This document shows, in pieces, positions 1-35,576 of a stretch of 35,576 bases of DNA. The notes beneath the pieces were generated by a model. The model searched no databases. It was not told where the DNA came from and worked only from the letters and a program-made list of their open reading frames with translations. The number at the start of each line of letters is the position of its first letter. Within the stretch, counting starts at the first letter, position 1. Position numbers and translations under genes: made by a program. This stretch comes from a virus: IMG/VR virus record IMGVR_UViG_3300048597_000618, positions 1 through 35,576 of that record; one strand, 5' to 3'.

Positions 1-1299
1 ATGCGCATTCATCTGACGGAACGGTTCGCGAAAGCGGCGTCGCCAAGCCCCAGCGGTCGCGCACCGATCTTGTGCGACGACGAGGTCATCGGCTTCGGCC
101 TTCAGGTGCGCCCCTCCGGCCGCAAAAGCTTCACCCTCGACTACACCTTCGAAGCACGGAAGCGGCGCTTCTTCATCGGCGAGTTTCCCGATTGGACCGT
201 GACGGCTGCCCGCGAGGAAGCTAAACGCCTGAAGCGCGAAATCGACCGCGGTATCGATCCGCTGGCCCGGCGCGACGAACGCCGAACTGCACCAACGTTT
301 CGGGACCTGACTGAACGCTATCTTGCCGAAAACGCAGTCCGCCTCGTCAAGGAATCCCAGCGCGACCGGCGAAACATGCTGCGAGACTACGTCCTGCCCT
401 CGTGGTGCAATCGGAAGGTCGTCGATATCCGCCCGTCCGATGTCGATCACCTCCTCGCAGAAATCGCCAAGGGGCGGGCACGGCGATCGAAGCCCAAGAC
501 GAAGCAAAAGCGGCTCAAGCCGCTTGCCCCTGCCAAGCCGACCCCAATTCAGGCCAACCGCGTGGGCATGCTGATCCGCAAGATGTTCAACCTCGCGATC
601 CGCTGGGAGATGCGGGCCGACAACCCGGCGGTTGGCTTTTTCCGCAATCCCGAACATCCCCGCGAGCGCTTCCTCGACCATACGGAGATCGCACGGCTCT
701 CCGAGGCGCTCGCCGAGCATCCGAACCAACGCTTTGCCAACATCATTCGCCTCCTGATGTTGACCGGCGCGCGCAAGGGCGAAGTGCTGACCGCGCGGTG
801 GGAGCAGTTCAATCTGGATCGGGCGGTGTGGACCAAGCCTGCTGCAACAACGAAGCAGAAGCGCCTTCATCGCGCACCGATTTCCGGGGCGACTGTTGCA
901 CTCTTGCGAACGATCCGAGCCTCAGTTCCGGCAGACTGCCCATGGGTGTTTCCGGGCGATGCCGAGGGCAAGCCGGTCCAGGAGATCAAACGCTTTTGGG
1001 ATGACATTCGCGCCGAGACGGATCTGTCCGGTGTTCGCATCCACGATCTTCGCCACACCTTCGCGTCGCTGCTGGTTTCAGGGGGCATGTCGCTGCCGAT
1101 GATTGGCAAGCTGCTCGGCCACACACAGGTTCAGACCACGCAGCGCTACGCCCATCTGTTCGACGATCCCCTACGCGAGGGCCTCAACGCCGTGGGTGAT
1201 ATGCTTCGCCCGCGCCTCCGGCTGGTTGAGGACGCCGATCAGCCGATCCCGTTGGCGGCAAGCGAAGGTGCACAACTAGGCTCTCCTGCCGCAACTTGA
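1..1299 (+). CDS. int: Tyrosine-type site-specific integrase
   Basis: Catalyses integration, and with a directionality factor excision, of the prophage by breaking and rejoining DNA through a 3'-phosphotyrosine. Residues 1-90 look like the DUF4102-type arm-binding domain of P4-like integrases. Residues about 97-205 form the SAM-like core-binding domain, with a basic K/R-rich insert near 160-180. The catalytic domain follows: R258 in TGARKGE, a lysine around 285-287, H348 and R351 in HDLRHTF, H374 in LLGH and the nucleophile Y383 in TQRYAH. All expected active-site residues are present, so it looks functional. At 432 aa the length is normal. The window starts exactly at its ATG, so its promoter and any adjacent att site are not visible. 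It converges on the leftward hypothetical gene with 8 bases between the two stop codons. Confidence 0.95.
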   Translation: MRIHLTERFAKAASPSPSGRAPILCDDEVIGFGLQVRPSGRKSFTLDYTFEARKRRFFIGEFPDWTVTAAREEAKRLKREIDRGIDPLARRDERRTAPTFRDLTERYLAENAVRLVKESQRDRRNMLRDYVLPSWCNRKVVDIRPSDVDHLLAEIAKGRARRSKPKTKQKRLKPLAPAKPTPIQANRVGMLIRKMFNLAIRWEMRADNPAVGFFRNPEHPRERFLDHTEIARLSEALAEHPNQRFANIIRLLMLTGARKGEVLTARWEQFNLDRAVWTKPAATTKQKRLHRAPISGATVALLRTIRASVPADCPWVFPGDAEGKPVQEIKRFWDDIRAETDLSGVRIHDLRHTFASLLVSGGMSLPMIGKLLGHTQVQTTQRYAHLFDDPLREGLNAVGDMLRPRLRLVEDADQPIPLAASEGAQLGSPAAT

Positions 1300-1307
1300 G
1301 CCATCGC

Positions 1308-1937
1308 TCACGCTGACGCCTTCTGGGGGCTGGTCAATTCGCGCCATATCACCTGCGCACGACGGCGCACCGTGCTGGCATCAGGCGCCGGATCGACGCC
1401 CCTCGCATCGAACCAATCCTGCATGTCCCGCACAAGCTCCGAGAGGGTTGCTGGAATGCCGCGGTCATGAACCCTGCGCGCCAGTGCGCCGTAGAACGCG
1501 TCCCACTCGTATTTGGGGGGTGCGCCCGGTCCAGGCGGCCGGCGGCTCTTTCCCGTGCCGCTCGCCGGACCGAGCTGATGCGCCTGTTCGAAGCGCTCCA
1601 ACTCGGCTCTGGCGACCAGGACATCGCCCGCCGTGATTTCCATGCCGGTGGCCATGTTCGGGATCGTCTCCCAGTTCTCTCTCGCCGAAGGCCCCTTGAA
1701 ACGGCGCAGTGTCACGGATGGAGATGCGCCTTCGCGCCGGAACAGCCCGAGCACGTCGGCGCCCGCGATCTCCACAAGGCCCCACACGGTGTGGCCGTCA
1801 GCCGTTTCGATCGACGGCACCACCGCGGACAAGGCCAGCGCTCCATCGATCGCCCAGGCTATGATATCCGCCGGCGCCACCGACCAGCGATAGGACAATT
1901 CGGTGACCGGATGAAACGGGCGCGGCGGCAGCAACAT
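1308..1937 (-). CDS. Hypothetical protein, possible DNA-binding C-terminus
   Basis: A 209-aa protein of unknown function and the last gene of the leftward lysogeny block. The N-terminal half (about 1-110) is an acidic/hydrophobic domain starting near a YRWSVAP segment. A Gly/Pro/Arg-rich linker at about 125-140 joins it to a C-terminal helical segment with PPKYEWDAFYG, a DMQDWFDARG helix and STVRRRAQVIWREL. That last part resembles a winged-helix or HTH tail seen in other alphaproteobacterial mobile-element proteins; this is recollection, not a search result. An AGAGGAA Shine-Dalgarno lies about 8 bases before the ATG. It is 53 bases downstream of the XRE gene and probably cotranscribed with it. 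Confidence 0.75.
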   Translation of the reverse strand: MLLPPRPFHPVTELSYRWSVAPADIIAWAIDGALALSAVVPSIETADGHTVWGLVEIAGADVLGLFRREGASPSVTLRRFKGPSARENWETIPNMATGMEITAGDVLVARAELERFEQAHQLGPASGTGKSRRPPGPGAPPKYEWDAFYGALARRVHDRGIPATLSELVRDMQDWFDARGVDPAPDASTVRRRAQVIWRELTSPQKASA

Positions 1938-1990
1938 GTCGAAATTCCTCTGAACGCAGCGTCCTCCTCGCGACGCCGCTGGATCCTCAA

Positions 1991-2272
1991 CTAACGCGGA
2001 AGGCGGATGCGCGATCGCCGATAGGCGTGAACCACTTCTCGCAAATCACGCTGCATATCCGGCGGCAGCCGGCCGGCTTCCACGAAGAGATCGTCGAGCC
2101 GCACGCCCAGAATGGCCGCGGCGCGCTCGACGAGATCGTCACGCGGCGCGTTCTCAAGATCGCGTTCAACCCGCGACCAATAGGCCGGGGAAATCCCCAG
2201 GCGCTGGGCGAAATCATTGAGGCCGATCCCCTGTTCCTCTCGCTTGGTGCGAACTTCAGCTCCGAAAGCCAT
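1991..2272 (-). CDS. XRE-family HTH transcriptional regulator
   Basis: A small (93 aa) Cro/C1-type DNA-binding protein and a likely component of the lysogeny switch. The HTH spans about residues 5-60: a KREEQGIGLNDFAQRLGI helix pair, the turn, then the recognition helix SPAYWSRVER and the stabilising region APRDDLVERAAAILGV. There is no C-terminal peptidase or oligomerisation domain of the LexA/CI type, so it may be controlled by the metallopeptidase encoded just upstream. The start is supported by a GGGGAGGG Shine-Dalgarno about 7 bases before the ATG, which begins at the TGA of that upstream gene. The 15-base gap indicates translation from one mRNA. Confidence 0.9.
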   Translation of the reverse strand: MAFGAEVRTKREEQGIGLNDFAQRLGISPAYWSRVERDLENAPRDDLVERAAAILGVRLDDLFVEAGRLPPDMQRDLREVVHAYRRSRIRLPR

Positions 2273-2287
2273 GGCCTGTCCCTCCCC

Positions 2288-3061
2288 TCAGCGAGCCGCG
2301 ACGAGGCGGTGCTTGCGGAGGCGCACGGTCATAAACGCCGGGCTGACGCCGAACTCTTCTGCCAGCGCGTCGGTGATGGCCTCAATGACGTCCCAGCCGT
2401 GCTCAAAAGCGGTCAACATGGGTTTAGCGCCAGCATCGTCCCACCCCCGCAGTTTTATACCGTGCCGACCTGCCTCGCGGCGCAGTGCCCTCATCAAAAG
2501 GTCGCGTGGCGCGAGAAAGCTGCCCATGAATTCGTCAGCGCGCCATTCGCGCCAGTCGATCGCTTCAGCGCTTCGTGCGGCGTCCTTCGGCGGCGTGAAC
2601 AATTTGCCCCCGTTTGATCGGTGCCTGACGGAGGTGCCCGACGCCAAAGTCCGAAAACTCCGCCGCTCCGCGCGCGCCAAGGCAGCTGGCATATCGAACA
2701 GCGCATGCCCCAGTTCGTGCGCTGCGGTCGAGCGCGCGAGCTCTGCGTTGTCGGCCAAGAGATCGACGTTCAGGCTGATCATCACGACGTTGGGCGCTGC
2801 GGGGTCATGTTCGCACACGCCCAGAACAGGCGCCCCGCTCCGATCGTGAACAGCGTGATCGCGGTCCCAGCTGATCTCGAAATCGCGGCCGTTCACGGCC
2901 ATCCGCCGCGTCCGCCTGATCAGTTCGTCGATGTCGAGACTCCGTGCCGCGTAGCCGAAGATTCGCTTCCGGCTTTCCGACGCCAGGCGATCGATGGTCA
3001 GGCGAGTGAGGCGGCCGGGCTCTCCGATCTCTGAGCAGGGATAGTTGATCTCGACGGTCAT
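2288..3061 (-). CDS. ImmA/IrrE-family zinc metallopeptidase
   Basis: A 257-aa putative zinc peptidase of the ImmA/IrrE (DUF955) family. Known members cleave partner XRE repressors, as in ICEBs1 ImmA/ImmR and Deinococcus IrrE/DdrO. The HExxH motif is H115-E116-L-G-H119 in TAAHELGHALFD. A third ligand is likely E172 in WREWRADEFMGSFLAP, which matches the family's E-x-x-A-[DN]-x-F pattern. There is no signal peptide, so it is probably cytoplasmic. It is the first gene of the leftward operon, followed immediately by the XRE gene, so the natural inference is that the XRE protein is its substrate and induction occurs by repressor cleavage. The order (peptidase before repressor) is the reverse of ICEBs1. 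Confidence 0.88.
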   Translation of the reverse strand: MTVEINYPCSEIGEPGRLTRLTIDRLASESRKRIFGYAARSLDIDELIRRTRRMAVNGRDFEISWDRDHAVHDRSGAPVLGVCEHDPAAPNVVMISLNVDLLADNAELARSTAAHELGHALFDMPAALARAERRSFRTLASGTSVRHRSNGGKLFTPPKDAARSAEAIDWREWRADEFMGSFLAPRDLLMRALRREAGRHGIKLRGWDDAGAKPMLTAFEHGWDVIEAITDALAEEFGVSPAFMTVRLRKHRLVAAR

Positions 3062-3349
3062 GGCGCCTCCCGACGGCCTTAAACTGTCAATGAAACGCTC
3101 AACAGAGTGTTCTTACTATGTTCGCTTTGTGCGCGGAGTCGAGTCCTATTTCTGCCTGGGCGTAAAGAATCGTCCTCGGCGAGCAGATGGCCGGCGTTGG
3201 CGGACAGGCGAACCGCTTGATTCGCAATATGAAAAGCGGGTTTAGGCGGCTCTGAATTTTTCTTTCGGCCTGTTTGTGCCTGCGTCATCCCGCCTTGGCG
3301 CTGCTTTCCTCCAAGCCATGCCGCGGTTCGCGACGGCAGGAGAAGTTTC
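3062..3349. promoter_or_regulatory. Divergent early/lysogeny control region
   Basis: A 288-base gap between the leftward immA-like/xre operon and the rightward early operon, so promoters for both directions and repressor operators should lie here. It is visibly more AT-rich than its surroundings around 3080-3130. A short inverted repeat, AACA-GAG-TGTT, sits at 3101-3111 and is a possible XRE half-site pair. I could not find a convincing -35/-10 pair in either direction: a leftward TTGACA at 3090-3085 lacks a -10 at proper spacing. No credible gene lies inside. Confidence 0.5.
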
Positions 3350-3586
3350 ATGGATGCTCAACACGTAGCGGTCGAAGCTGGGAGCGGCTCGGCGTTGCTC
3401 GACGGCTGGCTCAGCCGCGCCGGCCTCGCGGCAGAACTCGGAATCTCCGTCGATACGCTGGCGCGCTGGGAGACAAGGCGGATCGGGCCGCCCTGCGTGC
3501 GCATCGGCCGCAAGGTCCACTACCGCGCCGCGGCGATCCGCGAATGGCTGATCAGCCAGGAGCGCCGGAAGGCGGGCCAGAAATGA
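3350..3586 (+). CDS. Excisionase-like / AlpA-type HTH protein
   Basis: A 78-aa MerR-superfamily winged-helix protein of the excisionase/AlpA type. Residues about 18-70 hold the domain: LSRAGLAAELGISVDTLARWE (helix-turn-helix), then the wing GPPCVRIGRKVHYR and a final helix AAIREWLISQE, the arrangement typical of HTH_17 excisionases. As first gene of the rightward early operon it may be the recombination directionality factor for the integrase, or an early activator; sequence alone does not separate these. An AGGAGA Shine-Dalgarno lies about 6 bases before the ATG. The stop overlaps the next start (ATGA at 3583-3586). Confidence 0.85.
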   Translation: MDAQHVAVEAGSGSALLDGWLSRAGLAAELGISVDTLARWETRRIGPPCVRIGRKVHYRAAAIREWLISQERRKAGQK

Positions 3587-3795
3587 GCGCGCGGCGTACC
3601 GACAACCGGGCAGCCGTCCGGCGGGCCATGGCCGAGGCGCGGGTGATCGACTCTTTCCGAAAGCGCGTGATCACGCGTGAACAGGCGCGTACTGGCCTCG
3701 CCTCGCTCGGCCACGACTATGAAGAGATCGACCAGATCCTGGCCGCTGCGCTGGAGCCCTCCGCTTCGGATCGAACGCGCGAGATCGCGGCGTGA
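3583..3795 (+). CDS. Small hypothetical protein (early operon)
   Basis: A 70-aa, mostly helical, soluble protein of unknown function starting at an ATG that overlaps the upstream stop (ATGA). The same frame stays open to about 3274, but the coupled ATG at 3583 is the better start because the upstream part is antisense or shadow to the control region and the HTH gene. It is rich in Arg and Ala at the N-terminus, then has a segment ITREQARTGLASLGHDYEEIDQIL that looks like a short helical hairpin. It ends in a GTGA overlap with the next gene, so translation is coupled on both sides. Confidence 0.7.
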   Translation: MSARRTDNRAAVRRAMAEARVIDSFRKRVITREQARTGLASLGHDYEEIDQILAAALEPSASDRTREIAA

Positions 3796-4136
3796 CAGTC
3801 GTATCTCAGGCCACAGAGCCGGCCGATGAAGTCGCCGACGGGAATGCCGAACGGCGCGAGCCGCGGCTTCCCTGGCTCGCCATAGAAGATCAGGTGCTTC
3901 GCAATCTGCATGGACTTGGTATTCCGCTCTCCAAGATTGCCGCCGCGCTGGGTCGCAGCGTTCCGGCGGTGAACTATCGGCTGGCCCGCCTGCGGGCGCA
4001 GACTGCCATTCGCGAGCGGCAGGCACGCGACGCCGATCTGGAAAGCCGTCGGCCGCAAAGGCCGGCCTCAACGACAGCGTTGCTGATGGGCGATCCGGCG
4101 CCTGGCCGTTCTGCGCTTGATCGAACGAAAAGCTGA
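3792..4136 (+). CDS. Small putative HTH DNA-binding protein
   Basis: A 114-aa protein starting at GTG 3792 in a GTGA overlap with the preceding stop. Residues about 32-72 (VLRNLHGLGIPLSKIAAALG, then SVPAVNYRLARLR) read as a three-helix HTH of the Myb/SANT or sigma-region-4 type, with recognition helix VPAVNYRLARL. The C-terminal 40 residues are Arg/Pro/Thr-rich and probably disordered. Its position between the excisionase-like gene and the primase suggests an early transcription or replication-control role. The exact family is not recognised. Confidence 0.7.
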   Translation: MTVVSQATEPADEVADGNAERREPRLPWLAIEDQVLRNLHGLGIPLSKIAAALGRSVPAVNYRLARLRAQTAIRERQARDADLESRRPQRPASTTALLMGDPAPGRSALDRTKS

Positions 4137-4148
4137 AGGCCGCGAGCG

Positions 4149-5084
4149 ATGGACGGCTGGCATTCCGCGCGAACGATCGTCGGCCGGCTGGGTGGACGGT
4201 GGCACGGCCGTTCAGGCTCATGCCCCTGCCCTGCGCATGAGGATCGCACGCCGTCGCTCTCGGTTTCTGAAACGCGGGATGGCCGCGTGCTGGTCCATTG
4301 CTTCGCCGGGTGCTCCCAAAGCGCCGTCATCGACGCCCTGCGTCGCGCCGGTCTCTGGGGCGGCGGCGAGCCGACCGTCGATCCGTCGTACCCGGCACAT
4401 CTCACCTCACCAGCCGACGGGATGCTTCACCGCGATGAGAGATCGCGGCGGCAGGTAGCGCAGCGAATTTGGGATCAAGCGAGGCCAGCAGCTAGCACCC
4501 TCGCGGAACATTACCTCCGCGCGCGCGGCATTCATATTCCCATGCCGGATCAGCTTCGCTTCCATACCGGCCTGAGGCATCCAACTGCGCGGCCGACCTT
4601 CCCGGCGATGGTGGCGCGGATCGCCGACGAGAAAGGCTTCTGCGCAGTCCAGCGCACCTTTCTCGCCGCGGATGGGAAAGCGAAGGCGCCGGTCGATGAT
4701 GCAAAGCTCGGCCTTGGTCCGATGGGCGCGGGCGCAGTTCGCCTGTTCCCCATTGGCGACATCCTCGGTCTTGCCGAAGGGATCGAGACTGCGCTCTCGG
4801 CCTGTCAGCTCTATAGTCTGCCGGTCTGGGCCACACTTTCCGCGGCGCGGCTTGCCCGTATCCAGATCCCGTCCCAAGTGCGGCAACTGACGATCTTCGC
4901 CGATGCCGGCGAAGTTGGCCGCCGCGAGGCCTTCGCGGCCGGCGACGCCTACGAGCATCGCGGCTTCTCGGTCGAGATCATCACGCCGGCGGCGCACCAC
5001 GAGGACGGCGGCGCCGACGACTTCAACGATATTGTCCAGGCGCACAGGGACGGGCGGCTGCCTGATCGACAGGGCAGCGTATGA
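4149..5084 (+). CDS. CHC2 zinc-finger / Toprim primase
   Basis: A 311-aa phage primase that makes RNA primers for prophage replication. The N-terminus carries a CHC2-like zinc ribbon: C25, C27 and H30 in CPCPAHED, then H50, C51 and C55 in VHCFAGCS. After a helical middle (about 95-190) comes a Toprim fold: [11 protein letters not shown] with catalytic-type E210, then [10 protein letters not shown] (D252) and DDFNDI near 290-294. The usual second aspartate of Toprim DxD appears as D252-A-G, so metal binding may be non-canonical. The ATG at 4149 follows the previous stop by 12 bases. The gene overlaps the ATPase gene by ATGA at 5081-5084, so the two are translationally coupled, as expected for a primase/helicase pair. 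Confidence 0.9.
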
Positions 5085-6307
5085 GCGATACCGACGCCGT
5101 CGATCCGCGCGCGGCCCGGCCGCGACCGCTTGTAGTCCGCAGCGCCGGCTCGCTCGAAGGCAAGCCCGTTCCAGAACGCGACTGGCTGGTGCCGTCAGTC
5201 CTCGTCCGCGGCGGTGTCTCGATGCTGTCGGGCGCTGGAGGGATCGGCAAATCCCTGCTCTGCCTCCAATTGCAGGTCGCCGCAGCATTGGGCGAACCGT
5301 GGCTTGGGATCGCCCTGCCGGAGCCCTTCTCCTCGTTCGGCTTCTATTGCGAGGACGATGAAGATGAGGTCCATCGGCGTCTCTACGGCATCTGCCGTCA
5401 TTACCGCTGTTCGTTTTCCGATCTCGACGACCGCGTGCGGTTCGCATCGCGCGTTGGCGACGCCAACGAGCTGATGAATTTCTTCGCGCGGGGCAGCGCC
5501 AAACGTACAGTCCTGCTCAGCCAGGTCGAAGAGCAGGTCCGGATCTGGGGCTCACAGCTCGTCGTCATCGACACGGTCGCGGACACGTTTCTCGGCAACG
5601 AGAATATCCGCCCTCAAGTGCGCGCCTACGTCACCGCCATGCGGCGGATCGCGATGATCAACCGCGGCGGCGTGATCATCACGGCCCATCCCTCCCGGGC
5701 GGGCCTTGCCGATGGCACGGGTCAGTCTGGCTCGACGGGCTGGGAGGGTTCGGTCAGAAGCCGCCTCTACTTCACACGGCCGCAGAACTTGCACGCGGAG
5801 AGCGACGGGGCCGGGAGCAAGGCCGGGGCCGAGGACGAACGATCCGAAGAGCGCGTTCTCAAGACCATGAAGTCGAACTATGGCCCGCCTGGGGAGGTCA
5901 TTCGGACAACTTGGCAGGCCGGCGTGTTCGTTCGCATTGACCAAGTCGATAGGAACTCCCTCTTCGACAAGCTCGATCACGACCGGCGGATACTTGACGC
6001 AGCGGCCTATCTTGTCGCCCGCGGGTCGATGCTGCCCGCCGATCCCAACGCCCGCACGAGCCTCGTCGTCGTCGCGCGCAACCTGCCCGTATGCAGCGCG
6101 ATCTCCTGGAAGGCGGCGCTTGCCGCCCAGGAACGGCTGATTGAACAGGGCAAGCTTGTGATCGTCGAGCTCGGCCCACGCTCAAAGCGGCGCCGATACG
6201 TCCGCCCCGCGCATCTCAGATACCCGGGCGAAGACGACGGTGCGGCCACCGCTAGCGAGCCTGCACCCGCGCTCGATTTTTCAGGAGGAGAGAACCATGA
6301 GCAATGA
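5081..6307 (+). CDS. RepA/AAA_25-type ATPase (putative replicative helicase)
   Basis: A 408-aa RecA-fold ATPase of the RepA/AAA_25 group, probably the replicative helicase or helicase-like partner of the upstream primase. The Walker A motif is GAGGIGKS (residues 51-58). A catalytic acidic cluster FYCEDDEDE lies at 88-96. Walker B is LVVIDT, with D164, followed by VIITAHPS as sensor/motif 3 (198-205). [14 protein letters not shown] at about 218-231 matches the conserved GS..W...SR.R..L region of RepA-like hexamers. The C-terminal 130 residues probably form a winged helix, ending in a polar tail. Its last 11 bases overlap the start of the next ORF. The candidate origin lies immediately downstream. 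Confidence 0.9.
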
Positions 6308-6554
6308 CCCAAGCTGCGCCGGATGCTCGACACGCCGGAGCGATCCGCCCCCGAAAACCTTCCGACCCCCCTTCCGACGGGTCGGACAACCCCTTCCAAC
6401 CACCCCCCGTCGGAAGGCTCAAAACCTTCCGACGGTCCTTCCGACCCCCTGCCAACCTCCTTCCGACCCCATTCCGACGGGGTCGCGCGCGCGCGCGATA
6501 TATAAATATCAACCACCGAGTCTTCTTGAAGACCGCAAGGCGAGGCCGGCATGA
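6297..6554 (+). CDS. Proline-rich small ORF spanning the iteron array
   Basis: An 85-aa ORF with a strong AGGAGGAG Shine-Dalgarno 6 bases before its ATG. It starts inside the end of the ATPase gene and ends in an ATGA overlap with the DUF6362 gene, so initiation and coupling signals support translation. After [15 protein letters not shown] the protein is a low-complexity, Pro/Thr/Arg-rich chain (PPPKTFRPPFRR, LPTTPRR, NLPTVLPTPCQPP) that simply reflects the repeated CCTTCCGAC DNA. No domain is recognised. It may serve mainly to carry ribosomes across the origin to the next gene, or be an origin-embedded protein in the manner of lambda gene O. Other frames are also open here because the repeats lack stops. 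Confidence 0.55.
   Translation: MSNDPSCAGCSTRRSDPPPKTFRPPFRRVGQPLPTTPRRKAQNLPTVLPTPCQPPSDPIPTGSRARAIYKYQPPSLLEDRKARPA
6358..6533. repeat. Iteron array and AT-rich tract, candidate replication origin
   Basis: CCTTCCGAC occurs exactly at 6358, 6370, 6425, 6437 and 6459, and inverted (GTCGGAAGG) at 6409-6417. One-mismatch copies are at 6392 (CCTTCCAAC) and 6470 (CATTCCGAC), and a two-mismatch copy at 6448. Start-to-start spacing is 11, 12 or 22 bases, close to one or two helical turns, so all direct copies face the same side of the helix. A (CG)7 tract follows at 6484-6497, then twelve A/T-only bases at 6498-6509 and a perfect inverted repeat GTCTTC-TT-GAAGAC at 6520-6533. This is the layout of an iteron origin with an unwinding element, lying directly after the primase and ATPase genes. 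Origin function is inference. Confidence 0.65.
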
Positions 6555-7012
6555 GCGGCCCAGCCATGAGCCCGACCGATATCGAGGCCCGGTTCGAGGA
6601 AGCCACCGCGACGCTCAAGAAGCTTCCGGGCATCCGCATGGGCGGCTTCTTCTCGACGTGGCCGGCGATCATCCGCACCGCGGCCGAGACCTACGCGCAG
6701 GACCGGACGCTCAAGGTCCGCATTCCGCCGACCGCCCAGGCCATCTCGCGCATGGAGGAAACGTTCGACTGGCTCGGCTGGCTCGACGCCGACGATACCC
6801 GGCTCGTCTGGTTGCGCGCTGAAGGGGTGCGCTGGAAGCCCATCTGCTGGCAGCTTGGGATTTCGCGGGCAACGGCCTGGCGACGCTGGGCGGCGGCGAT
6901 GATCGAGATTTCGCGGCGAGCGGCGCGGCAATCTCAGCCAATAACCCGGTCGGGCACCGCGCCCAGAGGGTCCGGACTCGCCAACCCAAGTCGCCGCACT
7001 GGGACAAGCTGA
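6551..7012 (+). CDS. DUF6362 family phage protein
   Basis: A 153-aa protein matching the DUF6362 family common in alphaproteobacterial prophages. Recognisable signatures are the LPGIRMGGFFSTWPAIIR block (about 24-41), PPTAQAISRMEETFDWLGWL (about 58-78), DTRLVWLRAEGVRWKPICWQLGISRATAWRRW (about 82-113). The last segment reads as an HTH with recognition helix SRATAWRRWAAA, so it is likely a DNA-binding protein, perhaps an early-to-late regulator or origin binder; the function is not established. The C-terminal 30 residues are polar and probably disordered. It starts in an ATGA overlap with the ORF on the iteron array and is the last gene of the early rightward operon. Confidence 0.85.
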   Translation: MSGPAMSPTDIEARFEEATATLKKLPGIRMGGFFSTWPAIIRTAAETYAQDRTLKVRIPPTAQAISRMEETFDWLGWLDADDTRLVWLRAEGVRWKPICWQLGISRATAWRRWAAAMIEISRRAARQSQPITRSGTAPRGSGLANPSRRTGTS

Positions 7013-7044
7013 CTAGCGCGCATCGAACGGGACGACGCAGGTGG

Positions 7045-7296
7045 TCAGTCCCACAAGCCCCACCAGCGGCCGATCATCAGCACCCACGGCCCGTACACAG
7101 CTGCCATGACCAAGCTGCCTCCGACGATCACGAAGGCGCCAATCAGACGCCAAACCCATGGCGGCGTTTTGTCTTGCTCTTGGTTGAGTTTTTCCCAGTA
7201 GCCCATGAGCAAGCCTACACGACCTGTCGCTCGCCGACCAAGTGGAGCAGCAATATCGGCGAGCGCTCTATGCCACGTCCGCCGAAGAAGCGTCAT
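7045..7296 (-). CDS. Small membrane protein
   Basis: A leftward 83-aa ORF with a hydrophobic helix pair near the C-terminus (WVWRLIGAFVIVGGSLVMAAVYGP, then WVLMIGRWWGLW). The upstream ATG at 7296 has a GAGGA Shine-Dalgarno 5-6 bases before it. An internal ATG at 7206 would give a cleaner 53-residue one- or two-TM protein (MGYWEKLNQEQDKTPP followed by the TM segment), and the 30 residues before it look basic and non-conserved, so the true start is uncertain. It points against the early operon, converging on the DUF6362 gene with 32 bases between stops. No function is recognised; a lysogenic surface or membrane protein is possible. Confidence 0.5.
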   Translation of the reverse strand: MTLLRRTWHRALADIAAPLGRRATGRVGLLMGYWEKLNQEQDKTPPWVWRLIGAFVIVGGSLVMAAVYGPWVLMIGRWWGLWD

Positions 7297-7424
7297 GAGA
7301 TCCTCAGTCAGTTGATCGGGTCAGCGCCATAAGGTCGGCTGCGCAGATTTATTTCTCTTCGCCCTTGCTCTTTTTCCGCGAGGACCCAGTGACTGTGCCA
7401 TCGTTCAAGCAAGGGGCTTGCCCA

Positions 7425-7655
7425 ATGAAGCTTTCAGAAACCACCCGGACATCGATCCAAGCCCTTATGGGTTCGATCGCCAACGTGGCCGATCAGATAG
7501 GCCATGAAGCGGGCGCGGCGCTTGCGCATTTCGACGACGACAGTCTTGAGCCCGGCCTCGATCCTGCGCTGATCGCGAAGGGCGGAACGGATATCCTGAT
7601 CCGTAGGGCCGAGGCGATCATTGCGGCGGCGCGCGCGATCAGATGCCTTGAATGA
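7425..7655 (+). CDS. Small hypothetical protein
   Basis: A 76-aa helical, slightly acidic protein of unknown function. I chose ATG 7425 because AAGGGG lies about 9 bases before it; a TTG at 7365 in the same frame would add 20 unlikely residues. The sequence reads as two or three amphipathic helices (SIQALMGSIANVADQIGHEAGAAL and TDILIRRAEAIIAAARAI) with no cysteines and no membrane segment. A good intrinsic terminator begins 25 bases after its stop, so it is probably a monocistronic unit. Confidence 0.6.
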   Translation: MKLSETTRTSIQALMGSIANVADQIGHEAGAALAHFDDDSLEPGLDPALIAKGGTDILIRRAEAIIAAARAIRCLE

Positions 7656-7680
7656 CGGCGCCGCGACCCACCTGAAGACG

Positions 7681-7710
7681 AACCCCGCCCGCAAAGGCGG
7701 GGTTTCTCTC
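7681..7710 (+). terminator. Intrinsic terminator after small hypothetical gene
   Basis: A perfect 9-bp stem, AACCCCGCC (7681-7689) and GGCGGGGTT (7696-7704), with a 6-base loop CGCAAA and a pyrimidine/T-rich tail TTTCTCT. It lies 25 bases beyond the stop codon of the 7425-7655 gene. Confidence 0.8.
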
Positions 7711-7855
7711 TGAGTGAGGGCCATTTGCGCGCCTCAGGACCGATCGCACCTAGGCTGATCCGGATCAACCGCGATAGGGAGCGCGGACCGGATCAGGCGA
7801 GCTTTGCGGACCCCTTTCGGAGACGATCCCGAATCCGCCACGTCCAAAATCCTTC

Positions 7856-7885
7856 GGCCCCGCTTCAAAGGCGGGGCCTCATTTC
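7856..7885 (+). terminator. Second intrinsic terminator-like hairpin
   Basis: A perfect 8-bp stem, GGCCCCGC (7856-7863) and GCGGGGCC (7871-7878), with a 7-base loop TTCAAAG, followed by TCATTT. The right arm shares AAAGGCGGGG with the hairpin at 7681. No gene ends just upstream, so it may end a small RNA or back up the first terminator. Confidence 0.65.
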
Positions 7886-8102
7886 TGAACCAGTGCGTTG
7901 GCCGATCCGTCTCGCCGCAACGCATGGATGCCATCGCCGCGAACACGGCGTTCAGGCGCGCTCGGATTGGCCGGACGCGTCGAACTTCTGGCGCGACAAC
8001 TGAAACGTTTCCGGGCACCTTTCCTGGCATGCTGGCGCGTCACGGGTTGAGACGATCGCACTAGGTTCTTCCCCGGCCCTGACGGGTGCGGGGGGCAAGG
8101 GC

Positions 8103-8208
8103 GCGAACCTCCGCCAGCGACAGACTGAAATTCAAGGTTCGCAGTTCGCGGGTTCGCGGTTCGCAGGTTCGCACCCGGCGCCTCGCGAACCTTTGCTGGT
8201 TGCGAACC
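8103..8208. repeat. GGTTCGC tandem and inverted repeat cluster
   Basis: Five head-to-tail units occupy 8136-8173 (GGTTCGCA, GTTCGCG, GGTTCGCG, GTTCGCA, GGTTCGCA), giving an alternating 15-base super-period. Inverted copies GCGAACC lie at 8103-8109, 8185-8191 and 8202-8208. The last direct unit and the copy at 8185 can pair as a 7-bp hairpin with a 12-base loop, and 8198-8208 is itself a palindrome (GGTT-GCG-AACC). The cluster covers the region 20-126 bases before the ParB-like start, so an operator or a ParB-type binding site is a reasonable inference. Confidence 0.65.
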
Positions 8209-8228
8209 TTCGCACTCATGGAAAGCCA

Positions 8229-8969
8229 ATGCTGACGATCGAGACCCGGCCGATCGACCGGCTGATCCCCTATGTCCGAAACGCGCGGACCCACCCGGCC
8301 GAACAGGTGGCCGCTATCGCCGGCTCGATCGCCGAGTTCGGCTTCGTGAACCCGGTGCTGATCGGATCGGACGATGTGATCATCGCCGGCCATGGGCGTG
8401 TGCTCGCCGCCGAGCGGCTCGGCCTGACCGAGGTTCCGGTGATTGTGCTGACCCATCTCAGCGATGCACAGCGCCGGGCGCTGGTCATTGCCGACAATCG
8501 AATCGCCGAGAATGCCGGCTGGGACGATGAAATGCTCAAGGCCGAGGTCGCAGCCTTGCATGAGGCCCAGTTCGATCTCGATCTGCTGGGGTTCGCCGAG
8601 GAGGAACTGGGCGCCTTGCTCGACGGACTCGACGATGGCGGCGAGCACGGGTCGCCATCTGCCGAGGGCGATGACGAACAGGATTCGGCGCCGAGCACCG
8701 AATCTTCAAGCCTGGCCGACCGCTTCGGAATTCCGCCCTTCAGCGTTCTCGATGCCCGCAAGGGCTGGTGGCAGGATCGCAAGCGGGCGTGGATCAATCT
8801 GGGCATCCGCTCCGAACTCGGTCGCGGCGCCGCGCCTGGCGGATCGCCGAGGCCTCTTGATCGCAATTGGAAGGGCGGCGGCGTGCCGGCAAACATGAAG
8901 CTCGGCAAAGGGCTGATCCCGCAGCTGGACGCCGCGAAGGGCCGCAAGACTGGGGGCGCCGATGGCTAA
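8229..8969 (+). CDS. ParB/Srx-fold protein paired with DNA methyltransferase
   Basis: A 246-aa protein with an N-terminal ParB-like nuclease/CTPase fold (residues about 1-95): IDRLIPYVRNARTHP, GSIAEFGFVNPVLIG, the family-defining GHGRVLAAERLG, then a DNRIAENAGWDDEMLKAEV helix that is typical of ParB domains attached to DNA methylases. A long acidic, Ser-rich linker (about 135-165) leads to FGIPPFSVLDARKGWWQDRKRAW, a block commonly found at the N-terminus of phage adenine/cytosine methyltransferases, so this and the next gene probably form one functional unit split in two. The ATG at 8229 has GGAAAG just upstream; a TTG at 8193 is a weaker alternative inside the repeats. Its stop overlaps the methyltransferase start by 8 bases. 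Confidence 0.88.
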   Translation: MLTIETRPIDRLIPYVRNARTHPAEQVAAIAGSIAEFGFVNPVLIGSDDVIIAGHGRVLAAERLGLTEVPVIVLTHLSDAQRRALVIADNRIAENAGWDDEMLKAEVAALHEAQFDLDLLGFAEEELGALLDGLDDGGEHGSPSAEGDDEQDSAPSTESSSLADRFGIPPFSVLDARKGWWQDRKRAWINLGIRSELGRGAAPGGSPRPLDRNWKGGGVPANMKLGKGLIPQLDAAKGRKTGGADG

Positions 8970-9942
8970 GGGTCTCGCCCGCACCTTCGGCCAGGATCTG
9001 ATGCGCGGGGAACACATCGTTGGTGAGAAACCAACCGAAAAAACGAACGGTGGCGTGCTCATGCCGTCGCATACGTCCGGTGATCCGAGCTTCTACGCGA
9101 AGAAGCGCGCGAAAGAGGCCGAGCTTGGCCGCGCGCTGACGACAGAGGAGTTTCTCGACCAGCACTATGAGGCATCGGATGCTCCAACGGCTTCAGGCAC
9201 CTCAATCTTCGATCCCATCATCTGCGAGATCGCCTATCGCTGGTTCTGTCCGGCCGGCGGAATGGTGCTCGATCCCTTCGCCGGCGGCTCAGTGCGCGGC
9301 ATCGTCGCCTCGCGTCTGGGGCGGCGATACGTGGGTATCGAATTGCGGGGCGAACAAGTCGCGGCGAACCGGGAGCAGCTCCATCTGGCGGGGGAGCCGA
9401 CGCCGGAATGGCGCCAGGGCGATGCGCGGCACACCGCGACGATCGCCGCCGACGTGAACGCCGACCTGATCTTTTCGTGCCCACCCTATTGGAATCTGGA
9501 ACGCTACTCCGACGATCCGGCCGATCTCTCAACGATGACGGTCGAAGCCTTTTTCTCCGCTCAGGCCGCGATCATCGCCGCCGCGATCGCCAGACTGCGA
9601 GACGACCGCTTCGCCGTCTGGGTCGTCGGCGATGTCCGCGACGCGGGCGGCTTTTATGTGAATCTGCCCGGTCGAACCATCGATGCCTTCGAGAAGGCGG
9701 GCGCCAAATTCTACAACGACGCGATCCTTGTGACCTCTGTCGGCTCGCTGCCGATCCGGGTCGGCCGGCAGTTCACGGCTGCGCGCAAGCTCGGCCGGAC
9801 GCATCAGAACATCCTCGTCTTCGTGAAGGGAGATCCGCGCAAGGCAACGGATGCCTGCGGGGAAGTCGAGTTCGGCGATGACGAGCTTGGCGGTGGAGAT
9901 GGCCAGGACGACGACGCAAGCGATGGGGAGGACGAGCAATGA
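8962..9942 (+). CDS. SAM-dependent DNA methyltransferase (N4/N6 amino type)
   Basis: A 326-aa DNA amino-methyltransferase. Motif I (SAM binding) is VLDPFAGGS, residues 102-110, with the acidic adenosine-binding residue in YVGIELRGEQV (about 123-133). The catalytic motif IV is S172-C-P-P-Y-W177, closer to the SPPY form of N4-cytosine enzymes than to the DPPY of N6-adenine enzymes, but substrate cannot be assigned from this alone. The motif order I then IV gives an alpha/gamma-like arrangement. The C-terminal tail is strongly acidic (GDDELGGGDGQDDDASDGEDE). No restriction endonuclease gene lies nearby, so it is a solitary methylase that may protect phage DNA from host restriction. It overlaps both neighbours (ATGGCTAA upstream, ATGA downstream). 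Confidence 0.9.
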   Translation: MAKGLARTFGQDLMRGEHIVGEKPTEKTNGGVLMPSHTSGDPSFYAKKRAKEAELGRALTTEEFLDQHYEASDAPTASGTSIFDPIICEIAYRWFCPAGGMVLDPFAGGSVRGIVASRLGRRYVGIELRGEQVAANREQLHLAGEPTPEWRQGDARHTATIAADVNADLIFSCPPYWNLERYSDDPADLSTMTVEAFFSAQAAIIAAAIARLRDDRFAVWVVGDVRDAGGFYVNLPGRTIDAFEKAGAKFYNDAILVTSVGSLPIRVGRQFTAARKLGRTHQNILVFVKGDPRKATDACGEVEFGDDELGGGDGQDDDASDGEDEQ

Positions 9943-10655
9943 TCGCGCCCATCGTCCGAGAGCATGAAGGCATCTTGGTGGTGCGCGACGACCTCTTCGC
10001 CGGCGGGACCAAGGCCCGCTTCATGCCGATGCTGTTCGAAGGCGCGGAGGAAGCCGTCTATGCCAGCCCCGCCGAGGGCGGCGCGCAAACCGCGCTGGCG
10101 ACGGTCGCTCGGCGCCTCGGCAAACAAGCGACCGTCTTCGTGGCGGCGCGGGCGAAGCTGCACCCGCGCACACTTGAGGCCGCTCGCCTCGGCGCGCGTA
10201 TCGTACCCGTCCGGCCCGGTTATCTGTCGGTCGTCCAAGCGAGGGCGCGCGAGCACGCCAAACGGAACGGCGCACGCCTTGTGCCGTTCGGCGCCGACCT
10301 TCCGGAAGCGATCGCCTGTATCGCGGCGGCTGCGGGTGCGACGGGTATCGATCCTGACGAGGTCTGGTGTGCGGCGGGCTCAGGCGTTTTGGCGCGGGCG
10401 CTCGCTGCAGCCTGGCCCCGCGCCCAGCGTCATGTCGTTCAGGTTGGACGCGAACTTCGCTCCGGTGATGTCGCCGGAGCCAAGATCCACTGTTACCCGA
10501 AGTCCTTCGCTGCAATCGCGGCGATCCGACCGCCCTTCCCGTCCGATCCTCACTACGATGCGAAGGCGTGGGAGATGCTTGCGGCCCGCCCGAGGGATCA
10601 GATCGGCGCTAGCCGCATCGTCTTCTGGAATGTTGCTGGGCCGGCGAAGCTTTAG
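9939..10655 (+). CDS. PLP fold-type II (ACC deaminase-like) protein
   Basis: A 238-aa protein resembling a shortened tryptophan synthase beta/ACC deaminase-fold enzyme. The N-terminal VVRDDLFAGGTKAR matches the family's RDDLxGGNKxR, making K25 the likely PLP Schiff-base lysine. SPAEGGAQTALATVARRLG (43-61) corresponds to the substrate/cofactor SxGNxxxAxA loop, and the Gly/Ser turn CAAGSGVLARALA (144-156) could bind the PLP phosphate. At 238 aa it is well below the usual 320-340. It is coupled to the methyltransferase by an ATGA overlap, so it probably acts with it. A role in amino-acid-derived base modification is an inference; a regulatory or degenerate enzyme is also possible. Confidence 0.7.
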   Translation: MIAPIVREHEGILVVRDDLFAGGTKARFMPMLFEGAEEAVYASPAEGGAQTALATVARRLGKQATVFVAARAKLHPRTLEAARLGARIVPVRPGYLSVVQARAREHAKRNGARLVPFGADLPEAIACIAAAAGATGIDPDEVWCAAGSGVLARALAAAWPRAQRHVVQVGRELRSGDVAGAKIHCYPKSFAAIAAIRPPFPSDPHYDAKAWEMLAARPRDQIGASRIVFWNVAGPAKL

Positions 10656-10745
10656 GAGTGGAGCTCGCACTGGGAACACCGCTGCCATGTCGGAGTTTCA
10701 TGTCGCAGGCGCAGCGTTCGGCTGCGGCCAGCTGTGGAGCACGTC

Positions 10746-10928
10746 ATGGACAAGGATCGTATCAAGGGTTCGGCCAAGCAGGCCAAAGGCGCCATCAAGG
10801 AAGCGGCGGGAAAACTGACCGGCGATGCCAAGCTGAAGGCGGAAGGCAAGGCCGACAAGACGGCCGGCAAGGTTCAGAACGCGGTAGGCGGCCTAAAGGA
10901 TTCCGTCCGTAAGGCGGTCGGCAAGTAA
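10746..10928 (+). CDS. CsbD-family stress protein
   Basis: A 60-aa, highly charged, cysteine-free protein of the CsbD family. The typical start DKDRIKGSAKQAKGAIKEAAGK is followed by repeats of [A/G]-K-L-x-G-D-A-K-L-K-x-E-G-K-A-D-K, ending GGLKDSVRKAVGK. Family members are abundant in stationary-phase and stress responses, but their molecular role is unknown. The ATG at 10746 is preceded by GGAG at 7 bases; a GTG at 10734 would add four residues. It stands alone, 90 bases after the modification cassette and followed by a strong hairpin, so it is probably an independent cargo gene expressed in the lysogen. Confidence 0.85.
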   Translation: MDKDRIKGSAKQAKGAIKEAAGKLTGDAKLKAEGKADKTAGKVQNAVGGLKDSVRKAVGK

Positions 10929-10950
10929 CGCCTCAGTGTCAAAATGATCG

Positions 10951-10996
10951 ACGGCCCGCCCGAGGTGCATCCTCGGCGCGGGCCGTGTCGTTTCTG
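10951..10996. terminator. Long hairpin terminator, possibly bidirectional
   Basis: ACGGCCCG-CC-CGAGG (10951-10965) pairs with CCTCGG-CG-CGGGCCGT (10971-10986) around a TGCAT loop, followed by GTCGTTTCT. It separates the rightward CsbD gene from the leftward gene ending at 11025, so it may serve both. The 11 bases TTTCTGAACCA after it also follow the hairpin at 7856. Confidence 0.7.
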
Positions 10997-11024
10997 AACC
11001 ACCGCAGGGTCGGCGCGTGCTTGG

Positions 11025-11543
11025 CTAAGCTGCCTGCCGAGCCTGGAGGGCGAGAACGGCAAGGTCGCGGTACCGCGCCATCGCCTTGGGGCTCGTGGAG
11101 ATCGGCTTGATCTCGGTCGCCTTCAGTCCGGCGACATCCCCCGCCTTCACCAGTTCGACCAGCTTCTCCAGCTTGGCGCGGTAGCGCTCGTGCGTCGGCT
11201 TCGAGAAGTCCGGCGGGGCCGGCAAGGTCCCGGCTGCCGCGATTTCCAGAACGGCCTTGCGCTTGCCGACCTTCGCCGTCCTGGGCGCTGGTTTGGGCTC
11301 AGGCGCGGCTGGCGGCTTCGGCTTGGCGGCTTTCTTCGTGCCGGTCGGCGCTGTCACCTGCTGAGCGGCGAGCTTCTTCGCCGCGGCTTTGCCTACCGGA
11401 CGCCACGCATAGCGGCCGTCGGGCGCTTCGTAGATCTCGAACGCACCCGGCTTCATGCCGGAGCTGAGAGCGGCCCGCCCGGCGTTGGACTTGAGCGCAT
11501 AGCTCGTTGTGTTGGCGGTGGTGGTGGTCTTCTTCTTGGACAT
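11025..11543 (-). CDS. Basic Ala/Pro/Lys-rich hypothetical protein
   Basis: A 172-aa basic protein of unknown function. Three parts are visible: an N-terminal low-complexity start MSKKKTTTTANTTSYAL leading into a compact segment (about 18-57, ending APDGRYAWRPVGKAAAKKL); a disordered Ala/Pro/Lys linker (about 60-98); and a C-terminal helical module DFSKPTHERYRAKLEKLVEL...GLKATEIKPISTSPKAMARYRDLAVLALQAR, which I recall from other alphaproteobacterial accessory proteins. Such linkers occur in nucleoid-associated proteins, but no DNA-binding motif is clear. AAGGAGAAG precedes the ATG by about 7 bases. It lies 14 bases downstream of the leftward gene 11558-11803, so the two form an operon. Confidence 0.75.
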   Translation of the reverse strand: MSKKKTTTTANTTSYALKSNAGRAALSSGMKPGAFEIYEAPDGRYAWRPVGKAAAKKLAAQQVTAPTGTKKAAKPKPPAAPEPKPAPRTAKVGKRKAVLEIAAAGTLPAPPDFSKPTHERYRAKLEKLVELVKAGDVAGLKATEIKPISTSPKAMARYRDLAVLALQARQAA

Positions 11544-11557
11544 AACTCACTTCTCCT

Positions 11558-11803
11558 TCAGGGCTGGGGAACGAGGGCCGCACGGCCCTCCTGGGTGACG
11601 CCGTAGATCAGCGGGCGGCGCGCGCCGGGATGTTCGGCAAGCAGGCGCATCGCCTCGATGCGCGCCGCCTTGAGGGTCGATGCGCTGGCTTTCGCGTAGC
11701 GCCCCGTTCCTAGAAACAGCGCGACATCGAACCGTATGGCCCGTGCCAGCGTCGCTTCGTTGGCGAGGTCGGCCGGGTGGGTTTTGCGTCTGCTTCGGCT
11801 CAT
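11558..11803 (-). CDS. Small basic hypothetical protein
   Basis: An 81-aa basic helical protein of unknown function starting MSRSRRKTHPADLANEATLARA. The start at 11803 is chosen over a TTG at 11911 because GGAG lies about 9 bases before it and because the longer form would run into the start of the terminase small-subunit gene. A central helix-rich stretch (LARAIRFDVALFLGTGRYAKASASTLKAARIEAMRLL) and the end LIYGVTQEGRAALVP, which resembles a winged-helix tail (as in 'YaLTpeGra'), suggest a small DNA-binding protein. First gene of the leftward pair placed between early and late genes. Confidence 0.65.
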   Translation of the reverse strand: MSRSRRKTHPADLANEATLARAIRFDVALFLGTGRYAKASASTLKAARIEAMRLLAEHPGARRPLIYGVTQEGRAALVPQP

Positions 11804-11910
11804 TCCGTTTGCTCCGTCGTTGATCGGCGAGGCGGAGACAGGCTCGAGGAATTTCACCGAGCAACTGGTAAGTCGCTGGGATTGCTCAGTATTTTTAGGA
11901 GTTATCGACA
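11804..11910. promoter_or_regulatory. Divergent gap before late (packaging) operon
   Basis: A 107-base gap between the leftward small genes and the rightward terminase genes, where the late promoter would be expected. GAGCAA at 11859-11864 and TTGCTC at 11882-11887 form a 6-bp inverted repeat with a 17-base spacer, a possible regulator site. TATTTTT lies at 11890-11896 just before the AGGAG of the small terminase gene. No confident -35 box is seen. Confidence 0.4.
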
Positions 11911-12540
11911 ATGGGGGTGTCGCGCAGGGCCTATGCCCGCCATCGCGGCGTCTCCGAGATGGCGGTGCGCAAGGCGATCGCCTCAGGGCGCCTCATCCTT
12001 GAACCCGACGGCACCATCGATCTTCAAAAGGCCGACGCCGCCTGGGCGTCCAGATCAGATCCGAACAGAGCACGCGGCCCCACGCCCTCTCCCCCAAGGG
12101 CCGCCGTGCGCTCGCCTCCGCCGCCTCCCTCCCGGGCGGCGGAGGCGACGGCGAACACCAACGCGCCCGAGCGGCCCGTGCCCCTGGCGGCCGTCGAAGC
12201 CGTGCGCGAAACCTTGCGTGAGCATGGCGAGCCGGCGCCCGCCGCCGGCGGCATGACCTTTGTCCAGGCCCGAACCGCCAATGAGGTGATCAAGGCGCAG
12301 GAGCGCCGTATCCGCCTCGGCAAGCTCAAGGGCGATCTCGTCGATCGGGCTCGGGCCGTCGCGACCGTCTTCGCGCTGGCGCGGCGGGAACGCGATGCCT
12401 GGGTGCAATGGCCGGCGCGAATCGCCGCGCTCATCGCCGCCGAACTGCAAGTCGATCCCCATCCGCTCGAACAGGCGCTGGAGAACCATGTCCGGCGCCA
12501 TCTTGAAGAGCTTGCCGGGATCGCCGTCGAACTCCGCTGA
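11911..12540 (+). CDS. terS: Terminase small subunit (Nu1-like)
   Basis: A 209-aa DNA-packaging small subunit that recognises the phage cos/pac site and recruits the large subunit. The N-terminus (about 1-50) is an HTH of the Nu1 type: SRRAYARHRGVSEMAVRKAIASGRLI with a wing EPDGTIDLQKADAAW. A Pro/Ala-rich linker (about 55-100) leads to a helical oligomerisation region (MTFVQARTANEVIKAQERRIRLGKLKGDLVDRARA...) and a C-terminal helix bundle. AGGAG lies 10 bases before the ATG. It overlaps the large subunit by 53 bases, as expected for a packaging pair. The length and context match lambda-type small terminases from proteobacterial prophages. Confidence 0.85.
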   Translation: MGVSRRAYARHRGVSEMAVRKAIASGRLILEPDGTIDLQKADAAWASRSDPNRARGPTPSPPRAAVRSPPPPPSRAAEATANTNAPERPVPLAAVEAVRETLREHGEPAPAAGGMTFVQARTANEVIKAQERRIRLGKLKGDLVDRARAVATVFALARRERDAWVQWPARIAALIAAELQVDPHPLEQALENHVRRHLEELAGIAVELR

Positions 12541-14506
12541 CGGCTACGAGGGAGAGCACGAGATCCGCCAGGCATGGCGGCGCGGCCTTGCACCCGATCC
12601 CGCCCTGACCGTCTCGCAATGGGCGGATCGCTACCGCTTCCTTTCGTCGCGCGCCTCGTCGGAGGCCGGGCGCTACCGCACGGACCGCACGCCCTACATG
12701 CGCGCGATCATGGACGCGCTGTCGCCGTCCCATCCGGCGCGTCGGATCGTCTTCATGAAGGCGGCCCAGGTCGGCGCCACGGAGGCCGGCAACAACTGGA
12801 TCGGCTACTGCATTCATCAGGCGCCTGGTCCGTTCCTCGCCGTCCAGCCCACGACCGATCTCGCCAAGCGGCTGTCGCAGCAGCGCGTCGATCCGCTAAT
12901 CGAGGAAAGTCCTGATCTCAGGGACCTCGTGATGCCCGCGCGCACGCGCGACAGCGGCAACACGGTCCTCGCCAAGCGCTTCGCCGGCGGCCAGCTGGTC
13001 CTCACCGGCGCCAACAGCGCGGTGGGCTTGCGCTCGATGCCGGCGCGCTGGCTCTTCCTCGACGAAGTCGATGCCTATGACGGCGATGTCGATGGCGAAG
13101 GCGATCCGATCGCGCTCGCCGAAGCCCGGACGCGAACCTTCGGCCATCGCCGCAAGGTGTTCATCGCCTCGACACCAACGATACGAGGTCTCTCGCGCAT
13201 CGAGCGCGAGTACGAAGCCAGCGACCAGCAGCGCTTCTTTCTTCCGTGCCCGTTCTGCCACGCAATGCAGGCGCTTCGGTTCGAGCGCCTGCGCTGGGAG
13301 AAGGGCGAAGCGGACGGTGCCGCTTATCATTGCGAAGCGTGCGAACGGCCGATCGCCGAGCACCACAAGACGGCGATGCTGGCCGGCGGTGAGTGGCGGG
13401 CGACTGCCGAGAGCGCCGATCCGCATGTCATCGGCTTCCACATCTCCGGGCTCTATTCGCCCGTGGGTTGGCTGTCGTGGTCGCAGATCGCGCGGGAGTG
13501 GGAGGCGGCCCAAGGCAACGACGCCGCCCTGAAGGCGGCCCGCAACACGCTGCTGGGGGAAACCTGGACCGAGCGCGGCGAGGCGCCGGACTGGCAGCGC
13601 CTCTACGAGCGGATCAAGGATCACGCTCTCGGCCAGGTACCGCTCGGTGGCCTGATCCTGACCGCCGGCGCCGACGTCCAACACGACCGCATCGAAGTCG
13701 ATATCTGGGCCTGGGGCCGCGGGCTCGAAAGCTGGCTGGTCGATCATGTCGTCCTTGAGGGCGACACGTCCCGCGCCGAGGTCTGGGCGGCTCTCACGCG
13801 GCTGACAAGCGCCACATGGGTGCACGAATCCGGGGCAGCGATGACGATCGCCCGTGGTGCGATCGACTCCGGCGATGGAAGGTCCACCGCGCAGGTCTAT
13901 TCCTGGGTGCGCAAATTCGGCGTCGGAGTATGGGCGGCGATCAAGGGCGTCGATGGCTACGACCGCTCGGCACCGGTCGATGGTCCTAGCTATGTCGATG
14001 CGACCGAACAGGGCCGCAAACTGCGCCGCGGCGTAAAACTCTGGAAGGTCTCGGTCGCGGTCTTCAAATCGGAGACCTACCGCTTCCTTCGCCTCGACCG
14101 GCCGACCGACGAAGATCTGCGCGACGGCATCGCGTTCCCGGACGGGTTCATCCACCTCCCCGAAGGGATCAGCGCCGAGTGGGTCAAGCAGCTCACTGCC
14201 GAACAGCTGACCACCGTCCGCGACCGCCGGGGCTTCTCGAAACTCGAATGGCGCCAGATGCGCGAGCGCAACGAAGCGCTCGATAATCGCGTCTACGCCA
14301 GGGCGGCCAGCTGGCTGCTCGGCATCGACCGCTGGAATGACGAGCGCTGGCGGGCTCTCGAAGCCCAGGTCGCGCCGCGTCCCGAAGAAGACCTGCCGCT
14401 GTTCGCCGATGTCGCAGCCGGCTCGGAACCTCATGCGGCCGGTCGGGTCAGGCGCTCGCGCGAGCGCGGCGGCCGGCGCGTCTTTCGTCCCAGCTATCTG
14501 GATTGA
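12488..14506 (+). CDS. terL: Terminase large subunit (lambda gpA family)
   Basis: A 672-aa DNA-packaging motor and endonuclease. The ATPase domain has a deviant Walker A FMKAAQVGATEAGNN (about 89-103), as in the gpA family, and Walker B/catalytic carboxylate LFLDEVDAYDGD with D192 and E193. A zinc-ribbon-like pair C254/C257 (CPFC) and C282/C285 (CEAC) follows. The C-terminal RNase-H-like nuclease begins with LTAGADVQHDRIEVDIWAWG, where D396 is the likely metal ligand. The start at 12488 has GGAG 5 bases before it and overlaps the small-subunit gene; an earlier start at 12395 would only add out-of-family residues. The C-terminal tail is Arg-rich. Confidence 0.96.
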   Translation: MSGAILKSLPGSPSNSADGYEGEHEIRQAWRRGLAPDPALTVSQWADRYRFLSSRASSEAGRYRTDRTPYMRAIMDALSPSHPARRIVFMKAAQVGATEAGNNWIGYCIHQAPGPFLAVQPTTDLAKRLSQQRVDPLIEESPDLRDLVMPARTRDSGNTVLAKRFAGGQLVLTGANSAVGLRSMPARWLFLDEVDAYDGDVDGEGDPIALAEARTRTFGHRRKVFIASTPTIRGLSRIEREYEASDQQRFFLPCPFCHAMQALRFERLRWEKGEADGAAYHCEACERPIAEHHKTAMLAGGEWRATAESADPHVIGFHISGLYSPVGWLSWSQIAREWEAAQGNDAALKAARNTLLGETWTERGEAPDWQRLYERIKDHALGQVPLGGLILTAGADVQHDRIEVDIWAWGRGLESWLVDHVVLEGDTSRAEVWAALTRLTSATWVHESGAAMTIARGAIDSGDGRSTAQVYSWVRKFGVGVWAAIKGVDGYDRSAPVDGPSYVDATEQGRKLRRGVKLWKVSVAVFKSETYRFLRLDRPTDEDLRDGIAFPDGFIHLPEGISAEWVKQLTAEQLTTVRDRRGFSKLEWRQMRERNEALDNRVYARAASWLLGIDRWNDERWRALEAQVAPRPEEDLPLFADVAAGSEPHAAGRVRRSRERGGRRVFRPSYLD

Positions 14507-14511
14507 GCGTC

Positions 14512-14724
14512 ATGACCCTCGAAGAGATGACGGCGCGCCGCGATGCGCTGCTCGATGCGCGCTATCGCGGCGTCCGCACGGTGGAGATCGAAGGCCGGCG
14601 CGTGACCTACGCGACCGATGCCGAGTTCGCCGCTGCGCTCGCCGATCTCGAACGCCGCATCACGCTGAAGGACAAGGGTACACGCCGGCGCATCGTTCGC
14701 ACGTCGTCGTGCAAGGGCCTCTGA
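14512..14724 (+). CDS. Head-tail joining protein gpW-like
   Basis: A 70-aa protein with the length and pattern of lambda gpW, which closes filled heads before tail attachment: an N-terminal helix MTLEEMTARRDALLDARYRG, a beta hairpin VRTVEIEGRRVTYAT, a second helix DAEFAAALADLERRIT and a basic tail. Its position between the large terminase and the portal gene is exactly that of W in lambda. The ATG at 14512 is used; a TTG three codons earlier overlaps the terminase stop and cannot be excluded. Confidence 0.85.
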   Translation: MTLEEMTARRDALLDARYRGVRTVEIEGRRVTYATDAEFAAALADLERRITLKDKGTRRRIVRTSSCKGL

Positions 14725-14725
14725 C

Positions 14726-16192
14726 ATGCCGCCATGGCTGAATTCATGGCGGCGGCGTATTGGCGCGCTGGTCGGCGGCTTTGAAGCCGCGGAGTCGCGC
14801 CGGCGGCTGAAACACTTCCAGCCGAGCCGGGCGCATCTCAACACGCTGATCGCGGCGTCCGGGGCCGACATCACCGCACGTGCCCGCTGGCTGGTGCGGA
14901 ACAACGGCTATGCCGCGAACGCGATCGAAAGCTGGGCCGGCAATGTCGCGGGCTCGGGGATCAAGCCGTCCTCGCTGATCGCCGACCCGGCACTGAAGGC
15001 GCGAGTGCAACGCCTCTGGCTCGATTGGACGGACGAGAGCGACGCGGAAGGCTTCACGGATTTCTACGGCCAACAGCGCCGTGCAGCCCGCGAAGTGTTC
15101 ATCGCAGGCGAGGTGTTCTTCCGCTTCCGCCCTCGCCGCGCGGGCGACGGTCTTAGCGTTCCGCTGCAGCTGCAGATGATTCCGGCCGAGATGGTGCCGC
15201 TCCAGAAGAACGAGCGGCTCGCGAATGGAGGCGCGATCCGACAGGGGATTGAGTTCGACGCGATCGGGCGCCGGGTCGCCTACCACACCCTGCGCCGGCA
15301 CCCCGGTGACGTCACCGATCCGGGTCTGACGAGCGAGACCGTGCGCGTTCCGGCCTCGGAGATCGTCCATGTAATCGATCCCGTCGATGCCGGGCAGCTG
15401 CGTGGGATCTCCCGCTTTGCGCCGGGCATCGTAAAGCTCTTTCTGCTCGATCAGTACGACGATGCCGAGCTCGACCGAAAGAAGGTCGCGGCGATGCACG
15501 CGCTCTTCATCACGACGCCGGCGCCCGAAGAGCCCTTCGATGCCGGCGAGAGCGCTTCCGACGTTGAGCGCACGCTCGATCTTCAGCCTGGCCAGATCGT
15601 CATGCTGGAGCCCGGTGAGGAGATCCAGACTTCGGCGCCGGCCGATGTCGGGGAAACCTACGAACCGTTCCAGTATCGCACCCTGCTCCAGGTCTCGGCG
15701 GCGCTGGGCATCCCGTACGCCTATCTGTCGAACGACATGCTGAAGGCGAACTATTCGAACTCCCGGCTGGCGCTTCTCGAATTCCGCCGCCGGATTGAAG
15801 CCTGGCAGCATGCGGTGATGGTCTTCCAGCTCTGCCGCCGCGTCTGGGCGCGCTGGCTGGACACGGCGGTGATGTCCGGCGCGTTCGATCTGCCGAACTA
15901 CGAGCGCGATCGGCGCGCCTATCTCGCCTGTGCCTGGCTGCCCCCGAAATGGGACTGGGTCGACCCGATGAAGGACGCCCGTGCCGAGATCGAGCAGATC
16001 AAAGCCGGCCTCAAAAGCCGGAGCCAGGCGCTGGCCGAACGCGGCTTCGATGCGGAACAGGTCGATGCGGAAATCGCTGCCGACACCGAGCGAGAGGAAA
16101 AGCTCAACCTTCCGTTCGCCGCTAATCGCGCTGCGGATGGAGAGAACCGCGCGCCGCGCAAAGCGCCCGCGAGACAGCAAGAGGCCGCATGA
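14726..16192 (+). CDS. Portal protein (lambda gpB family)
   Basis: A 488-aa portal protein forming the dodecameric ring at the unique capsid vertex through which DNA enters and leaves. Family features are the N-terminal RRLKHFQPSRAHLNTLI and ITARARWLVRNNGYAANAIESWAGNVAGSGIKP (about 55-85), the wing region with REVFIAGEVFFRFRPRR, the GISRFAPGI...DQYDDAELDRKKVAAMHALFIT segment (about 230-260), and ALGIPYAYLSNDMLKANYSNSRLALLEFRRRIE (about 330-362), which is diagnostic for Phage_portal_2. It begins one base after the gpW-like stop and overlaps the protease gene by ATGA at 16189-16192. Confidence 0.96.
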   Translation: MPPWLNSWRRRIGALVGGFEAAESRRRLKHFQPSRAHLNTLIAASGADITARARWLVRNNGYAANAIESWAGNVAGSGIKPSSLIADPALKARVQRLWLDWTDESDAEGFTDFYGQQRRAAREVFIAGEVFFRFRPRRAGDGLSVPLQLQMIPAEMVPLQKNERLANGGAIRQGIEFDAIGRRVAYHTLRRHPGDVTDPGLTSETVRVPASEIVHVIDPVDAGQLRGISRFAPGIVKLFLLDQYDDAELDRKKVAAMHALFITTPAPEEPFDAGESASDVERTLDLQPGQIVMLEPGEEIQTSAPADVGETYEPFQYRTLLQVSAALGIPYAYLSNDMLKANYSNSRLALLEFRRRIEAWQHAVMVFQLCRRVWARWLDTAVMSGAFDLPNYERDRRAYLACAWLPPKWDWVDPMKDARAEIEQIKAGLKSRSQALAERGFDAEQVDAEIAADTEREEKLNLPFAANRAADGENRAPRKAPARQQEAA

Positions 16193-17424
16193 CCCATCCC
16201 ACGCCGCTGGCGCGCGCCCTCGCCGGGCGGCCCATGGCGATGGCGTCACGGCGTCTTGACGCCCTTCTCGCCGCGTCCGGCCTTGCCGTCTCGCCGCCCT
16301 GTGCGGCGCCGTTGCGCCATCAACTCGTCGGCGGGATTGCCATCCTCCCGGTCGTTGGCCCGCTCGTGGCGCGAGGCGACTGGTTTTCGGAGATGCTGGG
16401 CGCGACCACCTACTGTGATCTCGCCCACGCCGTCGCCGATGCGTTTGCCGACCCCGGGTCGCAAGGCGTGTTGTTGGAGATCGACTCGCCGGGCGGCGAG
16501 GTTGGCGGGCTCTTCGATCTCATCGAAGAGATCCTGCGGCTGAAGGCCGAGGTCGGCAAGCCGCTCTGGGCGGTCGCATCCGAAGCCGCGCTCTCGGCTG
16601 CTTATGCGATTGCCAGCGCTGCCGATCGCCTGTTCGTGACGCAGACCGGCGAGATCGGCTCGGTCGGCGTCGTCGCGGTCCATGTGGATGAGAGCGCCGC
16701 CGATGCGAAGGCCGGGCTCAAATGGACGCTGGTCCATGCCGGCGCGCACAAGGTGGATGGAAATCCCCACGAGGCTCTATCGGCTTCTGGGCTGGGCGCG
16801 ATCCAGGCTGATGTCGATGCGCTGCATGGCGAACTCGTTCAGCTCGTCGCGCGCAATCGGGCCATGACGGCCGAGGCCATTCGGGCAACCGAAGCCTCTG
16901 TCTATCGCGGAGCCAGAGGCGTTGCCGCGGGCCTCGCCGACGATGTCGGCACCCTGCGCCAGGCCCTCTGCGCGTTCGAAACAATTCTCGACGGCAGCAA
17001 CACTTCGACGGCCCGTCGCCGCGTTGCCGCCCAACCGCTCAATCAGACCCGGAGTCCAAATGCCATGACGGAGCAGACCAATCAGGCCGCCGCTGAAGGC
17101 GAGACGGCCGAAAACACCCAGCCATCGCCGGCCTTGGAAGCCCCGACGAATACAGGCGAGACGAACGTCGCAGAAACGTTACGCGCCGAGTTCGCAGAGA
17201 TTGCGAGCCTTGCCGCGCAGGCCTCTCGCCTCGGGATCACGATCGACGCGGCCGACGCCATGCGGAAGGGCCTCAAGCCCGAGGCCCTGCGCCGCTCGAT
17301 CCTCGACGCGCTGGCGGCGCGCAGCGATGCGAATGCGATCGTCTCAACGGCGCCATCGCCTGCTGCCGTTACGGGCAGCCCAATCGTCCGGCGCGCCAAG
17401 GAACGCGCCGCGGCCGGTAGGTAA
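16189..17424 (+). CDS. S49 prohead protease with C-terminal scaffold (gpC/Nu3-like)
   Basis: A 411-aa protein. Residues about 45-260 form an S49 (SppA-like) serine protease: EIDSPGGEVGGL oxyanion loop (98-109), catalytic S136 in SEAALSAAYAIAS and general-base K188 in HAGAHKVDGNPHE. It would mature the prohead and remove the scaffold. From about residue 280 the sequence becomes low-complexity and acidic, then helical and Arg/Ala-rich (AETLRAEFAEIASLAAQASRLG...), consistent with a scaffold domain. An in-frame internal start at 17065 is listed separately. Order and architecture match lambda C with nested Nu3. The gene is followed by the decoration protein after 18 bases. Confidence 0.92.
   Translation: MTHPTPLARALAGRPMAMASRRLDALLAASGLAVSPPCAAPLRHQLVGGIAILPVVGPLVARGDWFSEMLGATTYCDLAHAVADAFADPGSQGVLLEIDSPGGEVGGLFDLIEEILRLKAEVGKPLWAVASEAALSAAYAIASAADRLFVTQTGEIGSVGVVAVHVDESAADAKAGLKWTLVHAGAHKVDGNPHEALSASGLGAIQADVDALHGELVQLVARNRAMTAEAIRATEASVYRGARGVAAGLADDVGTLRQALCAFETILDGSNTSTARRRVAAQPLNQTRSPNAMTEQTNQAAAEGETAENTQPSPALEAPTNTGETNVAETLRAEFAEIASLAAQASRLGITIDAADAMRKGLKPEALRRSILDALAARSDANAIVSTAPSPAAVTGSPIVRRAKERAAAGR
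17065..17424 (+). CDS. Possible nested scaffold protein (Nu3-like internal start)
   Basis: Within the protease gene, an in-frame ATG at 17065 is preceded by GGAG at 17051-17054 (10-base spacing). Translation from it would give a 119-aa protein, MTEQTNQAAAEGETAE onward: a disordered acidic start, a helical middle and a basic C-terminus (IVRRAKERAAAGR) suited to binding capsid protein. In lambda the scaffold Nu3 is made exactly this way from the 3' part of gene C. The nested product is inferred from position, the Shine-Dalgarno and the change in composition at this point. Confidence 0.5.
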   Translation: MTEQTNQAAAEGETAENTQPSPALEAPTNTGETNVAETLRAEFAEIASLAAQASRLGITIDAADAMRKGLKPEALRRSILDALAARSDANAIVSTAPSPAAVTGSPIVRRAKERAAAGR

Positions 17425-17442
17425 TTTAAGGAGAAACCGCCC

Positions 17443-17832
17443 GTGCCCACTCTCACCATGAAGCCGACACTCGGCGACCTCCTCAAATACGAACTCAATG
17501 GCAGCTATTGCCGGGAGGTCGTGACCCTCAAATCGGGCACCGCCTATCCGCTCGGCGCCGTGATCGGGAAGATCACCGCCTCCGGCAAATACCGCCTCTC
17601 GCCCGTCGCGGAAGTGACCGGCGATGAAGGCGCGGAAACCGCTTCGGCCATCCTGATCGAAGCCGTTGATGCGACTGCGGGAGACAAGCCCGGTCTCGTG
17701 GTTCTGCGTGGACCCGTGATCGTCTCGAAGGGCCAGCTGCAGTTCGACGCTTCAGTCGATCAACCAAGCGAGCGAACCGCCAAATACGCGCAGCTGGCCG
17801 CACCCGGGCTGATCGCGCGCGACACCGCCTAA
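17443..17832 (+). CDS. Head decoration protein (gpD-like)
   Basis: A 129-aa capsid-stabilising protein of the lambda gpD family that binds the expanded shell at threefold sites. Signatures are an N-terminal strand, SYCREVVTLKSGTAYPLGAVIGKITASGKYRLSP (about 21-55), then ETASAILIEAVDATAGDKPGLVVLRGPVIVSKGQLQFDA (about 65-104), typical of HDPD proteins. It starts at GTG 17443 with AAGGAG 9 bases before; ATG 17458 is an alternative five codons later but is too far from the Shine-Dalgarno. It lies between protease and major capsid genes, as D does in lambda. Confidence 0.92.
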   Translation: MPTLTMKPTLGDLLKYELNGSYCREVVTLKSGTAYPLGAVIGKITASGKYRLSPVAEVTGDEGAETASAILIEAVDATAGDKPGLVVLRGPVIVSKGQLQFDASVDQPSERTAKYAQLAAPGLIARDTA

Positions 17833-17931
17833 CGCACAGATCGGCTTCCGGCGCGATCAGCCGGCGGCTTCATCCACCCAACACCAGGCTCAGCGCGGCG
17901 CGCTGGGCCTTTGTCATTTCCGGAGAACCCC

Positions 17932-18954
17932 ATGGTCGCCATCATCAATCCGTTCGACGCCGGCGGCTACTCGCTGGCGGAAATGACCGAAGCCATCAAC
18001 ATCTTGCCGAACGTTTATACGCGCCTCGGCGAGATGGGCCTCTTCCGTTTCGAGGGCGTCACGCAGCGCAGCGTCGTCATCGAGCAGGCCGAAGGCGTCC
18101 TGAACCTGCTCCCGACGGTCGCGCTCGGCGGTCCCGCCACGGTCGCCAACCGCGACGCGCGGTCCATGCGCTCCTTCACCGTCCCCTGGATTCCGCACGA
18201 CGACGTCATCACACCGCAGGATGTCCAGGGTATTCGCGCCTTCGGCGTCGCCGATGCCGCCGACCCGCTGGCGACGACGATGGAGCGCAAGCTCACCCGC
18301 ATGCGGGTCAAGCACGCGCAGACGCGCGAATATATGGAGATCAACGCGCTGCGCGGTATCGTCAAGGACGGTTCGGGGACCACGCTCTACAACTACCTGA
18401 CCGAGTTTGGCCTGGCGCAGCAATCCGTGGATTTCGTGCTGGGCACTGCGACGACCAACGTCCAGGCTAAGGTGCGCGAGGCCCTGCGCAAGATCGAGAT
18501 CGAACTCAAGGGCGAGACCATGAACGGCGTCCTCGCACTGGTCGCGCCCGAATTCTTCGACAAGCTGATCGGGCACGCCAAGGTCGAAGAAGCCTACAAA
18601 TACTTCTCCTCGACCGGCGCTCAGCCGCTCCGCGAGGACACCCGCCGGCGTTTCCCCTTCGCCGGCATCATCTTCGAGGAATACAACGCCACCGTCACAC
18701 TCTCGACTGGCTCGACCGAAACCCTGGTGCCGGCCGGCGAGGGCATCGCGTTTCCCCTAGGAACCATCGACACCTTCGTCACCTACGGCGCGCCGGCAAA
18801 CCTGATCGAGACCGTCAACACGATGGGTCTGCCGATCTATGCCCGGCAGATCGGCCGTCTCGACGGCAGCGCCATCGACGTGAAAACCGAGGCCTCCGTG
18901 TTGCCGGTCAATAAGCGCCCGCGCCTCGCCGTGCGCATTCATTCGAGCAACTAG
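17932..18954 (+). CDS. Major capsid protein (lambda gpE family)
   Basis: A 340-aa HK97-fold coat protein of the gpE family, the main shell component. Typical features: N-terminal INPFDAGGYSLAEMTEAINILPNVYTRLGEMGLF, a conserved FTVPWIPHDDVITPQDVQGIRAFG (about 76-100), the helix ALRKIEIELKGETMNGVLALVAPEFFDKLIGH and a C-terminal ETVNTMGLPIYARQI...DVKTEASVLPVNKRPRL. The ATG at 17932 has CGGAGAA 5-11 bases before it; a TTG at 17911 is unlikely. A 99-base gap separates it from the decoration gene. No terminator is visible after its stop, so late transcription probably runs on into the antisense HNH gene. Confidence 0.96.
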   Translation: MVAIINPFDAGGYSLAEMTEAINILPNVYTRLGEMGLFRFEGVTQRSVVIEQAEGVLNLLPTVALGGPATVANRDARSMRSFTVPWIPHDDVITPQDVQGIRAFGVADAADPLATTMERKLTRMRVKHAQTREYMEINALRGIVKDGSGTTLYNYLTEFGLAQQSVDFVLGTATTNVQAKVREALRKIEIELKGETMNGVLALVAPEFFDKLIGHAKVEEAYKYFSSTGAQPLREDTRRRFPFAGIIFEEYNATVTLSTGSTETLVPAGEGIAFPLGTIDTFVTYGAPANLIETVNTMGLPIYARQIGRLDGSAIDVKTEASVLPVNKRPRLAVRIHSSN

Positions 18955-19097
18955 ACTGAATCCGAGGGATCGTAGTTCTCCTTGTCAATAAGGTCACCCG
19001 ACAAACCCTCGCGCTCTACTGCTTTTGCTACGAACTAGAATTGTCATACCGAGTTGCTCGAGAGGTGTCGGTCGCACATGAAATCTCGGTCGAGAAC
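18955..19097. other. Low-GC junction between capsid gene and HNH gene
   Basis: 143 bases without a gene. Composition drops sharply from the capsid gene's high GC to near balance just after 18955 (TCTCCTTGTCAATAAGG, CTACTGCTTTTGCTACG). I see no terminator hairpin and no tRNA. It probably marks the left boundary of an inserted DNA segment that carries the HNH gene. Confidence 0.5.
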
Positions 19098-20063
19098 TTA
19101 GTCGCCAAGCGGGCGCTCGAGACCCACGCGGGTCATCTTCTCGTAGCCCGTGACAATGGGAAAGATCTGATCCCGCACGACTTCACGCCCTGTCAAGTCC
19201 AACTGGCCACGACCAGGCGGCCCGAACTTGTTGGGGTCCGGTGAGCTCAAGGAGGGAAAAGGATAGACTGATACAGCTTGGCCGTTCGTGGCTTCGTCGT
19301 GTGCTTGCGAAGGAAGTTGGACCTGAAATGTTTCGTTGCCATATCCAAGCACCAGGAACGCGTATGGACATCTGGTGGCCTTAGATTTTCGACGCAGTAT
19401 GCGAGCTGAAATTAGATCGTTCGGCATAGGCCCCGGCTGAAATGTATAGATGATCGCGCATTGCTCAGCGAACGGAACGCTGTGATCCTCCTGCCTTACC
19501 CAGGCCATTAGATGTTCAAAATTCTTGACCTCCTCGTCGGGCAGAAGCGTCAGACCGATCTTCATGAAAGCCTTCAATACCGCGACTGGGGTGTAGGGGT
19601 CACGCTTCAGCTTGAAGGCGACGCTCTTGTTAGACTCATCGATCTCAAAAAAAGGATCCTGCTCGTACGAGCTGATCGCGAAACCCGTATCAACGTACTC
19701 AATGCGCCAAGCCGGGCTACTCCCAGTCTCCTTGAGTGTTGGCACTCCGCTTTTACCTCGGATGCGCGCGAATGTGCGCATCGGCTTTGACCAGTTGCCG
19801 AGATCGTTCTCTATCCCCAGCCCGAACTTCTCGTTGCAAACGTCGCACTCGTAGGTGCTCTCGATGCTCTTGTTTCCTAGCGCCTCAGGAATCGCATGGG
19901 CAGTCTTGCGAAACTGCACCTCTGGCGACTGCTTGCGGCAAAAACGGCAACGGCGATTTTCTCTGTCCCCAAGCAAGACCTTGTTGCCGGGCCGTAACGA
20001 CCAGCTTCCCAACTCATCATAGTTCGTCTTGTACCAGCCGAGGTTTTCTTCAGAGGTGGCCAT
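19098..20063 (-). CDS. HNH-type nuclease-like protein (antisense moron)
   Basis: A 321-aa protein, leftward within a rightward head operon, with clearly lower GC and different codon use from its neighbours, so it was probably acquired separately. The N-terminus carries an HNH_5-like zinc/nuclease module: C39-R-F-C42, then H56 in AHAIPEALGNK, then C73-D-V-C76-N77 followed by FG. The family pattern is CxxC...HxIPxxLG...CxxCN, so the H and N of the active site are present. The remaining 240 residues match no family I know and may be a sensing or targeting domain. ATG 20063 is chosen because the conserved-looking sequence starts there; a GTG at 20093 would add ten residues. TATATT (20075-20070) lies 6 bases before the ATG, so the mRNA could be leaderless. 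Confidence 0.7.
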   Translation of the reverse strand: MATSEENLGWYKTNYDELGSWSLRPGNKVLLGDRENRRCRFCRKQSPEVQFRKTAHAIPEALGNKSIESTYECDVCNEKFGLGIENDLGNWSKPMRTFARIRGKSGVPTLKETGSSPAWRIEYVDTGFAISSYEQDPFFEIDESNKSVAFKLKRDPYTPVAVLKAFMKIGLTLLPDEEVKNFEHLMAWVRQEDHSVPFAEQCAIIYTFQPGPMPNDLISARILRRKSKATRCPYAFLVLGYGNETFQVQLPSQAHDEATNGQAVSVYPFPSLSSPDPNKFGPPGRGQLDLTGREVVRDQIFPIVTGYEKMTRVGLERPLGD

Positions 20064-20139
20064 GACGCCAATATAGACGCTCAGGCTCACCACTGCACCC
20101 CACCGCTAGCTTCTTCAACGCTATCCAGGCGAGTGCCCC

Positions 20140-20454
20140 GTGAACATCTTCAACGCCGGGATCGATGCGGTGTTCGGCGACCCGAACATCGCTGTCTATG
20201 CGCGATGGCGTCCTGGCGGCGCCGGCGAGGGTGTTTCCATCCGCGTCATTCTCACATCGCCGGACCGTATCGTTCGCTTCGGCGGAAGCCGTGCGGTGAT
20301 GGCGTCGGAGATGCTGGACGTCCGAGCGTCGGACATCGCCAGCCCCGCCAAGGAGGACACGTTCCAGATCGGGAGCCGTGTCCTGACGGTCCTGGCCGAT
20401 CCGGTTGCGGACACGCTTCGGCTCGTCTGGAGCTGCGAAGTCGCAGAAGCATGA
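20140..20454 (+). CDS. Head-tail attachment protein (gpFII-like)
   Basis: A 104-aa protein with the size, position and beta-rich pattern of lambda gpFII-type head-tail connectors: MNIFNAGIDAVFGDPNIAVYARWRPGG, then strands SIRVILTSPDRIVRFGG, DVRASDIASPAKEDTFQIGSRVLTVLADPVADTLRLVWSCEV. It starts at GTG 20140 and its stop overlaps the next ATG (ATGA at 20451-20454). It is separated from the capsid gene by the inserted HNH gene, so its transcription during the late phase needs read-through across about 1.2 kb. Confidence 0.8.
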   Translation: MNIFNAGIDAVFGDPNIAVYARWRPGGAGEGVSIRVILTSPDRIVRFGGSRAVMASEMLDVRASDIASPAKEDTFQIGSRVLTVLADPVADTLRLVWSCEVAEA

Positions 20455-21095
20455 CGCGAGTTCGCCTCGACGCCGACCGGTTCGAGCCCGTCCTGCGCCG
20501 CGCCTACGATGACATCGAGCATTCGGTCGCGGCGGCCATGAGCGATGTGGAGGCTGACCTAAAGGGCGAGCTGCGGGAGCAGATCGTCGCGGCAGGCATG
20601 AGCAGCCGGCTGGCAAAGACGTGGCGGGGAAAGCGGTTTCCCGAAGGGCGGCCGAGCATCAACGCAACAGCCTTCGTCTGGTCGCGTGCAGCGGACATTG
20701 TGGATGCGTTCGACAAAGGCGTGCCGATCGTCGCGCGGAATCGGAAATACCTCGCCATCCCCACTCGGGACGCCGGCGTCAGACAGACGAGCGTCAAAGG
20801 TAGCCGGCTGACACCTGCGATCTGGGAAACGGAGACGGGTATCGCGCTCAGATTCGTGCCGCGCGGCAATCACGCCCTGCTGGTCACGGATGGGTTCTAT
20901 GTCCGGCAGCCGGCGCGCTGGCGCCGCCGCAAGAGCTTCGCGCCGATGCGGAACGGGCAGCCATCCGGCAAGCGTGCCGCCGTGATCTTCGTGTTGGTGC
21001 CGCAGGTCCGACCGCGGAAGCGCTTCGATGTCGACGGTGCCGCCAACCGTTGGGCCGGTCGTGTCGATGGTCTGATTGCGCGGCATTGGAGATAA
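20451..21095 (+). CDS. DUF6441 family protein (gpZ-like tail completion)
   Basis: A 214-aa protein matching the DUF6441 family. The segment LREQIVAAGMSSRLAKTWRGKRFPEG, then NATAFVWSRAADIVDAFDKGVPIVARNRKYLAIPT, and a late FVLVPQVRPRKRFDVDGAANRW are typical of minor tail proteins in the place of lambda Z. It probably sits at the tail end that meets the head. The C-terminal third is very Arg-rich. ATG 20451 is used because it couples to the FII-like stop; upstream in-frame sequence is a shadow of the FII-like gene. Confidence 0.82.
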   Translation: MTRVRLDADRFEPVLRRAYDDIEHSVAAAMSDVEADLKGELREQIVAAGMSSRLAKTWRGKRFPEGRPSINATAFVWSRAADIVDAFDKGVPIVARNRKYLAIPTRDAGVRQTSVKGSRLTPAIWETETGIALRFVPRGNHALLVTDGFYVRQPARWRRRKSFAPMRNGQPSGKRAAVIFVLVPQVRPRKRFDVDGAANRWAGRVDGLIARHWR

Positions 21096-21260
21096 GCCTC
21101 GAGCGCGCGAGGCGATCGTCGACGTATCGACCTCACATCGTGTGGTTTTCGACCATCGGAGCATTTGTAGGTCGTTTTTTCGACGCATGTAGGGCGATTT
21201 TCGACGGTCCGATTGCCCTCGGACATGCCGGTACCAATCCGGCCGGATCAAAGGTGAGAG
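21096..21260. repeat. Intergenic TTTTCGAC repeats
   Basis: A 165-base non-coding gap inside the otherwise tight tail operon. TTTTCGAC occurs at 21146, 21177 and 21198, and the last two sit in a longer imperfect unit, TGTAGGTCGTTTTTTCGACG and TGTAGGGCGATTTTCGACG. GTCG-TTTTTT-CGAC (21171-21184) is a palindrome. Copy spacing is 31 and 21 bases, near multiples of a helical turn. No gene or terminator is convincing; a regulatory or insertion scar origin is possible. Confidence 0.55.
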
Positions 21261-21695
21261 ATGGCCAGCAGGCGGGAAGCGGTCCTTGACGCTGTCAAAT
21301 CACTGATCGCCTTGGCCGTGCCATTCGCCGAAGTGAAGCGAAACCAGGACAAGCCCGAGCGCATCCCGCCCGGCGGTATGGTGATCGTCCGTGACGGCGA
21401 CCCCGGCGAGCCCGAGTACACGCTCTCGCCCCTCGCCTATACCTACACGCATCGCATCCCGCTCGATGTCGCCGCTTTCGCATCACAGAGCCTGACCCGC
21501 GAACAGGCGCTCGATCAGATGCTGGAGCCGATCGGTACGTCGGTCGCCGCCGATCCCACATTGGGCGGCCTTTGCGACTTCGCCGAGTGTGAGGCGCCCG
21601 ACACCGACGACCTCGAAACCGAGGGCGCGCGATCCGGGCGGTGGGCCAGCACCGCCGTGCTCGCGACCTACTCGACGTCCAACCCGCTCGGCTGA
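21261..21695 (+). CDS. Tail terminator protein (gpU-like)
   Basis: A 144-aa protein in the position of lambda U, which caps the growing tail tube. N-terminal helix SRREAVLDAVKSLIALAVPFAEVKRNQDKPERIPPGGMVIVRDGDPGE, then paired strands YTLSPLAYTYTHRIPLDVAAFA and a C-terminal alpha/beta end with RWASTAVLATYST fit the tail-terminator fold, in which Pro-Gly-Gly before a beta strand is common. GGTGAGAG lies just before the ATG. A short gap of 23 bases leads to the tail tube gene. Confidence 0.78.
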   Translation: MASRREAVLDAVKSLIALAVPFAEVKRNQDKPERIPPGGMVIVRDGDPGEPEYTLSPLAYTYTHRIPLDVAAFASQSLTREQALDQMLEPIGTSVAADPTLGGLCDFAECEAPDTDDLETEGARSGRWASTAVLATYSTSNPLG

Positions 21696-21718
21696 CCTGA
21701 ACTTTCTGGAGAAACCCC

Positions 21719-23005
21719 ATGGCCCGCGCACGCGGCGCCAACGCCATCATGGCGTCGGCGTTCGAGACTATCTATGGCACGCCGCCCGGCAGCGGTTACC
21801 GCAAGCTTCCCTTCGTCACCTCTGACATCGGTGAGGAACAGGGGCTCATCGCCTCCGATCTGCTCGGCTACGGCCGAGCCCCGCAGCGGCCCAGCCGCGA
21901 CGTGATCAACGACGAGGGCAATATCGTCGTCCCCGTCGATCTCAGGAATTTCGGGGTGTGGCTGAAGCTTCTGTTCGGTCCCCCGACGACCACACAGGGC
22001 GTCGCGGCCTTCGGCGGCTTCCCCTTCAGCGGACAGCCCGCGAACAATGCCACCATCTCGATCGGCGGCCAGGCCTGGACGTTCGTCACGGCGGGACCGG
22101 TGGGCAGCCAGAGTCAGATCGGCGCGACGCTTCGCGAAACGCTGGTCAACGCCGTTCTCGGCCTGAACACGAGCGCCGTCTCGGCCCTCTCGGCCCAGAG
22201 CTATGTCCTCAACAGTGCGGGCAACACGATCCAGATCACCTCCGATACGATCGGGACGAGCGGGAACAGCGTCGCTCTCGCGGCATCGACTTCCCCCGCC
22301 TCGAACGCAACGCCATCCGGCGCCACCCTCTCCGGCGGGTCGGCCTCCGGGCCTTACAACCATGTCTTCGAAGACGGTTCTCTGGTCCTGCCTTCGATGG
22401 CCCTAGAGATCGGCATGCCGGACGTGCCGAGCTATGGCCTCAATTTCGGGGTAATGGCCAACTCGCTGGCGATCCCGATGCAGCGCTCGGGCCTCCTGAA
22501 CGCGACGATCGCTCTCATCGCCCAGGGCGAAACCCGCGGCGGATCGTCGAGCGCCGGCTCGCCCTCGGAGTTCGCGATCGAACGCTTTTCCCAGTTCACC
22601 GGCCAGATCCGGCGCGCCGGCGTGCCGCTCGGCGATGTCGTGTCGGGGAATTTCAACTTCAGCAACAATCTCGACAAGGTCGAAGTCATCCGCGAGGACG
22701 GCCGGATCGCCGGCGCAGACCCGGCCATGGTCGCCGTCACCGGCGATGCCGTCGTACGCTTCGCCGACACGACGCTGCTCGATCTAGCGACCGCCGGCAC
22801 GGCGATCGAACTCGCCTTCGGCTGGAAGATCGGCGCCGGCAAGCAGCTGACCTTCATCGTTCCGACCGTCGACCTGCCGAAGCCGAAGCTTCCGATCACC
22901 GGCCCGAACGGCGTCCAGGCGACGTTCAACTGGCAGGGCTCGGAGAACGGATCGCTCGGCCAGACCTGCATCGCGACGCTGGTCAATGACGTCGTCTCCT
23001 ACTGA
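21719..23005 (+). CDS. Major tail tube protein with inserted domain
   Basis: A 428-aa tail tube subunit that polymerises into the siphophage tail. N-terminal ARGANAIMASAFETIYGTPPG and the C-terminal ANSLAIPMQRSGLLNATIALIAQGE...FNFSNNLDKVEVIREDGRIAGADP and GNAVVRF-like strands are typical of phage tail tube (TTP) proteins. Residues about 105-220 (NNATISIGGQAWTFVTAGPVG ... NSAGNTIQITSDTIGTSGNSVALAASTS ... GATLSGGSA) form an inserted Ser/Thr/Gly-rich beta domain, also seen in other phage surface proteins, which probably projects from the tail. Without it the protein is near normal length. TGGAGAAACCCC precedes the ATG. Confidence 0.88.
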   Translation: MARARGANAIMASAFETIYGTPPGSGYRKLPFVTSDIGEEQGLIASDLLGYGRAPQRPSRDVINDEGNIVVPVDLRNFGVWLKLLFGPPTTTQGVAAFGGFPFSGQPANNATISIGGQAWTFVTAGPVGSQSQIGATLRETLVNAVLGLNTSAVSALSAQSYVLNSAGNTIQITSDTIGTSGNSVALAASTSPASNATPSGATLSGGSASGPYNHVFEDGSLVLPSMALEIGMPDVPSYGLNFGVMANSLAIPMQRSGLLNATIALIAQGETRGGSSSAGSPSEFAIERFSQFTGQIRRAGVPLGDVVSGNFNFSNNLDKVEVIREDGRIAGADPAMVAVTGDAVVRFADTTLLDLATAGTAIELAFGWKIGAGKQLTFIVPTVDLPKPKLPITGPNGVQATFNWQGSENGSLGQTCIATLVNDVVSY

Positions 23006-23024
23006 TCTCAACCGCGAGGCTCCC

Positions 23025-23441
23025 ATGCTGAAACTCCAGACCGAACCCCGCCAGCTTTTCTGGCTCCAGCTCATGGAAGGCGTGCGGGTTCAGCTCCGCC
23101 CGATCACCATGACCGCCATCCTGATCGGACGTGCAGCCGCCGGCGAAGCGTTGCGCCGGGAAAGCGAAAATTCGGAGGTGCACGCCTCGTTCGCCTTCAC
23201 GCAGGCGATGGCGCGATGGGGCATCCAGGCCTGGGTCGGCGTTGGCGACGCGAACGGTGACCCGATCGAACCCTCGCCGGAGCATGTCGATGCGCTGCTC
23301 GAACACTGGACGATCTTCGATGCGCTGGACCGGCTCTATGTCGCGCCGGCCTTGACCCAGGCCGATGAAAAAAACGCATCCTCGCTCTCGCCGAATGGCA
23401 TTTCGGCGGGGGCGACGGCTACTGCGCTGCCTGCGGCATAA
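23025..23441 (+). CDS. Tail assembly chaperone (gpG-like)
   Basis: A 138-aa zero-frame product in the position of lambda G. The N-terminus MLKLQTEPRQLFWLQLMEGVRVQLRPITMTAILIGRAAAGEAL and the acidic-aromatic C-terminal half (MARWGIQAWVGVGDANGDPIEPSPEHVDALLEHWTIFDALDRLY) are typical of tail chaperones that bind the tape measure protein. ATG 23025 follows GAGG by 5 bases; an earlier in-frame ATG at 22986 lies inside the tail tube gene. The slippery heptamer A AAA AAC at 23369-23375 lies at codons 116-117, and the zero frame continues 21 codons past it to a TAA at 23439. Confidence 0.88.
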   Translation: MLKLQTEPRQLFWLQLMEGVRVQLRPITMTAILIGRAAAGEALRRESENSEVHASFAFTQAMARWGIQAWVGVGDANGDPIEPSPEHVDALLEHWTIFDALDRLYVAPALTQADEKNASSLSPNGISAGATATALPAA

Positions 23442-23683
23442 CCTGCCCGGCCTGCCCCTATGAGGAGCACCGCCCGCAAACCCCTGACGGCATCGCCGCG
23501 TGGGAAGTCCTGCGCCGCATCTCCGGTCAGGTCCGCGCGATCATGGGCGGCGTTTACGCCCTGGACTTCACGGCCGTACTCGCGCTGGCCGACGCGATGG
23601 GCGCGCTCAGCACCCTGCTGGTCGAACTGATCCCCGAGGTCGAGCCGATCATCGTTCGCGCCTATGCGCGGGAGACTCCTTAA
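23025..23683 (+). CDS. Frameshifted tail assembly chaperone (gpGT-like)
   Basis: A -1 ribosomal frameshift at 23369-23375 would join residues 1-117 of the G-like protein to a 102-residue extension, giving 219 aa. The -1 frame is closed by TGA at 23366-23368, has no ATG, GTG or TTG before its conserved-looking start (RILALAEWHFGGGDGY), and ends at TAA 23681-23683, overlapping the tape measure ATG. The extension has a CxxC-x3-CxxC motif (C134, C137, C141, C144), then a helical part (AWEVLRRISGQVRAIMGGVYALDFTAVLALADAMGAL). By analogy with lambda gpGT, the long form bridges tape measure and tube subunits. The frameshift itself is inferred. Confidence 0.8.
23369..23410 (+). promoter_or_regulatory. 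Programmed -1 frameshift signal
   Basis: The heptamer A AAA AAC (23369-23375) is in the zero-frame phase X XXY YYZ, the efficient type in bacteria. Downstream, CGCCGAA (23389-23395) pairs with TTCGGCG (23402-23408) around a 6-base loop, and the stem extends by a T-G and a C-G pair to 23387-23410. The hairpin starts 11-13 bases after the heptamer, slightly farther than in the classic examples. Confidence 0.8.
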
Positions 23684-26600
23684 TGAGCGAACGCAAGATC
23701 GCCATCCGCATCGGCGTGACGGGCCGCGAAGAGGTCAAGCGAGCCTTTACGGAGACAGGTGCGGCAGGCGAGGCCGCGTTCGCCAAAACGGCCACGGCGA
23801 TCGACGCCGCCGGCGCCGCGTCGGATCGAACGACGGCACGGCTGCAGCGCCTCGGCCAGGCGGCCCGCCAGGCGGTCGATGCCGAACGCGCACAGCAAAG
23901 CATCAACGCTGTGCTCGGGGTCACAGTACCCGCCAAAGGGACCGCGCGGGCCTCGGCTGAAGTCTTCGAGACTGAGTTTGGCCGGATCGAAGAGATCGCC
24001 CGGCTCAAGGCACAGCAGATTGGGAGCGAGTTTCAGCGGAGCCTCAATGCCTCGTTTCGCATCGGCGATATCGGCGTCTCTGCGCGTGAGTCCGCAGCAG
24101 TCTTCGAAACGGAACTGGATCGGGTCGAAGAGGTCGCGCGCCTCAAAGCCCAGCAGATCGGTGCGGCGTTCCAGCAGAGTCTCAACGCCTCGTTCCGGAT
24201 CGGCGGCAATTCCAAATCTGCCCGTGAGTCCGCTGCGGTCTTCGAAGAAGAGGCACGGGCAATCGCAGATGTCGAAGCGCGGACGCGCGCTTTGCGGGCC
24301 CAGATCGATCCGCTCGCAGCGGCGCAAAACCGCCTCAACGCCGAGATCGCCGAGGCAAACGCGCTCTACAAGGCAGGCGCGATATCCGCGCGTGAACAGG
24401 CCGCGGCGCACGCGCTGGCCCAGCAGCGTCTTCGGGCGACGGCTTCCACGCTCAGGACTGTGGGAGAAGGCGGTCAACTGGCGGCGCATCAGCTCACCAG
24501 CCTGAGCTATCAGGTCAATGACGTCGTCACCATGCTGGCTTTGGGCTCCAGCCCATTCCAGGTGTTGGCGTCACAGGGCGGGCAGGTCTACCAGATCCTC
24601 TCCTCGGCGCCGGGCGGTGTCGGCGGCGCGCTGAAGGATATCGGCTCCCGCCTTGGCGGCCTCCTAACCCCGGCCCGCCTGGCGACAGGCGGCCTGCTTG
24701 CCATTGGCGCGGCAGCGGCAGTTTCCAGCTATGCCTGGATCAGGGCCGAAAAAGAGATCGATGTCGTGCTCGGCGGGATCGGGCGCGGCGCCGGCGTTAC
24801 CACAGCCCAGCTTGTCGCCATCGCCGACGCGAGCGCAGAAGCGGCCCGCCTGTCGAGTTCGGCGGCCCGCGAGATCGTCGTCGAATTTGTGCGGACAGGG
24901 CGGATCGGCGCCGCGATGGCGGGCGATCTCGCGGCGCTAACCAAGGACTACGCCGCAACCACCAATCAGGACATTGCGGACGCGGCGGCGGACCTTGCGC
25001 AGGCCTTTGCCGATCCGGCCCGCGGCGCCGACCTGCTGAATGCCAAGCTCGCCTTTCTCGACGACCGGACACTCCAATATATCCGGACGCTTTCGAACCA
25101 GAACGACCGGACCGGCGCCCAGCGCGTCCTTCTCGATGCGCTCCGACCCTCGCTGATCGACGCCGCTGAGGCGACGACGGCTCTGGGACGGGCCTGGGAC
25201 TGGACGGCCCGTCAGGCCGAAAACGCCTTCGACTGGATGGGCCGAGCGATTTCGCGGGCGACCGAGGGACCGGGTGTCGAGGACCGGCTCACCGCCCTTC
25301 GCGCCGAACGGGCGCAACTCGGGCTCGCCGCGGAGGAGCCGCCGTTCTCCGGAGATTTGCCCAAGAGCTATCTGCTGCGCGGCGGCTCGAACAGCGAGAT
25401 GGCGAAACAGCGCCTCGCGGAGATCGACGCTGAGATCGCCCGGCTTCAGGGCCAGGCGAGCGCCGTCGCGACGCAGGTTCGGCAGAGCGCGGCGGAAGCC
25501 GAGGCCATCCGGCAATCAACGTCCGCAGGCGACGTTTCGCGGAGCGTCACGCAGGGCTTCAGCGAGCTTGAGCGGCTCAAGACGCAGCAAGCGGCCCTCT
25601 CCGCCGCGCTGGAGAACCCGCTAGCGCGTGCCAAGCTCGCCGATCTTCACCAGACCGAAGCGGCCTATGACGCGGTCAGCCGGGCGATCACCTCCTATCT
25701 GACCCCGGCCGAGAAGGCGCGCCGGCTTGACGAGCTTGAGATCCGCGCGCTCGCCACGAAGTCGCCGACGCAGCGCGCGGCGATCGCCGAAGAGCGCCGC
25801 CGCATCGAACTCTCGGGCCAGATCGTAACCAGTGCCGAGGCCGAAGCGGACGCGAGCCGGGCCGGCCAGAAGGCGCTGGCCGGCGCCACTCAAGGGATCG
25901 TCGATCAGTCCGCGGCGCTCAGCGTGAACGCGCGGGCCACACTCGATGTCGCGGAGGCCTGGCTTCAGGGCGGAACAGCTGCTTTGGAAGCAGACGCGCG
26001 TCGTCAGGCCCTGACCCAGTCTCTCCGGGATGGAGCCGCGATCGATGTTCGCATGCGGGAGACTCTTACCGAGCAGATCGCCGACGAGGCCGTTCAAGCG
26101 GCGAAGTCCGCGGCGGGGATGAACGAGCAGGCCGCCGCGCAACGCCAGGTCAACGATGCGGTGGCGGCCGGTCTGATTTCGACAGGCCAGGCGCAGCGCG
26201 ACCTCCAAGTTGAGCAGGCGCTGCGTCCGCTCGTCACCCTTCAGACGATTGCAGAAGGCGATGCGAAAGCGACGCTTGCGAAAGTCATCGATGCGTTGCG
26301 TGACGCCTATGGCCGGCTCAACGCCGAGGAAAGCCGCGCGGCGGCACTGCAGCAGCTCGAAACCCAGCGGGACCAGATCGTCCTGCTTCAGCGTCAGATC
26401 GATCTCGCGGGGCTGAGCGAAACCTATCGCGCTGTCGAGCTGACCCAGCTTCAGGCAAGGCAACAGCTGATCCAGCGCGGCATCGCGTTGGCCAGCGAAG
26501 AGGGCCAGGCGATCATTGCCAATGCCGCTCTGATCGAGCGCCTTGGTCAGGATCTGACGCGCGCCCAGGCGGGCACGCAGATCCTCGTCGGTCTTGCCGA

Positions 26601-27195
26601 CAGCACGTTCAACCGGTTCGCCGATCTGATCGCCCAGGGCAAAACCGATTGGGCGTCATGGGCGGATGCCGGCCGAGCCGCGATCATGGACATCACCCGC
26701 GAGATGCTGAAGCTCGCGCTGATCAATCCGCTGAAGAACTTCCTCTTCGGCCAGAACAATCCGACGCTCGGCGAATTCGGTGGCCTGTTCGGCTCGATCT
26801 TCGGCGGCGGCTCCGGCTTCAGCCTGCCCGACGGCAGCACGATCCGGACAGATATGCCGTCGTTCCAGTTGCCGGCGCGACGGATGCATGGTGGCGGCAA
26901 TGTCGGGGTCGATGGCAACGTGCTCTGGGCCGACCCTGGCCTCTTCCTGAACGCAAGGCGGATGCACAGCGGCGGCCAGTTCCTGTCGCCGGATGAGGTG
27001 CCAACGATTCTTCAGATCGGCGAACGGGTCCTGAACCGGGCTGAGACGCGGGCCTATAATCGTGGGCGGGGTGGTGACCGCATCGTCGTACCCGTCACCA
27101 TCCAGGCTGCCAATCCAGCGGCCTTCACCGCCAGCAAGGGACAGATCGCCTCCACGCTGACCCGCGCCGTCCGGGCCGGCGTCCGAGGCCTGTAG
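23683..27195 (+). CDS. Tape measure protein (gpH-like)
   Basis: An 1170-aa protein that sets tail length and is ejected with DNA. Residues 1-350 are Ala/Arg/Glu-rich coiled coil and contain a 46-residue tandem repeat. SLSYQVNDVVTMLALGSSPFQVLASQGGQVYQIL (about 268-302) is a conserved lambda-H-type block, followed by a hydrophobic GLLTPARLATGGLLAIGAAAAVSSYAW stretch. A long helical region with many Gln and Arg runs to about 1000. The C-terminal 170 residues (ALINPLKNFLFGQNN, Gly-rich repeats, RRMHGGG/RRMHSGG, PTILQIGERVLNRAE) match the end of alphaproteobacterial tape measures. ATG 23683 overlaps the GT stop (TAATG), so translation is coupled to the frameshifted product. Confidence 0.94.
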   Translation: MSERKIAIRIGVTGREEVKRAFTETGAAGEAAFAKTATAIDAAGAASDRTTARLQRLGQAARQAVDAERAQQSINAVLGVTVPAKGTARASAEVFETEFGRIEEIARLKAQQIGSEFQRSLNASFRIGDIGVSARESAAVFETELDRVEEVARLKAQQIGAAFQQSLNASFRIGGNSKSARESAAVFEEEARAIADVEARTRALRAQIDPLAAAQNRLNAEIAEANALYKAGAISAREQAAAHALAQQRLRATASTLRTVGEGGQLAAHQLTSLSYQVNDVVTMLALGSSPFQVLASQGGQVYQILSSAPGGVGGALKDIGSRLGGLLTPARLATGGLLAIGAAAAVSSYAWIRAEKEIDVVLGGIGRGAGVTTAQLVAIADASAEAARLSSSAAREIVVEFVRTGRIGAAMAGDLAALTKDYAATTNQDIADAAADLAQAFADPARGADLLNAKLAFLDDRTLQYIRTLSNQNDRTGAQRVLLDALRPSLIDAAEATTALGRAWDWTARQAENAFDWMGRAISRATEGPGVEDRLTALRAERAQLGLAAEEPPFSGDLPKSYLLRGGSNSEMAKQRLAEIDAEIARLQGQASAVATQVRQSAAEAEAIRQSTSAGDVSRSVTQGFSELERLKTQQAALSAALENPLARAKLADLHQTEAAYDAVSRAITSYLTPAEKARRLDELEIRALATKSPTQRAAIAEERRRIELSGQIVTSAEAEADASRAGQKALAGATQGIVDQSAALSVNARATLDVAEAWLQGGTAALEADARRQALTQSLRDGAAIDVRMRETLTEQIADEAVQAAKSAAGMNEQAAAQRQVNDAVAAGLISTGQAQRDLQVEQALRPLVTLQTIAEGDAKATLAKVIDALRDAYGRLNAEESRAAALQQLETQRDQIVLLQRQIDLAGLSETYRAVELTQLQARQQLIQRGIALASEEGQAIIANAALIERLGQDLTRAQAGTQILVGLADSTFNRFADLIAQGKTDWASWADAGRAAIMDITREMLKLALINPLKNFLFGQNNPTLGEFGGLFGSIFGGGSGFSLPDGSTIRTDMPSFQLPARRMHGGGNVGVDGNVLWADPGLFLNARRMHSGGQFLSPDEVPTILQIGERVLNRAETRAYNRGRGGDRIVVPVTIQAANPAAFTASKGQIASTLTRAVRAGVRGL
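23947..24255 (+). repeat. 46-codon tandem repeat in tape measure gene
   Basis: Three copies with an exact 138-base period start at 23947, 24085 and 24223 (the third is partial, about 11 codons). Each begins R-[AE]-S-A-[EA]-V-F-E and contains ARLKAQQIG and SLNASFRIG. The copies differ by scattered substitutions, so the duplication is not recent. A change of copy number would change tail length. Confidence 0.85.
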
Positions 27196-27198
27196 GAC

Positions 27199-27789
27199 AT
27201 GCCGACGCCCTTCCTCGACATCGCCTTCCCCATGGATGTCGCGCGCGGAGCTACGGGCGGACCCGGGTTTTCGACCGGTGTCGTCCTGCTGGGATCGGGC
27301 GACGAGCATCGAAACCGCAACTGGGCCAAAGCGCGCGGCAATTGGGACATCTCGACCGGGATCAAGACCCGCGCGCAGATGGAGGAGGTCATCGCCCATT
27401 TCTACGTCGTCGCCGGCAAAGCCCACTCATTCCGCTTCCGGGACTGGTCCGACTACCGCGCGACCGATCAGGCGATGGTCTCGATCAGTTCGACAGTGTT
27501 TCAACTCGTGAAGCGCTATGTGCGCGGCCCCCACGAGTACGTCCGCAGCCTCACCAAGCCTCTTGTCGGTTCGGTCACGGTGAAGGTTTCGGGGGTGCCA
27601 GTCGTGCCGGCGGCGATCGACCACACGACGGGCCTTGTTACGTTTTCCGGCCCGCCGGCTGCGACGCCGACCGCGAGCTTTACCTTCGATATCGCCGCCC
27701 GCTTCGATACCGACAAGCTGCCGGTGCAGGTCAATCTGCACGATCAGATGGAAGTGCCGCAGATCGATCTCATCGAGGTGCGCGAATGA
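27199..27789 (+). CDS. DUF2460 tail protein (GTA gp12-like, distal tail)
   Basis: A 196-aa DUF2460 protein, corresponding to the distal tail protein of Rhodobacter gene transfer agents. Signatures: FLDIAFPMDVARGATGGPGFSTGVVLLGSG (about 5-33), RNRNWAKARGNWDISTGI (38-55), VIAHFYVVAGKAHSFRFRDWSDYRA (64-88) and the C-terminal FDTDKLPVQVNLHDQMEVPQIDLIEVRE. It probably forms the ring connecting tail tube and tip. It starts 3 bases after the tape measure stop and overlaps the next gene (ATGA at 27786-27789). Confidence 0.93.
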   Translation: MPTPFLDIAFPMDVARGATGGPGFSTGVVLLGSGDEHRNRNWAKARGNWDISTGIKTRAQMEEVIAHFYVVAGKAHSFRFRDWSDYRATDQAMVSISSTVFQLVKRYVRGPHEYVRSLTKPLVGSVTVKVSGVPVVPAAIDHTTGLVTFSGPPAATPTASFTFDIAARFDTDKLPVQVNLHDQMEVPQIDLIEVRE

Positions 27790-28673
27790 AGACGCTTGTG
27801 CCGGGGCTCGCTAGCCACATCGCGGACGGCCTGACGACGCTTTGCTTCTGCTGGAAGCTCATCCGGCGCGATGGGACCGTCATGGGCTTCACCAATCATG
27901 ACGAGGCTGTGACGTTTGCTGGCGTCACCTATGAGGCATCGACCGGATTCACCTCGTCCGAAATCCAGTCGAGCCTTGGCCTCGCGGTCGATAACACAAC
28001 TGCGATGGGCGCGCTCTCGGCGGACGCGATCACCGAAGATGACCTAGCCGCCGGCCTCTACGACGATGCCGATGTCGAACTCTGGCGTGTCAATTGGGGC
28101 AATCCGTCCGAGCGTGTCCTGCTACGCAAGGCCAACACCGGCGAACTGCAGCGCGGCAAACAGGCGTTTCAGGCCGAACTGCGCGGGCTGGCGCACCGGC
28201 TGAACCAGCCGACGGGCCGGGCCTACACCTATGGCTGCGACGCCGATCTTGGCGATGCGCGATGCGGCGTCGATCTTGAAGCGCCGGCATTCAAGGGAAC
28301 AGGCGCCGTCACGACGGTACTGGCAGCCGATCGGGTCATCCAGGCCTCGGGGCTTGGCGCCTTCGCCGAGGGCTGGTTCAGCCGTGGCAAGATCGCATTC
28401 ACATCCGGCGCCAATGCGGGCCTCGCGATGGAGGTGAAACGTCACACCGCCGGCGCGACGATCGAACTCTGGCAGGCCATGCCCTACGCGATCGTCAACG
28501 GCGATAATTTCACCATCACCGCGGGCTGCGACAAGCAGTGGAGCGGCGACTGCAAGACCAAGTTCGCCAACCGGCTGAACTTCCGTGGGCACCCGCACAT
28601 GCCCGGGCCCGACGCCGTCACCTCCTATCCAAACACCGGCGATAATCTCGACGGCGGGAGCCTCAACGCCTGA
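27786..28673 (+). CDS. DUF2163 tail-tip hub protein (GTA gp13-like)
   Basis: A 295-aa DUF2163 protein equivalent to GTA gp13, a baseplate hub component. The N-terminus includes CFCWKLIRRDGTVMGFTNHDEAVTFAGVTYEASTGF, then ELWRVNWGNPSERVLLRKANTGELQRG. A Cys-rich C-terminus (GCDADLGDARCGVD, and CDKQWSGDCKTKFANRLNFRGHPHMPGPD) is diagnostic; in GTAs this hub binds an iron-sulfur cluster through such cysteines, which I infer here. ATG 27786 is coupled to the upstream stop; the longer open frame upstream is a shadow of the DUF2460 gene. The last base of its stop is the first base of the next start. Confidence 0.92.
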   Translation: MKTLVPGLASHIADGLTTLCFCWKLIRRDGTVMGFTNHDEAVTFAGVTYEASTGFTSSEIQSSLGLAVDNTTAMGALSADAITEDDLAAGLYDDADVELWRVNWGNPSERVLLRKANTGELQRGKQAFQAELRGLAHRLNQPTGRAYTYGCDADLGDARCGVDLEAPAFKGTGAVTTVLAADRVIQASGLGAFAEGWFSRGKIAFTSGANAGLAMEVKRHTAGATIELWQAMPYAIVNGDNFTITAGCDKQWSGDCKTKFANRLNFRGHPHMPGPDAVTSYPNTGDNLDGGSLNA

Positions 28674-29116
28674 TGCCGATTCCTTTGACACGATCCCTCG
28701 TCGTCGCAACGGCGCGGGGCTGGACGAGCACGCCCTACGTCCATCAGCAGAGCGTCAAGGGCGCAGGGACCGACTGCCTAGGCTTCGTGCGCGGCGTTTG
28801 GCGCGAATTGATCGGCGATGAACCCGAGATGCCGCCGGCTTACTCTCAAGATTGGGCGGAAGCCTCGGGCGAAGAGACGCTGCGCGATGCCGCGCGCCGA
28901 CATCTTGGCGAGATCGCGGTGCAAGATGCGAGCGCCGGCGATGTCGTCCTGTTCCGTGCCCGGCCGCATGCGCCAGCCAAGCACTGCGCTATCCTGACCG
29001 GGCCCGGCCGCATGATCCACGCCTATGCCGGCCACCATGTCGCCGAGTGCTTCATGGGCAAGTGGTGGCAGCGCCGGCTCGCCTACGCATTCCGTTTTCC
29101 TGGACTGACCGACTGA
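28673..29116 (+). CDS. NlpC/P60 tail peptidase (GTA gp14-like)
   Basis: A 147-aa cysteine peptidase of the NlpC/P60 family, homologous to GTA gp14, which opens host peptidoglycan during DNA entry. The catalytic cysteine is C35 in GAGTDCLGFVRGVWREL, and the histidine is H104 in HAPAKHCAILTGPGRMIHAYAG. The conserved ending GKWWQRRLAYAFRFPG is present. It starts in an overlap with the DUF2163 stop and is followed after 1 base by the giant tail-tip gene, the same order as in gene transfer agents. Confidence 0.94.
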   Translation: MPIPLTRSLVVATARGWTSTPYVHQQSVKGAGTDCLGFVRGVWRELIGDEPEMPPAYSQDWAEASGEETLRDAARRHLGEIAVQDASAGDVVLFRARPHAPAKHCAILTGPGRMIHAYAGHHVAECFMGKWWQRRLAYAFRFPGLTD

Positions 29117-29117
29117 C

Positions 29118-32100
29118 ATGGCTTCGATCGTTCTTGGATGGGCCGGCCAGGCGCTGGGTCCGTCGATCTTTGGCGCCGGCTTCACGCTGCTCGGGCAAAC
29201 CATCACCGGCGCACAGATCGGCGGCGCGCTGGGTGCGCTCGCCGGCAGCTTCATCGACAACGCGCTCTTCGCGCCCAGCACGCCGGTGCAGGAAGGCCCG
29301 CGCCTTTCGGAAGTCAGCCTCCTCACCTCCAGCGAAGGCGCATCCATCCCGCGTCTCTGGGGGCGTGCCCGTCTCGGCGGCCAGATCATCTGGTCGACGC
29401 GCTTCAAGGAGACGACCACCACCTCGCAACAGGGCGGCAAAGGCGGCCAAGGCGGTGCGAAGACCAAGACCTATTCCTATTCGGTCAGCTTCGCGGTCGG
29501 GCTTTGCGAGGGACCGGCAACGCGGATCGGCCGGGTCTGGGCAGATGGCAAGGAACTTGAGCTCGGCTCCTACACCACGCGCTTCCACGCCGGCACGGAA
29601 GACCAGATGCCCGACCCGCTGATCGAAACGATCGAGGGCGCCGGCAACGCGCCCGGCTATCGCGGCCTTGCCTATGTTGTGTTCGAGGACATGCCCCTCG
29701 AGAAGTTCGGCAACCGAATTCCCCAGCTCTCCTTCGAGACCTTCAAGGCGACGAACGACGGCGAAATCGAGGACCTGATCACCGGAATCTGCCTGATCCC
29801 CTCATCCGGCGAATTCGTCTACGCGACACAGCCCATCATCTCAGACACCGGCCGCGGCACGTCGAAGAGCGAAAACGTCCACAGCGCGAACGGCCAGCCG
29901 GATTTCACGGTCGCCGCCGACCAGATGGGCGATCTCCTGCCGAATCTCGGCGCCGTCCTGCTCGTCGTCGCGTGGTTCGGCACGGATTTGCGATGCGGCG
30001 TCTGCGAGGTGAAGCCCGGCGTCGAGCTGACGCTGAAGTATACGATTCCCGTGCAGTGGCGGGTCAGCGGGGTCGAGCGCCAGGACGCCTATCAGGTTTC
30101 TCAAGGGGACGACCGGCCGAACTATGGCGGCACGCCGAGCGACCTCTCGGTCATCCAGGCCATCGAGGATCTCAAAGCCCGCGGCTACGACGTCATCTTC
30201 TATCCTTTCGTCCTCATGGACATCGAGGCGGGCAACGGCCTTCCCAACCCCTATGGCGGGGCCGAACAAGGGGCGTTCCCTTGGCGCGGCCGGATCACCT
30301 GTCATCCCGCTGCCGGCCGCCCGGGCACCGTGGACAAGACAGCGGCGGCGGCGACTCAGGTGGATGCGTTCTTCGGATCGGCCGCCGCCTCCGACGTGAC
30401 GGTCAGCGGCACGACGATCGGCTGGTCGGGCTCGAACTCCGAATGGGGCTACCGCCGCATGATCCTGCACTACGCCAAGCTCTGCGTTGCGGCGGGCGGC
30501 GTCGATGGCTTCCTGATCGGAACGGAACTGCGCGGCCTCACGACGATCCGCTCGGGCGCGGCGACCTATCCAGCTGTCGCAAAGCTACAGACGCTCGCGG
30601 CCGATGTGAGCGCCATTCTCGGCGGCTCATGTAAGACCGGCTATGCCGCCGACTGGACGGAATATCGCGGCCACGATCCGGCTGACGGCACCGGCGATTT
30701 CTATTTCCACCTCGATCCGCTCTGGGCCGACGCGAACATCGATTTCGTCGGGATCGACAATTACGCGCCCCTTTCGGACTGGCGCGACGGCAGTTTCCAT
30801 CTCGACTTCACCGCGAGTGCGACGCGCTCGATCTATGACGTTGCCTATCTGCAATCGAACGTCGAGGCCGGCGAGCGCTATGACTGGTTCTATTCGAGCC
30901 AGGGCGATCGCGACGCCCAGCTTCGGACGCCGATCACGGATGGCGCCTATGGCAAGCCGTGGGTCTATCGCGACAAGGACTTTCGGAACTGGTGGCTCAA
31001 TGCCCACCACAACAGGCCAGGCGGCGTCGAAAGCGTTTCACCGACGGCCTGGACGCCGCAGAGCAAGCCGTTCTGGTTTACCGAGTTCGGCTGCCCCGCT
31101 GTCGAGAAAGGCACGAACCAGCCGAACGTCTTCTTCGACCCGAAATCCTCTGAGAGCTTCATCCCTTACTATTCGACCGGGCGGCGCGACGATCTGATCC
31201 AGCGCCGTTATGTCGAAGCTACGACGCGCTATTGGACCGACGCCGGCAATAACCCGGTCTCGGCCGTCTATGGCGGGACGATGGTCGCCGCCGACCGCAT
31301 GTTCGTGTGGTGCTGGGATGCCCGGCCCTGGCCGGATTACCCGACGCGCTCGGACATTTGGGGCGATACCGAAAACTGGAAGCTCGGCCACTGGCTAAAC
31401 GGCCGGCTCGGCGTCTCCTCGGTGCCCGTCATCGTCTCCGACATCTGCACCGGCGCGAACTTCACCGAGATCGACGTGTCGAGCCTCGAAGGCATCGTTA
31501 CGGGCTATGTGATCGACCGCACCATGAGCCCGCGCGACGCGCTGGCTCCACTCTCCGCGGCCTATTTTTTCGACGGCGCCGAAAGCGAAGGCATCATCCG
31601 GTTCGTGCACCGATCAGGGGCCGCGGCTCTTGAGCTGGATGAAGGCGATCTCGTCCTCGGCGAGGACGGCATGCCCGGCTACACCATCACACGGAGCCAG
31701 GAGACCGACCTGCCGCGCATCTGCCGGGCGGGCTTCATCGAAGCGTCGGCGGACTACAAAGCGAGCTCCGTCGAAAGCCGCCGGCTGGTCGGAAGCAGCG
31801 AGCGTGTCGCCGGCGCTTCCCTGCCGATCGTCATGGAGCAGGCCGACGCACAGGCGATTTCAGACGCGATGCTGCAGGAGACATGGGTCGCGCGCGAGAA
31901 GGCGAACCTCGCACTGTCCCCAGCCACGCTGGCTCTCGACCCGACCGACATCATCGACATCACGTTGAACGGCCGGCTCTGGCGCTTCCAGCTCGGCGAG
32001 ATCAACGACGCCCTGGAGCGGCGTTGCACGGCCGCCAGGAACGACGCCTCGATCTACAACGCCGTGCCGGGCACGAGCCGTGAGGTAAAGGCGCCGCCTG

Positions 32101-33053
32101 TCGTGTTTGCGGGACCGGTCCTGCTCTCGTTCATGGACCTTCCGCTGATCACCGGTCGTGAAGACCCCAACGCGGCGCGTGTGGCCGCTTTCGCCTCGCC
32201 GTGGGTCGGGCCGACCGCGATCTTCAGGAGCGCATCCACCAGCGGCTTTACCCTGAATACCACCGTCGCGGGCAAGGCGACGCTCGGCGCGTTGGCGGCA
32301 GACCTCCAGTCCGGTCCCTCTGCGCGCTGGGACATCGTCAACGAGATCCACGTCGATCTCTACGGCGGGACCCTCGCGTCAGCGTCGGAGCTTGACGTTC
32401 TCGGTGGCGCGAATGTCCTCGCAATCGAGAACCAGGATGGCGGCTGGGAAGTGCTCCAGTTCGTCACAGCCACGCTGGAAGGCGGGACGATCTGGAAACT
32501 CTCGCGGCTTCTGCGCGGCCAGTTCGGCACCGAAGGCGCCATGCGCGACCCGGTTGCCGCCGGCGCCAGGGTCGTCGTGCTGAACACCGCGATCGCCGAA
32601 CTGGACACGTTGGATTTCGAGAGGCTGCTTGCCTTCAACTACCGCTGGGGACCACTCGCCAAACCGCAGGACGACCCGTCCTATAGTCAGGCGCTCAAGC
32701 AGTTCCAGGGTGTCGGTCACCGGCCCTACAGCCCCGTCCATGTGCGAGGCAGCTGGGATGCCGGGAGCGGCGATGTCGTCCTCTCATGGAAACGGCGAGC
32801 CCGCCTGTCGGCCGATGAGTGGGAACAGAGTGACGTTCCGCTCGGCGAAGGCTCAGAGCGCTATGACGTCGACATCCTCGATGGACCAGCGGTCATCCGC
32901 ACCATCGCGACGACGCTCACGTCCGCGACCTACACGGCTGCGCAGCAGACGGCGGATTTCGGGGCCACGCAGACCTCGATCGAGGTCGTCGTCTACCAGC
33001 TTTCCGAGATCTTCGGCCGCGGCACCGGCCGGAAAGCCACCCTGACGCGATAG
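29118..33053 (+). CDS. Tail-tip megaprotein with GTA TIM-barrel domain (gp15-like)
   Basis: A 1311-aa host-specificity protein like GTA gp15/lambda J. The N-terminus has a small hydrophobic Gly-rich segment (GWAGQALGPSIFGAGFTLLGQTITGAQIGGALGALAG), then conserved EGASIPRLWGRARLGGQIIWSTRF and the YSYSVSFAVGLCEGPATRIGRVWADG block (about 112-145). A glycoside-hydrolase-like TIM barrel lies at about 430-730, with EWGYRRMILHYAKLC, GFLIGTELRGLTTIR, WADANIDFVGIDNYAPLSDW, PFWFTEFGCPAVEKG and MFVWCWDARPWPDYP. A phage tail protein-III/fibronectin-like part follows to the end (LWKLSRLLRGQFGTEGAM, then C-terminal beta domains). It probably contacts receptor and closes the tail. Confidence 0.95.
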   Translation: MASIVLGWAGQALGPSIFGAGFTLLGQTITGAQIGGALGALAGSFIDNALFAPSTPVQEGPRLSEVSLLTSSEGASIPRLWGRARLGGQIIWSTRFKETTTTSQQGGKGGQGGAKTKTYSYSVSFAVGLCEGPATRIGRVWADGKELELGSYTTRFHAGTEDQMPDPLIETIEGAGNAPGYRGLAYVVFEDMPLEKFGNRIPQLSFETFKATNDGEIEDLITGICLIPSSGEFVYATQPIISDTGRGTSKSENVHSANGQPDFTVAADQMGDLLPNLGAVLLVVAWFGTDLRCGVCEVKPGVELTLKYTIPVQWRVSGVERQDAYQVSQGDDRPNYGGTPSDLSVIQAIEDLKARGYDVIFYPFVLMDIEAGNGLPNPYGGAEQGAFPWRGRITCHPAAGRPGTVDKTAAAATQVDAFFGSAAASDVTVSGTTIGWSGSNSEWGYRRMILHYAKLCVAAGGVDGFLIGTELRGLTTIRSGAATYPAVAKLQTLAADVSAILGGSCKTGYAADWTEYRGHDPADGTGDFYFHLDPLWADANIDFVGIDNYAPLSDWRDGSFHLDFTASATRSIYDVAYLQSNVEAGERYDWFYSSQGDRDAQLRTPITDGAYGKPWVYRDKDFRNWWLNAHHNRPGGVESVSPTAWTPQSKPFWFTEFGCPAVEKGTNQPNVFFDPKSSESFIPYYSTGRRDDLIQRRYVEATTRYWTDAGNNPVSAVYGGTMVAADRMFVWCWDARPWPDYPTRSDIWGDTENWKLGHWLNGRLGVSSVPVIVSDICTGANFTEIDVSSLEGIVTGYVIDRTMSPRDALAPLSAAYFFDGAESEGIIRFVHRSGAAALELDEGDLVLGEDGMPGYTITRSQETDLPRICRAGFIEASADYKASSVESRRLVGSSERVAGASLPIVMEQADAQAISDAMLQETWVAREKANLALSPATLALDPTDIIDITLNGRLWRFQLGEINDALERRCTAARNDASIYNAVPGTSREVKAPPVVFAGPVLLSFMDLPLITGREDPNAARVAAFASPWVGPTAIFRSASTSGFTLNTTVAGKATLGALAADLQSGPSARWDIVNEIHVDLYGGTLASASELDVLGGANVLAIENQDGGWEVLQFVTATLEGGTIWKLSRLLRGQFGTEGAMRDPVAAGARVVVLNTAIAELDTLDFERLLAFNYRWGPLAKPQDDPSYSQALKQFQGVGHRPYSPVHVRGSWDAGSGDVVLSWKRRARLSADEWEQSDVPLGEGSERYDVDILDGPAVIRTIATTLTSATYTAAQQTADFGATQTSIEVVVYQLSEIFGRGTGRKATLTR

Positions 33054-33060
33054 GCAGACC

Positions 33061-33756
33061 ATGGCGACGACCCCGTATCTTGGACTTCCTCTGATCGAGG
33101 CAGCCCAGGCCCAAAAGCATGTCACGCACAACGAGGCGCTGGGCCTCCTCGACTCGGTCATCCAGCTTTCGGTCAAGGGACGGACGCTGCTCAATCCACC
33201 GTTATCGCCCGCTGAGGGGGATCGCTGGATCGTCCCGGCGGGCGCCACCGGCGCCTGGAGCGGCCACACGGACGAGGTGGCACTCTGGAAAGACGCGGGC
33301 TGGCGATATTTCACGCCGCGCGATGGCTGGATCGCTTTCGTCGATGACGAAGGCACCGTCGCTTACGCCGCCGGCGGCTGGCAGTCGTTCATCGTCCTGA
33401 CGGTGAATGGCGCTGGACTCGGTATGGACATTCGCGAGGAAGAAGTCGTCTGCGCCGGTGCGTCGGTTTCGACCACCATCGCAATCCCGGCGCGCTCGGT
33501 CGCGCTGGCGGTTTCCGTTCGGACGACGCTGGCGATCACCGGCGCCACCTCGTTCGACTGCGGCGTCGCGGGCGACCTTTCGAAGTTCGGCGGATCGCTC
33601 GGCGTCGCCCTTGGCTCGACGAATATCGGCGTCATCGGTCCGACCGCCTACTATTCCGATACGCCAATCGTCCTCACCGCCAACGGCGGCAGCTTCACCG
33701 GCGGCAAAGTCCGCGTCGCCGCACAGATCCTCACCTTCGCCGCTCCGACCGCCTGA
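33061..33756 (+). CDS. DUF2793 tail/fibre protein
   Basis: A 231-aa DUF2793 protein. The family block TPYLGLPLIEAAQAQKHVTHNEALGLLDSVIQLSVKGRTL (3-42), then GDRWIVPAGATGAWSGHTDEVALWKDAGWRYFTPRDGWIAFVDDEG (about 53-98) is unambiguous. The C-terminal half (from about 120) is a beta-rich domain with FDCGVAGDLSKFGGSLGVALGSTNIGVIGPTAYYSDTPIVLTANGG, similar to the tips of other phage fibres. DUF2793 proteins follow the GTA-like tip protein in many alphaproteobacterial prophages and are likely receptor-interacting accessories. It begins 7 bases after the tip protein gene. Confidence 0.9.
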   Translation: MATTPYLGLPLIEAAQAQKHVTHNEALGLLDSVIQLSVKGRTLLNPPLSPAEGDRWIVPAGATGAWSGHTDEVALWKDAGWRYFTPRDGWIAFVDDEGTVAYAAGGWQSFIVLTVNGAGLGMDIREEEVVCAGASVSTTIAIPARSVALAVSVRTTLAITGATSFDCGVAGDLSKFGGSLGVALGSTNIGVIGPTAYYSDTPIVLTANGGSFTGGKVRVAAQILTFAAPTA

Positions 33757-33768
33757 CAGGGAAAACCA

Positions 33769-33885
33769 ATGGGCCTGCTGCTCATTCAGAAGTGCCTCCG
33801 CGGCTTCAGCCTGATCTTCTATCTCGGGCAATGGGACTTCGCCGACGCGAAACAGAGCGGCCACATCTTCACCTGCGGTTTCTAG
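33769..33885 (+). CDS. 38-residue micro-ORF
   Basis: A short frame with an ATG preceded by AGGGAAAA (about 4 bases away), ending in TAG three bases before the next ATG. The product is M-G-L-L-L-I-Q-K-C-L-R-G-F then SLIFYLGQWDFADAKQSGHIFTCGF: a hydrophobic start, aromatic middle, two cysteines. Its tight packing between two structural genes and the good ribosome site argue that it is real; no family is recognised. Confidence 0.55.
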   Translation: MGLLLIQKCLRGFSLIFYLGQWDFADAKQSGHIFTCGF

Positions 33886-33888
33886 GCG

Positions 33889-34788
33889 ATGGCCGACAAT
33901 ATCCAGGTCAAGGACGCGGCCGGCACCAACCGGACGATGCGGACGACCGACTCCGCCGGCGTCCACACACCCCACAATAAGTCGCAGCTCCAAGTCGCCG
34001 GCGCCGATGTAGGGCCGGCTAACCGGGTGCCGGTCAGCGATCCGGATATGCTCGAAGTTTCAGGCTCGGCTACTTCGGCTGCTGTCCTGATTTCGCAGGA
34101 CACCACCGGCTATCAGTCCGTCGCCGTGCAGGTCACCAGCGCCGGCACCAGCAGCACGATCACCTATGAGGCGTCGAACGACGGCACCACCTGGTATCAG
34201 GTCGCGGGCTACACACCGCTGAACACCGGCTCGACCGCGCAGGTGACAACCAGCACGACGGCCATCCTGCTGATCTTTGCCAGTGTGGCTAAATACTTCC
34301 GCGCGCGGGTCTCGACCTACGGGTCCGGTACGGTCTTCGTTCAGGCCGCATTCCGAAACGCGCCGATCGACCGCCTGGGCGTCAACATCGCCAACGCCTC
34401 GCTTTCGGTCGCCCTCAACAGCGCAGTCGCCCCCGCCGCGGCAGCGACCGGCGCGATGACAAAGACCCGCGTCCAGGCCGCAGCATCCACTAATGCGACC
34501 TCGGTGAAGGCCTCGGCCGGCAGGCTTTACGAAATCCACCTCTGCAACGTCTCAGCCGCGATGAAGTTCGTGAAATTCTACAACAAGGCTTCGGCGCCGA
34601 CCGTGGGTACGGACGTGCCGGTCGCGACCTATCCGCTCGCGGCCAATGGCGGCCGAATCGATACGGTCAGCATCAACGGCATCTCGTTCGCGACCGGCCT
34701 TGCCTACGCGATCACCGGCGCGGTCGCCGACGCCGACACGACGGCAGTCGCCGCCAATGATGTCGTCGGCGAGTTGCTCTACGCCTGA
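33889..34788 (+). CDS. Putative phage structural / fibre protein
   Basis: A 299-aa, Ser/Thr/Ala-rich, beta-dominated protein with no cysteine-rich or enzymatic motif. The N-terminal ADNIQVKDAAGTNRTMRTTDSAGVHTPHNK (about 2-31) is a block I recall from phage virion proteins. Residues about 57-155 (GSATSAAVLISQDTTGYQSVAVQVTSAGTSSTITYEASNDGTTWYQVAGYTP) look like a carbohydrate-binding or BNR-like jelly roll. The C-terminal half (AGRLYEIHLCNVSAAMKFVKFYNKASAPTVGTDVPVATYPLAANGG) resembles a second beta sandwich. A strong terminator follows, so this ends the structural operon. Confidence 0.75.
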   Translation: MADNIQVKDAAGTNRTMRTTDSAGVHTPHNKSQLQVAGADVGPANRVPVSDPDMLEVSGSATSAAVLISQDTTGYQSVAVQVTSAGTSSTITYEASNDGTTWYQVAGYTPLNTGSTAQVTTSTTAILLIFASVAKYFRARVSTYGSGTVFVQAAFRNAPIDRLGVNIANASLSVALNSAVAPAAAATGAMTKTRVQAAASTNATSVKASAGRLYEIHLCNVSAAMKFVKFYNKASAPTVGTDVPVATYPLAANGGRIDTVSINGISFATGLAYAITGAVADADTTAVAANDVVGELLYA

Positions 34789-34813
34789 ACCGCCCTCGCC
34801 TCGTTCGTCCCCC

Positions 34814-34837
34814 ACCCCGCCGTAGCGCGGGGTTTTT
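34814..34837 (+). terminator. Intrinsic terminator ending the structural operon
   Basis: ACCCCGC (34814-34820) and GCGGGGT (34827-34833) form a perfect 7-bp stem around CGTAGC, followed by TTTTT (34833-34837). It lies 25 bases after the fibre-like gene. The lysis gene beginning at 34855 is close behind, so partial read-through or a separate promoter is needed for it. Confidence 0.85.
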
Positions 34838-34854
34838 CATTTCAGGAGAAAGAT

Positions 34855-35322
34855 ATGGCCTTCGTCCTCAGCCGGACGTCGCGTGGGAAGCTGCGCGGCG
34901 TTCACCCAGATCTCATCCGCGTTGTTGAGCGGGCGATCCAGAACACACCGGTCGATTTTCGTGTCGGCGAGGGTGTGCGCTCGCGCGAGCGTCAACAGAT
35001 TCTGGTCGATGCCGGCGCGTCCTGGACGATGAATTCCCGTCATCTGACCGGCCACGCCGTCGATCTACTCGCGCTGGTCGGCGGCAAGGTGTCGTGGGAC
35101 TGGCCCCTGTATTTCCAGATCGCCGCGGCAGTTCGAACCGCTGCGCTGGAGCTTGGCGTCGCAATCGAATGGGGCGGCGTCTGGGATCAGCCGCTCGCGC
35201 ACCTCTCGCACGATCTCGAAGCCGAGGTCGCCGCCTACGTTCGGCGCCGCCGTGGCGCACGCAAGAAGGCGAATCTTGACGGACCGCACTTCCAACTGGC
35301 CTGGGGAGCCTATCCGAAATGA
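34855..35322 (+). CDS. M15-family endolysin (D-Ala carboxypeptidase-like)
   Basis: A 155-aa peptidoglycan peptidase of the M15 family (VanY/T5 endolysin type) that lyses the host. Zinc ligands are H67 and D74-region residues in SRHLTGHAVDL (H67, D70) and H145 in LDGPHFQLAW; S61-R62-H63 begins the motif. The conserved FRVGEGVRS start and IEWGGVWD are present. Between WGG and DGPHF there is an extra segment of about 30 residues (PLAHLSHDLEAEVAAYVRRRRGARKK), absent from the compact T5-like enzymes. There is no signal peptide, so it needs a holin-type partner. AGGAGAAAG precedes the ATG, and its stop overlaps the next gene. Confidence 0.92.
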   Translation: MAFVLSRTSRGKLRGVHPDLIRVVERAIQNTPVDFRVGEGVRSRERQQILVDAGASWTMNSRHLTGHAVDLLALVGGKVSWDWPLYFQIAAAVRTAALELGVAIEWGGVWDQPLAHLSHDLEAEVAAYVRRRRGARKKANLDGPHFQLAWGAYPK

Positions 35323-35576
35323 GCCTGTTCGAATTTCTGGTCGGGGAGAAATACGACCCCGACGACGATCCGTTGAGCCAGGCGGACGAGCTCGAGGGTA
35401 ACAATCTGGGGCTCCACGTCCGTAGCTGCACGCGTCGTTATGCGGAAATCCGGCGCGTGCAGGCTGCCAACACCCGCAAGCTCAACGTCGCGCTCCTGCT
35501 CATTTTCGCGCAGTTCGCGGTGATGCTCGCGCGCGACCTCATCGATCTCAAGCAGCTCTTCGGGCTGCTGTTCTAA
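35319..35576 (+). CDS. Small one-TM protein, candidate holin or lysis partner
   Basis: An 85-aa protein with a soluble acidic N-terminus (FEFLVGEKYDPDDDPLSQADELEGNN), an amphipathic helix with HVRSCTRRYAEIRRVQAANTRK and one hydrophobic helix, LNVALLLIFAQFAVMLARDLIDL (about 55-77). It is coupled to the endolysin gene by an ATGA overlap. One TM segment and the location suggest a holin- or spanin-like lysis partner, but it matches no holin family that I recognise. Its TAA is the last codon of the window. Confidence 0.65.
   Translation: MSLFEFLVGEKYDPDDDPLSQADELEGNNLGLHVRSCTRRYAEIRRVQAANTRKLNVALLLIFAQFAVMLARDLIDLKQLFGLLF

Follow-up and report, generated by a model that had tools for sequence, protein, structure and literature searches.

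Where does the replication of this phage start, and which of its proteins recognizes the place? The window (the whole stretch of DNA analysed, a viral record of 35,576 bp) contains terminase, portal, protease and major head genes, so it comes from a tailed phage. Its replication region has, in this order, a primase-like gene, an AAA_25 ATPase gene, a cluster of short repeats and a DUF6362 gene. The primase-like gene (4149–5084, plus strand) codes for a zinc ribbon, DUF7146 (Pfam, 6e-32) and Toprim_3 (Pfam, 2e-16), and matches the DNA primase family PHROG 510 (6e-40). The ATPase gene (5081–6307, plus strand; Pfam AAA_25, 1e-28) overlaps its end and is the one that we propose to code for an origin-binding initiator helicase. 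The gene after the cluster (6551–7012, plus strand) codes for a DUF6362 helix-turn-helix (HTH) protein (Pfam, 2e-35). We consider, from comparison of related sequences, that the repeat cluster behind the helicase gene is very probably the replication start site of the phage. We put at roughly three in four the probability that it is an iteron origin bound by the helicase of the phage itself, the sequence of the repeat being chosen by one loop of that protein, the wing of its C-terminal winged helix.

The repeat cluster of the window

The array spans 121 bp (6358–6478, plus strand) and starts about 50 bp past the ATPase stop. It contains five exact direct copies of CCTTCCGAC (starting at 6358, 6370, 6425, 6437 and 6459), one exact inverted copy (6409–6417) and three degenerate copies, at 6392 (CCTTCCAAC), 6448 (CCTGCCAAC) and 6470 (CATTCCGAC). 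The steps are 12 and 22 bp in the first group and 12, 11, 11 and 11 bp from 6425 on, i.e., the copies are helically phased. Between 6297 and 6554 one 9-mer is present six times, a number reached in none of 2,000 dinucleotide shuffles (maximum 3), and the repeat-pair count of the array region was 53 against a shuffle mean of 1.6. Over the whole window, with one mismatch allowed, the same 9-mer was found 18 times for 13 expected, which is not unusual; the exceptional feature is its clustering, not its number. Behind the array there is a (CG)7 tract (6484–6497), matched by an alternating C/G-rich tract at the equivalent place in the nearest relative (L027), then 12 bp of A/T only (6498–6509), a candidate unwinding element, and the inverted repeat GTCTTC-TT-GAAGAC (6520–6533). 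A previous sequence-only reading of this DNA had described the copies, their spacing and these three elements correctly, and the window does have the order that it gave (iterons, unwinding element, palindrome). The cumulative GC skew of the window fell steadily with no turn at the array and was uninformative.

The window has a second repeat cluster (8103–8215), made of GGTTCGCAGTTCGCGGGTTCGCGGTTCGCAGGTTCGC and inverted GCGAACC copies, located ahead of ParB-N-like and DNA methylase genes. Its spacing is 7–8 bp, versus 11 bp in the array treated here, and no such cluster was obvious at the equivalent place in L027.

The array DNA had also been taken to be both origin and gene. An open frame of 85 codons does cross it (6297–6554, plus strand), preceded by AGGAGG and overlapping the DUF6362 gene by ATGA (at 6551), but the ORF list, the Pfam search and the relatives indicate that it is probably not a conserved gene. 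No Pfam match was found for it, and L027 does not keep it, its array lying behind a different HTH gene. The units have no stops in any frame, so some open frame crosses 48 of 75 arrays, and this suffices to explain the open frame of the window; a coding function was consequently rejected. The likeness to lambda that had been suggested does not extend to the lambda type of origin, in which the iterons lie inside the initiator gene, since here the array is past the ATPase stop. Could the repeats be simply the by-product of a repetitive small protein, or a functionless repeat expansion? The frequency of open frames over the arrays, in the window and in 48 of 75 relatives, speaks for it. However, the 11-bp period breaks the reading frame of units that are stop-free in all frames anyway, the ORF is neither conserved nor assignable to a family, and position, spacing and covariation with the ATPase wing (see below) are conserved while the sequence is not. 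We regard this explanation as extremely improbable.

Arrays behind the ATPase gene of relatives

With the ATPase as first query we found six viral relatives. The gene was followed by an array in every one, with a different unit in each. Larger scans provided 80 chromosomal loci, nearly all alphaproteobacterial, plus further viral loci. The loci include L064 from Nitrobacter vulgaris and L042 from Azospirillum lipoferum. The ATPases were reduced at 70% identity to 120 clusters, an array being accepted when it had more repeat pairs than all 100 shuffles of the sequence of its own locus. Using one unit-finding method, an array was found at no more than about 300 bp from the ATPase stop in 91 of the 120 clusters, against 3 for the control, a stretch inside the ATPase gene; the figure of 91 is a lower estimate, because extraction of the best 8-mer as unit fails in some loci, e.g., those with displaced arrays. 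Twenty-six of the 120 had no detectable array directly behind the ATPase gene, the array being displaced in some of them. A small gene displaces it in L027, L057, L068, L140 and L160, all loci that fail the array test. Only in L181–L183 is the array inside the ATPase frame, L181 being likewise a locus that fails the test. There, about 416 bp before the ATPase stop, a CCGCCCAAACC array, a C-rich tract and an A/T palindrome all fall within the open frame, so that the putative origin DNA would be read as protein. The sequence-only reading had proposed an iteron origin beside the helicase gene and had named relatives with the same ATPase and no repeat as the observation that would count against it. 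The comparison favours the origin, with the array at the equivalent place in those 91 independent clusters and, in several others, displaced or in the 3' end of the ATPase gene.

The geometry was also maintained. The strict maximum of local repeat density coincided with the ATPase stop in 115 of the 160 loci with enough sequence. Pair distances peaked at 11, 22, 33, 44–46, 55–57 and 66–68 bp, half of all nearest same-strand neighbours were spaced by 10–12 bp, and the arrays had often 6–11 copies. The units themselves differ by lineage. Among them are CTTCCGAC, TTCCAACGG, CTTCCACC, TTCGCAC, CTTCATCCCC, GGTGCAAC, GCGATCTCC and TGCGGAAGT, together with TTCCAAC in L028, TTCGCGGAC in L038 and AAGTTGGC in phage WO, the 11-bp spacing being kept. 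Position, phasing and multiplicity are conserved but the word is not, as would be expected if a protein binds the site and the two change together. Judged from this comparison, the repeats of the window are one example of a widespread design. We found no published description of such arrays in the open-access literature, although this is not proof of novelty.

Three relatives deserve a separate comment. A distant one, L024, has (1433–4381) a fused primase-helicase and behind it a cluster of TTCCTG repeats, then an A/T tract and DUF6362, i.e., the gene order of the window in an A/T-rich phage. In L027 what looks like a one-base frameshift, due to decay or to an assembly error, interrupts the ATPase frame at about 4609. 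L164 has, about 690 bp past its ATPase, tandem repeats of the GGTTAGCCCCGTGAA type in steps of 15 bp, which are probably an opposite-strand pentapeptide-repeat gene and not an origin array.

Other elements were found beside the arrays. The IHF consensus WATCAANNNNTTR occurred 32 times in 24 of the 120 loci, for 0.74 expected from shuffles. A C-rich box, C4-(A/T)3-7-C4, was present in 52 of the 120 loci (1.6 expected), always on the coding strand, located at the last repeat or about one turn past it, and about 100 times denser beside arrays than elsewhere in the same loci (e.g., L165, L168 and L118). Its forms are mostly CCCCATACCCC, CCCCTTATACCCC and CCCCTATAACCCC, that is, CCCC-(ATA, TTATA, TATAA)-CCCC, and in many loci without it an A/T palindrome takes its place; our guess would be a primase start or a single-strand binding site. 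The window has neither an IHF consensus site nor a C-rich box, which counts against our reading of its array. Hairpin-forming DNA (z < -2) was detected just after 44% of the arrays and in 11% of controls. On the other hand, an A/T tract as strong as that of the window appeared in 17% of relatives against 10% of control stretches, so the unwinding element of the order proposed for the window is only weakly general; hairpins and the C-rich box are the more general neighbours.

These elements bear on another possible role of the repeats, that of a copy-number or incompatibility element that titrates the initiator and limits replication, the start being elsewhere in the replication region. Several plasmids do use iterons in this way, and in P4 there is a second region of repeats, crr. 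However, the IHF sites, hairpins and C-rich or A/T boxes that adjoin the array argue for a start site, and most helicase genes had a single such array in their vicinity, which makes such a role, in our opinion, very unlikely.

The ATPase and its wing

By both profile and fold, residues up to about 285 of the ATPase are closest, among solved structures, to RSF1010 RepA, a hexameric replicative helicase (profile match to 1G8Y, 1.5e-13; best Foldseek match 1NLF, 3.8e-14, with an AF2 model of pLDDT 87.7), and this core matches the RSF1010 RepA, RadA and DnaB folds. In the AF2 model it is followed by a C-terminal winged helix (residues 294–376; 5960–6208, plus strand) with helices at 294–313, 328–332 and 343–355 and strands at 359–364 and 371–376, a domain that folded alone reached a pLDDT of 91.7, i.e., high confidence. 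No Pfam match was found for the domain, Foldseek retrieved for it from the PDB generic winged helices only, none with E below 0.001, and the P4 alpha structure was absent among its 50 best matches. On profile and predicted fold, the ATPase is an RSF1010 RepA-type RecA-fold helicase that has acquired a C-terminal winged helix.

Winged helices frequently belong to regulators, and it is to generic regulators that the isolated domain is most similar. The array could then be a cluster of operators, through which transcription of the replication or downstream genes is controlled by some phage protein, perhaps the ATPase with its winged helix, and the origin would be elsewhere. The location of the array between co-oriented genes would suit this, and IHF serves promoters too. 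However, the phased copies are many and lie behind rather than before the helicase gene, the array is present whichever gene follows, and the winged helix is fused to a replicative-helicase fold when a regulator need not be a helicase. Transcriptional control alone appears to us an improbable explanation.

Information about the reader came from comparing, in 61 loci with clear arrays, the similarity of the units with the similarity of stretches of the ATPase. With the helicase core allowed for, the winged helix explained unit similarity (partial r 0.25, p 0.0005, with permutations that account only partly for shared descent); with the winged helix allowed for, the core explained nothing in these 61 loci. 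A sliding window of 14 residues gave one sharp peak at residues 361–374, in the wing, with a partial r of 0.50 (max-statistic p = 0.001; no window in any of 1,000 permutations exceeded 0.31). Beyond 352–383, the region that overlaps this peak, no window was significant. The signal persisted for pairs with dissimilar cores (r 0.41–0.47), within clades, when units were permuted per clade, and once the remainder of the winged helix had been taken out. The test was repeated on 31 new independent loci, of which 22 had clear arrays. There the wing, specified beforehand, gave r 0.29 (p 0.0015), and 360–373 came out once more as the best window, although that scan alone reached only p 0.05 after correction. 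The recognition helix showed no covariation of its own, which is unusual for a helix-turn-helix domain. On this covariation we propose the wing (residues 361–377; 6161–6211, plus strand) as the specificity element.

The pairing can be followed by eye. Wings ending in HG.GAK.RSHI go with GGTGCAAC (L090, L116, L261), DRKPTTV with GCGATCTCC (L052, L242) and GP.SR.V.Y with CTTCATCCCC (L059, L220). Among the nearest relatives, GP.SKR is found with TTCCGA units (window, L027, L039, L118, L042, L210) and GP.SRR with TTCCAAC, TTCGC or TGCGAAAC (L028, L201, L038, L029, L200), a K/R rule that extends over these 11 loci; L030 and L043 are exceptions that fit it less than cleanly. The unit word changes together with one small loop of the helicase, the wing, and this suggests recognition of the origin by the helicase itself. 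The covariation is a correlation, not proof of contact, and it points to one loop, placed where a winged helix can touch DNA.

The sequence-only reading had preferred DUF6362 as binder of the iterons, and here the data go against it. When DUF6362 was used as query, most of the relatives fetched (L002–L022, L025 and L026) had no array beside the gene, most arrays lack an adjacent DUF6362 gene, and the unit covaries with the ATPase wing, so this candidate was rejected. In L002–L022 and others DUF6362 is found in a different, stable neighbourhood, after a gene ending in a conserved DDNEADALALLDWAI motif that we take to be Holliday-junction resolvase-like. In a wider version the array is an origin whose iterons are bound by a protein of the host or by a separate phage protein (DUF6362 or some other small HTH protein), in the way of RepC in RSF1010, and the ATPase is loaded later. 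RSF1010, whose RepA is the closest solved relative, has been described with separate polypeptides (PMC4234260), and HTH genes do adjoin some arrays (window, L027, L024). However, the genes adjoining the array vary by lineage, no small DNA-binding gene was seen consistently linked to the arrays, and only the ATPase wing covaries with the unit. We consider a separate reader unlikely and retain the helicase itself as the probable one.

Proposed mechanism and known systems

An initiator helicase would be the most economical account and is our best reading, its first part supported by the comparison and its later steps deduced. We infer that the ATPase binds the array, loads itself and opens the DNA, and that the array acts as origin. 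Copies of the winged helix would bind repeats one helical turn apart, and the helicase subunits would be set side by side at the origin. The DNA near the array would open, with help from IHF bending in some lineages, the helicase would encircle a strand, and the linked Toprim primase would start synthesis. If the wing picks the repeat sequence, each lineage would have its own origin word.

We hold at even odds a broader proposition: that a large family of alphaproteobacterial phages, plus Wolbachia phage WO, uses a RecA-fold replicative helicase as its own initiator, without separate initiator or loader, the winged helix reading downstream iterons and the wing being an evolvable recognition code with dozens of distinct origin words. 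If true, it would explain how replication starts in a big and little-studied set of temperate phages, and their origins could be found by a simple rule, as the DNA behind the helicase gene. There would also be a natural series of protein loops with their matching DNA words, as material for deriving a wing-to-sequence recognition code, and a candidate origin for phage WO.

The RepA of phage WO (HQ906665, KX522565) is a related ATPase followed at once by a AAGTTGGCAA/AAGATGGCAA array and a (TA)n tract, but it differs from the window in having the length of a fused primase and ATPase and another unit. In both records (L033 and L034; KX522565 and HQ906665) the AAGTTGGCAAGATGGCAA array and (TA)n directly behind RepA are at 4188–4405, a candidate origin that is apparently undescribed, the word "iteron" being absent from PMC9203015.

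RSF1010 shares with the window the RepA helicase fold and a separate primase (RepB' in RSF1010). However, its RepA has 279 aa, ends where the winged helix of the window ATPase begins and has no such domain. RSF1010 needs a separate initiator, the iteron binder RepC.

P4 alpha is one protein with an SF3 helicase. Its winged helix binds repeats at ori, and unwinding and priming follow (PMC4234260). The window system has in common with it short repeats, a Toprim-type primase and a replicative helicase with a winged helix at its C-terminus, but its primase and helicase are separate genes and its core is of the RSF1010 RepA/RadA/DnaB type, not SF3, so by analogy it would work like alpha without being filed as a member. 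SaPI Rep and SCCmec Cch2 have AAA+/D5-like helicases, not RecA-fold ones. In them the iterons are directly downstream of the helicase gene and are read by the C-terminal domain (PMC7581432). The layout, helicase gene and then iterons, is the same as in the window, as is the proposed logic of a C-terminal reader, and it is by layout that we liken them; helicase type and hosts differ. P4 alpha and SaPI Rep would thus be functional analogues of the window ATPase with another type of helicase and, if our reading is true, the initiator-helicase plan of P4 and SaPI would have been invented also in a different helicase family.
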